DNA from: Myxococcus dinghuensis
GTDB lineage: Bacteria > Myxococcota > Myxococcia > Myxococcales > Myxococcaceae
Length of the DNA stretch: 64,000 nucleotides
Reading direction: 5' to 3'
Assembly: GCF_024198235.1 (NCBI RefSeq)
Contig: NZ_JAKCFB010000010.1
Location: 62,001 to 126,000 of the forward strand
Within the stretch, counting starts at the first letter, position 1. Every line of letters starts with the position of its first letter. Below, in pieces: positions 1 through 64,000 of the stretch. The translations under genes and the position numbers were made by a program. Under the pieces are notes generated by a model that had not been told where the DNA came from, searched no databases, and saw nothing but the letters and a program-made list of their open reading frames with translations.

Positions 1-20
1 CGGGCCGGGGTGGGCGGGCG

Positions 21-800
21 CTAGACGGAGATGAGGCCCTTGCGGATTCCCTCGGTGACGGCCTCGACGCGGTTGGTCACCTCGAGCTTCCGGTAGATGT
101 GCTCGAGGTGGGTGCGGATGGTGGCCTTGCTGAGGCTGAGCAGGCGCGCGGCCTCGCTGTTGGAGACGCCCTTGGCGATGAGCTGGAGGATCTCCCGCTC
201 GCGGTCCGACAGGGGCTTGAGCGGGGGCTCCTCGGAGGCGGCGGGGGCGGCGGGCTCGGCCTCCGGAGGGGGGGACGCGGCGGAGGCACCCTCCAACGGC
301 TCGGTGGGCACGGGCGCGGTGTCCGGCTCCACGCGGAAGTGGCGCAGCAGGCGGCGGGCGAGGTTGGGCTGGATGACGGTGCCGCCCGCGCGGACCTCCT
401 TGATGGCCTCGATGATCTTGTCGACCGGCGAGCCCTTGAGCATGTAGCCGGAGGCGCCCGCCTTCACGGCCTCCAGCACTTTGTCCTCCTCGTCGAAGAT
501 GGTGAAGATGAGGATCTCCATCTTCGGGTAGCGCGCCTTCACCTCGCGCGTGACGTCGATGCCGCTCATGCGCGGCAGGCCCAGGTCGAGCAGGAGCACG
601 TCGGGCTGGAGCCGGGGGACGTCCTCGAGCGCGGCCTCGCCCGACAGCGCGGTGCCGACGATGTCGATGTCCGGGTGGCCCTCGAAGAGGCGGAGCTGGT
701 TCTTGAGGATCTTCGTCTGGTCCTCCACCACGAAGACGCGGATGGGCGTCTGGGGGGAAGTGGTGGGAGGCTGAGGCGCGTCCACGGGGGCTCCGGTCAT
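21..800 (-). CDS. LuxR/NarL-family response regulator
   Basis: DNA-binding response regulator of 259 residues. The N-terminal receiver domain (about residues 20-140) has the acidic pair E26/D27, phospho-acceptor D72 in LLLDLGLP, T100 and K122, so it looks phosphorylatable. A Pro/Ala/Glu-rich linker (about 155-195) leads to a LuxR-type helix-turn-helix starting at LSDREREILQLIAKG. The start ATG overlaps the stop codon of the sensor kinase gene by 4 bases (ATGA), so the two are translationally coupled and should form one signalling pair. No target is visible. The linker is longer than in typical NarL proteins. Function assignment is firm at family level only. Confidence 0.95.
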   Translation of the reverse strand: MTGAPVDAPQPPTTSPQTPIRVFVVEDQTKILKNQLRLFEGHPDIDIVGTALSGEAALEDVPRLQPDVLLLDLGLPRMSGIDVTREVKARYPKMEILIFTIFDEEDKVLEAVKAGASGYMLKGSPVDKIIEAIKEVRAGGTVIQPNLARRLLRHFRVEPDTAPVPTEPLEGASAASPPPEAEPAAPAASEEPPLKPLSDREREILQLIAKGVSNSEAARLLSLSKATIRTHLEHIYRKLEVTNRVEAVTEGIRKGLISV

Positions 801-2083
801 GACTGGGGGCAGGGAAGGGAGAAGGCCACCTGGGCGCCATTGCCCGGTGACGCGTCGACGATGAGCTGGCCGCCGAGCTTCATGGCGCGCTCGCGCATGT
901 TCAACAGGCCGTAGTGTCCGCGCGGTGTGCGCTGCGGGTCGAAGCCCTTGCCGTCGTCGCGGACGATGAGGTGCACGCGGTCATCGGTGTAGTCGAGCCG
1001 GACGTGCACGCTCCTGGCCTCCGCGTGCTTCACCGCGTTGGAGAGGCACTCCTGGAGGATGCGGAAGAGGGCGAGCTGCGCGTCCGGGGACAGCTTGCGC
1101 TGGCTGCCGGTGCGCTCGAAGTGGACGGGCAGGCCGGTGCGGTCGTTGAACGTCTTGGCGTAGTCCTCCAGGCCCTGCGACAGCTCGAAGTCCTCGCGCA
1201 TCATCCGCAGCGAGCGGCGCAGCTCCTCGATGGACTCCTCCGCCGTGGCCTTCAGCTCGCGGATCTCCGAGCGCAGGCCGTCCTCGCGCGCCAGGTTCAG
1301 GATGAACTCGGCCTGGATGATCATCGACGAGAGCGACGCGCCCAGGCCGTCGTGGATCTCCCGCGCCAGCCGGTTGCGCTCCTCCACCACGGCCAGCTCC
1401 TTGAGGTCTCCCTGGAGCGCGACGACCTCGCGGTGCGCGGCGGCCTCGCGCTCGTTCAGGTACACGAGCACGTAGACGATGATGAAGTTGAGCGCCAGGT
1501 ACCAGAGCAGCGTGAGCAGCTCCACCGCCGTCACCGAGCGGTTGAGCAGCAGGTCCAGCCGCGTGGTGATGGGCAGCGCGAGCAGCGGCGGGAGGATGGC
1601 CAGCGGCTTGGGGTAGAGGATGGAGAAGAGCGTGGTGAACAGCAGCTGCGTGGCGAGCAGCGGGCTCTGGAGGCCGCCGCCCACCTGGGGTTTGGCGATG
1701 AGCACGACCAGGATGACCAGGTCCATGCACAGCGTGGTGTACGTCACCCAGCGGCCGGCCTTCGGGTGGTCGATGACGAGCAGGTTCGCGACGCTGTAGA
1801 GCAGCATCGTGAAGTAGCCGAGGAACGAGAAGGCGCCCGTCAGGCCGAAGTATCCGCTCCACGTGGGCACCGCGAGGATGAGCAGGCCCAGGGTGAGGAA
1901 CATCATGCGCGCGTAGAACAGCGCGCGGGCGCGGGCCACGAACCGGTCCTGTTCCCAGGAGGCGGCGGCCTGCTCGGCGGAGACGGTGTCCGTCAACTTG
2001 CGGCGCGTGAGGACCTCGCGCACGCGGGCGCGGAGGTCGCTGCTGGCCGGGGTCTCCTCGCCCAGGGCGAGATTCGAATCCAT
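797..2083 (-). CDS. membrane sensor histidine kinase, DegS/NarX (HisKA_3) type
   Basis: Sensor kinase of 428 residues, partner of the LuxR-type regulator with which it overlaps by 4 bases. About six hydrophobic segments occupy residues 50-210 without a large periplasmic loop, suggesting sensing in or near the membrane. The HisKA_3 dimerisation region has the phospho-acceptor in EERNRLAREIHDGLG, followed by an HATPase domain with the N-box region ILQECLSNAVKHA and the G motif RDDGKGFD. The ATG at 2083 starts a hydrophilic N-terminus. Stimulus unknown. It is the first gene of a two-gene minus-strand operon. Confidence 0.95.
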   Translation of the reverse strand: MDSNLALGEETPASSDLRARVREVLTRRKLTDTVSAEQAAASWEQDRFVARARALFYARMMFLTLGLLILAVPTWSGYFGLTGAFSFLGYFTMLLYSVANLLVIDHPKAGRWVTYTTLCMDLVILVVLIAKPQVGGGLQSPLLATQLLFTTLFSILYPKPLAILPPLLALPITTRLDLLLNRSVTAVELLTLLWYLALNFIIVYVLVYLNEREAAAHREVVALQGDLKELAVVEERNRLAREIHDGLGASLSSMIIQAEFILNLAREDGLRSEIRELKATAEESIEELRRSLRMMREDFELSQGLEDYAKTFNDRTGLPVHFERTGSQRKLSPDAQLALFRILQECLSNAVKHAEARSVHVRLDYTDDRVHLIVRDDGKGFDPQRTPRGHYGLLNMRERAMKLGGQLIVDASPGNGAQVAFSLPCPQS

Positions 2084-2137
2084 TGGGGCGCAGCTTACGG
2101 GAGCAACCGGGGGGCCGGGAATCCCGAGGTGGGCCTT

Positions 2138-2163
2138 CCTCCCCTCCAGCCAGGCAGGGGAGG
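2138..2163 (-). terminator. hairpin after the lipoprotein gene
   Basis: Perfect 8-bp inverted repeat CCTCCCCT / AGGGGAGG with a 10-base loop, 17 bases past the stop codon of the minus-strand lipoprotein gene. It has no U-tract, so it may be a weak terminator or an RNA 3' end stabiliser. Confidence 0.45.
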
Positions 2164-2179
2164 CCTCCGGGCCCGCGCG

Positions 2180-2683
2180 TCAGCGGGGACGCGGCGGCGT
2201 CATGCAGACCTTGCGGGCCTCGGGGTGCTGCTCGAAGACGTAGGTCAGCCGGTCCTTGGACTCACCGGTGCGCTCGTCGAACAGGGGCGTGCCGCCTGCG
2301 TACATGCTGCCCTCGGGGTGTCCGTAGGCGTCCAACTGGTGCTTCTTCAGCCAGCGGTCCACGCAGCCCTGGAGGGTCGCGTCGTCCACGCCCGCGTCCT
2401 TGTCCTTGCGCGGGCGCGTGTCGGTGGCGCCGTCCTGGCCGCTCCCGGTCTTCGCCACGTCATCCGGGGTGACCTTGCCCGAGCCCGGGGGCGTGGCCGA
2501 GGCGTCCGGGGCGGGCGCGGGTGACTCCGTCGGGGAGGGGGCCGTCTTCGTGGCGTCCGTCTGGGGGTCGGCGCCGAGCGTCGATGCGTCCGCGGGGCCG
2601 GAGGACTCCCCGGTGTTCTTGTGACAACCCACCCCGAGCAGCAGGGTGGTGGAAAAGACGAGCACGCCGGTCAGGTTTCTCAT
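2180..2683 (-). CDS. small lipoprotein of unknown function
   Basis: Predicted 167-residue lipoprotein. The start ATG at 2683 gives a good signal peptide (MRNLTGVLVFSTTLLLGVGC) ending in a lipobox with C20; the reading frame stays open upstream to 2773, but that part is not signal-like. After the lipidated Cys comes a Ser/Thr/Pro/Ala/Asp-rich linker to about residue 85, then a small domain with VDRWLKKHQLDAYG and CMTPP near the end. No known domain recognised. It is transcribed away from the ThiF-family gene and shares a 125-bp divergent spacer with it. Confidence 0.8.
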   Translation of the reverse strand: MRNLTGVLVFSTTLLLGVGCHKNTGESSGPADASTLGADPQTDATKTAPSPTESPAPAPDASATPPGSGKVTPDDVAKTGSGQDGATDTRPRKDKDAGVDDATLQGCVDRWLKKHQLDAYGHPEGSMYAGGTPLFDERTGESKDRLTYVFEQHPEARKVCMTPPRPR

Positions 2684-2808
2684 ATGTCCTGGCAGGTGGG
2701 GTCCGCCGCGAAGCGGGACGGTGGGAGGGCGTCTGCGCCCGACTGTTGCCTGGTGCGACGCCGGGGGCCGCACGTTATTCGCATCCGCCCCCGCGGAGCA
2801 GCAATCCG

Positions 2809-3588
2809 ATGCACGGCCACGACGAAGAACACCACCATCCCCGGATTCCCCAGGCTTCCCGCATCGAGCGCGCCCGCGTGCTCGTCGTGGGGGCAGGGGG
2901 GCTCGGTTGTCCCGCGTCGCTGGCGCTCGCGCAGGCGGGTGTCGGCCACCTGACGCTGGCGGACCCGGACCGGGTGGACGTGACGAACCTCCCCCGCCAG
3001 CTCTGGCACCGGCCCGGGGACGTGGGGCGCAACAAGGCGGAGTCCGCGGCGGCGGGGCTCGCGCGCGCCTTCCCCGCGCTGACGACGGACGTGGTGCCCG
3101 AGCGCGTGGACGCGGACAACGTCGAGGGCCTGTTCCGCGCGCACGACGTCGTCATCGACGCGACGGACGGCGTGGCGACGAAGTTCTTCCTGTCGGACGT
3201 CGCGGTGCTCACGGGCGTCCCGCTCGTCTACGGCGGGGTGCTGCGGATGCAGGGCCAGGCCATGCGGGTGGAGCCGGGCGGGCCCTGTCTGCGGTGTCTC
3301 TACGAGGCGCCTCCGCCGCCGGACGCGGTGCCCACGTGCGCGCAGGCCGGGGTGCTCGGCTCGCTCGCGGGGCTGGTGGGCGCGGTGCAGGCGCTGCTGT
3401 CGCTGGAGCTCCTGGCGGGGGTCGCCCGGCGCGTGCCCGGCGAGGCGTCGCTGCACGTGCTCGACGCGTCGTCGCTCACGGGCCGGCTCACGCGCGTGCG
3501 GCGGGCGGAGGACTGCGCCGGCTGCCTCGTCACGCAGGTGCCGCCGTTCCCCGAGGACGCGGGAGAGGGAGGGGCCTGTGCGCGCTGA
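2809..3588 (+). CDS. ThiF/MoeB (E1-like) adenylyltransferase lacking the N-terminal Arg-finger segment
   Basis: E1-like enzyme of 259 residues expected to adenylate the C-terminal Gly-Gly of a ubiquitin-fold sulfur carrier. It has the Rossmann loop GAGGLG (28-33), the ATP-contacting run N60-L-P-R63-Q and K76, acidic DATD (117-120), zinc Cys pairs C160/C163 and C236/C239, and a conserved Cys in PTCAQAGVLG (C177). The usual MoeB/ThiF N-terminus with the RYSRQ arginine motif is missing: a short His/acidic stretch leads straight into the Rossmann fold. That motif is found in the separate protein encoded at 4118. First gene of a five-gene sulfur-carrier cassette; its end overlaps the TusA gene by 11 bases. 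The ATG at 2809 was chosen as the only start giving a sensible N-terminus. Confidence 0.9.
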   Translation: MHGHDEEHHHPRIPQASRIERARVLVVGAGGLGCPASLALAQAGVGHLTLADPDRVDVTNLPRQLWHRPGDVGRNKAESAAAGLARAFPALTTDVVPERVDADNVEGLFRAHDVVIDATDGVATKFFLSDVAVLTGVPLVYGGVLRMQGQAMRVEPGGPCLRCLYEAPPPPDAVPTCAQAGVLGSLAGLVGAVQALLSLELLAGVARRVPGEASLHVLDASSLTGRLTRVRRAEDCAGCLVTQVPPFPEDAGEGGACAR

Positions 3589-3835
3589 GGACGTCGGCGA
3601 GGGCGTGGGGGCGACGCTGGACATCACCCGCGAGGTCTGTCCGATGACCTACGTGCGCACCAAGCTGAAGCTGGAGGCGCTCGAGGCCGGGGCCCTGCTG
3701 GAGGTCATCCTCCGGGGCGCGGAGCCGCTGAAGAACGTGCCACGCAACGCGAGCGAGGAGGGGCACGTCGTCGTGTCGCTCGACGCCCGCCCGGACGGGA
3801 CGCACCGGCTGGTGCTTCGCAAGCAGGGACGCTGA
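3578..3835 (+). CDS. TusA/SirA-family sulfurtransferase
   Basis: Small 85-residue protein of the TusA fold, which carries persulfide sulfur on a conserved Cys. The family signature appears as REVCPMTYVRTKLKLEALE, with the sulfur-carrying Cys in CPM near residue 22. GTG start at 3578, preceded by a GA-rich ribosome site inside the end of the thiF-like gene and overlapping it by 11 bases. Known family role: relay of sulfur between a donor and an acceptor. Here it probably supplies sulfur to the MoaD-like carrier activated by the neighbouring E1-like protein (inference from context). Confidence 0.9.
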   Translation: MRAEDVGEGVGATLDITREVCPMTYVRTKLKLEALEAGALLEVILRGAEPLKNVPRNASEEGHVVVSLDARPDGTHRLVLRKQGR

Positions 3836-3838
3836 GCC

Positions 3839-4111
3839 ATGGCGACCATCCGCATCCCCACGACGATGCGCGCGCTGACGCGCAACCAGGCGGAGGTGGA
3901 GGCCTCCGGCGCGACCGTGCGCGAGGTGCTCCGGGACCTCGACGCGCGCTACCCCGGCCTGGGGACCCGGTTGCTGGACGAGCGCGGCGCGGTGAGGCGG
4001 TACGTGAACGTCTTCCTCAACGACGAGGACATCCGCGGCCTCGCGGAGCTGGACACGCCGGTGCGCGACGCGGATCGGCTCACCCTGATCCCCGCGATGG
4101 CGGGAGGCTGA
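3839..4111 (+). CDS. MoaD/ThiS-family ubiquitin-like sulfur carrier
   Basis: Ubiquitin-fold sulfur carrier of 90 residues ending in the diagnostic Gly-Gly (IPAMAGG). It has the usual MoaD-like pattern: TVREVLRDLDARYPG helix, a central VNVFLNDEDIR strand-turn and DRLTLIPAMAGG at the end. The exposed C-terminus needs no trimming to become E1-competent. It lies 3 bases after the TusA gene and 6 bases before the second E1-like gene. By analogy with CysO of actinobacteria it may become a thiocarboxylate that gives sulfur to an amino-acid or cofactor pathway; its exact acceptor is not shown by the sequence. Confidence 0.92.
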   Translation: MATIRIPTTMRALTRNQAEVEASGATVREVLRDLDARYPGLGTRLLDERGAVRRYVNVFLNDEDIRGLAELDTPVRDADRLTLIPAMAGG

Positions 4112-4117
4112 CGCTCC

Positions 4118-4759
4118 ATGGCCCTGCGAGAAGATCAGATCCTCCGCTATTCGCGGCAGATCCTCCTGAAGGACGTGGGGGGCCGCGGGCAGGAGGCGCT
4201 GCTGGCGGGGGGCGCGCGCGTGGACGCGACGGGGGCGGCGGGGATGACCGCGGCCGCGTACCTCGCCGGCGGCGGTACACCCGTGTCGGCGGTGGGCGCG
4301 TTGACGCTGGGCCCGTGGGCCCCTGGCTTCCTGGTGGCGGCCCGGGACATCGGGCAGCCGGTGACGACGACCCTGGCCCGCGAGGTGCCGGCCCTGAACC
4401 CGGACGCCGCCGGCACCGGGCGAGGCGAGGGGCTGATCGCGGAGCTGCCCACGGCGTGGAGCGGCGAGGCGCCGTGGGTGGCCCTGTGCGGCGATGGCTT
4501 CCGCGCGGGCGTCGTCTACCGGGGGCCCCAGGGATGCCTCTGGTGCTTCGGCGAGACGGTGCGCCACCTGGACTCGCCGCCGGACGGGGCGCTCGGCGTG
4601 GCGGTGGGCGCGCTGGGGGCGCTCGTGTTCCAGCGGCTGCGGCTGGGGGTGGGACCCTCGCTGGGAGGCTGCTGGCTGAGGGCGCCCGGAGTGCTGGAGG
4701 ACATGGCCCTGCGGCGATGTGCCCGGTGCGCCGCGAAGGCGGCGCCGGACGCGCCGTGA
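4118..4759 (+). CDS. degenerate ThiF/MoeB-like protein, probable E1 partner subunit
   Basis: A 213-residue protein opening with the N-terminal E1 signature ILRYSRQILLKDVGGRGQE, including R10, which aligns with the arginine that in MoeB reaches into the ATP site of the other subunit. The following Rossmann segment is decayed: instead of GxGGxG it reads DATGAAG, and the N-L-x-R-Q motif, the lysine and the conserved Cys of active enzymes are absent. Two zinc-type pairs remain (C140/C143 and C201/C204). It therefore looks catalytically dead but able to dimerise. Its features complement those of the E1-like protein at 2809, suggesting a heterodimer. Its stop overlaps the JAMM gene start (GTGA). 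Confidence 0.82.
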   Translation: MALREDQILRYSRQILLKDVGGRGQEALLAGGARVDATGAAGMTAAAYLAGGGTPVSAVGALTLGPWAPGFLVAARDIGQPVTTTLAREVPALNPDAAGTGRGEGLIAELPTAWSGEAPWVALCGDGFRAGVVYRGPQGCLWCFGETVRHLDSPPDGALGVAVGALGALVFQRLRLGVGPSLGGCWLRAPGVLEDMALRRCARCAAKAAPDAP

Positions 4760-5184
4760 CGCCCTGGCCGGACGGGCGCTGGCCCCAGGCCGTGCGCGAG
4801 GCCATCGTCCGGCACCTGGAGGCGTGCTACCCGGAGGAGGGGTGCGGGGTCGTCCTCCAGTCGAACCCGTCCGGGGACTGGCGCGTGTGCCCGCTGCGCA
4901 ACGCGTCCCCGTGCCCGGCCGTGGCCTACGCCTTCTCACCCGGGGAGTGGCTCGCCCTCTGCATCCAGGCGGAGGCGCGGGGAGAACGGGTCGTGTCCGT
5001 CTTCCACTCCCATGTAGATGCGCCTGCGACTTTCTCCGGCGTGGACCGTGACTTAGCTGCGCCAGACGGGCAGCCGTTGCTGCCCGATGTTTCCTACCTC
5101 ATCGCATCCGTACACCGGGGCTGTGTGACCTGGGTGTCCGAGTACGTGTGGCGGGATGGAGATTTTCAGGCGCAACGGGTCTGA
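4756..5184 (+). CDS. JAMM/M67-family zinc metallopeptidase (Mec-like)
   Basis: 142-residue JAB/JAMM isopeptidase. The full zinc motif is present: E28 in PEEGCG, then H84-S-H86, seven residues, S94 and D97. Bacterial members near MoaD-like genes, such as Mec of mycobacteria, release cysteine or remove residues after the Gly-Gly of the carrier. GTG start at 4756 overlaps the preceding stop by 4 bases; this start places the PEEGCG motif at the normal distance from the N-terminus. Last gene of the five-gene cassette; it would process or recycle the MoaD-like carrier (inference). Confidence 0.92.
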   Translation: MTPWPDGRWPQAVREAIVRHLEACYPEEGCGVVLQSNPSGDWRVCPLRNASPCPAVAYAFSPGEWLALCIQAEARGERVVSVFHSHVDAPATFSGVDRDLAAPDGQPLLPDVSYLIASVHRGCVTWVSEYVWRDGDFQAQRV

Positions 5185-5220
5185 AAAGACCATTTCAAGA
5201 ACGAAAAAGCCGAGTGACGG

Positions 5221-5238
5221 CAGGCACTTGACTGCCTG
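5221..5238. repeat. short perfect inverted repeat upstream of cysC
   Basis: CAGGCA / TGCCTG, 6-bp arms with a 6-base centre, lying 32 bases upstream of the putative -35 box of the adenylyl-sulfate-kinase-like gene. Possible operator half; nothing more can be said from sequence. Confidence 0.4.
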
Positions 5239-5280
5239 TTCCCCCCACCTGCGGAAAGGTGTGTGTGAATTGTCAAGTGC
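5224..5280. promoter_or_regulatory. 9-bp inverted repeat flanking and overlapping the cysC promoter
   Basis: GCACTTGAC at 5224-5232 is perfectly inverted as GTCAAGTGC at 5272-5280, with 39 bases between. The right arm covers part of the -35 hexamer TTGTCA. Two arms this far apart fit a pair of binding sites for one regulator, or a looped operator, acting on the downstream gene. Regulator unknown. Confidence 0.45.
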
Positions 5281-5299
5281 GTGGGTTTTCGTCTATAAC
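5270..5299 (+). promoter_or_regulatory. sigma-70-like promoter for the adenylyl-sulfate-kinase-like gene
   Basis: TTGTCA (5270-5275), 18-base spacer, TATAAC (5294-5299). Both hexamers match the housekeeping consensus well for such a GC-rich genome, and the region is locally A/T-rich. It gives the kinase gene its own promoter, apart from the five-gene cassette upstream. Confidence 0.6.
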
Positions 5300-5376
5300 C
5301 ACGGCCATCTTCGGATCTGCGGCGTCCCAACGCGACGTGCAAGAAGCGCTCCGGGCGCAGGGAGTTGAAAACCCTT

Positions 5377-6153
5377 ATGGCCTCCAACACTGGATTCACC
5401 CTCTGGCTGACCGGCATGTCCGGTACCGGGAAGAGCACCACCGCCGCCTACATCGCGGCGAGGCTCCGGCAGGTCGGCCGCAATGTGGAGATCCTCGACG
5501 AGGGCGACCTCGCGGATGAGCTCTGGGCGGGGCTGGGTGACTCGAAGGAGGAGCGCAATACCATCGCGGGGCGTCTGGGGTACGTGGCCAACGTGCTGAC
5601 CCGCAACGGCGTGGCGGCGCTGGTGCCGTGCGTGAGCCCGTACAAGGCGAAGCGCGAGGAGAACCGCCGCAGCATCGGCCGGTACGTCGAGGTCTACGTC
5701 GACTGCCCCACCGAGAAGCTCATCGAGCGCGACAGCTCGGGCCGCTACAAGAAGGCGCTCAACGGGGAGATCCCCAACTTCATCGGCATCACGGAGCCGT
5801 ACGAGCCGCCCACCTCGCCCGAGGTGACGATCCACTCCGACGTGGAGTCGGTGGAGGACGGCGCGGCGAAGATCTTCCAGTCGCTGCTCGACCTCGGCTA
5901 CATGTCGACGGAGGAGCTGAAGATCATCACCGGCAAGAAGATGAAGGCCAACCCGCTCCCGGAGAAGGGTGAGAAGCCGGAGAAGGGCGAGCCCAAGGCG
6001 CGGCGCGCGGAGGCGGCGCCCAAGGCGGCCGGTGGCGCGAAGGCGGCGGCCAAGACGGACAAGGGCGCCAAGGCGCGTCCGGCGACCCGGGCGGCCCGCG
6101 TGGCGAAGCCGGCGACGGCGGCCAAGAAGCCCGCGAAGCGCAAGGTCCGCTGA
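5377..6153 (+). CDS. cysC: adenylyl-sulfate kinase family protein with Lys/Ala-rich tail
   Basis: About 258 residues. The CysC-like kinase core has a P-loop (GMSGTGKST, 13-21) and the family block SPYKAKREENRR followed by YKKALNGEIPNFIGITEPYEPP, which match APS kinase regions for nucleotide and product binding. The substrate-side motif normally read as DGDNxRxGL is altered to LDEGDLADELWAGLG, so the phosphate acceptor may not be plain APS. From about residue 195 a Lys/Ala/Pro-rich basic tail ending KKPAKRKVR resembles histone-H1-like tails and is not part of the normal enzyme. ATG at 5377 was chosen because GGGAG lies about 12 bases upstream; the in-frame TTG at 5365 abuts that ribosome site. 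No cysD/cysN in the window. Confidence 0.82.
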   Translation: MASNTGFTLWLTGMSGTGKSTTAAYIAARLRQVGRNVEILDEGDLADELWAGLGDSKEERNTIAGRLGYVANVLTRNGVAALVPCVSPYKAKREENRRSIGRYVEVYVDCPTEKLIERDSSGRYKKALNGEIPNFIGITEPYEPPTSPEVTIHSDVESVEDGAAKIFQSLLDLGYMSTEELKIITGKKMKANPLPEKGEKPEKGEPKARRAEAAPKAAGGAKAAAKTDKGAKARPATRAARVAKPATAAKKPAKRKVR

Positions 6154-6261
6154 GGCGGGTGGTGGGCCCTTCCGGGGTCCATGATTACACTGCTGGAGAG
6201 GGCTCCAGGTTGCCGCGCGATGCGCGTGCAATCCGGGGCCCTTCCGTTTTAGGAGTGCCCC

Positions 6262-7155
6262 ATGTTGAGCCCCGAGCGAATCCAGGCCCTGTGTGAGTCG
6301 TCCCGTCCGAAGCTGGAGGCCATGCGCGCGGCGCTGCGGGCCCATGGCAGCGCGCTGGTCGCGTTCTCCGGCGGCGTGGACTCGACGTTCGTCTTGAAGG
6401 TGGCGGTGGAGGAGCTGGGCGAGCGGGCGCTGGCGCTCACGGCGCTGTCGGCGTCCGTGGCGCCGGAGGAGGCCGAGGAGGCGCGGGCGCTGGCGGCGCG
6501 GCTGGGCGCCCGGCACGTGGTGGTGAGCAGCAACGAGCTGGCGAACCCGCAGTACGCGGCCAACCCCACCAACCGCTGCTACTTCTGCAAGACGGAGCTT
6601 TACGACCTGTGCGAGGCCCGGCGCCAGGAGCTGGGGATGGCGGTGGTGCTGGACGGCTTCAACGCGGACGACTTCAAGGATCACCGCCCGGGACACAAGG
6701 CCGCGCGGGAGCACGCGGTGGTGTCGCCCCTGGCGGCCGCGGGGCTGACGAAGGACGAGATCCGCGCGTGGAGCCAGTCGCTGGGGCTGCCCACGTGGGA
6801 CAAGCCGCAGATGGCGTGCCTGGCGTCGCGGATTCCGTACGGCACGTCGGTGACGCGGGATCGGCTGCTGCAGATCGCCGCGGCGGAGTCGGAGCTGCGC
6901 AAGGCGGGCTTCCGGCAGTTCCGCGTGCGCTACCACGGCGAGGTGGCCCGGCTGGAGGTCGCGGCGGAGGAGTACGAGCGCTTCCTCCAGGCGGACGTGC
7001 GCCAGCGGATCAACACCGCGTTCCTGGCGCTGGGGTTCAAGTTCGTGGCGCTGGATCTGGAACCCTTCCGGTCCGGCCGCATGAACGAGGCCGCGGGCGT
7101 CACGAAGCCCGCGACCCAGGGCGCCACGGGCTTCGCGCTGCCGGTCGTGAGCTGA
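6262..7155 (+). CDS. larE: ATP-dependent sulfur transferase LarE family
   Basis: PP-loop ATPase of 297 residues. SGGVDST (36-42) is the pyrophosphatase loop. Family knowledge: LarE turns carboxylates of the nickel-pincer cofactor precursor into thiocarboxylates, using a sacrificial Cys or a cluster-bound sulfide. Here three Cys are placed to matter: C106 and C109 in NRCYFCK and C186 in MACLASRIPYGT, a pattern that suggests an Fe-S-type rather than single-use enzyme (inference). No larA, larB or larC is in the window. A good ribosome site (TAGGAG) precedes the ATG. It shares a sulfur theme with the genes from 2809 to 6153. Confidence 0.9.
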   Translation: MLSPERIQALCESSRPKLEAMRAALRAHGSALVAFSGGVDSTFVLKVAVEELGERALALTALSASVAPEEAEEARALAARLGARHVVVSSNELANPQYAANPTNRCYFCKTELYDLCEARRQELGMAVVLDGFNADDFKDHRPGHKAAREHAVVSPLAAAGLTKDEIRAWSQSLGLPTWDKPQMACLASRIPYGTSVTRDRLLQIAAAESELRKAGFRQFRVRYHGEVARLEVAAEEYERFLQADVRQRINTAFLALGFKFVALDLEPFRSGRMNEAAGVTKPATQGATGFALPVVS

Positions 7156-7169
7156 TCCGCGGCCACGTC

Positions 7170-7760
7170 ATGGAGCCGGCGCCGCGACCCGAGATGGCCC
7201 GCGAACCTTCGATGGCGTCGACGTGGGGTAGGGGAGCGACGTTCGGGCTCCCGCTCCTGGCGCTCCTCGCGTCCGCGCCAGCCCGGGCCGCCGAGTACGT
7301 GGACACTCCCTACCAGGAGCGGCGGGCCTTCTCGCTGATCCTCGGGCCCGGCGCCTCCTATACGGAGCTGATCAACCGCTCCGACGACGAGGTGATCCAG
7401 GGACTCGACGCCATCCTGGACGTGGGGGCCAGCCTCACGGTGGGCTACTCCGGCAACGAGGTCTTCGTGATGATCCGCGGCAGCGCCCGGGAGCCGGACC
7501 TCTCCCTGGTGGGGGGCTTCCGGAGCGTCTACGGCCAGGAGGACTGGCAGACCTTCTTCGACCTCGGCGCCGTCGTGCGGCCGTTTTCTGGGCCGTGGCT
7601 GGGGCCTCGCGTAGGTTTGGGTCTGCGGCACACCTTCTCGGAACGACTCGCGGTGTACGGGGGGCTCGGGTTCACGCTCGGGTTCGGATCCGGACTGCGC
7701 GGCGACGCCGAGGCCTTCACCGGGGTGCAGTGGATCTTCCCGGTCGGCGGATCACGGTAG
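7170..7760 (+). CDS. secreted, probably outer-membrane protein of unknown function
   Basis: Roughly 180-196 residues depending on start (ATG at 7170, 7194 or 7212). The 7212 start gives the most typical signal peptide, with hydrophobic LPLLALLASAPARA ending at an Ala-x-Ala cleavage site. The mature part alternates hydrophobic and polar residues and has several Gly-rich strands (LTVGYSGNEVFVMIRGSA; LGPRVGLGLRHTF; VYGGLGFTLGFGSG), ending VQWIFPV, which suggests a small beta-barrel. It lies 14 bases after larE on the same strand but has no evident functional tie. The start is uncertain because no strong ribosome site precedes any candidate. Confidence 0.7.
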   Translation: MEPAPRPEMAREPSMASTWGRGATFGLPLLALLASAPARAAEYVDTPYQERRAFSLILGPGASYTELINRSDDEVIQGLDAILDVGASLTVGYSGNEVFVMIRGSAREPDLSLVGGFRSVYGQEDWQTFFDLGAVVRPFSGPWLGPRVGLGLRHTFSERLAVYGGLGFTLGFGSGLRGDAEAFTGVQWIFPVGGSR

Positions 7761-7819
7761 AAATCTTGTGATCCATCAAGCCTGTGAGATGGTGTGCGCA
7801 TCTGTAGGAGGTCGCGCAC

Positions 7820-7984
7820 TTGGACATGAATCCCCGCCTCACCTCGGTGGTCTTCCGGCTCAACCGCGAGAAGCTCGACGCCCTGAAGGAGCTGTCGCGC
7901 TCCACGCGCATCCGCCAGAGCGAGTACCTTCGGGAAGCCATCTCGGATCTGCTGGCGAAGTACGAAGAGCGGCTCGTCGACTGA
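7820..7984 (+). CDS. 54-residue ribbon-helix-helix DNA-binding protein
   Basis: Short gene starting at TTG (7820) with a near-perfect Shine-Dalgarno AGGAGG (7806-7811) 8 bases upstream; an ATG two codons later has poorer spacing. The protein has the layout of MetJ/Arc/CopG-type regulators: a beta strand (RLTSVVFRLNREKLD), helix A (LKELSRSTR) and helix B beginning RQSEYLREAISDLLAKY. Such proteins bind DNA as dimers through the strand. No toxin partner is adjacent, so it is more likely a stand-alone regulator than an antitoxin. Targets unknown. Confidence 0.8.
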   Translation: MDMNPRLTSVVFRLNREKLDALKELSRSTRIRQSEYLREAISDLLAKYEERLVD

Positions 7985-8008
7985 CGGCCGTCCGGGCCCG
8001 ACCGCCCG

Positions 8009-8860
8009 TCACCCGAAGTGGAAGGGTGGCTCGAGCGGAAGCCCCGGGGGGTGGAGGCGCTCCCCGGCGGTGAAAGGGTCCAGCTCCGGAGGGTAGCGGA
8101 CCTCCCAGAGCACCAGGCCGTGCGCGGGCGCCTTGAAGCCCTCCATGGCCGTCCCCGTCTCCAGCGCCGCGCGCCAGTGCTCCTCCGGGAGCCGCCCCGT
8201 GGCCACCTTGAGCGCGCTGCCCACGAGGTAGCGCACCTGGTAGCGCGCGAAGCCATCCCCACTCAGCCGCACTTCGTAGAGGTCGTCGCCCAGCGCGTGC
8301 AGGGCGGCGGACGCGAGCGTGCGCGGCTTCTGGGGGCTGGACTTCTCGTGGAAGGCGATGAAGTCCCGCGTCCCCGTCGCCTGCGAGAGCAGCGACACGA
8401 GCCGCTCCGGCCGCACGCCCGTCGACTCGAGGCCCGGCTCGCGGGCCACGTCCAGCGCGTAGGGCGCCAGGTCACCTGGGACGGGGCCGTCGCCGAGCCA
8501 CAGCCGGTACCGGTACTCCTTGCCGTTCGCGCTCCACTGGGCATGGAAGGAGCGCGGCGCCCGCACCCGACACAGCCCCAGGCCCGGCGGCAGCCGCGCG
8601 GGGAGTCGCGCCTCCAGGGACTCCGGCGAGTCTCCCGCCTCCAGTCGGACGCTCACCACCTGCATCCGCGCGTGGACGCCCCGGTCGGTCCGCCCCGCGG
8701 GCATCACCGTGGCCGGCACACCCTCCGCCCGCAGGGCCTCCTCGAGGGCCTGCTGCACCGTGGGCCCTTCCACCTGGCGCTGGAAGCCGCGGAAGTTTCC
8801 GCCGCGGTACCAGATCCACAGTGCGACAGGAATCCGTTTGTTGGAGGTGGGTGGGAGCAC
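8009..8860 (-). CDS. truA: tRNA pseudouridine(38-40) synthase TruA
   Basis: 283-residue TruA. It isomerises uridines 38-40 in the tRNA anticodon arm. The catalytic Asp is D59 in the family motif AGRTDRGVHA; FRGFQRQ near residue 23 and the conserved FHAQWSANGKEYRYRL and FARYQVRYLVG blocks are also present. Length is slightly above the family norm because of an extended C-terminus. It converges with the ribbon-helix-helix gene and diverges from the GYF-domain gene, with only 44 bases between the two divergent starts. Confidence 0.95.
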   Translation of the reverse strand: MLPPTSNKRIPVALWIWYRGGNFRGFQRQVEGPTVQQALEEALRAEGVPATVMPAGRTDRGVHARMQVVSVRLEAGDSPESLEARLPARLPPGLGLCRVRAPRSFHAQWSANGKEYRYRLWLGDGPVPGDLAPYALDVAREPGLESTGVRPERLVSLLSQATGTRDFIAFHEKSSPQKPRTLASAALHALGDDLYEVRLSGDGFARYQVRYLVGSALKVATGRLPEEHWRAALETGTAMEGFKAPAHGLVLWEVRYPPELDPFTAGERLHPPGLPLEPPFHFG

Positions 8861-8904
8861 GTCGTTGCGAGAGCGCGGGGTTACACGGGATACTCGCGCG
8901 CGAA

Positions 8905-9816
8905 ATGGCGGCTGGACAAGAACTCGCGGCGGACGTGGAGGGGCACTGGCTCTTCCGTCATGGTGACCTGGTCCTCGGACCGGTGAGTGGGCGGCAGATC
9001 GTCGAGAAGCTCCAGAGTGGGGAGCTGACGCCGGATGCGCTCGTCGCGCTCGCGGGGGAGCGGGACTTCCACAAGATGCGTGACGTGGAGCCCTTCAAGG
9101 TCCACGTGGCGCTCGAGGAGGCCCGGGCCCGCGTGGACGCGGCGGTGCTCGTCGAGCAGGAGAAGAACCGCAAGCGGATGGCGCTCCTCGCCGGCGTGGC
9201 GGCGGGCCTCGTGCTGGTGCTCGGCACGGGCGGCTTCGTCCTCGCGCGCAACGCCGCGGTGCACGGCTGGTTCGGCGAGGAGGACTTCGAGGGCATCGAG
9301 ATGGAGGCCCCCGTCATCCGCCTGGCCCAGGCGCGTCAGGACGACGAGGAGCTCTTCGAGTACCCCACCAACGGCACCGCGCGCCCGGCCGGCAAGCCCG
9401 CGGGTGAGACGGCGCCGAAGCCCGGCACCAAGCCGACGGCGGTCGCCACCCGCGCCGAGGACCGCAAGCCGCCGCGTCCCTCGGGCTCCGTGGCCACCGA
9501 CCCGGACGGCCTGGAGATGGGGCAGCAGTTCGACCAGTCCGCCATCAACAAGGTGGTGGCCGGCAACAAGTCGACGTTGTTCCGCTGCTTCAAGGAGGAG
9601 GCCGAGCGCAGTCCCGGGCTCGCCGCGAAGATTCCGCTGGAGTTCGTCATCGGCAACGATGGCCGGGTGAGCAAGCTCTGGGTGGACAACCCCCAGTTCA
9701 AGAAGGGTCCACTCTACGACTGTCTCTTGTCGGAGCTGCAGAAGTGGCCGTTCCGCGCCTACGAAGGCGAGCGGGCGACGGTGGGACTGGCCTTCAACAT
9801 CGGCAAGCGAGGGTAG
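8905..9816 (+). CDS. GYF-domain membrane protein with AgmX/PglI-type C-terminal domain
   Basis: 303 residues in three parts. An N-terminal GYF_2-like domain (about 5-65: HWLFRHGDLVLGPVSGRQIVEKLQSGELTP) is followed by a basic segment and one membrane helix (about 93-115, LLAGVAAGLVLVLGTGGFVL), then a Pro/Lys/Thr-rich linker. The C-terminal domain (about 205-303) has the AgmX/PglI pattern with two Cys (FRCFKEEAERSP and YDCLLSELQKWPF) that may pair. Proteins of this build are abundant in myxobacteria, and AgmX was named for a gliding-motility defect, but this one cannot be assigned to motility. ATG at 8905 was chosen because earlier codons lie in truA's promoter region. Confidence 0.82.
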   Translation: MAAGQELAADVEGHWLFRHGDLVLGPVSGRQIVEKLQSGELTPDALVALAGERDFHKMRDVEPFKVHVALEEARARVDAAVLVEQEKNRKRMALLAGVAAGLVLVLGTGGFVLARNAAVHGWFGEEDFEGIEMEAPVIRLAQARQDDEELFEYPTNGTARPAGKPAGETAPKPGTKPTAVATRAEDRKPPRPSGSVATDPDGLEMGQQFDQSAINKVVAGNKSTLFRCFKEEAERSPGLAAKIPLEFVIGNDGRVSKLWVDNPQFKKGPLYDCLLSELQKWPFRAYEGERATVGLAFNIGKRG

Positions 9817-9843
9817 GGTCAGTTTCTTGCCCACCTCCCGGCC

Positions 9844-10500
9844 ATGCCTCATACCGGGGCCATGTCCGCCGCATCCGTTGCCGAGACCGAAATCGCGAAG
9901 AAGGCGATGAGTGTCCCCCCGGGGACCTTCCGCCACACCGTGCTGCTGGCCGCCAAGCGCTTCAAGTCCACCTGGGCCGAGCTGGGCAAGTTGCTCGTCA
10001 GCGTGCGGGACGAGGCCAAGTTCGAGGAGTGGGGCTACCCCACCTTCGAGGCGTACTGCCTCAAGGAACTGCACATCAAGAAGCAGACCGCCCTCAAGCT
10101 CACGCGCTCCTTCAGCTTCCTCGCCAAGCACGAGGACGAGGAGGAGCTCAAGGCGCAGGAGTTCCCGGAGAAGGCCCCGGCCTTCGAGGTCATCGAGGTC
10201 CTGGCCGACGCGGAGGAGCGGGGGCAGTTGTCGCCCACTGAATACAAATCCCTACGTGACAGCATCTGGAGCCCGGAGAAGTCTCCGACGGAGCTGAAGA
10301 AGGAGTTCACGGAGCGCTTCCCCAAGCCGCCGCCGGAGCCTCCCTCCGACAGCCTCCAGGTGCGCAAGCTGGCGTCCATGGCCCGGAAGCTCGCGAGCGA
10401 GCTGGCGGGGTGTCGGAAGATACCGAACGCCGTCGCCGAGCGGGCAGCCGCCCTGGCGGATGATGTCGAAGAGCTCGCCTCGGGCGTGACTGACGCCTGA
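9844..10500 (+). CDS. conserved hypothetical protein
   Basis: 218-residue soluble protein (start could also be ATG 9862). It has a helical N-terminal region, LLAAKRFKSTWAELGKLLVS, then EEWGYPTFEAYCLKELHIKKQTALKL, a pattern like a small helix-turn-helix or nucleoid-associated fold, and a charged middle. It ends with a long helix rich in Ala/Glu/Leu (AVAERAAALADDVEELASG). I do not recognise the family. It sits 27 bases after the GYF-domain gene and 222 bases before clpX, on the same strand. Confidence 0.7.
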   Translation: MPHTGAMSAASVAETEIAKKAMSVPPGTFRHTVLLAAKRFKSTWAELGKLLVSVRDEAKFEEWGYPTFEAYCLKELHIKKQTALKLTRSFSFLAKHEDEEELKAQEFPEKAPAFEVIEVLADAEERGQLSPTEYKSLRDSIWSPEKSPTELKKEFTERFPKPPPEPPSDSLQVRKLASMARKLASELAGCRKIPNAVAERAAALADDVEELASGVTDA

Positions 10501-10569
10501 CTCGCTGTTACTGAACGCTGACCCGTTGTGGAGGCTGTACGCTCCGTAACGGGCCCGCACCGCCGGGCT

Positions 10570-10598
10570 TCCTGCCCGAGGAGGAGGGCCCTATAGTG
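10570..10598 (+). promoter_or_regulatory. probable clpX promoter
   Basis: A good -10 box TATAGT (10593-10598) lies in the 222-base gap before clpX, with a weak -35 TTCCTG (10570-10575) at 17 bases. The transcript would have a leader of about 120 bases containing a GGGCCC/GGGCCC repeat. Only the -10 is convincing. Confidence 0.45.
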
Positions 10599-10722
10599 GT
10601 TGTGGGCCCCATGTAGGTGGGCCTGACGGCTGTTCGAGACGTGGGCAGGCCGTTTGGGTAGGGGAGCGGTGGACGGCGAAGTGGCTCCGGGGGTACCGGG
10701 GTCGGCGAACTCGGAGGCGGCA

Positions 10723-12000
<1,278 letters not shown>

Positions 12001-12020
12001 CGGCGCGTCGCTTCACCTCG

Positions 12021-12043
12021 GGGTCCGGGCTGGCTCCGGACCC
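12021..12043. terminator. hairpin between convergent clpX and the large hybrid kinase gene
   Basis: Perfect 8-bp stem GGGTCCGG / CCGGACCC with a 7-base loop, 20 bases past the clpX stop. No U-tract follows, as is common in GC-rich genomes. Confidence 0.6.
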
Positions 12044-12050
12044 GCTCGCG

Positions 12051-12081
12051 GGCCCCTCCTTCCCTGGTGGAACGAGGGGCC
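12051..12081. terminator. second hairpin in the same convergent gap
   Basis: GGCCCCTC / GAGGGGCC, 8-bp perfect stem with a 15-base loop. Together with the hairpin at 12021 it can stop transcription from both sides. Confidence 0.5.
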
Positions 12082-12117
12082 TTCGCATGTCCGGCGTCCA
12101 CCGCCGACAGGGGCGCG

Positions 12118-15100
12118 TCAGGCCACGGCGCCCACGCGGGCGCCTCGGGGGGCGGGGAGGGTGATGACGAACTCGGTAGACTCGCCGAGCGTGCTCTCCA
12201 CGCGAATCTCGCCCTGGTGCTCCTGGACGATGTCGTGGCAGAGCGACAGGCCCAGTCCCGTGCCGGAGCCCGCGGGCTTGGTGGTGAAGAACGGGTCGAA
12301 GAGCCTGTCGCGAATCGCCTCCGGGATGCCCGGACCGTTGTCCCGCACGCGCAGCTCCACGCGGTCGCCCACGCGGCGCGTGGAGACCTGGATGCGGGGG
12401 ACGTAGTCGGGGCCCAGCCCTCGCTGCTTCTGCACCGTGGCGTAGAAGGCGTTGTCGAGGATGTTGATGAGCAGGCGGCTGATGTCGCCCGCCACCACCT
12501 CCACCGTCCCCACGCCCGGGTCCAGCTCCGACTCCGTCTGCACCGTGGAGGCCCCCGCCCGGGCCCGCAGGCCCTGGACGGCCAGGTTGACGCTGTCGCG
12601 AATCAGCACGTTCAGGTCCGCGCGGCTGCGCGAGCCCTCCGAGCGCCGCGAGTGGCGCAACATCGTCTTGATGATGTCCGACGCGCGACGCCCATGGGAC
12701 TGGATGCGCTGGGAGTTCTGCTTCAGGTCCTCCAGCACCTCCAACACCTCCTCCTCCGTCCGCGTCTCCAGTCTGCCGGACACGCCCCGCAGCGACGTCT
12801 CCAACTCGCCGGCCAGCCGCACGGAGAGCTCCGAGAAGTTGTTCACGAAGTTGAGCGGGTTCTGCAACTCGTGGGCGATGCCCGCGGTGAGCGCGCCCAG
12901 TGACGCCAGCTTCTCCTGCGCCACCAACTGGCGCTGCATCTCCTGGATGCGCGTCAGCGTGTCCGCGAGCTCCACGTTCTTGGTCTGCAGCTCGATGGTG
13001 CGCTCCTCCACCCGCCGCTCCAGCGTGTGGCTGTACTCCTCCAGGCTGGCGTACAGCCCCGCGTTCTCCAGGGAGATGGCGGCCTGGAAGGACAACAGTC
13101 GGAGGACCTCCAGCCGCTCGGGGGTGAACGCGCCGCGAGTCGCGTCGTTCTCCAGGTACAGCACGCCCGTCAGCGAGCCCTGCTTCAACAGCGGACTGCA
13201 CAGCACGGACTTCGGCCGCGCCGAGCGCACGTACGGGTCCTCCGAGAAGGGCTCCTCCGCCGTGGCGTCGTCCAGGAGCACCGTCTCTCCCGTGCGCACC
13301 ACGTAATGGATGATGGAGACGGGCAGCGCCGTGGAGGACTCCACCGGCACGGCCTGCTCCACCAGCACGTGGGCGCCATCGACGGAGCCCTCGGCCTCGA
13401 TGAAGAGGCCCTCGTGCTTCTTCAGGATGAGGTAGCCGCGCCGCGCCCCCGCGTTCTCGATGAGCAGCGTCATCAGCTTGCGCAGGAGCTTGTCGAGGAC
13501 GATTTCGCCCGACAGGGCGCGGGCCGTCTTGAGCACCGACTCCAGGTCGAGCGCGGCCAACGGCGTTCCGCTCGTCTCCTCGACGCGCAGGGGCTCGGGC
13601 CGAGAGGTCAGCAGGCGCGGATGCTCGCGCTCCAGGCGCGTCGCCACGGCCTTCGCGCCCCAGCGCAGGTACGCGGCCCGGGCTTCCTCCAGATAGGCCC
13701 TGGCCACGCGCTCGCGCCCATGGCCCAGATGGAAGCGGGCGGCCTGCTCACACGCCACGCCCTCGTCGAGCGACAGCCCATGCTCCCGCGCGAGCCGGAT
13801 GGCCCGGTCATACCCGTCCGCGGCCTCGACGTCCCGGCCGTCCAGGCGCGCCCGCTCCGCGTCCAGCAGCTCCGCGCGGGCGCCATAGTTCATGGGCGCG
13901 GTGTGGGCCCAGCCGCGCATCTGCTTGCGGATCGAATCGATGGCGCGGGAGGCGCGCAGTCGCTCCAGCGGCCCGCGTCGCGGGTGGAGGGCGATGAGGG
14001 CCAGGCCCTGGAAGAACTTGTACCAGGGCAGGTAGATCTGCCCGGTGATGAGCTCGACGCGGGCGTCCACCTCGGCCGCGCTCGCCGCGGCGCCTCGGGC
14101 ATCCCCCCACAGCCAGCAGCGCATGGTGCGCATCACCTCGCAGGTGGCGATGCCGTTCGCGTAGCCCTGCTGGTGATAGAGGGCGAGCAGCTCCCGCTCC
14201 CGCGTGGCCGGATCTCCCACCGCCGCGCCGGTCAGCGCGTCCAGGGTGTGGCGGGTGTACTGGAGGAACGGGACGTTGGGGTGCCGGTGCGCGGCGAGCG
14301 CGTCGAGGTGGCGGTCGATGCGCGGCCCCTGGTCCGACAGCCCGTCCTTCGCGACGAGCGACACCGCGCAGCCCGCGCTCGCGCTGAAGGCGAAGTATTC
14401 GATGTCTCCCGTCTCCTGTCCCTTGCGCGCGCCCATGAAGAAGTCGTCCACGCAGGGGGACAACGGCTCCTTCCAGTGGCGGATGAACAGGTTGAAGAGG
14501 AAGTTCACCATGGCCCGCAGGCTCTCCGCCTGGAACCGGTCCACCGTCTTCAGCGCCAGCCGCCCGTAGCGGAAGCCCTCCTCGGGATTTCCCAGGTGGA
14601 CGCTCAGCATCAGCCCGTAGCCCACGTAGCCGAAGGCCGCCGTGCCCGTCGCGCCGTGACGGATGGACAGTTGGAGGGTGCGCAGCACGACGAGCGGGAA
14701 GAGCAGGGGACGGGCCATGAACGCGGCCGCGGCCAGCTTCATCATCAGCCGCAGCGTGGCCAGCAGCAGCGGGTCCGTCAGCTCCGGGAGGGACTCCAGG
14801 TCCTCCGGCTTGCGCATGCCGAGCAGCACCTTCGTCTTCGCCACGGCGGCCAGGACGTGCGGCTGGATGGGCCGCGCCGGGAAGCTCTGGCCCAGCGTGT
14901 CCAGCACATGGAGGCCCAGGTCCACCGCGCGCTCGTGTTCGCCCCGGTGTGAATGGCACTGGAGGCGGACCAGGTGGACGCGCACCTGCTCCAGCCGGTC
15001 CACCGCGTGCGCGAGGGCCGTGGTCGCCAGCCGCTCCATCTGCTCGAAGTCCGCGGCGAGGTAGGCCGCCTCGGCCGCCTCGACGTGCAGGTCGAAGGAC

Positions 15101-17436
15101 AACACGCGGTCCCGGTTCCACCCCTCGTCGCCCAGGAGCTGTCGCCCCGTGAGCAGCAACCGCAGCGCCGCGGCCCACGCGCCGCGCGACTTGGCGCCCC
15201 GGCCCGCGCGCAGGTCGAGCTCCGCCACGCGGTGCCGCTCCTCCGCGTCCCGCAGCACGGGCAGGGCCAGGTGGAAGTGGCTCACGATGTCCGCGAGCTG
15301 CTCGTCCAGGAGCGCGGGCGGCGTGTGGCGCAGGAGCAGCCGGCCGATGCGCGCGTGCAGCTCCACCCGCGCCTCGGCGCTCAGCAACTCGAGCGCGGCC
15401 TGTTGGACGCGGTCGTGCGCGAACTGGAACGTGTCCGCCGGCTCCCCATCCCCGGGCGGGCCGCCCACGGGCGCCACGAGGCCCGCCTGGAGCACCTCGT
15501 CCAGGTCGAGCTCCGTCTGGCGGTTGGGTTGCTCGAGGACGAGGGCGAGGCCCCGCAGCGAGAAGGTGTGGCCGAGCGCCGCGGCCACGGGGAGCAGGGC
15601 CTGCGCGCCCGGGCTCAGCTCGCGGATGCGCGCCGTGAGCAGCGCCACCACGCCGTCGCTGAAGTCCTGGCCCCGGAGCGCGCCGCCGTCCCAGCGGAAG
15701 CCGCCTCCTTCCGCGTCGAAGCGCACGAGGCCGCGCTCGTAGAAGGCGCGCAGCAACTGCACCGCGAAGAACGGGTTGCCCTCCGTGAGGGAGAGCACCG
15801 TCGCGCCAAGCTGCGTGTCCGGTTGTCCGGCGGCGGGAGGGAACACGTCCGCGACCAGCCGGTTCAGGACCTCGGGCGGCAGGGGCGACAGGTCGACGCG
15901 TTGCAGGGGGGCACCCGCCTCGCGCAGCGCCTGCGTCAGCACCTCCACCGGGTGCTCCGGCCCCAACTCCTCCGCGCGGCAGGCGGCGACGACGAGGACG
16001 TTCTGGAGCCCCTTGTCCGTCAGCAGCGAGCGCAGCCACTGGAGGCTGGCGCCGTCGGCCCACTGGAGGTCGTCGAGCACCATGACGAGCGGATGCTCGG
16101 GCGTGGCGAGCGAGCCGACCAGCTTGCGCAGCACCAGTTGGAACCGCAGCTCCGACTCCGCGGGGCCCAGCTCGGGCACGGGGGGCTGCTCACCCAGCAC
16201 CAGGCCCAGGCGCGGCACCGCGTCCACCACCAGCCGCCCCATCCCCGCGAGGCCTTCCAACAACTGCTGGCGCCACTGCTCCAGGTCCTCCTCGCCGAGC
16301 AGGCTGCGGGCCACCTCGCGGAACGCCTCGAAGATGCCGCTGTAGGGCGTGTCGCGCAGGAGCTGGTCGTACTTGCCACGCACGAACAGGCCATGCCGGC
16401 GGGCGACGGGGCGCTTGAGCGAGCCGGTGAGGGCGGACTTGCCCAGGCCCGCGGCGCCGGTGACGAGCACGAAGCCCGCGCGCCCGGTGGCCGCCCGCTC
16501 GAACGCCTCGCGCAGCGCGAGCTGTTCCGTGTCGCGCCCGTAGAGCTTGTCCGGGAGCGTGAAGCGCTCGGGGACGTCCTTCGTGCCCAGCTCGAACGGG
16601 GGCAGGGTGCCCGTCGCGTCGAGGGTGTCGAGGCAGCGCTGGAGGTCCGCGACGAGGCCGTAGGCGCTCTGGTAGCGGTCCTCGGGGGACTTGGCGAGCA
16701 GCTTGAGGACGAGGTCCGACAGCGGTGCTGGCAGCGCCGGTTCGAGCGAGCGGGGCGACGGCGGGGGAACGGCCACGTGCGCGTGGATGAGCCCCAGGGC
16801 GTCGGCGTCCGCGAAGGGGCGCCGCCCCGTGAACATCTCGAAGAGCATCACCCCGAGCGAGTAGAAGTCGCTGCGGGAGTCCACGCTGCGGTGCGTGCGA
16901 CCCGTGCCCTCCGGTGACAGGTATTCGAGCGCGCCCTCCAGCCGCTCCGGTGCGACGGGGGCGACCTCGGCGCGGGCCCGGCGCGTGGCCAGCGTGAGGC
17001 CCGTCAGCTTCACGGAGGCGCCCTCCGCGCCGAGCAGGACGCTGGCCGGCTGGAGGTTGCGGTGGAGGATGCCCGAGGCGTGCAACTGCCCCAGGGCCCG
17101 CGCCAGCGACACGGCGATGCGGCACGCGGCGCGGACGTCCAGCCGCCCCTGGCCCAGTCGCGTGGCGAGGGTGGCCTCGCCATAGCCCTCCAGCACGAGC
17201 ACCTGCACGCCCTGGCGTGGCTCCTCGAGGGCGAGCGGACGCAGGACGCCGTCGAGCTGGAGCGCGTGGGTGAGCTCGAACTCGTGTCGCAGTTGCTGAG
17301 CCAGCGGTGGGCGGGAGGTGTCCGCGACCTTGAGGGTCACGGAGGCGCCATCCTGGATGCGCGTGGCGCGCAGGAGCGGGAAGGGGCCGGAGGAGGAAAG
17401 GGCGCTGTCGCTTCGGTACCCAGGAACTTCAATCAT
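12118..17436 (-). CDS. hybrid protein: kinase-like domain, AAA-type ATPase, GAF, histidine kinase
   Basis: 1772-residue signalling protein of the class called trifunctional Ser/Thr kinase/ATPase/sensor kinase. Order: kinase-like domain (about 1-265), predicted ATPase with P-loop TGAAGLGKS (about 320-335) and a long helical repeat region (about 580-1260), GAF domain (about 1320-1470), then a histidine kinase with H-box AGIAHELQNPLNFVNNF, N-box region LINILDNAFYA and G boxes DNGPGIPE and GSGTGLGLSL. The histidine kinase looks intact. The kinase head does not: HRDLKPxN is HRNLQPAS, the DFG position reads GLT, and the glycine loop is lost, so it is probably a pseudokinase. No response regulator is adjacent. 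It is divergent from crtI. Confidence 0.9.
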   Translation of the reverse strand: MIEVPGYRSDSALSSSGPFPLLRATRIQDGASVTLKVADTSRPPLAQQLRHEFELTHALQLDGVLRPLALEEPRQGVQVLVLEGYGEATLATRLGQGRLDVRAACRIAVSLARALGQLHASGILHRNLQPASVLLGAEGASVKLTGLTLATRRARAEVAPVAPERLEGALEYLSPEGTGRTHRSVDSRSDFYSLGVMLFEMFTGRRPFADADALGLIHAHVAVPPPSPRSLEPALPAPLSDLVLKLLAKSPEDRYQSAYGLVADLQRCLDTLDATGTLPPFELGTKDVPERFTLPDKLYGRDTEQLALREAFERAATGRAGFVLVTGAAGLGKSALTGSLKRPVARRHGLFVRGKYDQLLRDTPYSGIFEAFREVARSLLGEEDLEQWRQQLLEGLAGMGRLVVDAVPRLGLVLGEQPPVPELGPAESELRFQLVLRKLVGSLATPEHPLVMVLDDLQWADGASLQWLRSLLTDKGLQNVLVVAACRAEELGPEHPVEVLTQALREAGAPLQRVDLSPLPPEVLNRLVADVFPPAAGQPDTQLGATVLSLTEGNPFFAVQLLRAFYERGLVRFDAEGGGFRWDGGALRGQDFSDGVVALLTARIRELSPGAQALLPVAAALGHTFSLRGLALVLEQPNRQTELDLDEVLQAGLVAPVGGPPGDGEPADTFQFAHDRVQQAALELLSAEARVELHARIGRLLLRHTPPALLDEQLADIVSHFHLALPVLRDAEERHRVAELDLRAGRGAKSRGAWAAALRLLLTGRQLLGDEGWNRDRVLSFDLHVEAAEAAYLAADFEQMERLATTALAHAVDRLEQVRVHLVRLQCHSHRGEHERAVDLGLHVLDTLGQSFPARPIQPHVLAAVAKTKVLLGMRKPEDLESLPELTDPLLLATLRLMMKLAAAAFMARPLLFPLVVLRTLQLSIRHGATGTAAFGYVGYGLMLSVHLGNPEEGFRYGRLALKTVDRFQAESLRAMVNFLFNLFIRHWKEPLSPCVDDFFMGARKGQETGDIEYFAFSASAGCAVSLVAKDGLSDQGPRIDRHLDALAAHRHPNVPFLQYTRHTLDALTGAAVGDPATRERELLALYHQQGYANGIATCEVMRTMRCWLWGDARGAAASAAEVDARVELITGQIYLPWYKFFQGLALIALHPRRGPLERLRASRAIDSIRKQMRGWAHTAPMNYGARAELLDAERARLDGRDVEAADGYDRAIRLAREHGLSLDEGVACEQAARFHLGHGRERVARAYLEEARAAYLRWGAKAVATRLEREHPRLLTSRPEPLRVEETSGTPLAALDLESVLKTARALSGEIVLDKLLRKLMTLLIENAGARRGYLILKKHEGLFIEAEGSVDGAHVLVEQAVPVESSTALPVSIIHYVVRTGETVLLDDATAEEPFSEDPYVRSARPKSVLCSPLLKQGSLTGVLYLENDATRGAFTPERLEVLRLLSFQAAISLENAGLYASLEEYSHTLERRVEERTIELQTKNVELADTLTRIQEMQRQLVAQEKLASLGALTAGIAHELQNPLNFVNNFSELSVRLAGELETSLRGVSGRLETRTEEEVLEVLEDLKQNSQRIQSHGRRASDIIKTMLRHSRRSEGSRSRADLNVLIRDSVNLAVQGLRARAGASTVQTESELDPGVGTVEVVAGDISRLLINILDNAFYATVQKQRGLGPDYVPRIQVSTRRVGDRVELRVRDNGPGIPEAIRDRLFDPFFTTKPAGSGTGLGLSLCHDIVQEHQGEIRVESTLGESTEFVITLPAPRGARVGAVA

Positions 17437-17551
17437 TGCTGAACCCGTGCGCGCAGGGGCGCGGCACCCCCCTTTAGGCGGTGGAGGCTAGCCGTGGCAC
17501 CGAGGGCTCGCAACACCACCGGGACTACCTGTCAGTGGGGGCGCCTGCTCG

Positions 17552-19162
17552 GTGATGCTGGAGCCGCCGCCCAGGGTGTGCGATGCAACCCCTCCGGTGA
17601 TGAGACCTCTGCCCAGGGTAGCTCCCGACACACCCCGAGACGCCAGCCGAGTGCTCGTCATCGGCAGTGGTTTCGGTGGGCTGGCGGCGGCGGTGCGGCT
17701 GGCCGCCCGCGGGTGGCGCGTCACGGTATTGGAGCGCAGGCCCGGCCCCGGGGGACGCGCGAGCGTCTTCGAGCAGGACGGCTTCACCTTCGACGCCGGG
17801 CCCACCATCATCACCTGCCCGCAACTGTTCGAGGAGCTGTGGGCGCTGGCGGGTCAGCGGATGGCGGACCACGTGGTGCTCCGCCCGGTGTCACCGCTGT
17901 ACCGGATGTGCTTCCCGGACGGCGTCACGTTCGACTACCACAGCGACCGCGCCGCCATGCTCGAGTCGGTGCGCCGCCTGTCTCCTCGGGACGAGGCCGG
18001 GTACCTGGCGCTGAGCGCCCGGGTCGAGCGCATGTATGAAGCGGGCATCGGCCCGCTCATGAGTACGCCGGTGCCGCATGTCCTGAGCCTCGTGCCGTTC
18101 ACCCGCACGCTGGTTCGAGAGGAGGCGTACCGGTCGATGTACGGGCTGGTGTCGCGGCACGTCCGTGACGAGCGGCTGCGGCAGGCGCTCAGCTTCCATC
18201 CGCTGCTCATCGGCGGGAGCCCGTTCGCGCCGGCCAGCGCGGTGTACACGTCCATCCAGTTCGTCGAGCGCCGCTGGGGAGGCTTCTTCCCGGCGGGTGG
18301 GACGGGGGCGCTCGTCCGGGGCCTGGTGGCACTGCTGGAGTCCCTGGGCGGCGAGGTCCGCTACGGGTGCGAGGTGGCGGAGATCACCGTCGAGGGGCGA
18401 CGCGCCACGGGAGTGAGGTTGCGCGGGGGCGCGTGGCTGCCGGCGGACGCGGTGGTGTCGAACGCGGACGCGGCGTGGACGTACCAGCAACTGGTGCCTG
18501 GACACGCCAGGCGGCATTGGACGGACGCGCGCATCCAGCGGGCGCGGTACTCGATGAGCGTGTTCCTCTGGTACTTCGGGACGCGGCGCCAGTATCCCGA
18601 CGTGGCCCACCACACGCTCCTGTTCGGGCGCGACTTCCGGGGCATGTTCGAGCACCTGTCCTCGGGGGGAGGCGTGCCCGGCGAGGAGCCGCTGCTGTAC
18701 CTCCACCGTCCCACGGCGACGGACGCGGGACTGGCGCCTCCGGGGCACGATGCGTTCTACGTGCTCGCGCCCGTGCCGCACCTGGGCGACAGCTCGGACT
18801 GGCGCGTGCGCGCGGAGACGTTCCGACGGAAGCTCGAGACGCGGCTGTCGCGCACGCTGCTGCCAGGACTGGAGTCGCAGGTGGTGACGTCGCGGGTGTT
18901 CACGCCCGAGGACTTCCGGGACGAGCTGCGCGCGTTTCGGGGCGCCGCGTTCAGCTTCGCGCCGACGCTGATGCAGACCACGTTCCTGCGGGCCCAGGCG
19001 GAGAGCGAGGACGTGGAGCGGCTCTTCATGGTGGGCGCGGGCACGCATCCAGGCGCGGGGCTGCCGGCCGTGCTGTGTTCCGCTAAAATCGTCGACCAGG
19101 TGATGGCGGAGCGGCTGGCCCCGCATGAACGGCTTCCGGTGGTGGCACGCGCGGCGGAATGA
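17552..19162 (+). CDS. crtI: phytoene desaturase family FAD oxidoreductase (CrtI)
   Basis: About 520-536 residues. It adds double bonds to phytoene on the way to coloured carotenoids. The N-terminal FAD-binding fold VLVIGSGFGGLAAAVRLAARG with RRPGPGGRAS, and the C-terminal CrtI signature FMVGAGTHPGAGLPAVL, are both clear. Start is uncertain: ATG at 17600 gives a short normal N-terminus, while 17552 adds 16 residues; neither has a strong ribosome site. In Myxococcus xanthus one of two phytoene dehydrogenase genes (carC/crtIb) lies apart from the main light-induced cluster; this isolated copy may be its counterpart, which needs alignment to show. Its stop overlaps the next gene by 4 bases. Confidence 0.92.
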   Translation: MMLEPPPRVCDATPPVMRPLPRVAPDTPRDASRVLVIGSGFGGLAAAVRLAARGWRVTVLERRPGPGGRASVFEQDGFTFDAGPTIITCPQLFEELWALAGQRMADHVVLRPVSPLYRMCFPDGVTFDYHSDRAAMLESVRRLSPRDEAGYLALSARVERMYEAGIGPLMSTPVPHVLSLVPFTRTLVREEAYRSMYGLVSRHVRDERLRQALSFHPLLIGGSPFAPASAVYTSIQFVERRWGGFFPAGGTGALVRGLVALLESLGGEVRYGCEVAEITVEGRRATGVRLRGGAWLPADAVVSNADAAWTYQQLVPGHARRHWTDARIQRARYSMSVFLWYFGTRRQYPDVAHHTLLFGRDFRGMFEHLSSGGGVPGEEPLLYLHRPTATDAGLAPPGHDAFYVLAPVPHLGDSSDWRVRAETFRRKLETRLSRTLLPGLESQVVTSRVFTPEDFRDELRAFRGAAFSFAPTLMQTTFLRAQAESEDVERLFMVGAGTHPGAGLPAVLCSAKIVDQVMAERLAPHERLPVVARAAE

Positions 19163-19983
19163 CGACGACCGGCGACACGTGGGACACCTGTCACATCCTC
19201 CTGAAGCGGGCCCTGTTGGCCGCGCACCCGGAGGAGCGTCCCCCGGGCCCCTATGGGCTGGGGGGCCCACCGCCGGTCTGCGCTCAAGAGCAGTTGGTCG
19301 AACTGGGGTTGTGGTGCTTCGCGCTCCTGGAGCCCTCCGTCACCGGACTCGTGGACCAGGCCTTGGCGAGGCGCATCGCCGACGACGTGCGGACGTTTCT
19401 GTGGAAGCACCAGCGCCTGCCTCTCGCGGATGCACGTGCTCGGGGCCTCGGGCGGACGCTGAACAGGCCCACGGATTGGTTCCACTATCGACTGTTCTTC
19501 GACTCGCGGCCCATTCCCGACGAGGCCACGCCGATGGCGGTGGTCCGGCTCGTCGCGGGGGCCGCCGCGGCGATGGGGCGTGGCACGGACCTGACGCCGC
19601 ACCTCGAGGAGGCGGTGTCGCGAGTCATCACCTTCCTGCGGGAGGCGCCCCCAGGCAGCGCCATGCGCGTGCGGGAGTTCCTCTCCGCGCTCGATGCCAC
19701 CCTCGTCCGACTGGAGTGCCGCGCGGCCATCGCGGCGCGACTTCCCGCGGGTGTCCCGGTTCCGGAGGTGGCCGAGGTGCTCTGGCGACAGGCGGGAAGT
19801 CAGCGGCGAGCCCAGCACTTCATCGCGCGCCTGGAGGATGGCGCATGGGGCCTGGTGACGAAGATCGGCCACCGGTGGACGTGGGTTCGCGGCGCCCGCG
19901 ACGAGGTCCTCGCCTCCGTCCCGGACGAATACTTCGAGGCGGCGACACGAGCGGCGATGGCCCGTGTCACCGCAGACGACTGA
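19159..19983 (+). CDS. unknown protein coupled to crtI
   Basis: 274 residues, no recognised domain. The ATG overlaps the crtI stop (ATGA), so the two are made together. The sequence is rich in Ala, Arg and Trp with no signal peptide or membrane helix. Recognisable pieces are TDWFHYRLFFDSRPIPDE, a helical middle and GAWGLVTKIGHRWTWVRG, which looks like a short beta-hairpin. Coupling to a desaturase suggests a role in carotenoid production or its control, but nothing in the sequence proves it. Confidence 0.75.
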   Translation: MTTTGDTWDTCHILLKRALLAAHPEERPPGPYGLGGPPPVCAQEQLVELGLWCFALLEPSVTGLVDQALARRIADDVRTFLWKHQRLPLADARARGLGRTLNRPTDWFHYRLFFDSRPIPDEATPMAVVRLVAGAAAAMGRGTDLTPHLEEAVSRVITFLREAPPGSAMRVREFLSALDATLVRLECRAAIAARLPAGVPVPEVAEVLWRQAGSQRRAQHFIARLEDGAWGLVTKIGHRWTWVRGARDEVLASVPDEYFEAATRAAMARVTADD

Positions 19984-20041
19984 GGGGCTTCCGCGCCGCT
20001 CCCTCCTCCGTGCATCCGGGACGGCTCAAGGGCCCGCTTGG

Positions 20042-21034
20042 TCAGTACCAGTAGACAGGCGAGAGGAAGGTCGCTCCGTCTGAGTAGCGGATGATGCCCC
20101 AGCCATTGCACGAGGGCTGCGGCACGCAGTTCTGGAGCAGATAGTAGCGATAGATGATGTCGCTCTTGTTGTCGGAATTCACTCGGGCGATCCATGTCGG
20201 GAGGTTTCCTCCCAGCGCGCTGGTCCAGTATCCGCTGCCCAGGAACGAGGTTCCGCTCGACGTACGCACCTGAACGCCGTCCGCGTTCTCGACGATGAAG
20301 TCTGCTTTCCCATCACCCGTGACGTCGGTGACCCAGACGCCCTTGGTTCCATTGAAGGCCACCGAGAGCCACGTCGACACCGGACCGAAGGACGTACCCG
20401 TCGACGCCCGGACCAGGATGCTGTTGTCGTTGTGAGCGATGGCGTCTGCCTTGCCATCCCCTGTCACGTCTTCGTAGTACATCTGACGGTCGGGGACGAA
20501 GGAGTCGAGGGTCCATGCGGTGCGGGTGTTGAACCCGTTACCGTTGGAACTGGCGACGAAGATCCCATCGCCTCCCGGAACATTGCGGTTCAGGACGAAG
20601 TCGGCCTTGCCGTCGCCCGTGACGTCCTTGAAGTCGAACCGGGTCCAACCGCTCCAGCCTGTCTCGTTGTACCACTCCTCCTCGGGAAGGAAGGATGAGC
20701 CGTTCGAGCGGCGGACGATGACGCGAATCGCGCTGCCATCGTTGTATTCCTGGATGCCAATGGCATCCGCTCGCCCGTCGCCCGTCACATCCGCGAACCA
20801 AGCGCCATAGGCTTCATTGAAGGCCGTCGAACTCCACGTCGTCTTGTACGAGAAGATTGTCCCGGTGGAGGCGGCGATCTTGATGGTGCGATCGGACTCG
20901 AAATAGATGAAGTCGTCCAGCCCGTCACCTGTGACATCGGCTGTTGTGTCATTCCCGGGCTTGATGCCATCGCGCGCTTCGCTGGCCGCGAACGGGGCCA
21001 GGAACATTGCAGCAACCAGTGCTTTCTTGAACAA
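20042..21034 (-). CDS. secreted FG-GAP/VCBS repeat protein
   Basis: 330-residue exported protein. TTG start at 21034 with GGGAG 8 bases upstream gives a clean signal peptide (MFKKALVAAMFLAPFAASEA); the frame is open up to 21232, but that part is basic and not signal-like. Five copies of DVTGDG(K/R/L)xD begin near residues 33, 82, 137, 189 and 237, spaced 48-55 residues apart; each is a calcium-binding FG-GAP loop, so the mature part should form beta-propeller blades. Codon use is visibly more A/T-rich than in neighbours, which suggests acquisition. It may bind sugar or protein partners outside the cell. Confidence 0.85.
   Translation of the reverse strand: MFKKALVAAMFLAPFAASEARDGIKPGNDTTADVTGDGLDDFIYFESDRTIKIAASTGTIFSYKTTWSSTAFNEAYGAWFADVTGDGRADAIGIQEYNDGSAIRVIVRRSNGSSFLPEEEWYNETGWSGWTRFDFKDVTGDGKADFVLNRNVPGGDGIFVASSNGNGFNTRTAWTLDSFVPDRQMYYEDVTGDGKADAIAHNDNSILVRASTGTSFGPVSTWLSVAFNGTKGVWVTDVTGDGKADFIVENADGVQVRTSSGTSFLGSGYWTSALGGNLPTWIARVNSDNKSDIIYRYYLLQNCVPQPSCNGWGIIRYSDGATFLSPVYWY
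20310..20938. repeat. five coding copies of the FG-GAP calcium loop
   Basis: Near-identical 17-base blocks around CCGTCGCCCGTGACGTC lie at 20310, 20454, 20610, 20775 and 20922, spaced 144-165 bases. They encode the repeated DVTGDG loops of the FG-GAP protein and are protein repeats rather than a DNA element. Confidence 0.8.
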
Positions 21035-21290
21035 GGTGAACGCTCCCAAGGTGAGGGACGCCAGATGCCAGCGTCGGGCTGGGGTGGATCCCTGCCGTGG
21101 GTGTTGGATAGGCGCTGGGGCGTGATGGGAGCGTGACAGGGAGTGTGCCTGGCGGCGGAAGAGAGAAATTGCGTCCCGCATGAAGAGTTGCGCCAGTTCT
21201 GTCGAACGAGGCAAGCGGTGCGTGGTCTGCAATGACTCATGAGGGCCTCTCGCCAGCGAGGTGCGCTGACGAGAGGGATTGCCCGGGGCG

Positions 21291-23489
21291 CTACTCCTCG
21301 CGCTTCTTCGGGCGGCCCGAGGTGAAGTTCGGGTAGACCGCTTGCTCGAACACCTGGCGCAGCCTGGGGAAGTTCAGCACCCAGCGCACGCCGAGCCGCC
21401 ACGGGAAGAACAGCGCCTGGGGGATGCGCGGGAACAGGCCGGGCAGCCAGGCCTCGTATTCCTTCTGCATCTCGTCGACGTCGTAGTCGTCGCGCACGTC
21501 GACGCTGTAGGGCGGGTCGTCGGGTACGTGGCCCGTGAGGATGTCTTCCAGTCCGGGCGGCAGATACGTGGTGTGCAGCGTCATGCCCACGTCGAAGTTC
21601 TTGCTGCCCAGCCGGCAGATGGGCCCCTTGCCCAGGTTCTCCGAGTCGAAGATCCACACCTCGTCGCCCGTGGAGTCCGGCGGGAGGTCCGGCGTCGGGT
21701 CCGAGACGACGAGCGCCACGAGATAGCCCTTCCAGTAGGGCACCTTGGGCAGCTTGATGCTGGGCACGAACTGCGGCGCGAAGCCGAACCACCCCGTGGG
21801 CAGCACGTAGCCCTCGAACCGGCCCGTGTTCACGAAGAACTTGAAGAAGCTGGCGGCGCGCCCCTCGCGGATGGGGAGCCCCTCGCGGTCCCCGACGATG
21901 GGCTTGTAGAGCTGGTACACGTACTCCGGCACCATGTCCGCGGTGAAGCCATCCGAGTTGAAGTAGACGGCCAGCGCTTCCTCCGGGATGGCCCAGTCCG
22001 GCAGTCCTTCGTTGCCAGGCGGGCGCGGCACCTCGCGCAGGAACAGCCGCAGGTTCGTCTCCAACTCGCCGTTGATGAGCCCCGTGTTGGAGAACACGGT
22101 CAGGCCCCACGTGTAGTCGTCATTCGAGTACTGCTTCGACTCGATGCGCAGCCGCCGCATGTCGATGTGGTGCACCCCCAGCGCGCTGCGCGTCACCGGC
22201 ACGGCCGTGGGCATGCCGTCCTGGTACGCCTGGGCGCGGTTGCCGTTGATGAGGAGGTCGCCCTCCCGGATGCTGTGCGAGAGGTCCTCGGAGGGGGAGT
22301 GTCCCGCCACCAGCGTGATGACGTCGTCCGGGTTCTCGTACCGCGCCGCGAAGTGCAGGCCGCCGCCGCCGGACTGGAAGCGGTGGGCCGGGACCATGGG
22401 CGGGTTGTCCCGCGACAGCGTGCCCGGCGAGGGCCGCAGGTCCGCGCGCCGCACCACCCAGAACACCGCCTGGGGGTACGTGGCCTTCGACGTCAGCTTG
22501 TCCACCCAGCGCTGCACGCGCGTCATCCCCGGCAGCGCGGCCTGCACCGCGATGTTCCAGAAGTTCACGGGGAAATTGCTGTCGAGCAGCACCACGTAGT
22601 CGCGCGTCACGGCGATCTGGTGCAGCGACTGCGTCACCACCGGCTTGCCGGAAGCGGCGTCCATCAACTGCCAGTGGTGCAGCCGGTTCTCCCACGTGTC
22701 CCACGCCGCCAGCTGTGTCCACCCGTCGCCCAGCGGCCACTTGGGCGCGTGGTTGGTGAAGAACAGGCGCGGCTTCTGCTGCGAGCCCTTCTCCGGGGAG
22801 ATGGGCTCCGCGGCCTCGGGCGCGAACGCGGGATGCGCCGTCGTCTGCAGCAGCGGGAAGCCCCACGGCGTGGGGATGGCGGGCTTCCACTCACGCAGGT
22901 AGCCCAGCGGCGTATAGGGCTTGAGCGTCCTGGGGTGGATGGCCCACGGCCTGCCGGCGTCCGTGGTCACCAGCAGCATGTTCTCGCCTTCCACCAGGAA
23001 GGGCGCCGTGTTGGGGGCCTCCTGTGCGCCCAGCGCGATGGAGACGTCCGACAACGTCGTGTCGCGGAACTCGTTGAGGTAGCGCGTGAGGGGCCCGCGC
23101 GACGTCTCTCCCGCGTTGACCGGCTGGCGCGCGTAGTACGACGGCGTCTCCATGATGTTGGAGCTGAACGTCGCCTGCGCGCCGTCGAAGTCGAGCCTCA
23201 ACACGAGGCCGTCGGACGCGAGCGCGGGGGAGCCCGCGTGGACGCTCGGACCCGCGACGAACACGTGCCCGTGCAGATCCGGCGGCAGCTTGCCGGCGAG
23301 CACCTGGAGGGGCTCCTTCACGAAGGGCGTCCGGTTGGACGTCATCGTGTTGTGCGGCATGCCCGGTCGGGGCCCAGGAGGAACCGTGAGGCCGGGATAC
23401 TGCGTACCATCCGGTTCGTCCGGCGGCGCGTCGAGGTTTGGGCGGAGATCGGGGATTGGAAGGCGGGGAGGGATGGGTGCTTCGGGCAT
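21291..23489 (-). CDS. carotenoid oxygenase family protein (RPE65/CCD type), long form
   Basis: 732 residues. Family enzymes use Fe(II) held by four His to cleave double bonds in carotenoids or stilbene-like compounds. The N-terminal block PLQVLAGKLPPDLHGHVFVAGP is the family opening, and candidate metal-site His occur in NHAPKW, GGGLHFAARYEN, LGVHHIDM and LHTTYLPPG. It is longer than the usual 480-550 residues, with insertions in the propeller and an extended C-terminus. GGAGG 5 bases before the ATG at 23489 supports this start. Its location 2 kb from crtI suggests apocarotenoid formation, though another substrate is possible. Confidence 0.88.
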   Translation of the reverse strand: MPEAPIPPRLPIPDLRPNLDAPPDEPDGTQYPGLTVPPGPRPGMPHNTMTSNRTPFVKEPLQVLAGKLPPDLHGHVFVAGPSVHAGSPALASDGLVLRLDFDGAQATFSSNIMETPSYYARQPVNAGETSRGPLTRYLNEFRDTTLSDVSIALGAQEAPNTAPFLVEGENMLLVTTDAGRPWAIHPRTLKPYTPLGYLREWKPAIPTPWGFPLLQTTAHPAFAPEAAEPISPEKGSQQKPRLFFTNHAPKWPLGDGWTQLAAWDTWENRLHHWQLMDAASGKPVVTQSLHQIAVTRDYVVLLDSNFPVNFWNIAVQAALPGMTRVQRWVDKLTSKATYPQAVFWVVRRADLRPSPGTLSRDNPPMVPAHRFQSGGGGLHFAARYENPDDVITLVAGHSPSEDLSHSIREGDLLINGNRAQAYQDGMPTAVPVTRSALGVHHIDMRRLRIESKQYSNDDYTWGLTVFSNTGLINGELETNLRLFLREVPRPPGNEGLPDWAIPEEALAVYFNSDGFTADMVPEYVYQLYKPIVGDREGLPIREGRAASFFKFFVNTGRFEGYVLPTGWFGFAPQFVPSIKLPKVPYWKGYLVALVVSDPTPDLPPDSTGDEVWIFDSENLGKGPICRLGSKNFDVGMTLHTTYLPPGLEDILTGHVPDDPPYSVDVRDDYDVDEMQKEYEAWLPGLFPRIPQALFFPWRLGVRWVLNFPRLRQVFEQAVYPNFTSGRPKKREE

Positions 23490-23548
23490 GACGCCTCCAC
23501 GGGTAGTGCGGGAGTCGCGTGTCGGGGGGAACGGGGCCTGCACGTTAA

Positions 23549-23558
23549 CACGCGCGTG
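23549..23558. repeat. 10-bp palindrome in the divergent spacer
   Basis: CACGCGCGTG, a perfect palindrome between the carotenoid oxygenase and the kinase-cyclase genes. It could be an operator; short GC palindromes also arise by chance here. Confidence 0.3.
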
Positions 23559-23579
23559 CGTGAAGACTTGTTACGGCCG

Positions 23580-23593
23580 CCCGTCCGGACGGG
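23580..23593. promoter_or_regulatory. 14-bp perfect palindrome, possible operator
   Basis: CCCGTCCGGACGGG in the 179-base spacer between two divergent genes (carotenoid oxygenase and kinase-REC-cyclase). Its position, length and perfect symmetry suit a dimeric regulator acting on one or both genes. Confidence 0.4.
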
Positions 23594-23668
23594 TAGGGAG
23601 TGGGCGGCGCGGAGTACCCGGTGTGGACCCCTTGTGTCATCATCCTTCTCCCTCGGGGCGACCCTCAC

Positions 23669-25684
23669 ATGAACGACATCGGCCAGTCGGAGCCGCGCAT
23701 CGTCGGCGGCAGGTACATCCTGGAGCGCGTGCTCGCGGGCGGTGGCATGGGCACGGTCTGGGTGGCGTTCGATCCCAAGCTCCAGCGTCGCGTGGCGCTC
23801 AAGCTGATGGCGAGCCATTGCGCTCCCACGCCGCACGCGCGCCAGCAGTTCGAGTGGGAGGCGCAGGCCGTCGCCCGGCTGCAGAACCCCCACGTCATCC
23901 AGGTGCACGACTGCGACCTGGGCGGCGAGACACCCTACATCGTCATGGAGTTGTTGGAGGGCGAGGACGTGGAGGCGCTGCTGTACCGCCGCGGGCGCCT
24001 GTCGCTCGCCATGGTGGAGCGGCTGCTCGCGCAGATTTCGCGCGCGCTCACCGCCGCGCACGCGGCGGGGGTCATCCACCGCGACCTCAAGCCCGCCAAC
24101 CTCTTCCTCGCCCGCACCGCCGCCGGCGAGGTGGTGAAGGTGCTCGACTTCGGCCTCGCGCTGTTGACGCAGGAAGGCGCGGCGCATCCCCATCCGGAGG
24201 AGGAGACGGCGGGCACGCCCCGCTACATGAGCCCGGAGCAGTTGCGTGGCCTGTCACCCCGCCTGGATCACCGCTGCGACCTGTGGGCCCTGGCCGTGCT
24301 GGCCTATCGCGCGCTCACCGGCCAGCACCCGTTCCCGCTGGAGTCGCTGCGCCAGTTCCGCCTGGGCAACGTCCCGCCGCCCCCCGTGCCGCCGTCCTCG
24401 TTGGTCCCGGAGCTGGGCACGGGCGTGGACGCGTTCTTCGCGCGAGCGCTGGAGGTGGAGCCGTCGCGCCGCTACCAGTCCGCGCACGAGCTGTCGACCG
24501 CCTTCACCGCCCAGGTGGACGCGGGGCGGCCGGCGCGCCCGGCGAAGATCCTCGTGGTCGACGACGAGCCGGACGTCGTGGTGCTGATGGAGCAGAGCTT
24601 CCGCAAGCAGATCCGCCGCTCCGTCTACCAGTTCCTCTTCGCGGCGAACGGCGAGGAGGCGCTGGAGGAGCTGCGCCAGCACCCGGACACGGAGGTCGTC
24701 CTCTGCGACATCAACATGCCGAAGATGGACGGGCTCACCTTCCTGTCGCGCGTGGGTGAGGTCAGCTCGCTCACCCGCGTGGTCATCGTCTCCGCGTATG
24801 GGGACATGGCCAACCTGCGCACGGCGATGAACCGGGGGGCCTTCGACTTCATCACCAAGCCCATCGACTTCCCGGACCTGGAGGCGACGCTCGTCAAGAC
24901 GCTCAAGCACGTGCGCGAGCTGCGGCGCACGGTGCGCTACACCGAGGAGAACGGCCTCCTGCGCATGTTCGTCTCCCGGGGCGTGCTGGAGCGGCTGCCG
25001 CCCATGCTCGAGGGAACGGAGGCCATGGAGGGGGAGCGGCAGGAGGGCACGGTGGCCTTCATCGACGTGGACGGCTTCACGCAGGTGCTCCACCAGGAGC
25101 CGCCTCCGGAGTCGCTGCGCCGGCTCAACGCCAACTTCGAGGCCATCGTCCCGGAGGTGCTGGCGCGCGGTGGCACCGTCGACAAGTTCGTGGGTGACGC
25201 GGTGATGGCCGTCTTCCGCGGGCCGGGGCACGTGGACCACGCCATGGAGGCCTGCCTCGCCATCCGGCGGCAACTGGAGGTGCTCGCGAGCCGGGGAGGG
25301 GAGCGTGGCCCGCACGCGCACGGCGTCTGCATCGGCATCGACGCGGGGGACCTGGTGGCGGGCAGCATCGGCGCCAAGGCCTCGGGGCGGCTCGACTACA
25401 CGGTCCTCGGGGACGTGGTGAACACGGCCGCGCGGCTGGCGTCCGTGGCGGGCCGGGGGCAGGTGCTGGTCAGCGCCCGGGCACGTGAGCGCGCCCGCGA
25501 GCCCTTCGGGTACGAGCCCCTGGGCGAACGGGTGCTGCCCGGGACCGCCGCTCCGCTCGCCGTCTTCGAGCTGCGTCAGGGCGAGGCCGCGCGCCCGCGC
25601 GCCGCGGGGGACTCGACGCCCTTGCTGCACTCGGAGCCGCTCGACGAGTCCCGGGAGCCGGGCCTCGCCGCGTCGGCGAGCTAG
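23669..25684 (+). CDS. fusion of Ser/Thr kinase, receiver domain and class III nucleotide cyclase
   Basis: 671-residue three-module signalling protein. Kinase (about 14-280): glycine loop LAGGGMGTVWVA, VALKLM lysine, HRDLKPAN and DFG all intact. Receiver (about 293-415): VDDEP acidic pair, CDINMPKMDG phospho-Asp, S in VSAYG, K in TKPID, all intact. Cyclase (about 450-620): metal Asp in FIDVDGFT and DKFVGDAVM, and YTVLGDVVNTAARL typical of class III adenylate cyclases. It can in principle receive a phosphoryl group, phosphorylate proteins and make cAMP. No membrane helix. ATG at 23669 chosen because it begins just before the kinase fold. Confidence 0.92.
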   Translation: MNDIGQSEPRIVGGRYILERVLAGGGMGTVWVAFDPKLQRRVALKLMASHCAPTPHARQQFEWEAQAVARLQNPHVIQVHDCDLGGETPYIVMELLEGEDVEALLYRRGRLSLAMVERLLAQISRALTAAHAAGVIHRDLKPANLFLARTAAGEVVKVLDFGLALLTQEGAAHPHPEEETAGTPRYMSPEQLRGLSPRLDHRCDLWALAVLAYRALTGQHPFPLESLRQFRLGNVPPPPVPPSSLVPELGTGVDAFFARALEVEPSRRYQSAHELSTAFTAQVDAGRPARPAKILVVDDEPDVVVLMEQSFRKQIRRSVYQFLFAANGEEALEELRQHPDTEVVLCDINMPKMDGLTFLSRVGEVSSLTRVVIVSAYGDMANLRTAMNRGAFDFITKPIDFPDLEATLVKTLKHVRELRRTVRYTEENGLLRMFVSRGVLERLPPMLEGTEAMEGERQEGTVAFIDVDGFTQVLHQEPPPESLRRLNANFEAIVPEVLARGGTVDKFVGDAVMAVFRGPGHVDHAMEACLAIRRQLEVLASRGGERGPHAHGVCIGIDAGDLVAGSIGAKASGRLDYTVLGDVVNTAARLASVAGRGQVLVSARARERAREPFGYEPLGERVLPGTAAPLAVFELRQGEAARPRAAGDSTPLLHSEPLDESREPGLAASAS

Positions 25685-25695
25685 CGGGGAGGCTT

Positions 25696-25717
25696 CCCGT
25701 TCCCAGGAAGGAACGGG
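25696..25717. terminator. hairpin between convergent kinase-cyclase and Hsp70 genes
   Basis: Perfect 8-bp stem CCCGTTCC / GGAACGGG with a 6-base loop, 11 bases after the cyclase gene stop. Confidence 0.6.
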
Positions 25718-25724
25718 CACCGTC

Positions 25725-25765
25725 GTCCGGGAGGGCCGCGCGAGGACGCGGGCCCTCCACCGGAC
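25725..25765. terminator. second hairpin, next to the Hsp70 stop
   Basis: Long stem GTCCGG-GAGGGCC / GGCCCTC-C-A-CCGGAC with one bulged base, ending 2 bases from the Hsp70 gene stop. It serves as that gene's terminator on the minus strand. Confidence 0.6.
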
Positions 25766-25767
25766 CG

Positions 25768-27288
25768 TCAGCTCTGCGTGACGCGCACCGTGGTCTTCAT
25801 CTCCCGGCCGGTCTGCGGATCCCGGGCGCGCATGGTGAGGATGCCCTCGACGTTGACGTCGAAGGTGATCTCCACCTGCACGCCGCCCGCGCGGGCCTGC
25901 TGGATGCCGGAGAAGGTGAACTCGCCGAGCATGTCGTTGCGCGCGACCACGTCGTGGTCGCCCTGGAAGATGCGCATGGCCAGCTCGGTCTGGTTGTCCA
26001 TGCTGGTCGTGGCCAACAGCTGCTTGGCGTTGGGGATGGGCGCGTTGCGCGGGAAGACGACGTGGAAGGCGCCGCCGGCCTTCTCCAGGCCGATGGCCAT
26101 GGGAATCACGTCCAGCAGCTGGATGCGCAGGTTGGTGTCGTCCTGGAGCGAGTGCGCGTAGAGCGCCGCGCCGATGGCGACCGCCTCGTCCGGGTGCACG
26201 CCCTTGCTGGGCGGCTTGCCGAAGAACTTGGTCAGCCGGTCCTGGACGATGGGCATGCGCGTCTGGCCGCCGACGAGCATCACCTCGTCGATGTCCTTGG
26301 TGGACAGCCCCGAGTCCACCAGCACGCGCGCCACCATTTGCAGGGTGCGGTCCACCAGGTGGTTGGTGAGCTGCTCCAGCATCTTGCGCGTGAACTTCAT
26401 CTCGATGTTCAGGGGCTGGCCCTGCGACGTCATCGTGATGAAGGGGATGTTGAAGGGGACCTCGTCGCGCGCGGACAGGTCGATCTTGGTGCGCTCGGCC
26501 AGGTCCTTGATGCGCTGCATGGCCACCGGGTCCGTGGCCAGGTCGATGCCCGTCTTGGCCGCGAAGTCCTTGAGGACGTGGTGGATGATGGCGTTGTCGA
26601 AGTCGATGCCGCCCAGGAACACGTCGCCGCCGGTGGACTTCACCTCGAAGACGCGGTCGCGGATCTCGATGATGGAGACGTCGAAGGTGCCGCCGCCCAG
26701 GTCGTAGATGACGACCTTCTCCTTGAGGCCCTTGCCCACGCCGTAGGCCAGCGCCGCCGCGGTGGGCTCGTTGATGATGCGCACCACGTCCAGGTCGATG
26801 AGCTTGCCCGCGTCCTTCACCGACTGGCGCTGCCGGTCGTTGAAGTAGGCCGGCACCGTCACCACGGCGCGCTTGATGGGCATCTTCAGGTAGTTGGACG
26901 CGACCTCGCGGATCTTCCCGAGGATCTTCGCGCTCACCTCCTGGAGCGTGAACTCCTTCTTGCCCACGTCGAGCGTGACGTCGTTCTTCTTGCCGGGGCG
27001 CATGTTGTACGCCACGACCTTCTTCATCGTCTCCACGACGTCCGTGCCGAAGCCCCGGCCCACCAGGCGCTTGGAGCCGTAGACGGTGTTGCGCGGGTTG
27101 AGCTGCCACTGGCGCTTGGCCTCGTAGCCGATGAGCTCGTTCCCCTTGTCGTCGATCGCGAAGATCGAGGGGATGGTGTACTCGCCCCCCTTGTAGGGGA
27201 TGAGCTTGACGTTCCCGCTGTCCTCGACGATCGCCGCGCACGAGTTGGTCGTGCCGAGGTCGATGCCGATGATGGGCTCCTTGTGCAT
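25768..27288 (-). CDS. Hsp70/DnaK-family protein lacking the C-terminal lid
   Basis: 506 residues. The Hsp70 ATPase half is complete (IGIDLGTTNS, VPAYFNDRQRQS, INEPTAAALAYG, VIYDLGGGTFDVS, VGGQTRMP) and the beta-sandwich substrate domain is present (DVIPMAIGLE to the end). The protein stops after about 506 residues, whereas DnaK has about 610-640, so the helical lid and C-terminal tail are absent. Without a lid it should bind clients only weakly or act as a dedicated chaperone. M. xanthus has a DnaK-like protein (SglK) needed for social motility, but I cannot show orthology. It faces away from prkA. Confidence 0.9.
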   Translation of the reverse strand: MHKEPIIGIDLGTTNSCAAIVEDSGNVKLIPYKGGEYTIPSIFAIDDKGNELIGYEAKRQWQLNPRNTVYGSKRLVGRGFGTDVVETMKKVVAYNMRPGKKNDVTLDVGKKEFTLQEVSAKILGKIREVASNYLKMPIKRAVVTVPAYFNDRQRQSVKDAGKLIDLDVVRIINEPTAAALAYGVGKGLKEKVVIYDLGGGTFDVSIIEIRDRVFEVKSTGGDVFLGGIDFDNAIIHHVLKDFAAKTGIDLATDPVAMQRIKDLAERTKIDLSARDEVPFNIPFITMTSQGQPLNIEMKFTRKMLEQLTNHLVDRTLQMVARVLVDSGLSTKDIDEVMLVGGQTRMPIVQDRLTKFFGKPPSKGVHPDEAVAIGAALYAHSLQDDTNLRIQLLDVIPMAIGLEKAGGAFHVVFPRNAPIPNAKQLLATTSMDNQTELAMRIFQGDHDVVARNDMLGEFTFSGIQQARAGGVQVEITFDVNVEGILTMRARDPQTGREMKTTVRVTQS

Positions 27289-27626
27289 CGTGTGTGGACT
27301 CCGGATGGGCGCCGAAGGGAAGGAGGCGACCGTATCTCACCCCGTCCCCTCGCGCGAGTATGCTGGCACCCAGTCCCCTCCCGCCACTTCATGGCCGCCC
27401 CCGCCAGAAGGGCCGCCGGGAGGGCGGAACCCCGCACCGTAGCGAGCGAAAAGTCCGCTCCGGGTACTTCCCGGGCGAGGGGGCGGCCGACGCCCGGGTC
27501 CTCGGGTCGGCCGGGACGCCTGGAAAGGACGCGGGCGGCGGGGAAAGATCGGCCCGAGACACTCGGGCCTGCGGCGGCCCCGCGGCATGGCTAGATCGAA
27601 CTGACCCGGAAGAAGAGGAGCGCACC
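27289..27626. other. 338-base divergent spacer between Hsp70-like and prkA genes
   Basis: No credible gene: the open frames here do not continue a protein-like pattern. It should hold promoters for both genes but no clear -35/-10 or -24/-12 pair is visible. The main feature is a tight hairpin at 27551-27569 in the prkA leader. Confidence 0.5.
27551..27569 (+). promoter_or_regulatory. tight hairpin in the prkA leader
   Basis: Perfect 8-bp stem GGCCCGAG / CTCGGGCC with a 3-base loop, 57 bases before the prkA start codon. It could block or time translation, or protect the mRNA end. No U-tract follows, so it is unlikely to be a terminator. Confidence 0.45.
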
Positions 27627-29873
27627 GTGGACGCGAAGGGCTACCTGCAGGAGGTGGGCGCACAGGTGAGCGCCGACTTCGTCAAGAACCGGTCGATCCT
27701 GTCCTTCGAGGAGTACCTGGCGCTCTTCTTCAACGACCCCCGCGCCCAGGCCCGGAACGCGGCCCAGTACCTGCGGGACGTGATGGACCACTTCGGGACG
27801 GAGACGGTGCCGCACCCCACGGGCACCATCCGCCGCTTCAAGGTCTTCGACGACGTGGGCGGGGAGCGCGAGGGGCGGGTGGCGGGGCAGGAGGAGGTCC
27901 AGAACAACATCTACCGCGTGCTCGGCAACTTCGTGCGCGCCGGCCGCATCAACAAGCTCATCCTGCTGCACGGGCCCAACGGCAGCGCGAAGTCGTCCCT
28001 GGTCAACGCCCTCAAGCGCGGAATGGAGGGCTACTCGCGCCTGCCACAGGGGGCCCTGTATCGCATCGCCTGGGTGTTCCCCTCGGAGAAGCTCATCAAG
28101 GGCTCCATCGGCTTCGGGGAGCGCGCCAGCGGCGAGGGCGAGCTGACGACGTTCGCGCACCTGGACGCGGAGTCCATCGACCTGCGCATGCCGTGCGAGC
28201 TGAGGGATCACCCGCTCTTCGCCATGCCGCCGGGGGAGCGGCGCAAGGTGCTCGAGGGGGCGCTGCGCAAGAAGGGGCTGGGCAACGGCGACGGCGAGAC
28301 GGGGGACTTCATCCTCTCCGAGTACGTCCGCGACGGTGAGCTGTGCTCCAAGTGCCGCCGCATCTACACGGCGCTGCTCAACTCGTACAACGGCGACTGG
28401 CTGAAGGTGCTGCGCCACGTGCAGGTGGAGCGCTTCTACGTGTCGCGCCGCTACCAGGTGGCCACGGTGACGGTGGAGCCGCAGATGAGCGTGGACGCCA
28501 TCGTCCAGCAGCTCACCGCGGACCGCACGCAGCTCAACGTGCCCGCCCCGCTGCACAGCACGGTGCTCTACGAGCCCCACGGTCCGTTGGTGCACGCCAA
28601 CCGCGGCCTCATCGAGTACGCGGACCTGCTGAAGCGGCCGCTGGAGGCGTTCAAGTACCTGCTCGGCTTCAGCGAGACGGGCGAGGTGCCGCTGGAGCCC
28701 TTCGTGCTCCAACTGGACGAGGTGCTCATCGCGTCGTCCAACGAGAAGCACCTGGGGGCCTTCAAGGAGCTGCCGGACTTCGCGTCGTTCAAGGGGCGCA
28801 TCGAGCTGGTGCGCGTGCCGTACCTGCGCCGCTACCGCACCGAGCAGCAGATCTACGACACCCAGGTGTCCGCCACGACGGTGGGCAAGCACGTGGCGCC
28901 GCACGCGACGACGGTGGCCGCCATGTGGGCGGTGCTCACGCGGCTGAAGAAGCCCATCCCGGACCGCTACGCCAACGACGTGAAGGACCTCATCGACCAC
29001 GTCTCGCCGGTGGAGAAGCTGCACCTGTACGAGGAGGGCGCGCCGCCGGACCGGCTCAGCCTGGCCAACACCAAGGAGCTGCGCAAGCTGCGCGAGGACC
29101 TCTTCACGGAGTCGGACGCGTACCCCAACTACGAGGGGCGCGTGGGCGCGAGCGCGCGCGAAATCAAGACGGCGCTGTTCAACGCCGCGCAGAACCCCGA
29201 CTACAAGTGCCTCAACGCGCTGGCCGTCCTGGAGGAGCTGGAGGCCATCTGCAAGGACAAGAGCGTCTACGAGTTCCTGCTCCAGGAGGTGCTCGACGGC
29301 TACCACGACCACGAGGCCTTCGTGCGCGTGGCCGAGGCGGAGTACCTGGACCGCGTGGACACGGAGGTGCGCGAGTCCATGGGCCTGGTGTCGGAGGGGC
29401 AGTACCGCGAGTTGGTGGAGCGCTACATCCAGGGCGTCAGCCACTGGGTGCGCGGGGAGAAGATGCGCAACCGCGTCACCGGGGAGATGGAGAAGCCGGA
29501 CGAGCAGCGCATGCAGGAGGTGGAGGCCATCGTCATGCCGCGCGGCGAGCAGGCGGCGGACTTCCGCCGGGGCCTCATCGCCTCCATCGGCGCGCACCGG
29601 CTGGACAACCCGGACGCGGCCATGGACTACCCGCGCATCTTCCCGGACATGTTCAAGCGCCTGCGCGACCACTACTTCGAGGAGCGCAAGCGGGTGCTGC
29701 GCAAGAACAAGGAGAACGTCCTCAAGTACCTCTCCGAGGACCGCAACCAGCTCACCTCGCGCGAGCAGGCCCAGGTGCAGAGCACGCTCAAGACGATGTC
29801 CGAGCGCTACGGCTACTGCGAGCACTGCGCGAAGGACGCCATCCTCTTCCTGATGAAGAAGCGCTACGGCTGA
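27627..29873 (+). CDS. prkA: PrkA-family serine protein kinase (AAA-type)
   Basis: 748 residues. GTG at 27627 with AGAGGAG 6 bases upstream is a confident start. An N-terminal AAA module has the P-loop GPNGSAKSS (116-124); the C-terminal PrkA kinase domain includes EGAPPDRLSLANTKELRKLRE and ends with a Cys pair, YGYCEHCAKDAILFLM. Bacillus PrkA acts in sporulation, and E. coli YeaG acts in stress and nitrogen starvation, usually next to a DUF444 gene and spoVR; neither is here. The protein is longer than YeaG (about 640). A role in starvation-driven development is likely but inferred. Confidence 0.93.
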   Translation: MDAKGYLQEVGAQVSADFVKNRSILSFEEYLALFFNDPRAQARNAAQYLRDVMDHFGTETVPHPTGTIRRFKVFDDVGGEREGRVAGQEEVQNNIYRVLGNFVRAGRINKLILLHGPNGSAKSSLVNALKRGMEGYSRLPQGALYRIAWVFPSEKLIKGSIGFGERASGEGELTTFAHLDAESIDLRMPCELRDHPLFAMPPGERRKVLEGALRKKGLGNGDGETGDFILSEYVRDGELCSKCRRIYTALLNSYNGDWLKVLRHVQVERFYVSRRYQVATVTVEPQMSVDAIVQQLTADRTQLNVPAPLHSTVLYEPHGPLVHANRGLIEYADLLKRPLEAFKYLLGFSETGEVPLEPFVLQLDEVLIASSNEKHLGAFKELPDFASFKGRIELVRVPYLRRYRTEQQIYDTQVSATTVGKHVAPHATTVAAMWAVLTRLKKPIPDRYANDVKDLIDHVSPVEKLHLYEEGAPPDRLSLANTKELRKLREDLFTESDAYPNYEGRVGASAREIKTALFNAAQNPDYKCLNALAVLEELEAICKDKSVYEFLLQEVLDGYHDHEAFVRVAEAEYLDRVDTEVRESMGLVSEGQYRELVERYIQGVSHWVRGEKMRNRVTGEMEKPDEQRMQEVEAIVMPRGEQAADFRRGLIASIGAHRLDNPDAAMDYPRIFPDMFKRLRDHYFEERKRVLRKNKENVLKYLSEDRNQLTSREQAQVQSTLKTMSERYGYCEHCAKDAILFLMKKRYG

Positions 29874-29891
29874 CCGCGCGGTGGTGGGCGT

Positions 29892-29922
29892 GCAGGCGTC
29901 CGGGGCCCTCTCGGACGCCTGC
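29892..29922 (+). terminator. strong intrinsic terminator after prkA
   Basis: Perfect 11-bp stem GCAGGCGTCCG / CGGACGCCTGC, 9-base loop, followed by TTTCATT. The best rho-independent terminator in the window; it ends the prkA transcript 18 bases after the stop codon. Confidence 0.85.
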
Positions 29923-30005
29923 TTTCATTCCCCATGCGGGCTCGGGAAGATGGGAGCAGAAAGCGAGTTCGCTGTCTCGTTGCCGTTCCCCTTTCCGGAG
30001 AGTCG

Positions 30006-30878
30006 ATGACCCGCATCCTCCTGGGCGTCCCCGCCGCCCTGCTGGCCCTCGCGTCGTGTGCTGGCGCGTCCTCGCCGCCCCCGAGCGCCGGAGTCACCGC
30101 GCCGCCCGCGGCGCCGCGCGAGGTCATCGTGCGCGAGTCCGCGCGTCCCACGCGCAAGGAGCTGGTGCGCCGCATCCTCCCGCACAACGTGCGGCTGCAG
30201 ATTTCGGAAGGGGACAAGGTGCGGCGCACGGCGTCCGGCGTGGTGGTGGGCGCCGAGCGCGACGGCGACGGCGTGGTGGCCTGGGTGGTCACCAACGCGC
30301 ACGCGGTGGTGATGGACGACCTGGCGTCGCCGGTGCTGCGCGTGCTGGTGGACCGCAAGGCGGACGCCGTGGCGCACGTGGGCGAGGTGGTGGCCACCGG
30401 GCAGGTGCCCGACCTGGACCTGGCGCTGGTGCGCGTGCCGGGGTTGGACCTGCCGGCGGCCGAGCTCGCGGACGAGGCGGAGCTGGAGCTGGGCGAGGAC
30501 GTGGTGGTCGCGGCGTCGCCGTTCGGCCGGGCGCTGTCGCTGTCCGGCGGCATGGTGTCGCAGGTGGAGTGGGATCCACAGACGCGGCGGCCCAGGATGG
30601 TGAAGACGGACGCGCCCATCGGCTATGGCGCGTCCGGCGGCGGCATCTTCAGCCTGGAGACGGGGCGCCTGCTCGCCATCGTCGAGGGCTACCGCACCGC
30701 GCAGGTGGACTTCGCCGTGCAGAAGGAGAGCTACAGCTTCGACGTGCCCATGCCGGGCGAGACGTTCGCCGCGCCGAGCACCAAGGTGCGCCAGTTCCTC
30801 CAGGCCAAGGGCTTCGCGCGGCTGCTGGAGCGCAGCCTCCCCGGCGAAGGGGGCGTGGCCCACGCCGCGGGGCGCTGA
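30006..30878 (+). CDS. trypsin-like (DegP/HtrA-type fold) serine protease lipoprotein
   Basis: 290 residues. Signal peptide MTRILLGVPAALLALASC ends in a lipobox Cys, so it is probably anchored to a membrane. The catalytic triad is readable: H in TNAHAVV, D in PDLDLALVRV and S in GYGASGGGIFS. No PDZ domain follows, unlike DegP. It may act as a small envelope protease. GGAGAG 4-5 bases before the ATG at 30006 supports the start. It sits between prkA and the deaminase gene on the same strand, with separate transcription likely because of the strong terminator upstream. Confidence 0.88.
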   Translation: MTRILLGVPAALLALASCAGASSPPPSAGVTAPPAAPREVIVRESARPTRKELVRRILPHNVRLQISEGDKVRRTASGVVVGAERDGDGVVAWVVTNAHAVVMDDLASPVLRVLVDRKADAVAHVGEVVATGQVPDLDLALVRVPGLDLPAAELADEAELELGEDVVVAASPFGRALSLSGGMVSQVEWDPQTRRPRMVKTDAPIGYGASGGGIFSLETGRLLAIVEGYRTAQVDFAVQKESYSFDVPMPGETFAAPSTKVRQFLQAKGFARLLERSLPGEGGVAHAAGR

Positions 30879-30943
30879 GCCGGCCTTCATTTTTGTCGAC
30901 TTGCGGGAGCCACGCGCTACACCTCCGCCAGGAGGTTCAGGCG

Positions 30944-31396
30944 ATGGCCGGACGTGTCTCTTGGGATCAGTACTTCATGGACATCGCGAAGCAGGTGGCC
31001 ACGCGCGCCACGTGTGATCGCAAGCACGTGGGCGCCGTCATCGTGCGGGGGCGGACCATCCTGTCCTCGGGCTACAACGGCTCCATCCGGGGCCTGCCCC
31101 ACTGCGACGACGTGGGACACATGATGGAGAACGGCCACTGCGTGGCCACCGTCCACGCGGAGGCCAACGCCATCATCCAGGCGGCCACCAACGGCGTCGG
31201 CATCGACGGGGCGACCATCTACACCACCGCCAGTCCGTGCTGGCCGTGCTTCAAGTTGATCGCCAACGCGGGCCTGGTGCGCATCGTCTTCGGCGAGTTC
31301 TACCGGGACCCGCGCATCTTCGAGGTCGCCTCCCAGCTCAAGCTGGAGCTGGTGGGCCTGGGCGACGCGGCCCGCCCCCCGGCGTCGTCGACCTGA
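30944..31396 (+). CDS. dCMP deaminase family protein
   Basis: 150-residue zinc deaminase. The catalytic motif is H71-A-E73 with C99 and C102 in SPCWPC, and extra Cys/His (C54, H59, C66) match the second zinc site found in true dCMP deaminases. These enzymes convert dCMP to dUMP for thymidylate synthesis; the ComEB protein of Bacillus belongs to the family. AGGAGG at 30930-30935, 8 bases before the ATG, is a strong ribosome site. It lies about 65 bases downstream of the protease gene. Confidence 0.92.
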   Translation: MAGRVSWDQYFMDIAKQVATRATCDRKHVGAVIVRGRTILSSGYNGSIRGLPHCDDVGHMMENGHCVATVHAEANAIIQAATNGVGIDGATIYTTASPCWPCFKLIANAGLVRIVFGEFYRDPRIFEVASQLKLELVGLGDAARPPASST

Positions 31397-31512
31397 CGCA
31401 CGCGGATCATCCACGCCTCGGAATCGTCACCTGAAGAACACTCGGGACCCCACTCAAGTGGGCGTACCGACTCGGGAATTTGCCACTTCCGGCAAGAATT
31501 ACCGACCCAGGG

Positions 31513-31541
31513 TTGACGATGTGGATGGTGCTCCCTAACTC
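31513..31541 (+). promoter_or_regulatory. weak promoter candidate for the kinase-activator pair
   Basis: TTGACG (31513-31518) is a fair -35; the best -10 near 17 bases downstream is TAACTC, which is poor. A TTGCC / GGCAA inverted repeat (31480-31495) lies just upstream and could be a regulator site. Confidence 0.3.
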
Positions 31542-31597
31542 TTGCCGGCGGTAGGGCGGCGGGTGGCGGAGGGAGACGAAAACCCGAGGAGTTTCCG

Positions 31598-32278
31598 TTG
31601 GTTAGCTCAACGGCTGTGTCCAGTGGCGTCGCGCGTGGCCATGATGCGTCCGATCTCGTCGTGGGGGCGGCCCGCTACGGGGCCGTGCAGGCGCTCATGG
31701 ACAGCCTGCTGCATGACGTCCGCAACCCGCTCAACGCCATGGCCATCCACCTGGAGGTCCTGTCGGAGAAGCTGAAGGCGGAGACGGGGCAGGTCCCGGC
31801 GTCGCAGGAGAAGAACCTGAAGGCCATGCGCGAGCAGATCCAGCGCGTGGACGGCATCCTCCGCCTGTTCTCCGACTTCATCGTGTTCCGGGGCGCGGCG
31901 GCGGGCGAGGTGGACCTGTCCGAGGCGACGACGCGCGCGCTGGGGGTGATGTCCCACGAAGGGCGCAAGCGCCGCATCCAGACGCAGGTGGCGGTGGAGG
32001 CGGGGGTGCAGGTCCGACTGGGGGATACCTCGGAGCTGGGCTTCTTCCTGGTCCAGGCGTTGCTGCGGGCCTTCCGTCGGGTGGAGTCCGGGGGCTCGGT
32101 GCGCGTGACGGTGCGCGCCGAAGGGGCGGTGGCGGTGCTGGAGGTGGAGGACTCCGGGGGCGAGGGCTCCATGGACCCACCGGACACCGTGGCGGCCCTG
32201 GGGCTGCGCGCGGCGCAGTTGGGCGTGGACCTCCACCTTCGCGCCGGTACCTGCCGGCTCATCTTCCCTCGCGCTTGA
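31598..32278 (+). CDS. histidine-kinase-like protein with degenerate ATPase domain
   Basis: 226 residues, TTG start with GAGGAG 6 bases upstream. The dimerisation helix has a normal H-box (LLHDVRNPLNAMAIHLEVL). The ATP-binding half is short and altered: the N-box region reads FLVQALLRAFRRV with no Asn, the G1 region is EDSGGEG, and the G2 region is only ALGLRAAQL. It has no sensor or membrane segment. It may hold phosphate as a relay or act as a regulator of the activator encoded 78 bases downstream rather than as a normal kinase (inference). I cannot say which gene supplies the signal. Confidence 0.8.
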   Translation: MVSSTAVSSGVARGHDASDLVVGAARYGAVQALMDSLLHDVRNPLNAMAIHLEVLSEKLKAETGQVPASQEKNLKAMREQIQRVDGILRLFSDFIVFRGAAAGEVDLSEATTRALGVMSHEGRKRRIQTQVAVEAGVQVRLGDTSELGFFLVQALLRAFRRVESGGSVRVTVRAEGAVAVLEVEDSGGEGSMDPPDTVAALGLRAAQLGVDLHLRAGTCRLIFPRA

Positions 32279-32356
32279 GGGCTGTACCGAGCGCCGGGCT
32301 TCTCCTTCACAGTCATCCCACTTTCGCGTCACGACGCAGTACCGGAGGTCTTCATC

Positions 32357-33802
<1,446 letters not shown>

Positions 33803-33925
33803 CCTGGTGGGTAGGAAATCCCCTCCGGATTCCGCGCTCTTGGAGCGGCTCGGAGGGGGCTTGCGAGCGGCCTTGACAGGAGGTCCCGGCAGGGGCCGAC
33901 CAGTCGCGAAACCCCGCGTCAATTC

Positions 33926-33955
33926 TTGACTTTTGACCTCTGGACAGGGGATTCT
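33926..33955 (+). promoter_or_regulatory. promoter candidate for the tandem ArsA gene
   Basis: TTGACT (33926-33931), 18-base spacer, GATTCT (33950-33955), overlapping a second TTGACC. It lies 137 bases before the ArsA gene in the otherwise gene-free stretch 33803-34091. The -35 is good, the -10 fair. Confidence 0.4.
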
Positions 33956-34091
33956 GCGGTCGCCTCCCACCCACATGGAGGGCCCGGCCGGACAGGTTCA
34001 CGCACCGGGCGACTCCGACGCCTCGCCACATCGGGAACGCAGGAGTGTGAATCTGGGTGCCTCCGGGGGGCATAAGGAAGGCCACAAGGCA

Positions 34092-36062
34092 ATGAGCGAC
34101 GCGCGAGTTCTCCACTTCTTCGGCGGCAAGGGCGGGGTCGGCAAGACCACGCTCGCGGCGGCGTACGCGTTGCGGTTGTCGGAGGATGCGCCCAAGGAAC
34201 GCGTGCTGCTCGTGTCGCTGGATCCGGTGCGCTCGCTGTCGGATCTGGTGAAGAAGAAGCTCACCGCGAAGCCCTCGAAGCTGGTGCCCGGGAAGGGCGA
34301 CGGCGGCGTGTGGGGCGCGGAGCTGGAGCCCGCGGCGCTGCTCAAGCCCTTCCTGGCGGACTACCTGCCCGCGCTCAAGAAGGCCGCGGCGAAGGGCACG
34401 CACTTCACGGACGAGGAGCTGGGGAGCCTGTACCAGCAGGCGGTGCCGGGGCTCGAGGAGCTCGTGGCGCTGTTCCACGTGGTGGAGCTGCTGGAGGGTG
34501 AGGCGTTCGACCGGATCGTCGTGGACTGCTCGCCCACGAGCCACACGCTGCGCCTGTTCGACCTCCCGGTGGGCCTGCGCAAGTTCCTGGGGCTGGTGAA
34601 GGCGGGCGGCGACAAGCCGGCGCCCACGACGGGCAAGGGCAAGAAGGCGGAGGCCGCGGCCGCGGAGCCGGGCTTCCTGGAGGCGCAGGGGCAGCGCGCG
34701 GAGAAGCTGCTGGCGCTGCTCAAGGACGCCGCCCGCACCTCGTTCCACCTGGTGGCGCTGGCGGAGCCGGTGCCCGAGGCGCAGACGCGCATGCTGTTCA
34801 CGCAGCTGCGGGAGCGCGCCATCCCGGTGACGGAGATCGTCGTCAACCAGGTCGAGGACCGGGGCGGCTGTCCGGCGTGCCAGGGCCGCCGGGGCCTGCA
34901 GGCGCCGCACGTGCGCAAGTTCCAGGCGCTGGACAAGGCGGTGCCGGTCCACCTGCTGGGTCGTCGCGAGGTCGCGCCGCGCGGGCTGGACGGGCTGGCC
35001 CTGTTCGCCAAGGCGTGGGCGGGTGGCAAGGAGACGAAGGCGCTGGAGTTCGCCGCCGCGGAGGGCCCTCCGGCCCTGGTGCGCGCGCCGTCCATGCCGC
35101 CCATCGCCGCGCCGCCGCTGCCGCCCACGCGGCTGATCTTCTTCGTGGGCCAGGGCGGCGTGGGCAAGAGCTCCTGCGCGGCCGCGGCCGCGGTGACGCT
35201 GACGGAGAAGGAGGGGCCGGTGCTCCTCATCTCCACGGATCCGGCGCACTCGCTGTCGGACGTGCTGCAGAGCCGGCTGACGGACACCGAGACGCAGGTG
35301 AAGGGCACCAAGGGCCTGTACGCGCGCGAGCTGGACATGGCGGGTTGGTTCAACGCCCTGCGCAAGCGGCTGAAGGAGAAGGCGGAGAAGGCCTTCGAGG
35401 GCGCGCCCAAGGCGGGCAACGACGTGCCGGCGGATCTGCTCTACCTGCGCAACCTGCTGGAGTGCGCGCCCCCGGGCATCGACGAGCTGGCGGCCATGAG
35501 CGTGCTCACCGACGCGCTGGTGCAGGAGCGGTTCAAGCGCATCGTGGTGGACTCTTCGCCCGTGGTGAACTCGGTCCGCGTGGTGGAGCTGGCGGAGACG
35601 GCGAAGACGTGGCTGGGCGCGCTGCACGGGGTGCTGCAGAAGCACCGCGCGAAGGGCCTGGGCGAGCTGGCGGACGACATCGCCGGGATGATCAAGCACG
35701 CGAAGCGCTTCGAGGAGGCGCTGGCGTCCCCCACGGAGGCGCGCTTCGTCGTCGTCACGCGTGGCGAGGAGCTGGCGGCCGCGCGCACCGAGCGCGTCGT
35801 GGAGTACCTGAAGGAGAAGAAGCTCCCGGTGGAGCGCGTGCTCGTCAACCGCGTGGGCCCCAAGTCCACGTGCGAGAAGTGCGAGAACCGCCGCAAGCTG
35901 GAGTTCAACGCGGCGAAGGCCATCGAGAAGAAGATCGGCCTGCCCGTCACCATGGCGCCCGCGCTGGGCCGTCACCCCGCGGGGCTGCGCGAGCTGAAGG
36001 CGTTCCGCACCGCGTGGTATGCGCTCTCCGCGCCCGCCGCGAAGATCAAGGCGACGGCGTAG
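34092..36062 (+). CDS. tandem ArsA/Get3-type ATPase
   Basis: 656 residues formed of two ArsA/Get3 ATPase halves. The first (1-330) has deviant Walker A GGKGGVGKTT (11-20) and a CxxC at 260/263; the second (345-656) has GQGGVGKSS and CxxC at 594/597. In the second, the signature lysine of the deviant loop (KGGxGK) is Gln, so the two sites are not equal. A linker of Pro/Ala joins them. Get3-type proteins with CxxC bind zinc and carry tail-anchored membrane proteins; ArsA drives arsenite export. No arsenic genes are near, so a membrane-protein targeting or other role is more likely. ATG at 34092 chosen for GGAAGG 10 bases upstream. Confidence 0.9.
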   Translation: MSDARVLHFFGGKGGVGKTTLAAAYALRLSEDAPKERVLLVSLDPVRSLSDLVKKKLTAKPSKLVPGKGDGGVWGAELEPAALLKPFLADYLPALKKAAAKGTHFTDEELGSLYQQAVPGLEELVALFHVVELLEGEAFDRIVVDCSPTSHTLRLFDLPVGLRKFLGLVKAGGDKPAPTTGKGKKAEAAAAEPGFLEAQGQRAEKLLALLKDAARTSFHLVALAEPVPEAQTRMLFTQLRERAIPVTEIVVNQVEDRGGCPACQGRRGLQAPHVRKFQALDKAVPVHLLGRREVAPRGLDGLALFAKAWAGGKETKALEFAAAEGPPALVRAPSMPPIAAPPLPPTRLIFFVGQGGVGKSSCAAAAAVTLTEKEGPVLLISTDPAHSLSDVLQSRLTDTETQVKGTKGLYARELDMAGWFNALRKRLKEKAEKAFEGAPKAGNDVPADLLYLRNLLECAPPGIDELAAMSVLTDALVQERFKRIVVDSSPVVNSVRVVELAETAKTWLGALHGVLQKHRAKGLGELADDIAGMIKHAKRFEEALASPTEARFVVVTRGEELAAARTERVVEYLKEKKLPVERVLVNRVGPKSTCEKCENRRKLEFNAAKAIEKKIGLPVTMAPALGRHPAGLRELKAFRTAWYALSAPAAKIKATA

Positions 36063-36065
36063 TCA

Positions 36066-36080
36066 CCCCTGTCGAAGGGG
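36066..36080. terminator. small hairpin between convergent genes
   Basis: CCCCT / AGGGG with a 5-base loop in the 28-base gap between the ArsA gene and the TPR gene. Short stem, so only a possible terminator. Confidence 0.35.
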
Positions 36081-36090
36081 CGCCGCGCGC

Positions 36091-36777
36091 TCAGGCGTCG
36101 CACTCGGCGGGCGAGTCCGTGAAGGTGCCCAGGCCCGGGAAGGCGAGGGCGCCCGCCTCGCCGAGCGTCCCCTCCCGGCGGGGCTGTCCCTCCACCGTGA
36201 GCACCACCGTCCTGCCCCGCACCGCGTAGGTGCCCGGGGTTTCGGTGCGCCGGGCCTGCCCGTTCTCGTCCACCGCCAGGGTCCACAGGCGCACCCGGCC
36301 GCGCGAGAGGAAGCGCAGTCCCGTCGTGCTGCCGTGGACGCCCACGCCAGGGCCGAACCAGGACACCGCGCGCAGCAGGGCGGGTACGTCCGTCTCCCGC
36401 TCCGGTGTGCGGCCCAGCAGCCGCTGCCAGCCGAGCGTGTCCCGGATGGGGTCCAGGTCCGGGTCCTGGCGGGCGCGGGTGAGCCTGCGGGCGTCCCGTT
36501 CCACCGCCTGCGTGAGGTGCTCGACGATGACGTCCCGGTGGGCGCCGAACTCGCAGACGCGGCCCTGCTTGCGCAGCACCCCCAGGGTGGCGGCGACGTT
36601 GTAGCGGGCCAGGGCGTAGTCCGGCGCGTCCCGGGCGGCCGCCTGGAACTTCTCCAGCGCCTCTGGATAACGGCCCTCCTGGTAGAGGCGGAAGCCCTCG
36701 GTGTTGAGGTTCCGTGCCGAGGGAGGGGGCGGGGTGGCGGTCAGCGCCAGGACGAGCAGCGGCAGGGCGTGGAGCAT
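36091..36777 (-). CDS. exported TPR-containing protein of unknown function
   Basis: 228 residues. Signal peptide MLHALPLLVLALTATPPPPSA, then one to two tetratricopeptide-like repeats (NLNTEGFRLYQEGRYPEALEKFQAAARDAPDYALARYNVA) and a C-terminal beta-rich part (VRLWTLAVDENGQARR, YAVRGRTVVLTVEG). Such a build often mediates protein contact in the envelope. The frame is open to 36876, but the ATG at 36777 follows a GGGAGAG site and begins the signal peptide. Divergent from accA with 92 bases between. Confidence 0.78.
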   Translation of the reverse strand: MLHALPLLVLALTATPPPPSARNLNTEGFRLYQEGRYPEALEKFQAAARDAPDYALARYNVAATLGVLRKQGRVCEFGAHRDVIVEHLTQAVERDARRLTRARQDPDLDPIRDTLGWQRLLGRTPERETDVPALLRAVSWFGPGVGVHGSTTGLRFLSRGRVRLWTLAVDENGQARRTETPGTYAVRGRTVVLTVEGQPRREGTLGEAGALAFPGLGTFTDSPAECDA

Positions 36778-36869
36778 GGCTCTCCCAGGTGTGGGCCGGC
36801 CGAAAGACGGGGAGGTGCGTAACCGCTTGCGCGTTGAAAGCCGCCTTACCCTGGTGCTAGTTCGGCGCC

Positions 36870-37838
36870 ATGGCAACCGGTATTGGCTTCGCGCTCGACT
36901 TCGAGCGCCCGCTCATCGAACTGGAGAAGAAGATCGATGAGCTCAAGGCGTTGTCCACCAGCGGCTCGGTGGACTTCACCTCGGAGATTTCCAAGCTCGA
37001 GAAGAAGGCGAAGAAGCTCCAGACGGAGATCTTCAGCGACCTGTCGCGATGGCAGGTGGTGCAGATGTCGCGCCACCCCGCGCGGCCGTACTTCCTGGAC
37101 TACGTCCACCACCTGTTCACGGACTTCGTGGAGCTGTGTGGGGACCGGCGCTTCGGGGAGGACCCGTCCATCGTCGGTGGCTTCGCGCGCTTCGACGGCA
37201 AGCCGGTGATGGTGATTGGCCACCAGAAGGGGCGCAACACCAAGGAGAACATGGCGCGCAACTTCGGCATGCCGCGCCCGGAGGGCTACCGCAAGGCGTG
37301 CCGGCTGATGGAGCTGGCGGAGCGGCTGGAGAAGCCCATCCTCACCTTCGTGGACACGCCGGGCGCGTACCCGGGCATGGGCGCGGAGGAGCGCGGGCAG
37401 GCGGAGGCCATCGCGGTGAACCTGGAGGTCATGAGCCGGCTGCGCGTGCCCATCATCTCCACGGTGGTGGGCGAGGGTGGCTCCGGTGGCGCGCTGGCCA
37501 TCGGCGTGGGCAACCGCGTGCTGATGCTCCAGAACAGCGTCTACTCCGTCATCACCCCGGAGGGCTGTGCCTCCATCCTCTTCCGCGACGCGGGCAAGGC
37601 GGACAAGGCGGCGGACGCGATGAAGCCCACCGCCGGCGACCTGCTCCAGATGAAGATCGTCGACGAGGTCGTGCCGGAGCCGCCGGGTGGCGCGCACCGC
37701 GACCCGACCAAGACGGCCGAGGCCCTGGGCAAGGTCCTGCGCAAGCACCTGACGCAACTGTCCGAGCTGTCCCCGGACGGCCTGGTCAAGGACCGTTACG
37801 CGAAGTTCCGCGCGTTCGGCATGTTCTCCGGACGCTGA
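36870..37838 (+). CDS. accA: acetyl-CoA carboxylase carboxyltransferase subunit alpha
   Basis: 322 residues, normal length for AccA. Together with AccD it moves the carboxyl group from biotin to acetyl-CoA in the first step of fatty-acid synthesis. Family marks: N-terminal IELEKKIDELKAL helix, PEGYRKACRLMELAERL, TFVDTPGAYPGMGAEERGQ and the oxyanion-type GEGGSGGALAIGVGN. It starts the run accA-hisC-cmk on the plus strand; accD is not in the window. Confidence 0.97.
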   Translation: MATGIGFALDFERPLIELEKKIDELKALSTSGSVDFTSEISKLEKKAKKLQTEIFSDLSRWQVVQMSRHPARPYFLDYVHHLFTDFVELCGDRRFGEDPSIVGGFARFDGKPVMVIGHQKGRNTKENMARNFGMPRPEGYRKACRLMELAERLEKPILTFVDTPGAYPGMGAEERGQAEAIAVNLEVMSRLRVPIISTVVGEGGSGGALAIGVGNRVLMLQNSVYSVITPEGCASILFRDAGKADKAADAMKPTAGDLLQMKIVDEVVPEPPGGAHRDPTKTAEALGKVLRKHLTQLSELSPDGLVKDRYAKFRAFGMFSGR

Positions 37839-37863
37839 CGCACCCTCATTGACGGTCTCCTCC

Positions 37864-38955
37864 ATGCGAACCCTGGTCCCCCCCCACGTCGAGACGCTGA
37901 AGCCGTACGTCCCGGGCAAGCCCATCGAGGAGACCGAGCGCGAGTTCGGCCTGACGGGCGTCATCAAGCTCGCCTCCAACGAGAACCCGCTGGGGCCCTC
38001 CCCTCGGGCGCTGGAGGCGATGCGCCGCGCGTCCGCCGCCGTGCACCTGTACCCGGACGCCACGTCGTTCCACCTGGTGCGCCGCCTGGCCGAGTCGCTG
38101 GGCGTGCAGCCCCAGGAGGTGGTGCTGGGCAGCGGGTCGAACGAGCTCATCGAGCTGCTCATCCGCACCTTCACCACGCCCGAGGACGAGATCCTGCTCT
38201 GCCGGAACTCGTTCTCCGCCTATCGCATCTCCGCGCAGGCCCATGGCCGGCCCTTCGTCGAGGTGCCCATGCGCGAGGGCTTCCAGTACGACCTGGAGGC
38301 CATGGCGCGCGCGGTGACGTCGCGCACGCGGCTGGTGTTCCTGGCCAACCCGGACAACCCCACGGGCACCGCGTTCAGCCGCGCGGACCTGGAGGCCTTC
38401 CTGGCGAAGGTGCCGCCCGAGGTGCTCGTCGCCTACGACGAGGCCTACTTCGAGTTCGTGGACTGGCCCGAGTACGTCAGCGGCGTGGAGCTGTTCCGGC
38501 GGTACCCGAACCTGGTGGCGCTGCGCACGTTCAGCAAGATCCACGGCCTGGCGGGCATCCGCCTGGGCTACGGCGTCATGGACGCGAAGCTCGCGACGTA
38601 CGTGCAGCGCACGCGCATGCCCTTCAACCTGACGGTGGTGGCGCAGGCCGCGGGCCTGGCGGCGCTCGAGGACGTCGAGCACGTCCAGCGCACGCGCGAG
38701 AACAACCGGGTGGGGCTGCGGTACTTCGAGGCGGAGCTGCCCAAGCTGGGCATCCACCTGACGCGCAGCCACGCCAACTTCGTGTTCGCCGACTTCCAGC
38801 GCTCCTCGACGGAGCTGTACGAGCTGCTCCTGCGCAAGGGCGTCATCGTGCGTCCGTTCGCGGGCGGCGGCTTCCCCACCTGCCTGCGCATCTCCGTGGG
38901 CACCCCCGCGGAGAACGAGCGCTGCGTGCGGGCCCTGAAGGAGGTGCTCGCGTGA
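37864..38955 (+). CDS. hisC: histidinol-phosphate aminotransferase
   Basis: About 363 residues, class II PLP aminotransferase. Signs: ASNENPLGPSP, the Asn/Pro/Asp pattern ANPDNPTGT, YDEAYFEF, and the PLP lysine in TFSKIHGLAGIRLGY. HisC turns imidazole-acetol phosphate into histidinol phosphate, and relatives also act on aromatic amino acids. Other his genes are not adjacent. It lies 25 bases after accA and overlaps cmk by 4 bases (GTGA). An in-frame TTG at 37849 would add five residues; ATG 37864 is preferred, though neither has a strong ribosome site. Confidence 0.93.
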   Translation: MRTLVPPHVETLKPYVPGKPIEETEREFGLTGVIKLASNENPLGPSPRALEAMRRASAAVHLYPDATSFHLVRRLAESLGVQPQEVVLGSGSNELIELLIRTFTTPEDEILLCRNSFSAYRISAQAHGRPFVEVPMREGFQYDLEAMARAVTSRTRLVFLANPDNPTGTAFSRADLEAFLAKVPPEVLVAYDEAYFEFVDWPEYVSGVELFRRYPNLVALRTFSKIHGLAGIRLGYGVMDAKLATYVQRTRMPFNLTVVAQAAGLAALEDVEHVQRTRENNRVGLRYFEAELPKLGIHLTRSHANFVFADFQRSSTELYELLLRKGVIVRPFAGGGFPTCLRISVGTPAENERCVRALKEVLA

Positions 38956-39644
38956 GCCAGCGGTGCTTCATCGTCGCCATCGACGGCCCGGCCGGCGCGG
39001 GCAAGTCCACCGTGTCCAAGCTGCTGGCGCGCCGGCTCGGCTTCGCGCTGGTGGACACCGGCGCCATCTACCGCTGCGTGGCGCTGATGGCGACGCGCGA
39101 GGGCATCGCCTACGACGACGACGCGCGCCTGGGCGAGCTGCTCGGCCGCGTGCACATCCACTTCCAGGTGGTGGGTGAGGAGAACCGCGTGCTGCTCGGG
39201 GGGCAGGACGTGTCCGGGGAGATCCGTTCGCCGGAGATCTCCATGGCGGCCTCGCAGGTCTCCAGCCGCCCCGTGGTGCGCGCGGGCCTGCTCCAGCTCC
39301 AGCGCCGGCTCGCGCTGGAGTCCGCGAAGGGCTCCATCCTCGAGGGGCGCGACATCGGCACCGTGGTGTTCCCGGACGCGGACGCCAAGTTCTTCCTGGA
39401 GGCGAGCCCCGAGGTGCGCGCGCGGCGGCGCTTCGAGGAGCTGTTCCAGAAGGGCGTGGAGAGCAGCCTCACCGACGTGCTGGCGGACCAGACCAAGCGC
39501 GACAAGGACGACTCCGCGCGCGCCGTGGCGCCGCTGAAGGCCGCCGACGACGCCATCCACGTCGACTCGAGCAGCATGCCGCTGTCGGAGGTCGTCCACT
39601 CCATGGAGGCGGAGATCGTCCGCCGCATGGAGACGCGAGGGTAG
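38952..39644 (+). CDS. cmk: cytidylate kinase
   Basis: 230-residue CMP/dCMP kinase. P-loop IDGPAGAGKSTVSK, CMP-site pattern LVDTGAIYRCVAL, the insert SPEISMAASQVSSRPVVR and lid region ARRRFEELF match Cmk. GTG start overlaps the hisC stop. The N-terminal part and the EGRDIGTVVFPDADAKFFL block are classic. The hisC-cmk overlap puts nucleotide and amino-acid functions in one transcript with accA. Confidence 0.97.
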   Translation: MSQRCFIVAIDGPAGAGKSTVSKLLARRLGFALVDTGAIYRCVALMATREGIAYDDDARLGELLGRVHIHFQVVGEENRVLLGGQDVSGEIRSPEISMAASQVSSRPVVRAGLLQLQRRLALESAKGSILEGRDIGTVVFPDADAKFFLEASPEVRARRRFEELFQKGVESSLTDVLADQTKRDKDDSARAVAPLKAADDAIHVDSSSMPLSEVVHSMEAEIVRRMETRG

Positions 39645-39662
39645 GGCGCCCGCGTCGGCGCC
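39645..39662. terminator. hairpin between convergent cmk and lytic transglycosylase genes
   Basis: GGCGCC repeated around a 6-base centre, able to form a 6-bp stem, filling most of the 30-base convergent gap. Confidence 0.4.
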
Positions 39663-39674
39663 TCCGCCTCCGCC

Positions 39675-41813
39675 TCAGAAGGACACGCCGTCCGCGGCGG
39701 GCGGGGGCACCACCAGCGACAGCCGGGGCTGCGCGCCCTTCGCGTCGTAGAACGCGTGGTAGAGGTACAGGTCGGCCACCACCTGCTTCACGTAGCCGCG
39801 CGTCTCGCGGAAGGGGATGGACTCGACGAAGAGGTCGAGCGGCAGGTCTCCTCGCTCGCGGGCCCACTTCGCCGCCGCGCCGGGCCCCGCGTTGTAGGCC
39901 GCCGCCGCGAGCACCGGGTGCGCGAAGCGATCCATCAACCGGGCCAGGTACCACGCGCCGTAGCGGATGTTGCGCTCGGGGGAGAAGAGGTCCGCGGGGG
40001 CGGGCGCGGGCTCCGCGAGCTTCTCCGCGATGGCCGTCGCCGTCTTGGGGATGATCTGCATCAGCCCCCGCGCGTCGGCCAGGCTCATCACCTCCGGCTT
40101 GAAGGCGCTCTCGCGCCGCATGATGGCCCACACCAGGAACGGGTCGACCTTGTGCGCCGCCGCGGCCTCCTCGACCGCGTTGGAGAAGGCGCGAGGGTAG
40201 AAGGCCGCCAGCGCGTCCGGCTCGCGGGCGCCGAAGGCCCGGCCCCACAGGTAGCGCGCCGCCACGGCGTGCGCGTGGCCGAACTCCCCCAGCCGCAGGA
40301 GGGCATGGGCGAAGGGCAGGGCCTGATCCGCCGAGCGCAGCCTCCGCGCGTGGGCCTCCACCTCGTCCGCCGCGTCCCGGAACAGGCCCGCGCGGGTCAG
40401 CTCCACCGCGAGCTCCAACTCAGGCGGGCGGGGCAGGTCCAGCGCGAGGGGTGGGTTCGGGAAGGTCGCCGGCGCCGCGCGCCCCAGCTCCTTGAGTCGC
40501 TCCGAGGCGAGCAGCGCGTAGAACGACGCGGGCGCCACGCCGATGAGCCGCTCGTACTCCGGGCCCACCTCCGTCGCGCCGGCGCCGCCCAGCTCCCGGC
40601 TGCGCACCGTCCAATAACGCGCCTGGGGCGCGAGCGAGCTCTTGGGGAACGTCGCCACCAGCGACTCCAGCGACGCGCGCGCCTGCGCGTACTCCCCCTG
40701 CCGAAGCTGTGCCAGCGCGCGGAACCACAGGCCCTCGTCGCGGCGGCGCGAGTGCGCATACCGCTCTCCATGCGCGGTGAAGGCCTTCACCGCGTCCGCG
40801 AAGCGCCCGGCCTGCAAGTCCAACCAACCGGAGAAGAACGCGCCCTCCTCGCCCGCGGACTGGGAGGCGTACTTCTGGTCCAACGCCGCCATCAACGCCC
40901 GCGCCTTCGCGTTGTCGTCGGACCGCAGCGCCCGCCGCGCGAGCAGCAGCGCGGCGTCCGCCGCCACGCCCGGAGGGCCCTTCTGCGCGACCTCGAGCAC
41001 CTTCAGCGCGTCTGGCTCCCGTCCCAGCGCGAACAGGGCCCGCGCGCGCAGGAGCGCGACCTTCGCCGCCGCGTCCTTCGCCAGCTTCTCGTCGCCGAGC
41101 GCGTCCAGCTCGGCCAGCGCCCGCTGGGGAGCGCCGCCGTCCACGAAGCCCTCCGCGCGGCGCGTGCGCTCGGCGAAGCCCAGCTTCACCGCGGGCCGCC
41201 GCTCCTCCGTGAGCCACTTCACCGCGTCGTCCGCGTACGGATGCAGCGGGGAGCGCAGCGCCAGCGCCAGGAGGTCCGCCTGCTGGCCGGCGACGTTGCC
41301 CGTGGCCCCTCGCGCCTGGGCGCGCTGGAACAGCAGCTCCGGTGACGGCGTGGCCTTCATCGCAGAGTCCAACACCACCAGGGCCTGCTTCGCCTTGCCC
41401 GCCTTCAGCAGGGACTCCCCCAGCCGCGCCCGCGCGCGCGCCGTCAGGTCCGCGGGGGCCGCGCCGCCCTCGACCACCCGGGCGAACTCCCGCGCCGCGC
41501 CCTCGGCGTCGCCGGAGTAGAAGCGCGCCTGCCCCAGGTAGAAGGCGCGGTAGGGCTCCAACAGGGCGGGGGCGGGCGTGGCCGCCAGCAGGTCGCGAGC
41601 CTCGGAGGCCTGACCGTCCGACAGCGCCAGCGTGCCCGCCAGGAGGGCGAGTCTGCCCGCTTCCGGACACTTCCTCGCCGCGCAAGCCTCCAACTCCTGC
41701 CGGGCCAATTGGGTCGCTTCTGGCTTGTGAAGACGCACGGCCTCCAGGGTTGTCGGGGATTGTCCGAAAGACACCCCCACCAACCACCCCGCGACCCACC
41801 CCGACCAGCTCAT
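39675..41813 (-). CDS. soluble lytic murein transglycosylase with long helical repeat domain
   Basis: 712 residues. Signal peptide (MSWSGWVAGWLVGVSFGQS), a long alpha-helical TPR-like stretch (about 20-540) that forms the superhelical U-domain of Slt proteins, and a C-terminal lysozyme-like domain with catalytic Glu in MRRESAFKPE near residue 568, then LADARGLMQIIP and AYNAGPGAA. It cuts peptidoglycan between MurNAc and GlcNAc with anhydro-ring formation. ATG at 41813 begins the signal and follows AAGGAAG; the frame is open further up to 41918, but that part is basic. Ends facing cmk. Confidence 0.93.
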   Translation of the reverse strand: MSWSGWVAGWLVGVSFGQSPTTLEAVRLHKPEATQLARQELEACAARKCPEAGRLALLAGTLALSDGQASEARDLLAATPAPALLEPYRAFYLGQARFYSGDAEGAAREFARVVEGGAAPADLTARARARLGESLLKAGKAKQALVVLDSAMKATPSPELLFQRAQARGATGNVAGQQADLLALALRSPLHPYADDAVKWLTEERRPAVKLGFAERTRRAEGFVDGGAPQRALAELDALGDEKLAKDAAAKVALLRARALFALGREPDALKVLEVAQKGPPGVAADAALLLARRALRSDDNAKARALMAALDQKYASQSAGEEGAFFSGWLDLQAGRFADAVKAFTAHGERYAHSRRRDEGLWFRALAQLRQGEYAQARASLESLVATFPKSSLAPQARYWTVRSRELGGAGATEVGPEYERLIGVAPASFYALLASERLKELGRAAPATFPNPPLALDLPRPPELELAVELTRAGLFRDAADEVEAHARRLRSADQALPFAHALLRLGEFGHAHAVAARYLWGRAFGAREPDALAAFYPRAFSNAVEEAAAAHKVDPFLVWAIMRRESAFKPEVMSLADARGLMQIIPKTATAIAEKLAEPAPAPADLFSPERNIRYGAWYLARLMDRFAHPVLAAAAYNAGPGAAAKWARERGDLPLDLFVESIPFRETRGYVKQVVADLYLYHAFYDAKGAQPRLSLVVPPPAADGVSF

Positions 41814-42166
41814 GCGTTTCTTCCTTTCACGACGCGGCTTTGCGGCTTGCCAACGGGATGCATGCGCGCGGCATTCCCCTCGGGCGCGAGGGGGGTGGTT
41901 TGACAGCCGGCCCGACAAGTCCTAAATCCGCGCGCCATCGGGCCGGTCCGAAGTGTTCGTCACCCGTCGTCATTCGCTGAAAGCGTTCAGGCGATTACGT
42001 GCTCTTGGGTCGCGGCAGGCGGCCCGTTGCGTCACCGGGGGTGCATCACTACTTTGCGCGGCCGTTTCGCGCTACTCCGGTCCGCTGTCTTCCAGGCGGG
42101 CTTTGTCGTCCGGAAACACTGCTTGTTCCAGCGCTCGGGGGGGAAACAGCACAGAGGGAGGGCTCC
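41814..42166. other. 353-base divergent spacer
   Basis: Between the transglycosylase gene (minus) and the small Cys-rich gene (plus). No convincing gene: frames that remain open have no protein-like codon pattern. It has one good promoter (41900-41928, plus strand) which leaves a leader of about 230 bases before the small gene. No recognised riboswitch. Confidence 0.5.
41900..41928 (+). promoter_or_regulatory. sigma-70-like promoter for the small Cys-rich gene
   Basis: Perfect -35 TTGACA (41900-41905), 17-base spacer, weaker -10 TAAATC (41923-41928). It points toward the gene at 42167 and leaves a long leader. Confidence 0.55.
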
Positions 42167-42400
42167 ATGAAGCCGTGTCCAGCCGATCTGCCGCAAACCA
42201 TCAATCCCGAGGCCGGGCCCAAGCGTGCCGGCGTCGAGACGCATCGCAATCTGAACTGCCACCAGTATGACAACTGTCTGGATGAAGCCGTCCGGCGCGG
42301 TTGGCAGTCCTTCACGTGCATGAAGTGCCCGATGTACCAGCACGTGGCGCCTCCCCAGATGGGTCTGGAGGCTTACGCCACGCAGCGTCGTCCGGTCTGA
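42167..42400 (+). CDS. small Cys-rich protein, probable zinc-binding
   Basis: 77 residues, with GAGGGAGGG before the ATG. The core has a metal-type set: C in NCHQYDNCLDEA and C in FTCMKCPMYQ, giving Cys-x6-Cys, a spacer, Cys-x2-Cys. I do not recognise a family. The long leader and strong ribosome site suggest a well-expressed regulator or metal-sensing protein. It is converged on by the CAP-domain gene. Confidence 0.75.
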   Translation: MKPCPADLPQTINPEAGPKRAGVETHRNLNCHQYDNCLDEAVRRGWQSFTCMKCPMYQHVAPPQMGLEAYATQRRPV

Positions 42401-42410
42401 ACCACCAGCG

Positions 42411-42443
42411 CTCCACCGTGTGCGGGGAGGCCCCGTCGTGGAG
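42411..42443. terminator. hairpin between convergent small gene and CAP-domain gene
   Basis: Outer arms CTCCAC / GTGGAG enclose an inner CGGGG-AGG-CCCCG stem, giving a two-part hairpin in the 72-base gap. Probable bidirectional terminator. Confidence 0.55.
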
Positions 42444-42472
42444 AGGGGCACCCCACATGGCGCCGCGTCCCG

Positions 42473-44026
42473 TCAGCGGACCGCGGCGTAGATGACCGCC
42501 ACCCAGTATTGCTTCGCGCCGAAGCGCTTCGAGTCGCCCCGTACCACGCCCACGCCCACGCGGTTGTTGGTGGCATCGGTGACGCTGCGGGACTCGGGCA
42601 GGGCCGACGGATCCGACACCACGAAGAAGTCCACCGAGGCCGTGCCCGCGTCCGGCAGCACCTGGAAGACCCGCTCGTGCAGGGGCGACTCGCCGGGCTG
42701 CGCCGCGGGTTGATCCAGCTCCAGGGCCCGCCGCGCGTGTGCCTGGGCGAGGGCCTCCAGCGCCACGCTGCGCGACAGCGGCGGCAGCTTCTTGGCCGAG
42801 CGCCAGCGCGCCAGTGAGTCGTACGCGTCCTGCTGCGGATTCTCCGGGTCCGCCGCCGCGGGCGACGCCGCGGTGAAGACCTCCGTGACGATGGCCTCGT
42901 CGCGACCGTCCACGCGCTGGAACGCGACGCCCAGGCCCACGAACCGGAAGCCCGGGTCCAGCAGGTTGCGGCGGTGTCCGGGGCTGTGCTCGATGCCGAA
43001 GTGCGCGGCCAGCGGCCCCGCGGCCTGGCCCAGGTTCTCTCCCGCCCGGCCGTAGCGGGTGCCCGGCGGCAGCCGGCGCGTCAGCGTGGAGCCGTCCGGC
43101 GCCACGTGCGCGAAGAAGCCCTCGGCGGACATCCGCTGGCTGTAGGCCTGCGCCACGCGCTCCAGCATGGGGTCCGGGGTCAGCTCCGCGAGCCCATGCG
43201 CGCGGCGCAAGGCGTTGATGCGCTCGTAGAGCAGCGGGCGGGCGTCCTCGAGCGTGGTGGGCTCCACGCGGCTCTCCCGCTCGCCCTGGCGGCGGACCTC
43301 GCCAATCTGGGTCAGGAAGAGCGAGGTGACCTCCGGCCCCGCGTCGCCGTGCGCCACCACCTCCACCGTGTACGTCCCGGCCCCCATGAAGTCGAGCCGC
43401 GCGCAGAAGTCCGAGCCCTGCGTGCCGCGGCGGGTGAGGGGCACGATGACGACCTCCCCGTCGGGGCGCGTGACGTAGACCTCCGCCTGGCGCAGCGGCG
43501 GCGAGAGCGAGCCGCAGAGCGTCTGCACCGCGCGCTCCCCGGGCATGACACGCGCGAAGGGCTTCAGCTCGGCCTTGCGGTCGGACAGGAGCAGCACCAG
43601 CACGGCGCGCTTGTCCTGCAGGGCCACGCCCACGCCGAAGTGGGACGCGCGCTCGGTGTTGAGGTCGGTGCGCGCCTGGAGGGACTCCAACGCGTGGGCA
43701 TGGGCCCAGGCGCGGATGACGAGCGCCCGGGGGGCGGGGTCCGCCGCGCCGGAGTCGCTGATGGCCTCCGTGAGCGTGAACAGGTCCGGCGCGCCGGTGA
43801 TGGCGCCGCTGGCGGCCTCGCGGGCCAGCCTCCGCGCCGCCGCGCCCAGCGGGGCGTCTTCCATGGGGGCGCGCCGGCCGACGCGCTCGAACTCGCGCAC
43901 CACGTGCTCCGCGGCCTTGCGCTCCATGGTCTCCGCGGGCGTCAGGACGACGGGCTTCGGAGGGGGAGGCTTCGCGGCGGTGGGGGCGGCCGCGAGGAGC
44001 GTGGCGAGCGCGAGCACGGCGATCAT
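42473..44026 (-). CDS. exported CAP-domain (SCP/PR1-like) protein
   Basis: 517 residues. Signal peptide MIAVLALATLLAAAPTAA, an N-terminal region of unknown fold, then a CAP domain (about 270-395) marked by YERINALRRAHGLAEL, AYSQRMSAEGFFAHV, GRAGENLG and HSPGHRRNLLDPGF. A further region follows to the end with repeated hints of the same layout. CAP proteins act outside the cell; many bind lipids or metals, but this one's role is not shown. ATG overlaps the stop of the upstream DciA-like gene by 4 bases, with GGAGCTTCG as ribosome site. Confidence 0.85.
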   Translation of the reverse strand: MIAVLALATLLAAAPTAAKPPPPKPVVLTPAETMERKAAEHVVREFERVGRRAPMEDAPLGAAARRLAREAASGAITGAPDLFTLTEAISDSGAADPAPRALVIRAWAHAHALESLQARTDLNTERASHFGVGVALQDKRAVLVLLLSDRKAELKPFARVMPGERAVQTLCGSLSPPLRQAEVYVTRPDGEVVIVPLTRRGTQGSDFCARLDFMGAGTYTVEVVAHGDAGPEVTSLFLTQIGEVRRQGERESRVEPTTLEDARPLLYERINALRRAHGLAELTPDPMLERVAQAYSQRMSAEGFFAHVAPDGSTLTRRLPPGTRYGRAGENLGQAAGPLAAHFGIEHSPGHRRNLLDPGFRFVGLGVAFQRVDGRDEAIVTEVFTAASPAAADPENPQQDAYDSLARWRSAKKLPPLSRSVALEALAQAHARRALELDQPAAQPGESPLHERVFQVLPDAGTASVDFFVVSDPSALPESRSVTDATNNRVGVGVVRGDSKRFGAKQYWVAVIYAAVR

Positions 44027-44322
44027 CGAAGCTCCAGCCGGAACGCGAGCGCCCTCACCGTGCCGGCGCCGAGCTTCTCGTTGAGCTGGGCGCACAACTT
44101 GGCGGCCTCCGCCTCCAACGTGCGCGCCCACTCCGCGCTGCGCACCGCCACCACCAGCGTGCCTTCCTCCAGCGCCCGGGGCATGGCGTGGCGGGCGATG
44201 TGGGAGCCCACCACGGCTTCCCAGACAGGCGCCAGGGCATGGCCCCGCCTCGATTCGCCGGCCAACCGGCCGAGGACACGGGGAAGGAGGCTTTCGAGGG
44301 ACTTGGGCTCGCTACGGGCCAT
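44023..44322 (-). CDS. DUF721/DciA-family protein
   Basis: 99 residues. The pattern LLPRVLGRLAGES, WEAVVGSHIARHAMPRALEEGTLVVAVRSAEWARTLEAEA and QLNEKLGAGTVRALAFRL matches DUF721, the family of DciA, a helicase-loading factor in bacteria without DnaC. The start at 44322 is judged from the usual family N-terminus. Its stop overlaps the next gene (CAP-domain) by 4 bases, an odd partner for a replication protein, so the operon link may only be one of expression. Confidence 0.85.
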   Translation of the reverse strand: MARSEPKSLESLLPRVLGRLAGESRRGHALAPVWEAVVGSHIARHAMPRALEEGTLVVAVRSAEWARTLEAEAAKLCAQLNEKLGAGTVRALAFRLELR

Positions 44323-44497
44323 CGCGCGCGATGATGATTCGTGCCATCCTGAAAGCCAACCCTCCGTTGCGTGGCGGGGGGAGGCGGGTGGCCGGGCCTG
44401 ACGTGTTTCGCGGGGGGAATCACCCACCGCACCGTCGCGCGACATGCATCGTGCCTGTAAGGTCCAGGCCGTTTCCGCCCCCCGGGAGCCGCACCGC

Positions 44498-47098
44498 ATG
44501 ACCCCCTCGTTCCGTCTCCTCCTGCTGACAGGTGCCGTCTGGGGGGCGGCCTTGTCCGCGTGCGCCGACTCCTCCGCCGACACCCCCTTCATCCCGGGGC
44601 CGACGCCCGACCTGGGCCCGTGCACCGTCGACCAGGACTGCCCCGACGCGGCGCTCTTCATCTGCAACACGGCCTTGTCCCGCTGCGAGCCCGCCTGCCG
44701 CACCCGGGAGGACTGTGGCGCGGCGCGGCGCGGCGAATACGCGCTGTCGTTCTGTGACACCGGCTCGCTGGGCTGTCAGTGCGACATGCAGCGCTGTGTG
44801 GTGGCGGTGTGTGCCACGGACGTGGAGTGTGGCGTCGACGAGGTCTGCCGCAACGGGACCTGCGTCGCGCCCCCGGCCGCCGTCCTGGCGGCGTCGTGCC
44901 AGGTGACGCCGGATGTGGTGGTGGGGACCGAGGGGGCGTTGGTGAGCTTCGGCGTGTGGGTGCAGGACGCGGCGGGGCGCCCGATGGTGCCCCGCGAGGG
45001 CGTGGAGTGGGTGGCGGTGTCCAAGTCGGTGGCCGGCACCGGCTCCGGGACGCGGGCCGTCTTCACGCTCGAGGCACCCGGCGCGCTGGCGGACGCGGTG
45101 GAGGTGCGGGTGGGGACGGCGGTCTGTCGTGCGCGCGTGTCGGTGCTGTCCCCCGACGTGCCGGCCGGGGGCTTGCGGGTGCTCGCCGTGGACGAGCTGA
45201 CCGGCCGTCCGATTCCGGCCGTGACGGTGATGGTCTCCACGCCGCAGGGGCAGGGGAGGAGCGTCGCGCTGACGGGCCCGGATGGCACGGCCTGGGTGCC
45301 CGCGGCGGGGGAGATGGGGGTGTCCCTCTTCCACGCGGACTACGGCTACCTCACGCTGGCCCGGCATGCGCTGCGCGACGGCCGCGACCTGCGCGTGGCG
45401 CTGCGTCGCAACCCGCTCGACTCCTCGGGCGGGGTGCGGGCCGAGTTCGCGGGCCTGGGCGGCACGGGGAGCTCGCTGTCGCCCACGTTGCAACTGGGCG
45501 TGACGGGCCTGTCCGTGCCGGGGCTCTTCTCCGAGCCGTCGCTGGACACGTTGCTGGGCATGGAGCGCGAGGTGGAGCTGAACGTGCTCGGCGGTGCCCA
45601 GCGCCTGTCTCTGCCGAGCGGCTCCTCCCTCTGGTTGGCGGGCGCCACGCCGCCGGCCGCGAAGTCACCAGGGGTGGCGGGCACGTGTGATCGCTCGCTC
45701 GCGGGCGTGGTGGATCCGGAGGTGGCCATCCTCGCCGGCCAGTGCGGGACGCGCGCGGCCTGGGCCCTCACGGGGAGCCTGCCGCTGGCGGAGCTGCCCC
45801 TCCAGAGCCTGGCGCCCGGCGCGGACCCGCTGCTGACGCTGGGGCGGGTGTTGCCGGTCTCGACGCGCTTCTTCTCGTCCGTGGCGCGGGACGCCGCCTT
45901 CACCCTGGCGCCCACCCCGGGGCTCGAGGAGGGCGCGCCGGACCCGCTGGCCGCGGAGTATCCGCAGCACGTGACGCACGAGTTCGAGGGTGTCCGGCTG
46001 GCGTTCCCCTTCGCCGTGCGCGTCCCCGCGCTGCCGCGCTTCCAGGGGACGTTCCTCGACCGGGCCTATGTCCTCACCACCGTGGCCGTTCCGGGGCGGG
46101 GACTGGTGCCGCTGGGGCTGGGGGCCGCGGCCAACGTCGCGCCGGCGGATCCGAACACGGACGCGGACGCCCGCCTGGGGCGCCCCGGCGTGGTGTTCGT
46201 GCGCATGGCCCCCGCGCACCACGGCCTGGAGGGCCAGCCCTATCGGATCCTGGTGAGCGCCATGTCGCGCTCGGCGCGCGATGACTCGGCCGCGCCCTTC
46301 GCCTCCAGCTTCATCGTCGCGGACCTGTCCCGCCTGGACTTCGATCCCGACGGCGCGCGTCCCGTGGAGCCGCCGATCGGCTTCCTCCCCGTCCCCGAGT
46401 CGGTCGCCTACAACTTCGACAGCAAGGCCTCCGGCGACCTCGAGGGCCGGCAGTTCGTCGCCGACGTCGACACCCCGGCGACGCTGCTGCGGGTGGTCTT
46501 CACCAACCGGCTGGGGCGTCGCTGGACGGTGCTGGCCACGCCCGACGAGGCCCGCGACGGCTTCCGCGTCCCCACGGCACCCGAGGGCCACGAGGACCGC
46601 ACCTACTCCGGCGACCACCTGGGGAGCCGCGCCCTGCTGCGCGCCGAATTGCTCCAGGTGACGGGCCGCGACGCGCGCGACGCGCTGGGCCCCTCGCGCC
46701 TGGCCTCGGCCGACGGGCCGGGCATGGAGCACGTGGGCGACCTCACCCGCGCGGCCTCCGTGCTCGACGTGGGGCGTCCCGAGGTGGCCTGGCTCTACCC
46801 GGAGCTGGAGGGACAGCGGCTGAGCCGTGGAAGCGCCATCCGCGTGAAGGTCTCCGGCTTCCGGCCCGGCGCGGACGCGGACGGACGCGTGCGCGTGACG
46901 CTGTCGGGTGCTACTGCATGCGCGGGCACCGTCCTGGTCTCCGAGGCCCCCGTGGCGTCATCCAGCGGCGAGGTGGAGCTCCGGCTCCCTGCCCACTGCT
47001 CGGGGCTCGGGGTCTCGCTGGTGGCGGCGCTCGAGGACCCACGGGGCGCGCTGCTCGTTCCACCCGTGGTCGCCGTGCGGGCCGTGGACATCCCTTGA
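44498..47098 (+). CDS. large cell-surface lipoprotein of unknown function
   Basis: 866 residues. The signal MTPSFRLLLLTGAVWGAALSAC ends in a lipobox Cys. A Cys-rich segment follows (about 40-130, at least ten Cys in repeats like CRTREDCG and CATDVECGVDEVCRNGTC), as in myxobacterial proteins with short EGF/Dickkopf-like repeats, then several beta-rich domains; one, VLAVDELTGRPIPAVTVMVSTPQG, resembles a carboxypeptidase regulatory-like fold. The rest (about 340-866) has no family I recognise. Probably an outer-membrane surface protein. Confidence 0.82.
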   Translation: MTPSFRLLLLTGAVWGAALSACADSSADTPFIPGPTPDLGPCTVDQDCPDAALFICNTALSRCEPACRTREDCGAARRGEYALSFCDTGSLGCQCDMQRCVVAVCATDVECGVDEVCRNGTCVAPPAAVLAASCQVTPDVVVGTEGALVSFGVWVQDAAGRPMVPREGVEWVAVSKSVAGTGSGTRAVFTLEAPGALADAVEVRVGTAVCRARVSVLSPDVPAGGLRVLAVDELTGRPIPAVTVMVSTPQGQGRSVALTGPDGTAWVPAAGEMGVSLFHADYGYLTLARHALRDGRDLRVALRRNPLDSSGGVRAEFAGLGGTGSSLSPTLQLGVTGLSVPGLFSEPSLDTLLGMEREVELNVLGGAQRLSLPSGSSLWLAGATPPAAKSPGVAGTCDRSLAGVVDPEVAILAGQCGTRAAWALTGSLPLAELPLQSLAPGADPLLTLGRVLPVSTRFFSSVARDAAFTLAPTPGLEEGAPDPLAAEYPQHVTHEFEGVRLAFPFAVRVPALPRFQGTFLDRAYVLTTVAVPGRGLVPLGLGAAANVAPADPNTDADARLGRPGVVFVRMAPAHHGLEGQPYRILVSAMSRSARDDSAAPFASSFIVADLSRLDFDPDGARPVEPPIGFLPVPESVAYNFDSKASGDLEGRQFVADVDTPATLLRVVFTNRLGRRWTVLATPDEARDGFRVPTAPEGHEDRTYSGDHLGSRALLRAELLQVTGRDARDALGPSRLASADGPGMEHVGDLTRAASVLDVGRPEVAWLYPELEGQRLSRGSAIRVKVSGFRPGADADGRVRVTLSGATACAGTVLVSEAPVASSSGEVELRLPAHCSGLGVSLVAALEDPRGALLVPPVVAVRAVDIP

Positions 47099-47225
47099 AA
47101 GGGGGGAGGACGTAGCAGGTCGGCTCTCAATGGGAGGGTTTTCCCCACCTGGGCTCCCTTTGTGTTGCTCGCTTTCAGGATTTGCAGGGTGGTAGCGTTC
47201 CCGTCGGCGGCTTGCTGGAGGCACG

Positions 47226-48101
47226 GTGCAGAAGGAGACGGTCGTCACGGTCATCTCGAAGATCTCCGACCGGCCGGTCAACCTCGACGCGGCGCTGGTG
47301 GTGATCTACGGGCTGGACCTGGGGCGGAAGTTCGATTTGACGCGGGAGGAGACGCTCATCGGGCGCTCGTCCCGGTCGGACATCCAGATCGACCAGGAGT
47401 CGGTGAGCCGCAACCACGCGGCCATCTCCAACACGCGCGAGGGCGTGCGGATCCGCGACGAGGGGTCCACCAACGGGACCTTCATCAACGACGAGCTGGT
47501 CGAGGGTGAGCGGGAGCTGCGCAACGGCGACCTGGTGAAGATCGGCCGCACCATCTTCAAGTACATCGCGGGCGGCAACATCGAGGCGGCCTACCACGAC
47601 GAGATCTACCGGCTGACCACGATGGACGGCCTGACGCAGATCTACAACCGCCGCTACTTCGACGAGCAGTTGGATCGGGAGATCTCCCGCAGCCGTCGCT
47701 ACGAGCGCACGTTGTCGCTCGTGTTGATGGACATCGACCACTTCAAGGCGGTGAACGACCGGTACGGGCACCTGGCCGGGGACTCGGTGCTCAAGCAGCT
47801 CGCGTCGACGGTGCGCACGCGCATCCGCCGCGAGGACGTCTTCGCCCGCTACGGCGGCGAGGAGTTCGGCATCCTGCTGCCGGAGGTCGCGCTGCCCGGA
47901 GCGAAGCAGTTGGCGGAGAAGGTGCGGCGGCTGGTGGAGAAGCAGCGCTTCGAGTTCGACCGGCAGGCGATCCCCGTCACCATCTCCCTGGGCGTGGCGG
48001 TGCTGGAGTCGCTCCACCGCGAGCCCGGGGACCTGGTGCGTGCGGCGGACGAGCGCCTCTTCGATGCGAAGTCGTCGGGCCGCAATCGCGTCATCGCCTG
48101 A
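47226..48101 (+). CDS. FHA-domain diguanylate cyclase
   Basis: 291 residues. FHA domain (about 24-105; [29 protein letters not shown]) reads phosphothreonine, followed by a GGDEF domain with the active loop GGEEF and an upstream R-R-E-D placed five residues before it, which is an intact product-inhibition site. [11 protein letters not shown] and YGHLAGD are also present. It makes c-di-GMP, probably under the control of a Ser/Thr kinase whose mark the FHA domain binds. GTG start with GGAGG upstream. Converges with the acyltransferase gene. Confidence 0.95.
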
Positions 48102-48105
48102 AGGC

Positions 48106-48122
48106 GGGCGCCGTGCGCGCCC
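48106..48122. terminator. hairpin between convergent cyclase and acyltransferase genes
   Basis: GGGCGC / GCGCCC, 6-bp stem with a 5-base loop, filling most of the 21-base gap. Confidence 0.5.
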
Positions 48123-50537
48123 TCACCCCGCGAAGACGGAGCGCCGCTCCTTGAGGAGGGCGTGCAGCATCCCCTGGATGGCTTCGCGCGTGCGCTCGGT
48201 GAGGCGCTGCACCTCGCCCAGGTCGTCCGCGGCCTCGGGCGCGACGCCGTCCATGGTGATCGGCTCGCCGAAGCGGATGCTCCACTTCGCGGGCAGGGGC
48301 ACGGGGCCCAGCGGCGTCAGGGGCACGAACGGCAGGCCCAGGAAGCTGGCCGGCACGCGCCCCAGCATGGGTGACGTCTCCTCGGAGCCGACGATGGCCA
48401 CCGGGACGATGGGCGCGCCGGTGCGCAGCGCGAGCTTCACGAACCCGCCGCGTCCGAAGCGCTTGAGGCGGTAGCGCTCCACGAACGGCTTGCTCAGGGC
48501 CTGGTAGCCCTCCGGGAAGACGACGAGGGGCCGCTGCTCGTCGAGCAACCGCAGCGCGTTCTCCGGGCAGGCCCGCACGGCGCCCAGGCGGTTGAAGAGC
48601 GTCCCGAGCACGGGGGCATGGAAGACCTGGTCCTCCACGAGCCAGCGCGACTCCTTCAGGTCCGGCCGCTCCCGCGACAGCGCGAGCGACATGACGAGGC
48701 CGTCGTAGGGGAGGGCGCCCGAGTGGTTGGCCACGAGGATGGACGCTCCCCGGGGAACGTGGTCGATGCACTGGGTCGACACCCGCCAGTACTGGCCGTA
48801 GAGGAACTCGAGCACGGGCTCCAGTCGACGCACCAGCGTCGGGTCCTTGCCGTACTCGTCCAGGTGGGCGCCTCCGCCGGTGCCCAGGCCCGCGCGGACC
48901 GCGTCCACCAGTCCGTTCACCGCGCCCAGCGCTCTGCCGATTCCCTCGCTCGCGAGCGCATGGCCCGCGATGTCCCGCGCCAGCGCCAGCATCCCCGTGG
49001 CTCGGGCGGCCAGGGGACGGGGGGCGTCAGGGGGGCGCGTGGCTCCGGACGTGTCCTCGTCCGCGGCACCCGAGGGGGGGACGAGCGTCAGGGGACGTCG
49101 GGCACTGCGGGGCAGCTCGTCTCGCGTCGCGTCCGCCACTTCGACCTCCGCTTCGAGGATGGACGTCTCGGTTTCCGCGTCCGAGTCATCCACTTCGTCC
49201 ATGTCACCGGATGCGGCGCCCACCATCGCCGCGTCGTCCTCCGACATCCCCGTGTCGGCGGCACGCTCCGCCAGGTCGTCCTCGGGCGGAGAGATGGGAT
49301 GGGAGGCGCGGTGGTCCATCACCTCGGCGACGGCCATCGCGGCGGCGCTCTCGGCCACCTGCGCGGCGACCGTGGTGGCGAGCTCCCGCTCCTGCTCCGG
49401 GCGCTCCGTCGTCGGGCTGTGGTCCAGCACCTCCTCGACGGCCGCCTCGGCCAGCTCGGTGGTGAGCTCCGTGGCCAGGAGGCGGTCCACTTCGTCCTCT
49501 TGTGCGTGGCGGCGCTCCAATGCCTCGTCCACGGCGAGCCGCGCGGTGGTCTCGGCGACCTCGGCGGCCAGGGCTCCGGCCAGGGCATGGTCGACCTCTC
49601 GCTGGCGCTCCGTCCGGGGGGCTCCCGCGTTCGTCGTCACGGGCTCCTTCGGTGTCGCCGACGCTGCCGGCTCCCGGAGGTGCTCGACCTCACCGAGGTC
49701 CTCGGGAGCGACTCCCGGGGGGGCCATGTGCGTGGTCGAGTCGATGGGGGCCGTGTCCGTGGGCGGAGGGGCACCACGCGCGTTCACAGAGGCAGGTGTG
49801 CCTGGTGGCGACGAGGCACCCTGTTCGGACTCCGTGGACCGCCGAGCCGGTGACTCCGAAGCGGGAGGCGAGAACCCGTGGCTGGCCGCGGCATGCCGCC
49901 CAGTTGCTTCTCGCGCCTCCCTCGACGGAGGCGGCGACGCCGTATGTCCAGCCGCAGGGGACCGCCCAGTTGCTTCTCGCGCCTCCTTCGACGGAGGAGG
50001 CGACGCCGTATGTCCGGTCGCCGGGGGCCGTCCAGCCGCTTCTCGTGTCTCCTTCGAGTTAGGCCCCGACGCCGCATGTCCGGCCACCGAGGGCCGCCGC
50101 TCCGATGTCTCCTTCGAGTCAGGCCCCGACGCCGCATGGCGGGATGCCTCGGCGCGACGAGTCGAAGTTCCTGGTTCTTCCTTGCCACGTGCTGCCGGTG
50201 GCGTCCCCGGCGCCCCGCCACGCTTCGCGCCGCCGGAGCCCTTCTTCGAGCGCGGGTCTCCGCCCTTCGATTTCGCGCGGGCCGCGTCGGAGCCTGCCCC
50301 GGGAGGGCTCTTCGGCTTGCTCGCCGTGGCTCCGGACGAGGGCCGCTCATCTCCGCCGTGCGCGCGAGCCGCGTGGGACTTCGGGCCCTTCGTTCCCGCG
50401 GGCTTCTTGTGGGGCGCGGAGTCGTGCTCGGCGGAGGTCCCGGTTCTCTCGGCCTGGGTGTCGGGCTTCGCGCGTTCGCCTCCGCGAGACGCCGCGCCGC
50501 GCTGGAAGGGATCGTTCCCGAGGACACCCTTGGCCAT
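48123..50537 (-). CDS. PlsC-like acyltransferase with long repetitive N-terminal region
   Basis: 804 residues. The C-terminal quarter (about 570-804) is a lysophospholipid acyltransferase-like domain: active-site region NHSGALPYDG, FPEGYQ and PIVPVAIVGSEE. The His-Asp spacing is six residues rather than the usual four, so family placement is with the variant group. Residues 1-500 are low in complexity: Lys/Ala/Ser/Pro-rich at the start, four tandem copies of a 20-22 residue unit (134-219), three copies of an acidic Ala/Glu helix repeat (about 314-409), then an acidic segment. ATG at 50537 with GGAGCTAGTC upstream. It starts 2 bases after the epimerase-like gene. Confidence 0.85.
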   Translation of the reverse strand: MAKGVLGNDPFQRGAASRGGERAKPDTQAERTGTSAEHDSAPHKKPAGTKGPKSHAARAHGGDERPSSGATASKPKSPPGAGSDAARAKSKGGDPRSKKGSGGAKRGGAPGTPPAARGKEEPGTSTRRAEASRHAASGPDSKETSERRPSVAGHAASGPNSKETREAAGRPPATGHTASPPPSKEAREATGRSPAAGHTASPPPSREAREATGRHAAASHGFSPPASESPARRSTESEQGASSPPGTPASVNARGAPPPTDTAPIDSTTHMAPPGVAPEDLGEVEHLREPAASATPKEPVTTNAGAPRTERQREVDHALAGALAAEVAETTARLAVDEALERRHAQEDEVDRLLATELTTELAEAAVEEVLDHSPTTERPEQERELATTVAAQVAESAAAMAVAEVMDHRASHPISPPEDDLAERAADTGMSEDDAAMVGAASGDMDEVDDSDAETETSILEAEVEVADATRDELPRSARRPLTLVPPSGAADEDTSGATRPPDAPRPLAARATGMLALARDIAGHALASEGIGRALGAVNGLVDAVRAGLGTGGGAHLDEYGKDPTLVRRLEPVLEFLYGQYWRVSTQCIDHVPRGASILVANHSGALPYDGLVMSLALSRERPDLKESRWLVEDQVFHAPVLGTLFNRLGAVRACPENALRLLDEQRPLVVFPEGYQALSKPFVERYRLKRFGRGGFVKLALRTGAPIVPVAIVGSEETSPMLGRVPASFLGLPFVPLTPLGPVPLPAKWSIRFGEPITMDGVAPEAADDLGEVQRLTERTREAIQGMLHALLKERRSVFAG
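49311..49598. repeat. three coding copies of an Ala/Glu helix repeat
   Basis: Encodes three units of the pattern VDxxLAxxLAxEVAExxAxxAVxEVLDH within the acyltransferase's N-terminal region, about 36 residues apart. Probably amphipathic helices or a coiled coil. Confidence 0.65.
49881..50138. repeat. four tandem copies of a 66-base coding repeat
   Basis: A 20-22 residue unit, HxASxPxSKExREAxGRxPAxG, repeated four times in the acyltransferase (residues 134-219). At DNA level the middle copies are nearly identical (blocks such as CCAGTTGCTTCTCGCGCCTCC recur), which points to recent tandem duplication. Confidence 0.75.
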
Positions 50538-50539
50538 GA

Positions 50540-51511
50540 CTAGCTCCTTCTGAGCGTGAGCGCCGCGGCGGCGTCCCTGACGTGGTGCGAGGGCGTGAAG
50601 CCGAGCGCGCTTTCGGCGCGCTTGCCGTCCGCGACCCAGGAGTAATGGATGTAGTCGAGAAGGGCTACCGGCAACATGTCCGCCCCGACGACATCCAGCG
50701 TGTGGAGTGCGCCACGGAACAAAGGCCCTGGCAGGGGAAGCGGGCGGGCACCCGCCTGGCGGATGAGGCCGGACAGCGGCAGCACGCCCCGGCCCACGAT
50801 GTTGAACTCCCCGGACGCGTCGGCCCGCAGCGCCAGATGCAGCGCCCTGCCCGCGTCCTCCTCGTGGACACCCTGCCACAGCGGGTCGTACCCCAGCAGC
50901 GTGGGCACCACCGCGGTCCGCGTGAGCAGTCGCGTGACGGGGTTCTCGATGCTGGGCCCGAGCACCGGCGCGAAGCGCAACACCAGCACGCGCATGTCCG
51001 GGTGCCGCTCGCGGAAGGCGCGCACCTGGCCCTCCACCTCCACCTTGTCGGTGACGAACCGGCTGTGGGGACAGCCCTGGAGCGCCGAATCCTCGCGCAG
51101 CAGCGCGGGGTTGTTGCCGCGCGCGCCGTAGACCGCGGTGAGCGACGGCACCACCAGCCGGGGCAGCTTCGCGCGGCCGGCCGCCGTCAGCACGTTCATC
51201 GTGCCGATGACCTCCAGCTCGTGCGCCAGCGAGCCGTTGCGGATGGGGCCGAAGAGGAAGGCCAGGTGATAGAGCGCGTCGACCGGCTGGTCGCTGAGCG
51301 CGTCGGTGAGGTCCGCCTCCGCGTCGTGTCGCGTGAGGTCCACCTGGTGGAAGTCCACCTTGGCACCCTCGGGCCGCGCGACATCCAGCACGAGGATGCT
51401 CTCCACGTCGGGGTCCCGTTCGAGGAGGGGGAGCAACAGCTTCCCGTACTCGCCACTGGCTCCGGTGACCGCGACGCGCAACCGCCCCTTGCCTAGTCGT
51501 GACACGTCCAT
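50540..51511 (-). CDS. NAD(P)-binding epimerase/dehydratase-like protein, altered active site
   Basis: 323 residues, extended short-chain dehydrogenase fold. Nucleotide loop GASGEYGK (17-24), DVARP acidic turn, and LVVPSLTAVYGARG as the Ser part of the active site. The catalytic YxxxK is FVTDK: Tyr is Phe, so ordinary epimerase or dehydrogenase chemistry is unlikely and the protein may act as a redox-insensitive or structural relative. It has AGGAG before its ATG. It lies immediately upstream of the acyltransferase gene, probably one operon, suggesting a lipid or surface-polymer role. Confidence 0.85.
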   Translation of the reverse strand: MDVSRLGKGRLRVAVTGASGEYGKLLLPLLERDPDVESILVLDVARPEGAKVDFHQVDLTRHDAEADLTDALSDQPVDALYHLAFLFGPIRNGSLAHELEVIGTMNVLTAAGRAKLPRLVVPSLTAVYGARGNNPALLREDSALQGCPHSRFVTDKVEVEGQVRAFRERHPDMRVLVLRFAPVLGPSIENPVTRLLTRTAVVPTLLGYDPLWQGVHEEDAGRALHLALRADASGEFNIVGRGVLPLSGLIRQAGARPLPLPGPLFRGALHTLDVVGADMLPVALLDYIHYSWVADGKRAESALGFTPSHHVRDAAAALTLRRS

Positions 51512-51613
51512 ACGCAGACACTCCTGTTAGCCCAGCCGCTCCGGAATGTCAGCCCGGTCCCGTCGCGTCGCGCTGGACAACGTCGCCTCCCTGGCGGAGG
51601 GTGGCGGGTCGCC

Positions 51614-53473
51614 ATGGCCCGCATCGCACGCCTCAGTGACGTCCTCATCAACAAGATCGCCGCCGGCGAGGTGGTGGAGCGGCCCGCCTCCGTGGTGAAG
51701 GAGTTGATGGAGAACTCGCTCGATGCCGGCTCGAGCACCGTGCGAGTCGACCTGTCGGGTGGGGGCGTGGACCGCATCATCGTATCCGACGACGGGCACG
51801 GCATGGGCCGTCAGGACGCCACCCTGTGTCTGGATCGTCACGCCACCAGCAAGCTGCGGGAGCTGGACGACCTCTTCCACATCGACTCCATGGGCTTCCG
51901 GGGCGAGGCGGTGCCGGCCATCGCCTCCGTGTCCCGCTTCTCCATCCACACCGCGGAGGTGGGCGCGGACGTGGGCACGCGGGTGACCCTGGAGGGAGGC
52001 CTGGACCCGTTGATCGAGGACGCGCCCCCGCGCACCGGCACCGTCATCACCGTCGAGGACCTCTTCTTCAACGTGCCCGCCCGTCGCAAGTTCCTGCGCC
52101 GCAGCGACACCGAGCTCAAGCACGCGGAGGAGGCCGTCGTCCGCCTCGCCCTCGCCAACCCGGAGGTGGGATTCTTCGCCACCCACGAGGGCAACGAGCT
52201 GTTCTCCAGCCCCGCATGCCCGGAGGACCCGCGCGAGCGCATCGCCGCGGCGCTGGGGCCCGCGGTCCATCCCCACCTGTTCCCGGTGGAGGAGCGGCGC
52301 CTGGGCGTCAGCGTCACGGGCTTCGCGGCCTCGCCCGAGTTCACCTTCCCCAACGCGCGCGGCCTCTACACGTTCGTCAACCGCCGCTTCGTGAGGGACC
52401 GGGGGCTCATCGGCACCATCCAGCGCTCCTACCAGGACTTCCTCGCGGCGGGGCGCCAGCCGGTGGTCGTGCTCAACATCGACGTGGACCCGGTGGCCGT
52501 GGACGTCAACGTCCACCCGCAGAAGCTGGAGGTCCGCTTCGCCGACGCCCGAGGCGTGTACGAGGCCATCAGCGCCGCGCTCAACCGCATGCTGCGCGCG
52601 GCCCCCTGGCTGGGCGCGGGCGTGGACCCGGCCTCGACCGGAGCGCCCCAGCCGCGCGACGCGGCCCACTACGCGCTCGCCGTCGAACGCTTCCTCACCC
52701 GCGCGCAGGAGGCGTCGTGGGGCGGGCCGCTGCCCACCGCCATGGACGCCCCGAACGCGGGCGCCCCTCCGCTGTCCGGTGCCCCCGCGCCCATGGGGGC
52801 CATCCCGGCGCCGTTGCCCTTCGCGGGCGCGCCAGGGCGGGCCCCCGCGTTCGGCGAGGCGCAGCCCCAGCTCAACGAGGCGCCACCGCCGGGCTACTTC
52901 GGCGCCCTGCGCCCCATGGGCATGCTGGGCGGACGCTTCCACGTCTGCGAGGGGCCGGGCGGGACGCTGGTGGTGCTCGACCCCCACGCCGCGCTGGAGC
53001 GGGCCCGGCTCACCGCCTACCTGCGCGCGCTCGAGGACGAGCAGGGCCCTCCGCCCCCGTCGCTGTTCGGCACCACGCTGGAGCTGCCCCTGCAGGCCGC
53101 CAAGGCCCTGGTGGAGGGACGCGAGGCGCTGACGCGGCTGGGGTTCGACGTGGAGCCCTTCGGTGGGACGACGCTCGCCCTGAAGACCGTCCCCCCGGGC
53201 CTGGAGGGCGTGGACGCCCGCGCGCTGCTGGAGGCGCTCGCCCGCGCGCTGCCCCCGAGGAGCGCCGCGCTGGACGCGGTGACGCTGGCCGAGGCCATCC
53301 GGGTGATGGCCTGCCACGCGGCGCGCAGGGCAGGGGCCTCGCCGCTCACCGACGCCCAGCTCCGCGCGCTGCTGGGCGAACTGGACCGGGCCGACTTCCA
53401 CCCGCCCTGCATCCACGGCACGGTGGTGGTGCTGGAGATGCCCCTGCTCGAACTGGAGCGGCGGGCGCGCTGA
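51614..53473 (+). CDS. mutL: DNA mismatch repair protein MutL
   Basis: 619 residues. N-terminal GHKL ATPase: IAAGEVVERPASVVKELMEN, DDGHGM and DSMGFRGEA. The middle linker (about 330-440) is Pro/Ala/Gly-rich. In the C-terminal endonuclease region the motif that should read DQHA(x)2E(x)4E is DPHAALERARLT, lacking the last Glu, and the later CPHGRP-type motif is CIHGTV; so latent nicking activity may be reduced or absent. MutL couples mismatch recognition to strand removal. Divergent from the epimerase-like gene; mutS is not in the window. Confidence 0.95.
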   Translation: MARIARLSDVLINKIAAGEVVERPASVVKELMENSLDAGSSTVRVDLSGGGVDRIIVSDDGHGMGRQDATLCLDRHATSKLRELDDLFHIDSMGFRGEAVPAIASVSRFSIHTAEVGADVGTRVTLEGGLDPLIEDAPPRTGTVITVEDLFFNVPARRKFLRRSDTELKHAEEAVVRLALANPEVGFFATHEGNELFSSPACPEDPRERIAAALGPAVHPHLFPVEERRLGVSVTGFAASPEFTFPNARGLYTFVNRRFVRDRGLIGTIQRSYQDFLAAGRQPVVVLNIDVDPVAVDVNVHPQKLEVRFADARGVYEAISAALNRMLRAAPWLGAGVDPASTGAPQPRDAAHYALAVERFLTRAQEASWGGPLPTAMDAPNAGAPPLSGAPAPMGAIPAPLPFAGAPGRAPAFGEAQPQLNEAPPPGYFGALRPMGMLGGRFHVCEGPGGTLVVLDPHAALERARLTAYLRALEDEQGPPPPSLFGTTLELPLQAAKALVEGREALTRLGFDVEPFGGTTLALKTVPPGLEGVDARALLEALARALPPRSAALDAVTLAEAIRVMACHAARRAGASPLTDAQLRALLGELDRADFHPPCIHGTVVVLEMPLLELERRAR

Positions 53474-53538
53474 GGGCCCCGTGCCTGGGCCTCGCGGAGA
53501 ATCCCGCAGTCGCTTCGCGACCTTACGCGACCGGAAAG

Positions 53539-53566
53539 TTGACGCGTGGGAGGTCGCTGGTACGGT
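53539..53566 (+). promoter_or_regulatory. promoter candidate for the 51-residue gene
   Basis: TTGACG (53539-53544), 16-base spacer, TACGGT (53561-53566), located 67 bases before the small ORF at 53633. Moderate match only. Confidence 0.4.
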
Positions 53567-53632
53567 GCCACACGCCTGTAGCACCGGGCGGACCCGTCCC
53601 GGACGAACGCGACACACGCGAGGGAGTGGCAC

Positions 53633-53788
53633 ATGCACGGTGTGATCACCCTGCGGGACGTGGTGTCCAACCTCGGCCTGGTGCTCCGCGAATTCGGAGC
53701 GCTCTGCGTGGTTCGCTGTCTGGTCGCCTCCCTGCGCCGCCGGCGGACCACGTTCCTCGAGATCGCCGTCCGTCCCAGGCGCCCCTGA
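53633..53788 (+). CDS. 51-residue protein of unknown function
   Basis: Starts at ATG 53633 with AGGGAG 6 bases upstream, and has its own promoter candidate. The protein has a hydrophobic middle (NLGLVLREFGALCVVRCLVASL) followed by Arg-rich RRRR, so it could be a small membrane-associated or regulatory peptide. No homolog can be named from sequence. It lies in the gap between mutL and the outer-membrane protein gene; the strong ribosome site is the main reason to believe it. Confidence 0.6.
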   Translation: MHGVITLRDVVSNLGLVLREFGALCVVRCLVASLRRRRTTFLEIAVRPRRP

Positions 53789-53815
53789 CGTTCGCCCCCT
53801 CGCCCCCTCGGTTCG

Positions 53816-54544
53816 ATGCTCCGTCGCCTCCTGCCTCCGCTCGCCCTCCTCGTCGCCGCTCCCGCCTTCGCCCAGGACGAGGAGGACGCCGTCCCCGAAT
53901 CGCTCAACGGCGTGGGACGCATCACCATCCAGGGGGGCTGGCGCGTCACCTCCAACGAGACCTTCTACAAGCGCTGGTACGGCCGCTCCGGGAACGAAGG
54001 GCTGTCGCTCGCGCGGAAGACGGAGGGCGGTCCGCTCGCGGTGGCGTCGTTCGCGTACGCGTTCACGGACATGTTGGAAGTGGGCATCGACCTGTTCGCC
54101 ACCGGCTCCAGCCTCTACGTCACCCAGCCCGGCGCCACCCCCGCCGAAGCGCCCTTCGAGCGGCGCATCAAGACGCTGGGCTACGGCGCGCTCCTGGGGC
54201 TGCGCTTCCAGACCGTGCTGCCGGAGGTCGGCCCCTACGGCCTCGTGCCCTTCGCCGGCATCTTCCTCGGTCCCGCGCTCGTCACCTCCGAGCGGGCAGG
54301 CGAGGGCGCGCAGGAGGACACCTCGCGCGCCTACGCGGCCTCGCTCGGAGCGACCTGGCGCTTGTCCGCCAACTGGGGCCTCACCGCCGAGTACCGCTTC
54401 GTCTACCTGCGTGGTCCCGTGGGCCCTCCCGAGGCGCGCGTTGGATCATTCAACCTGGGTGGTAACTGGATGGCCCTCGGCGTGACGTACACGTTCCCGC
54501 CGGACCTCTCGCGCCCGCTGTCGAGCGGGGGCCTGGGCTTCTAG
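53816..54544 (+). CDS. outer-membrane beta-barrel protein
   Basis: 242 residues. Signal peptide MLRRLLPPLALLVAAPAFA, then alternating strands: FAYAFTDMLEVGIDLFATG, LGYGALLGLRFQTVL, FAGIFLGPALV, YAASLGATWRLSANWGLTAEYRFVYL, WMALGVTYTF. The C-terminus ends in Phe, as barrel proteins do. Function (pore, adhesin or sensor) unknown. The 27-base distance from the 51-residue gene suggests joint transcription. Confidence 0.82.
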   Translation: MLRRLLPPLALLVAAPAFAQDEEDAVPESLNGVGRITIQGGWRVTSNETFYKRWYGRSGNEGLSLARKTEGGPLAVASFAYAFTDMLEVGIDLFATGSSLYVTQPGATPAEAPFERRIKTLGYGALLGLRFQTVLPEVGPYGLVPFAGIFLGPALVTSERAGEGAQEDTSRAYAASLGATWRLSANWGLTAEYRFVYLRGPVGPPEARVGSFNLGGNWMALGVTYTFPPDLSRPLSSGGLGF

Positions 54545-54607
54545 GCCGTCCAGGCGAGCGGGAGAGGGGCTGTTCTCTTCCGGAAATGCGAGCGATTCCC
54601 TGCGCTG

Positions 54608-54620
54608 TTCCGCAGCGGAA
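54608..54620. promoter_or_regulatory. 13-bp palindrome in the leader of the TPR membrane gene
   Basis: TTCCGC-A-GCGGAA, exact inverted repeat about 80 bases before the gene at 54700; a related TTCCGGAA palindrome lies at 54578-54585. Possible operator for the downstream operon. Confidence 0.4.
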
Positions 54621-54699
54621 ATTTGTCGCCGTAAGACCGGGAGAACTCCTTACGATGCGTGAGTCCGCCGAGATCGTTTCCGGACCTAGGAAGATGTCC

Positions 54700-55671
54700 A
54701 TGCCAGAGCAGGCGAAGACCGAGGTTGAGAAGGAACTGGCGGATCTCCGCCGTGAGGTGGTCGAGGCACGAAACCTCGTCATCAAGAGTGACAACCTGCT
54801 GAAGAACCTCCACGCGGAGGTGAAGGCGGTTGGCAAGCGCCACGAGGATTTCCAGAAGCGGCAGTGGATCTCCTCCGCGGCCGCGTACGTGCTCTTCGCG
54901 GTCATCGCGGTGGGCGCGGCCGTCATGATCACCAGCGCGCGCAGCTCGAGCGCCACCAGCGAGCGGGAGCGGCTGGAGAAGATGGTGACCGACCTGACGG
55001 CCCAGTTGGAGAAGCAGCGCTCGGACGCGTCCGCCCACCAGACGGCCCAGCGCGGCGCGGCCGAGGTCTACAAGATGATGACCTCGCTGCCCGGCGACGA
55101 GCGCCTCAAGGGCATCGACGCGCTGATGAAGCTGGACACGTCCCGGCTGAGCATGCTCGAGCGCCAGGCGCTGAATGATCGCGCCTCCGTCCTGCGCCGC
55201 GAGACGGGCGACGCCGCCTACGAGCGCGGGAAGATCGCCTTCCGCAAGAACGAGATGAACCAGGTCGTCTCCGAGATGGAGCGCTTCCTGGCCATGAACC
55301 CGCCGGCGGAGCAGGCGCTGGACGCGTCCTTCTTCCTGGGCACGGCCTACAACCAGCTCCGCAAGCACGACAAGGCCGTGCCGCTCCTGGCGCGCTTCGT
55401 CGAGGGAGATCGCACCTCCAAGACGCGCGACTACGCCATGCTGCTGCTGGCCCAGTCGTACCAGGAGGTCGGTCAGCTGGAGAAGGCGCTGGAGACGGCC
55501 CGTGACGCGGCCGGCGCCTACCTCAACAGCCAGTACCAGCAGCAGTTCCGCACCCGCATCTCCATCGTGAAGCGGATGATGAGCGGCAACACGGAGGCGG
55601 GTCCCGCTCCGGCGGGCCCGGCCCCGGCGGCTCCCGCCCCTGCACAGGCGGCCAGCCCCGCCGGCCAGTAG
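54700..55671 (+). CDS. TPR-containing inner-membrane protein
   Basis: About 323 residues (ATG 54700, with AGGA 8 bases upstream; ATG 54694 or 54655 are alternatives). A coiled-coil lead (KTEVEKELADLRREVVEARN), one membrane helix (about 49-72, WISSAAAYVLFAVIAVGAAVMIT), a second coiled coil, then tetratricopeptide-like repeats (about 160-290), and a Pro/Ala tail. The layout suggests a cytoplasmic or periplasmic scaffold. Family not recognised. Next on the strand is another single-helix membrane protein. Confidence 0.78.
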   Translation: MPEQAKTEVEKELADLRREVVEARNLVIKSDNLLKNLHAEVKAVGKRHEDFQKRQWISSAAAYVLFAVIAVGAAVMITSARSSSATSERERLEKMVTDLTAQLEKQRSDASAHQTAQRGAAEVYKMMTSLPGDERLKGIDALMKLDTSRLSMLERQALNDRASVLRRETGDAAYERGKIAFRKNEMNQVVSEMERFLAMNPPAEQALDASFFLGTAYNQLRKHDKAVPLLARFVEGDRTSKTRDYAMLLLAQSYQEVGQLEKALETARDAAGAYLNSQYQQQFRTRISIVKRMMSGNTEAGPAPAGPAPAAPAPAQAASPAGQ

Positions 55672-55682
55672 GCCCCCCCCGC

Positions 55683-55709
55683 GCCGGGCGGTCCTCCATG
55701 CCGCCCGGC
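55683..55709. terminator. hairpin after the TPR membrane gene
   Basis: Perfect 9-bp stem GCCGGGCGG / CCGCCCGGC with a 9-base loop, 12 bases past the stop. No U-tract; may stop or attenuate transcription before the next gene. Confidence 0.55.
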
Positions 55710-55789
55710 CACCTCCGGCTGTCGGCGGAGGTGGGGGAAGATACGGAAGCGTTGCCTCGCGGGGTCCTCGGTCGTAAGACCAGGGCCCC

Positions 55790-56305
55790 GTGTCCGCTCC
55801 CGACCCTCGGAAAGATCCCCGCTTCCGCCGCTATCGCGCCGCCGCGTATGGGATCTACATCACGCTCACCGCGCTCTTCTCGCTGTGGGTCATCTGGTGT
55901 GTGAGTCGCTCGGTGGCGGCGATGACGCCCGAGCGGCTGCCCCCGGCCGCGCAGCAGCTCACCTTCCGCGAGTGCCTGGACGGTGTGCAGGCGCTCTGGG
56001 CCAACCTCGAGTCGGAGCGCGAGAAGCTGGTGCGCGTGTCCCCGGCGCGAGACACGGACCAGGAATGGATGCGCATGCGCACGGCGTGGCTGGAGCGGCT
56101 GCGCGTGAAGGAGTCCCAGTGCGACCTGCGCGCCCGCGAGCGCGCCCCGCTGCGCGTGGTGTTCCGTCGGCTGGAGAACGTGCTCGACCTCTACACCACG
56201 CACGCGGTGCAGTACGCGGACGAGGTGGGCGGCACGGTGGACTCCTTCCACGCCGCCTTCCAGGCCGCGAGCAGGAGCCCGGCGGCCCAGCCCCCGGCGC
56301 CCTGA
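55790..56305 (+). CDS. single-helix membrane protein of unknown function
   Basis: 171 residues, GTG start at 55790. One membrane helix near the start (about 20-44, YGIYITLTALFSLWVIWCVSRSV), then a soluble helical domain with two Cys (RECLDGVQALW and KESQCDLRARER). The C-terminus is Ala/Pro-rich. Family not recognised. It ends one base before the minus-strand lipoprotein gene. Confidence 0.7.
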   Translation: MSAPDPRKDPRFRRYRAAAYGIYITLTALFSLWVIWCVSRSVAAMTPERLPPAAQQLTFRECLDGVQALWANLESEREKLVRVSPARDTDQEWMRMRTAWLERLRVKESQCDLRARERAPLRVVFRRLENVLDLYTTHAVQYADEVGGTVDSFHAAFQAASRSPAAQPPAP

Positions 56306-56306
56306 G

Positions 56307-57941
56307 TCAGCGCACCGGCAGCCGCGCGGTGTAGCGGCCGAAGGTGTCCGTCACGGATTCGGACAGCAGCACGGAGGCGGGGCGCCCCTCCACGTTCACC
56401 ACGCGGTAGAAGCGCACGGAGGCGTAGGGCAGCCCCGGCGGCATGTGGGGCTCGCGCGTGCCCGCCAGCACGTGGCCTCGCAGCGTTCGGCCGCGCTGGA
56501 GCGCGAACGCCGCCACCTGCTGCTCCACGGTGTCGGAGGGAGGCACGGTGACGAAGCGGCTGACGCGCGGCAGGTTCTCCGTGGGCAGGAAGTCCACGCG
56601 GTAGAGCGCCGGGTCCAGGCGCAGCACGTACTCGCCGTTGGCGTCGGTGAGGGTCTCGGCCAACTGGGTCCCCGGCAGCGGACGTCCCGGCACCGTGGCC
56701 ACCGGCTCCGCGATGAGGCGCACGCCCGCGGCGGGGGACTTGTCGTCCGGCTGGCGAAGCTGGCCCCGCACCAGGCGCCGCGTCGCGCACACCACGTCCG
56801 GCAGCGTCGTGTCGTTCACGTGTACGGCGGCGGCCCCCACCGTCAGCCCCGCGGCGGCGCCCGCGGGCGGCATCACCACCAGGGAGAGCGGGGCGTCGGT
56901 CGCGCTGGGGAGCGAGGCAATCTCGAACCGGCCGTCCACCCCGGTCGTCACCACCTCGCTCCGGAAGCTCCCTCCGCCGCCCACGCGCCCCTCCAGCGAC
57001 ACCGTGGCCCCGGCCACGGGGTTGCCCTCCGAGTCGACGGCGCGCCCGGACACGCGCACCGGCGCGCCGAAGTCCCCCAGCTCCAGGGAGGCCGGCAGCG
57101 GCGCATGCGGGTCCACCGTGAACGTCTTCTGCGGCACGAGCGTGCCCTCGTCGGCGGCCGTCACCCGCAGCAGCACCGTGGCCTCGGTCGCGGCCTCCGG
57201 CGCCAGTTGGAGCGAGAAGTCGCCCGTCGCGCGCGTCACGAGTACGCGCTGGGACAACGGGCGCAGCTCGGCGTCGAGCGCCTGCACGGAGAGGTTCGCG
57301 TCCACGCGGGTGGTGCCCTGGCGGACGATCCTCCCCGACACCGTGACGAGGTCGGCCTGCGCGGGCAGCCGCCACGTGAGGTGCATCGTCTGTCCCGGCC
57401 CCACCGAGCCCTGACGGGGCAACGGCGGGAGGCTCGGGTCGGAGGGGATGAGCATCACCTCGTACGTGCCCGCGGCCACCGGCAGCCGCCACACGCCATT
57501 GTCCGGCGTCACCAGCGCCTCGTGGTAGCGCGCGACGCCGGGGACGAGCGCGCTGGAGCCCACGGCGCGCACGAACATCGTCTCCGAGTAGGGGCGGGTG
57601 GCCGGGCTGCCGTCCGGGGCCGTGCCGCCGGTGGCGCGCTCCGTCACGCCTCGCACCGTGGCCTCGCCGAACAGCTCCAGGTTCTGCTCCGCGCGCAGCC
57701 GGTCCACCGGGAAGTCCTGCGCGTGCTGGCCGAGCCCGGGGTTGGGCGTCACCTCCACCACGATGTCCGTGCCCGGGTCCCCGCAGCCGTCGATGAAGCA
57801 CACCTCGCTGGCGGCGCAGTCGCTGTCGCTGCGGCACACGAGCTGGCTGTCGGCGGGCGCCTCGTCCAGCAGCGCGCAGCCCGGCCCCAGGACCAGCGAC
57901 GCCACCACCGCGAGCACGCGCGTGGCGGAGCGGGGCTTCAT
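56307..57941 (-). CDS. lipoprotein with carboxypeptidase-regulatory-like domains
   Basis: 544 residues. Signal MKPRSATRVLAVVASLVLGPGC with lipobox. A short Cys segment (CRSDSDCAASEVCFIDGCGD) follows, then several beta-sandwich domains; one with VSGRAVDSEGNPVAGATVSLEG and DGRFEIASLP matches the carboxypeptidase regulatory-like fold often found in cell-surface proteins. Its start overlaps the stop of the 58525 gene (ATGA). Probable outer-membrane surface protein. The minus-strand order suggests one transcript with the genes to its right. Confidence 0.82.
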   Translation of the reverse strand: MKPRSATRVLAVVASLVLGPGCALLDEAPADSQLVCRSDSDCAASEVCFIDGCGDPGTDIVVEVTPNPGLGQHAQDFPVDRLRAEQNLELFGEATVRGVTERATGGTAPDGSPATRPYSETMFVRAVGSSALVPGVARYHEALVTPDNGVWRLPVAAGTYEVMLIPSDPSLPPLPRQGSVGPGQTMHLTWRLPAQADLVTVSGRIVRQGTTRVDANLSVQALDAELRPLSQRVLVTRATGDFSLQLAPEAATEATVLLRVTAADEGTLVPQKTFTVDPHAPLPASLELGDFGAPVRVSGRAVDSEGNPVAGATVSLEGRVGGGGSFRSEVVTTGVDGRFEIASLPSATDAPLSLVVMPPAGAAAGLTVGAAAVHVNDTTLPDVVCATRRLVRGQLRQPDDKSPAAGVRLIAEPVATVPGRPLPGTQLAETLTDANGEYVLRLDPALYRVDFLPTENLPRVSRFVTVPPSDTVEQQVAAFALQRGRTLRGHVLAGTREPHMPPGLPYASVRFYRVVNVEGRPASVLLSESVTDTFGRYTARLPVR

Positions 57942-58525
57942 CGACAATTCCCCTGCACCGTGTTCACCACCCACGAGTAGCTGACGACGAAGCCCGGGTT
58001 GAGGATGGTGCCGCCATCCGGCAGGTTCACCACCTGCGACTCCGGCTGCCGGTCGGTCAGCTCCGCGTCGCTCACCAGGGCCTCCACCAGGTGCTGGCCC
58101 GGGGTGCTCAGCTCCGAGTTGGCGGAGGCGAGGTTGATGCGCAGGGTGCCGCGGTCCGGCCGCCGCGCCTCGCCGTTGTTGGTGAGGGCGATCTCCCGGT
58201 ACGGCCCGCGCGGGTCCTGCGGGTTGTAGTCGATGAACCAGTGCACCTTGATGCGGTCGTCGACGTCCGGGTCCTCCACCGCCACCTCGAAGGTGAGCTC
58301 ACACCGCTCGAGGCCGAACTCCTGGATGACGCGCTCCTGCGGCACCACCAGCGACTCGATGATGCGCGGCGGCCGGTTCATGAAGCGCGGCACGTCGTCC
58401 AGCAGGGTGTCGTCCTGCGGCAGCAGGCAGGCGGCGAGCAGCCCCACGCCCGCGGCGAGCACGCACAGCGGCCACGCACCTCCGGTGCGTCCGTGCTCCA
58501 CGTCTGGCCGCTTCGTCGCGCTCAT
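57938..58525 (-). CDS. small lipoprotein of unknown function
   Basis: 195 residues. After a basic lead the hydrophobic stretch WPLCVLAAGVGLLAAC ends in a lipobox. The mature part has VAVEDPDVDDRIKVHWFIDY, a beta-sandwich like stretch, and a single further Cys near the C-terminus (GNCR). It is translationally coupled (4-base overlap) with the following lipoprotein gene; both may build one surface complex. Family not recognised. Confidence 0.75.
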   Translation of the reverse strand: MSATKRPDVEHGRTGGAWPLCVLAAGVGLLAACLLPQDDTLLDDVPRFMNRPPRIIESLVVPQERVIQEFGLERCELTFEVAVEDPDVDDRIKVHWFIDYNPQDPRGPYREIALTNNGEARRPDRGTLRINLASANSELSTPGQHLVEALVSDAELTDRQPESQVVNLPDGGTILNPGFVVSYSWVVNTVQGNCR

Positions 58526-58549
58526 CGCCGGTGGCGTCCACGGGCTGCC

Positions 58550-60445
58550 TCAGAGCAGCTCGTCGCCCTCCTCGGGAGGCAGCGGGCGCCCGGTCTTCTC
58601 CGCCTCGAGCTTCTCCAGATGGCGGAAGATGGTGCGGGGGTCCACGCCCAGGTCCTTGGCCGTCTTGGTGCGGTTGCCGTTGTTCCGTGCGAGCACTTCG
58701 TTGATGTAACGCTTCTGGAATTCTTCCTTGGCCTGGAGCAGGGGCATGATGGGCTCCAGGTTCTCCGGCTTGAGGTCCAGGTCGTCGGGGCCCAGCAGCG
58801 GCTTGTCCGCCAGCACCACGGCCTTCTTGATGCGGTTCTCCAGCTCCCGGATGTTGCCCGGCCAGCCGTACTTCTTCATGGAGACGGCGGCGGAGGGCGT
58901 GAAGCCCTTGGCCTTGGAGTTGAACTCGCGCGAGTACTTCTGGAGGAAGAACTTGCCCAGCACCACCACGTCCTCGCCGCGCTCCCGCAGGGGCGGCAGC
59001 TTCAGCGTCACCACGTTGAGGCGGTAGTAGAGGTCCTCGCGGAACGTGTTCCGCTTCACCTCCTCCTCCAGCACCTTGTTGGTGGCCGCCACCACGCGGA
59101 TGTCCACCGGCTCGCCCCGGTTGTCGCCCACCTTGTAGACGATCTTCTCCTGGAGCGCGCGCAGGAGCTTCACCTGGAGCTGGAGCGGCATCTCGCCGAT
59201 CTCGTCCAGGAACAGCGTCCCGCCGATGGCCGCCTGGAACTTGCCACCCTTGGTGGCGACCGCGCCGGTGAACGAGCCCTTCACGTGGCCGAACAGCTCG
59301 CTCTCCAGCAGGTTCTCCGGGATGGCGCCGCAGTTGATGGTGATGAACGGCCCGCGCTGGCGCGGCGAGCGGCGGTGGATCTCCCGGGCGATGAGCTCCT
59401 TGCCGGTGCCCGTCTCGCCGGTGATGAGCACGGAGATGTCCGTGGGGGCGATCTTGTCGATGCGCTTGTAGACGTCCCGCATGCCCTGGCAGGCGCCCAC
59501 GATGTCGCCGTAGCGCTGGTCCTCCAGCTTGCGGCGCAGCTCCGTGTTGTCGAGCTTGAGGTCGTTGACCAGCATCGCGTTCTGCAGCACGAGCGACGCC
59601 TGCGCCGCGAAGATGGTGAGCATGTCCGCGCTCTTGGGCTCGAACCGGTTCACCAGCCGGTCGTTGCCCACGTAGATGACGCCGAACAGGTCGCCCTTGT
59701 GCATCAGCGGCACGCACATGACGGAGTGCACGCGCAGGTTGACCACGGACTCGCTCGCCTTGAACTCCGGCGCGTCCACCGCGTCCGCGACGATGAGCGG
59801 CTTCTGGTCCTTCACCACCTTGGAGATGATGGAGTCGGACAGCTTCTCCACCGCGTCCTCGATGTTCTCCCGCGCGACGTTGCGCGCCACCTTCACGCGC
59901 GGGTCGCCGCTCTCCATGAGGATGAGGAAGCCCTTGTCCGCGCGCGTCACCTCGACGGCCTCGTCCATCAGGCCCTCCAGGATGCGCTCCACGTCGTACA
60001 GGCCGAGCAGCCGCTCGCTGAACGCGGTGAGCCGGCGCAGCATGGCCAGCTCGCGGCCGGGCACGCCGGGCAGTTCCGTGGTGTGCGAGTCCGGCTCCTC
60101 GATGTTCGCGGGCGCCAGGATGTCGCGGCGCAGCGCGGGGGCGGGCGGGGGCGCGCGGGGGGCGTCCTCGCGCGCGAACATCAGCTCGGTGCCGCCCACG
60201 CGGACGACGTCGCCGGTGGCGAGCGCGTGGGAGTCGCGCTTCTTGCCGTTGACCTGGAACGTCGCGCCCAGGCTCCCGACCTCGTAGCGGCTGCCGTCGT
60301 AGGTGACGTGCAGGGCGCTGTCGGGGACGCCCGGGTCCTCGAGCGGGATGTCGTTGTCCGCGCTCCGGCCGATGCTGGTGATGCGCTTGTGCAGGGAGAC
60401 GGTGCGGACCTTGCCATCAGCACTGCGGACGGTGAGGCTGGCCAT
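58550..60445 (-). CDS. FHA-GAF sigma-54 activator
   Basis: 631 residues: FHA domain (about 1-95; IGRSADNDIPLEDPG), GAF domain (about 135-300), AAA+ sigma-54 activator with Walker A GETGTGKE and contact loop GSFTGA (the first Ala of GAFTGA is Ser), Walker [12 protein letters not shown], and a Fis-type helix-turn-helix near the end (NRTKTAKDLGVDPRTIFRHLEKL). No receiver domain, so it should be controlled by phosphothreonine binding at the FHA and a ligand at GAF, not by a histidine kinase. FHA-linked activators are typical of myxobacteria. Downstream of pkn4 and a TPR protein on the same strand. Confidence 0.93.
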   Translation of the reverse strand: MASLTVRSADGKVRTVSLHKRITSIGRSADNDIPLEDPGVPDSALHVTYDGSRYEVGSLGATFQVNGKKRDSHALATGDVVRVGGTELMFAREDAPRAPPPAPALRRDILAPANIEEPDSHTTELPGVPGRELAMLRRLTAFSERLLGLYDVERILEGLMDEAVEVTRADKGFLILMESGDPRVKVARNVARENIEDAVEKLSDSIISKVVKDQKPLIVADAVDAPEFKASESVVNLRVHSVMCVPLMHKGDLFGVIYVGNDRLVNRFEPKSADMLTIFAAQASLVLQNAMLVNDLKLDNTELRRKLEDQRYGDIVGACQGMRDVYKRIDKIAPTDISVLITGETGTGKELIAREIHRRSPRQRGPFITINCGAIPENLLESELFGHVKGSFTGAVATKGGKFQAAIGGTLFLDEIGEMPLQLQVKLLRALQEKIVYKVGDNRGEPVDIRVVAATNKVLEEEVKRNTFREDLYYRLNVVTLKLPPLRERGEDVVVLGKFFLQKYSREFNSKAKGFTPSAAVSMKKYGWPGNIRELENRIKKAVVLADKPLLGPDDLDLKPENLEPIMPLLQAKEEFQKRYINEVLARNNGNRTKTAKDLGVDPRTIFRHLEKLEAEKTGRPLPPEEGDELL

Positions 60446-60471
60446 AGCTCTTCACGTACCTGGAGGGAGGC

Positions 60472-61500
60472 TCAGAAGGAGAGGGTGAGACCGGCACCGA
60501 GGCCGCCGGCGGTGGGATAGAGCCCCACGCTCGCGCTGGGACGGGCCCGGGCGCGCGGCGGAGCGGAGACGGAGGTGCTGGACTTCAGGCGGTTGCCGGA
60601 CGGCTGCTGCTGCGTCTCGCGCGTCTCCACGGTGGTGCGCACCACCTGGTCCTCGTGGTGGTAGAGCGCGTCCACCACGCCCAGTGCGTAGATGGTGTAG
60701 AAGCCCGCCGCCGACGCCAGCTTGAGCAACTGCCAGGTGTCGCGCTGCCGCTCGCGGCTGGTGGGGATGTAGCGGATGGTGATGGAGGCCCGCCCGTCCT
60801 CGTCGAGCACGTTGTCCAGCTCGATGGGGCGCTCCTCGAACAGCGACTCGTAGGCGAAGTAGGAGATGACGCTCGTCACCGCGAGCACGCCCTCCGTCGC
60901 GGCGAACACGATGCCCAGGCTGTTGCGGCCTTGTTGGAACTGGCCCGCGCCGAAGGGGACGAAGTTGACCAGGAAGTTGCGCTTCTCCACGGTGCGCACG
61001 GTGACCTGGCTGGCCAGCTCCTCGGCGCGGCGGCGCTGGACCTCGGCCTCCACGCGCTCGCGCTCGCGGCGCTCGTACTCCGCCTTCTCCCGCTCCTGGC
61101 GCAGCCGGCGCTCCTGACGGAGGAACTCCAGCTCCGTGGCCATGTCCTCCTTGATGCCCTCCATGAAGGCCACCGCCGGCGGCGGGACGACGAAGGGGTC
61201 CAGGCTGAAGTCCGGATCCAACCTCAGGAGGGCACGCAGGTGGCGCTGGGCCTCCTCGGTGCGCCCCAGGTTGAACGCGGCCAGGCCGGCCAGCTTGTGC
61301 AGCTCCACCAGGTCGTCCTCGCCCAGGCCGCCGCGGTCGATGCGGGCGCCCGCGCGCTCCAGCACCTCCGCGTACTTGCCGTACTCGAAGCTGGCGCGCA
61401 GCGAGGCGACCTCGGGATCCCCGACGTCCTCCTGGGCGAAGGAGGTCGCCGGAGCCCACAGCGCGAGCCACAGGACGATGAGCGCGATGCCACGGTTCAT
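60472..61500 (-). CDS. exported TPR/coiled-coil membrane protein
   Basis: 342 residues. Signal peptide MNRGIALIVLWLALWAPATSFA, then TPR-like helices (VLERAGARIDRG, LAGLAAFNLGRTEEAQRHLRAL), a charged coiled coil (about 120-165, ERRLRQEREKAEYERRERE), and two hydrophobic stretches around 205-225 and 265-285. The C-terminal part ends in VGLYPTAGGLGAGLTLSF. Family not recognised. Its ATG overlaps the pkn4 stop (ATGA), so it is co-expressed with the kinase. Confidence 0.8.
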   Translation of the reverse strand: MNRGIALIVLWLALWAPATSFAQEDVGDPEVASLRASFEYGKYAEVLERAGARIDRGGLGEDDLVELHKLAGLAAFNLGRTEEAQRHLRALLRLDPDFSLDPFVVPPPAVAFMEGIKEDMATELEFLRQERRLRQEREKAEYERRERERVEAEVQRRRAEELASQVTVRTVEKRNFLVNFVPFGAGQFQQGRNSLGIVFAATEGVLAVTSVISYFAYESLFEERPIELDNVLDEDGRASITIRYIPTSRERQRDTWQLLKLASAAGFYTIYALGVVDALYHHEDQVVRTTVETRETQQQPSGNRLKSSTSVSAPPRARARPSASVGLYPTAGGLGAGLTLSF

Positions 61501-63455
61501 TCGGGACGCAGGCTCCCCTGGATCGACATGGGCTCACCGGGCCTCAGGTGGACCTGCCTGCGCTCCGTCTTGTAGCCGGGATGGGAGATCTCCACCGTGG
61601 CGGAGTTCTGGAAGCCCGCGGGCCCGCGCGGCGAGCGGATCTCGAACGGCTCCTGGAGGCTCTCCCGCGCGGTGCGGACCTGGTCGCCCACGCGCACCGT
61701 GGCCTCCGCCGGCTCGTAGTCGACCCTCAGCGGCGAGGACTTGGGTTGGGCGCGCAGGTGGAAGACGTTCTCCGTGTCCGTCCGCACGTCGATGGTGTCC
61801 ACCACGTCCTCGCAGTAGTCGCAGGAGATGGTGACGGTGTGGGAACCCGGGGTGATCTCCACGTCGTGCTTCTGGAGCGCCTGGGCGCTGGGGGTGCCGT
61901 CGTCGACGCGGATCAGTCCGAAGGGGCGCACGAGGATGGAGACGGGGAGCTTCTTCGGGCCGGCCTTGCGGGCGGACTCGCCAGCCAGGGTCCGGGCATC
62001 GTCCGCCAGCCCTCCGCCCGTGGCCTTCACGCCCTTCGCCGCTCCTCCCGCCGTGGCGGGCTGGGTCTGCGCCTGGCCGGTGGGCAGGGCTGCGGCGGGA
62101 CGCGTCGCGCCGGAGAGCCCCCGCGAGGCGCCCGGGCCCTTGGGCTCGGGAGGCGTCGTCCCCAGCGGGCTCGTGGGCCCGAGGACCCGCGAGTCGGGGC
62201 CTCCCTCCGAGGGCTCGGGGGCGGGCACGGGCGGCGTCGCCACGCCCGCCGGCGCCGGGTGCGCGGTGGGGGCGGGGAGGTCCGTCCGGGGATCCGCGTT
62301 CGCGGGGGACTGGTACAGCTTCCAGCCCGCGACGCCGAGCGCGACGCTGGTGGCCAGGCCGATGCCCAGCCGGATGCCGCGCCGGCGCCACGTCTTCACG
62401 CGCTGCGCCCGCTGGATGCCCTTGAGCAGGCCGAGCGCGCGCGCGTTCTCCGCGTCCAGCGCGAGCACCTGGTTGAGGCACGCGAGCGCGCGGGGCGTGC
62501 GCTTCTCCGCGAGCAGCCGCTCGCCCCGCTCCAGCAGCGCCGCGACGATGCGCTGGCGGGCCAGCTTCTTGTACGAGGGCGGGTCCGCGAAGAAGGACAC
62601 CAGCTCCTCGCCCACGCGCGCGAAGCCCAGGCCCGCGAGGTAGTCCGCGAGCGCGTCGCGCAGCTTGCCCGCGTCCGGGTAGCGCTGGCGCGGATCGCGC
62701 TGCAGGCAGCGGGCGCAGATGTCCGCGAGCTCGTCCGACAGCGAGTGCACGCGGCGGCGCGGATCCTCGTAGTCGCCGTCGAGGATGCGCTTGAGCGTGG
62801 CGGTGGTGTTGGGCGCGGAGAAGGGGAGCCGGCCCGTCATCGCCGCGTAGAACATGATGCCCACGCTGAAGACGTCCGCCTCCGGGCCGGCCTCCAGCCC
62901 CTCGATGATCTCCGGCGACATGTGCGCGGGCGACCCCACGAGCGTGCCCGTCACCGTCATCCGCTCCTCGATGTCGAGCAGCCGGGCGATGCCGAAGTCC
63001 ATGAGCTTGAGGACGCCGTCCTCGCGCACCATGACGTTCTCCGGCTTCAGGTCGCGGTGGATGACGCCGGCCTCGTGGGCGTGGGCGAGCGCGGCGGCCA
63101 GCTCGTGGATGATCATCGCCGCCAGCTCCGGCGGCTCCATGGGCCCTTCGTCCAGGAAGACCTTGAGCGTCTGGCCGCGGATGTACTCGGTGACGATGAA
63201 CGCGTCCTGCGCGTCCGCCGCGGAGAAGTCGAAGACCTCCAGGATGTTGGGGTGGTGCAGCTTGGCCACGGCGCGCGCCTCGCGCGCGAGCCGGCGGCGC
63301 GACTCGTCCTTGCCGGCCAGGTGCGGGTGCAGCACCTTCACCGCGACCTCGCGGTCCAGGGCCGTGTCGAGCCCCTTGTACACGACGCTCATGCCCCCCG
63401 AGCCCAGTTGCTCGAGGATGCGATAGCGACCGATATGGCGGCCGACGAGCGTCAT
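61497..63455 (-). CDS. pkn4: membrane Ser/Thr protein kinase, probable Pkn4
   Basis: 652 residues. Kinase domain (about 8-275): glycine loop LGSGGMSVVYKG, K40 in VAVKVLH, HRDLKPEN (133-140), DFG (153-155), all intact. A membrane helix (about 370-392) separates it from a Pro/Ala/Gly linker and C-terminal beta-rich PEGA-like domains. In Myxococcus xanthus the pkn4 gene lies just downstream of pfk, and Pkn4 phosphorylates and activates that phosphofructokinase; the same order here, 27 bases after pfk, is the reason for the symbol. The stop overlaps the next gene by 4 bases. Confidence 0.88.
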   Translation of the reverse strand: MTLVGRHIGRYRILEQLGSGGMSVVYKGLDTALDREVAVKVLHPHLAGKDESRRRLAREARAVAKLHHPNILEVFDFSAADAQDAFIVTEYIRGQTLKVFLDEGPMEPPELAAMIIHELAAALAHAHEAGVIHRDLKPENVMVREDGVLKLMDFGIARLLDIEERMTVTGTLVGSPAHMSPEIIEGLEAGPEADVFSVGIMFYAAMTGRLPFSAPNTTATLKRILDGDYEDPRRRVHSLSDELADICARCLQRDPRQRYPDAGKLRDALADYLAGLGFARVGEELVSFFADPPSYKKLARQRIVAALLERGERLLAEKRTPRALACLNQVLALDAENARALGLLKGIQRAQRVKTWRRRGIRLGIGLATSVALGVAGWKLYQSPANADPRTDLPAPTAHPAPAGVATPPVPAPEPSEGGPDSRVLGPTSPLGTTPPEPKGPGASRGLSGATRPAAALPTGQAQTQPATAGGAAKGVKATGGGLADDARTLAGESARKAGPKKLPVSILVRPFGLIRVDDGTPSAQALQKHDVEITPGSHTVTISCDYCEDVVDTIDVRTDTENVFHLRAQPKSSPLRVDYEPAEATVRVGDQVRTARESLQEPFEIRSPRGPAGFQNSATVEISHPGYKTERRQVHLRPGEPMSIQGSLRPE

Positions 63456-63482
63456 GACGTGCGGCGGGTGCCTCCCCCTCCC

Positions 63483-64000
63483 TCAGTCTCCGAAGCTGAT
63501 TCCCATGCTCTTGGTGAAGCGCACCAGGTCCCCGGCCGGGTCCACCCGGCGCTCCTTGCGCGACTCGCTCAACGGCGCCGCGACGATCTCCCCGGCCCGC
63601 AGGGCCACCATGTGGTCCCACTGCCCGTCGCGCACCAGGTCCAGCACCTTGCAGCCGTAGCGCGTGGCGAGCACCCGGTCCGCGGCGCTCGGGCTGCCGC
63701 CGCGCTGCAGGTGTCCCAGCACCGTCACGCGGATCTCCGCGTCGACGTGGCGGGCGAGCAGGTCCGCGCACACCTTGCCGGAGCCGCCCAGCCGCACCAC
63801 GCCGCGCCCGGGCACGTCCTCCGCCCGGTCGAGGACCGACAGCGTGCCGCCCTCGGGGAACGCGCCCTCGGAGATGGCGATGATGGAGAAGCTGCGGCGG
63901 CGCGTGGCGCGGCGGCGGATCTTCTCGACGATGGACTCCACCCGGTAGGGAATCTCCGGGATGAGGATGACGTCCGCGCCGCCCGCGATGCCGCTCTCCA
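63483..64000 (-). CDS. pfkA: 6-phosphofructokinase, C-terminal half (cut by window end)
   Basis: The last roughly 172 residues of a PfkA-family enzyme; the 5' part lies beyond the window edge. Readable: SGIAGGADVILIPEIPYR (PEIP pattern in the substrate domain), IIAISEGA and GHLQRGGSPSAADRVLATRYG, the classic PFK signature. It phosphorylates fructose 6-phosphate using ATP. In M. xanthus Pkn4 phosphorylates a Thr of Pfk; here the Thr in SEGAFPEGGTLSV and the Thr in RRRATRRRS are candidates only. A 27-base gap to pkn4 implies one transcript. Confidence 0.92.
   Translation of the reverse strand, partial: ESGIAGGADVILIPEIPYRVESIVEKIRRRATRRRSFSIIAISEGAFPEGGTLSVLDRAEDVPGRGVVRLGGSGKVCADLLARHVDAEIRVTVLGHLQRGGSPSAADRVLATRYGCKVLDLVRDGQWDHMVALRAGEIVAAPLSESRKERRVDPAGDLVRFTKSMGISFGD

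Follow-up and report, generated by a model that had tools for sequence, protein, structure and literature searches.

MoeB and ThiF of Escherichia coli are symmetric homodimers with two active sites, in which each chain holds both an N-terminal arm and an ATP site. Arg14 of MoeB and Arg11 of ThiF act as arginine fingers across the subunit boundary, and passages of the same source report the finger as non-essential in both enzymes and TcdA of E. coli as an enzyme without a finger (PMC13139853). Yeast has a heterodimer of the ThiF fold, Tcd1-Tcd2, in which an inactive paralogue provides the Arg59 finger to the active one; the exchange R59A in Tcd1 had a small effect, a cost of only 26 %, and the substrate is t6A of tRNA without a carrier protein, as described in sections of PMC13139853. 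Cassettes of a sulfur carrier with a single E1 are also known: rows 4c and 4e of Table 1 in Iyer, Burroughs and Aravind 2006 (PMC1779556) list the carrier, a JAB protease, a rhodanese-free E1-like protein, SirA (TusA family) and adenylylsulfate kinase, with a cysteine synthase included in row 4c. The 'E1-like protein' is given there in the singular, and the terms 'two E1' and 'Myxococcus' are absent from the main text. The mycobacterial CysO-CysM-Mec+ system comprises a carrier with a C-terminal thiocarboxylate, the synthase CysM and a cysteine-freeing protease, according to parts of PMC3227635. Eukaryotic E1 enzymes such as SAE1-UBA2 and NAE1(APPBP1)-UBA3 combine an inactive with an active subunit. 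In human UBA1, Arg57 sits in the inactive domain. Together with Arg515 it holds the gamma-phosphate site, as stated in a section of PMC12355090.

The window, the whole stretch of 64,000 nucleotides of Myxococcus dinghuensis that was analysed, contains a related cassette of five genes on the plus strand at 2809-5184, and the gene coordinates bear out the close packing, with overlaps or gaps of at most 6 bases, given in the preliminary description. The first gene (2809..3588) encodes the catalytic half of a ThiF/MoeB-like adenylyltransferase without the N-terminal RYxRQ arm, here named E1A. The gene for a TusA-like sulfurtransferase with a CPMT motif (3578..3835; PF01206, E 4.4e-17) starts with GTG and overlaps E1A by 11 bases. 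A MoaD/ThiS/SAMP-like sulfur carrier with a Gly-Gly end (...AMAGG; 3839..4111; PF02597 (ThiS), E 1.8e-16) follows after 3 bases and, after another 6 bases, E1B (4118..4759), a degenerate ThiF-like protein and the proposed inactive donor of the Arg arm. The end of E1B overlaps via GTGA with the start of a JAMM/Prok-JAB metalloprotease gene (4756..5184; PF14464, E 6.6e-21); inspection by eye revealed in this protein HSH...S..D, which we take to be the JAMM motif. The unit had been thought to end here. It is followed on the same strand by two downstream partners, the adenylylsulfate (APS) kinase CysC (5377..6153; TIGR00455, 159.4 bits, cut-off 138.7) and LarE, an ATP-dependent sacrificial sulfur transferase (6262..7155; TIGR00268, 318.5 bits, cut-off 150), and in relatives, too, most of the longer loci have both of them 3' of the E1A/E1B pair. 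The start codon of CysC is uncertain, either TTG at 5365 or ATG at 5377. With carrier, JAB, E1-like protein and SirA/TusA near an APS kinase, the gene content is that of row 4e of Iyer 2006. We consider it probable, at roughly 70 %, that E1A and E1B pair as a bacterial E1 heterodimer of asymmetric build, part of a relay from sulfate to cysteine, as judged from sequences and structure models.

E1A (259 amino acids) matched PF00899 with an E-value of 7.8e-61, covering residues 17-235 and only positions 16-235 of the profile; no other Pfam family scored above its cut-off, and neither a catalytic-cysteine domain nor a UFD domain was found. As initially described, E1A has the ATP loop GAGGLG (residues 28-33; 2890..2907), N60 and R63 in the NLPR of the NLxRQ motif (2986..2997; N70 and R73 in MoeB), K76 and the conserved cysteine, C177 (3337..3339; C187 in MoeB); D117 and D120 are present as well. 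Among 49 aligned E1A proteins, an alignment excluding L090, L091, L119, L121 and unsplit E1s and lacking the later found G153 and G154, the loop glycines, N60, R63, K76, D117 and D120 were kept in all and the cysteine in 48. The lack of the arm was confirmed as well, a genuine RYxRQ arm being present in none of 103 readable E1A N-termini. A search with the E1B arm profile upstream of arm-less E1A had no match in 60 loci. A single arm-motif string upstream of E1A (L108) lies in another frame inside the cysteine synthase gene. An upstream start that would restore an arm was rejected: the frame is open back to 2521 and holds the string 'ARYSH', with a similar string only in the closest relative (L036) and not in other members of the genus. 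A link between the loss of TusA and the loss of the E1A cysteine was also dropped, since the loci L054, L101-L103, L098 and L108 lack TusA and have retained the cysteine.

E1B scored below the cut-off of PF00899 (16.4 versus 28.1 bits) and matched only positions 1-44 of the profile, the part complementary to the match of E1A. The window's E1B has none of the ATP loop, the N/R/K/D site residues and the conserved cysteine of E1A; it has RYSRQ at residues 10-14 (4145..4159) and two CxxC pairs, one at 140/143 and one at 201/204. Most of these traits had been seen correctly, but R10 was named as the key arginine. The cross-subunit Arg14 of MoeB is the second arginine of RYNRQ, thus the equivalent in E1B is R13 (codon 4154-4156). 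In 48 aligned E1B proteins R13 is unchanged, and R10 is kept in 47 and replaced by Q in L125; R10 was therefore discarded. This alignment excludes L100, L103, L119 and L121 with partial or doubtful ends and L090 and L091 without an arm, and G153 and G154, found later, are absent. No position besides R13, Q25 and G53 is invariant, and the conservation is 0.76 in the arm versus 0.36 in the middle part. The second cysteine pair is no trait of the family, as C204 occurs in 13 of the 48 proteins. The length of E1B varies from 88 to more than 210 amino acids, the shortest (L050) having retained the arm.

This variation, the loss of all ATP-site residues and long branches in the tree might indicate a functionless, decaying copy. 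Such an origin is hardly credible: the dN/dS of E1B over 24 genomes of the genus is 0.207 (arm 0.075; E1A 0.158), which refutes decay at least in the genus, R13 is kept throughout, the matched part of the frame is open in 105 genomes (in four the gene is cut by the contig end), and a confident fold was predicted. The E1B body is under purifying selection in Myxococcus too (dN/dS 0.12-0.34), thus E1B may do more than lend an arginine.

A search for the same pair, as had been proposed, yielded 105 genomes with E1A and E1B (75 + 30 loci), one pair per genome and all in one order of the Myxococcota; L094, with E1B at a contig end and E1A not visible, was not counted. The arm and its second (finger) arginine are kept in 103 of the 105 E1B proteins. 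None of the readable pairs has the one-chain layout of MoeB and ThiF with ATP loop, N/R/K/D residues and arm together: E1A has only the site and E1B only the arm. Such a complementary loss between two related proteins, recurring in 105 genomes, is far beyond chance. In the unsplit E1s tabulated, the arm segment is present in 27 of 27 and the second arginine in 25 of 27; genome G163 has an unsplit cassette of the order CysK-E1(arm RHSRQ)-TusA-MoaD-CysM. E1B formed a single group in the tree (support 100/99), as did E1A (79/85); the support for the E1A group is modest and the E1B branches are long. A scan of named genomes with patterns from close relatives provided 40 loci, among them contigs of Myxococcus xanthus (L149, L152), where E1B spans a contig break. 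Labelled as outside the Myxococcota were L127, the single arm-bearing E1s L160, L164 and L165, and L163, a broken locus from Spirochaetales. The L127 record is labelled Comamonas, with a Myxococcus-like cassette.

The absence of the finger in TcdA and its reported dispensability in MoeB and ThiF mean that E1A alone may act, as a finger-less homodimer like TcdA, with E1B as an accessory that docks TusA, CysM or JAMM and an arm of other use. Selection on the E1B body and a fusion of E1B with JAMM in L047 are consistent with this explanation. We regard it as unlikely: no readable pair unites arm and ATP site in one protein, no part of E1B is kept better than the arm with R13, even where the protein has shrunk to 88 amino acids, and in genus g33 the two proteins share their fate, either decaying jointly or both being absent. 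Within that genus, the E1B of L090 and L091 has no arm and the adjoining E1A has neither NLxRQ nor the conserved cysteine, a co-decay that probably goes back to a single event in a single genus. The sister genomes G138 and G140 have MoaD-JAMM-CysC-LarE without E1A, TusA or E1B in a stretch of 14 kb, and an arm-bearing MoeB type as their sole E1 match.

The genome of M. dinghuensis contains three other proteins of the ThiF family, outside the 27 unsplit E1s tabulated; one of them (L005) shows no arm, and a MoeB-type protein (C1:695365) has an open frame of 403 amino acids with the arm RYRRH. E1A might thus pair with this ordinary arm-bearing protein elsewhere in the genome, and E1B would compete or regulate. 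We rate such a partnership as highly improbable, since E1B is the conserved neighbour of E1A and the MoeB type occurs without E1B or an arm-less E1A in G138, G140, G033, G106, G108, G133, G135 and G148.

The predicted models of both proteins have the ThiF fold (pLDDT 91.7 for E1A, 94.6 for E1B). E1A fitted ThiF best (Z 31.4; 31.0-31.4 for MoeB and ThiF of E. coli), with which it shares the ATP-site residues; E1B, sharing the arm, fitted ThiF/MoeB best (Z 18.2). For 15 PDB entries of heterodimeric E1s common to both models, such as SAE1-UBA2 and NAE1-UBA3, the best chain for E1A was the active one in 15 of 15 and for E1B the inactive one in 15 of 15. On SAE1 alone (8vy5) E1A fits well too, with Z 26.0 versus 15.1 for E1B. 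Single-chain E1s gave a mixed picture, with E1B aligned to either the inactive or the active half depending on the entry. In contrast to the eukaryotic enzymes, the catalytic-cysteine half domain and the ubiquitin-fold domain were not found in E1A. The fold, the complementary loss in 105 genomes, the co-decay and the joint absence sustain the original idea of a heterodimer with the ATP site from one protein and the arginine from the other, with R13 in place of R10.

In the proposed heterodimer, E1A and E1B would both derive from the ThiF/MoeB-type E1 family. E1A would bind ATP-Mg together with the Gly-Gly end of the MoaD-like carrier to form the acyl-adenylate. E1B, having lost its own ATP site, may retain the E1 fold mainly for the pairing with E1A, and by analogy to MoeB and ThiF its N-terminal arm would extend to the ATP phosphates in E1A and place R13 there. 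The conversion of the carrier adenylate into the thiocarboxylate probably uses TusA as persulfide donor. A CysM-type synthase would transfer the carrier sulfur onto activated serine, giving cysteine on the carrier, and JAMM would cleave the cysteine off as in CysO/CysM/Mec+. CysO is activated by MoeZR, a single chain that includes a rhodanese domain, whereas the myxobacterial E1 is split, has TusA nearby and carries no rhodanese domain. A CysM-like gene lies between E1B and JAMM in ten loci (L043, L044, L050, L054, L097, L098, L101, L102, L103, L108); the protein of L043 reached 340 bits with TIGR01138, under the cut-off of 394.2. The window's cassette has no cysteine synthase, and the best match in the same genome (41 % identity) is located elsewhere. 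The sulfur acceptor in Myxococcus itself is a presumed one.

MoaD does not occur in every cassette: 23 of the 75 and 9 of the 30 have none, and others lack TusA or JAMM. With the window's MoaD as query, no relative was found at E 0.001 in G030, G032, G041 and G047, and no convincing Gly-Gly frame for an overlooked carrier was present inside MoaD-less cassettes of 16 loci. Pfam ThiS-family proteins are encoded in six of six searched genomes with MoaD-less cassettes. TusA as Gly-Gly carrier in these cassettes was rejected, as among the TusA proteins listed only those of L016, L092 and L121 end with GG.

Two functions had been left side by side, a sulfur relay and a protein-modifying module. For the latter, a SAMP/desampylase type with a carrier conjugated to proteins and removed by JAMM, speak the score of the carrier with the SAMP1 model (59.2 bits, cut-off 60), that of JAMM with the desampylase model (47.3 bits, cut-off 130) and the retention of C177. 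Both scores are below the cut-off, several cassettes lack JAMM, and the neighbours are APS kinase, LarE and TusA, with a cysteine synthase adjoining E1B in the ten loci. Because of APS kinase, LarE and cysteine synthase in the neighbourhood, sulfate assimilation and cysteine synthesis are favoured, and we consider protein modification quite unlikely.

No description of a bacterial E1 divided in this way between two proteins was found in the open literature examined, including passages of PMC1779556, PMC12355090, PMC13139853, PMC11354881 and PMC3227635. The split was seen in one bacterial order only and thus looks independent of the eukaryotic E1s. We incline, with little more than even confidence, to the wider view that an obligate two-subunit bacterial E1 evolved independently, with a dead and shrinking partner that in L050 is little beyond an 88-residue Arg-finger peptide. 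Like the eukaryotic E1s, and by the same route, it would have turned from a homodimer into a heterodimer of one active and one inactive subunit, with the stages unsplit, split, shrunken, co-decayed and gone in one bacterial class. A natural history of the E1-like superfamily, reportedly by Burroughs et al. from about 2009, may mention the split.

A protein below the Pfam cut-off for ThiF, E1B, has thus gained a proposed function tied to sulfur assimilation, and the pair allows a direct test of the role of the inactive half and of the Arg finger. Arguments on how asymmetric eukaryotic E1s arose from symmetric bacterial ones usually draw on eukaryotic proteins. A myxobacterial lineage, with the laboratory bacterium Myxococcus xanthus in the genus that has the split E1, seems to have passed from symmetry to asymmetry as well, and its living relatives include intermediate stages and stages of loss.

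The genes of the cassette lie tightly packed on the plus strand of the window, from E1A (2809-3588) over TusA (3578-3835), a MoaD-like carrier (3839-4111), E1B (4118-4759) and JAMM (4756-5184) to an APS kinase ending at 6153 and LarE (6262-7155). The Pfam ThiF profile matched E1A over profile positions 16-235 and E1B over 1-44 only, under the cut-off; the two proteins are halves of one E1 family. Counterparts of MoeB G41, N70, R73, K86, D127, D130 and C187 are present in E1A and all missing from E1B, which has those of R11 and R14. No counterpart of the N-terminal RYxRQ segment (the arm) of MoeB was found in the window's E1A. The cross-subunit arginine is Arg14 in MoeB and Arg11 in ThiF, according to PMC13139853. 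The MoeB Arg14 counterpart in E1B is R13. The residues listed for the pair in the preliminary description were correct, except that R10 had been named as the cross-subunit arginine.

The same pair was sought in other genomes and found. A first search gave E1B matches in 55 of 61 relatives, and a profile search across the phylum gave them in 163 of 195 genomes, both counts including ordinary MoeB matches; reading of the sequences revealed both genes in 75 loci, one per genome, and in 30 of 30 further loci. Another locus (L094, genome G109) was left out of this count, since its E1B lies at a contig end and no E1A is visible. Because the E1As of L009 and L263 are cut off by the end of the stretch, 103 E1A N-termini were readable, and none carried an arm. 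An RHGRA string at the L108 E1A was rejected as an arm, being located within the cysteine synthase gene that lies upstream, in a different frame. The motif [RQ]-[YFWH]-x-R was present in 103 of 105 E1Bs. Every pair read belonged to the same order as the window (families f1, f2, f5-f9), the named genera including Myxococcus, Pyxidicoccus, Corallococcus, Archangium and Hyalangium, and in most of the longer loci the pair was again followed by APS kinase and LarE. A record labelled Comamonas sp. KCTC 72670 (L127) holds a cassette with an E1B 75% identical to the Myxococcus one; this is probably a mislabelled or mixed genome. Diverged cassettes in two small genomes (L181 in G153, L182 in G154), found after the alignments and read by eye, have an RYLRQ arm and an E1A without the conserved Cys; neither MoaD nor TusA was found in the stretch examined.

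Among 48 aligned E1Bs only R13, Q25 and G53 were unchanging, R10 being replaced by Q once, and the mean top-residue frequency was 0.76 in the arm region vs 0.36 in the middle. E1B comprises 213 aa in the window, and 148 (L051), 123 (L101), 120 (L054) or 88 aa (L050) in shortened forms, all with the arm. Across the 49 E1A sequences aligned, no change was seen in the loop glycines, N60, R63, K76, D117, D120 or the four zinc-type Cys, and C177 was changed to T once. Within the genus (24 genomes), dN/dS was 0.075 for the arm, 0.207 for whole E1B and 0.158 for E1A. Judged from these sequences, the arm is what E1B retains. Fusions in one frame were seen for E1A-TusA (L050 7347-8706, E1B 88 aa; L051 7388-8716, E1B 148 aa) and E1B-JAMM (L047 3360-4361).

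In genus g33, the pair is intact in three genomes read (L088, L278, L279). At L090 (G139) and L091 (G137) the E1Bs lack the arm, the E1As have HLAHQ or RLPQP for NLxRQ, TG for TD and no conserved Cys, and no TusA was found. G138 and G140 hold MoaD-JAMM-APS kinase-LarE without E1A, TusA and E1B; their sole E1 match at E 1e-30 is of the arm-bearing MoeB type. The two halves fail together in g33, in what counts as few events because probably one lineage is concerned. Away from the cassette, G139 (L245 6196-6465, G139:C1:8505195), G138 and G140 encode another MoaD-like carrier with 56-59% identity to that of the window. In a search of 20 genomes (E 1e-30), every match read in eleven E1B-less genomes (G033, G106, G108, G133, G134, G135, G138, G140, G148, G152, G155) was an arm-bearing E1, that of G155 lacking the second Arg. 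G153, G154, G031 and G037 proved to have pairs, G137 and G139 decayed pairs; no E1 was detected in G151 at this threshold, and in G114 an arm-less E1A precedes a contig stop at TusA. The arm was present in 27 of 27 tabulated unsplit E1s and the second Arg in 25; outside these, the window's genome encodes three more ThiF-family proteins (L003-L005), L005 without an arm. The unsplit cassette of G163, also among the 20 genomes and of the same class but another order, reads cysteine synthase-E1 with RHSRQ arm-TusA-MoaD-cysteine synthase. In a member of the Spirochaetales (L163 613-880) an arm-bearing E1 start is broken off beside a TusA-like stretch, either a pseudogene or a sequencing fault.

In a tree of 47 sequences E1B formed one group (support 100/99) and E1A one group with modest support (79/85). 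A single split with complementary loss would be the simplest reading. AlphaFold2 models from our alignments were confident, with pLDDT values of 94.6 (E1B) and 91.7 (E1A). The E1A model matched ThiF with Z 31.4 and MoeB with Z 31.0, the E1B model both with Z 18.2 and the SUMO E1 chain 1y8q_C with Z 17.6. Both match lists contained the same 15 PDB entries of heterodimeric E1s for SUMO or NEDD8; the best chain was the catalytic subunit for E1A and the other subunit for E1B in 15/15 entries each, catalytic chains being named for entries or sequence group and otherwise assigned from chain alternation. The likeness is non-exclusive: E1A also matched the SAE1-only entry 8vy5 (Z 26.0, vs 15.1 for E1B). 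These predicted models show likeness of the halves to E1 subunits, not binding. We infer both physical pairing of E1A with E1B and catalysis. The earlier proposal may go too far in calling the heterodimer obligate, and completing the dimer may be the main reason that E1B is required.

The cassette has the gene contents of rows 4c and 4e in Iyer and others 2006, which list carrier, JAB, E1-like, SirA (TusA family) and APS kinase or cysteine synthase (PMC1779556). In ten loci (L043, L044, L050, L054, L097, L098, L101, L102, L103, L108) a CysM-type gene between E1B and JAMM points to cysteine synthesis on the carrier and release by JAMM; the L043 gene scored 340 bits against TIGR01138, under the cut-off of 394.2. 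Cysteine would be assembled on the MoaD-like carrier and then cut free by the protease, as described for CysO-CysM-Mec+ (PMC3227635). The same ten loci, and L169, have a further cysteine synthase-like gene upstream of E1A, the other one lying downstream of E1B or MoaD; two such genes may have bracketed the ancestral cassette. At L044 (2665-3489) pieces of the cysteine synthase gene recur, which may reflect either local duplication or faulty assembly. The closest cysteine synthase encoded by the window's genome is only 41% identical and located elsewhere. MoaD is missing from 23/75 and 9/30 cassettes; no relative of the window's MoaD was found at E 0.001 in four such genomes (G030, G032, G041, G047), and Pfam ThiS-family proteins were present in 6/6 genomes searched with MoaD-less cassettes. 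TusA ends in Lys-Gly-Gly in a MoaD-less cassette (L092 4952-5173), and in GG at L016 and L121. A literature search of incomplete coverage found no published description of such a split E1. This is a real split of an E1, widely conserved and subject to purifying selection, which has yielded a predicted catalytic half and a dead, putatively Arg-donating half. The host operon is of a known sulfur-carrier type.
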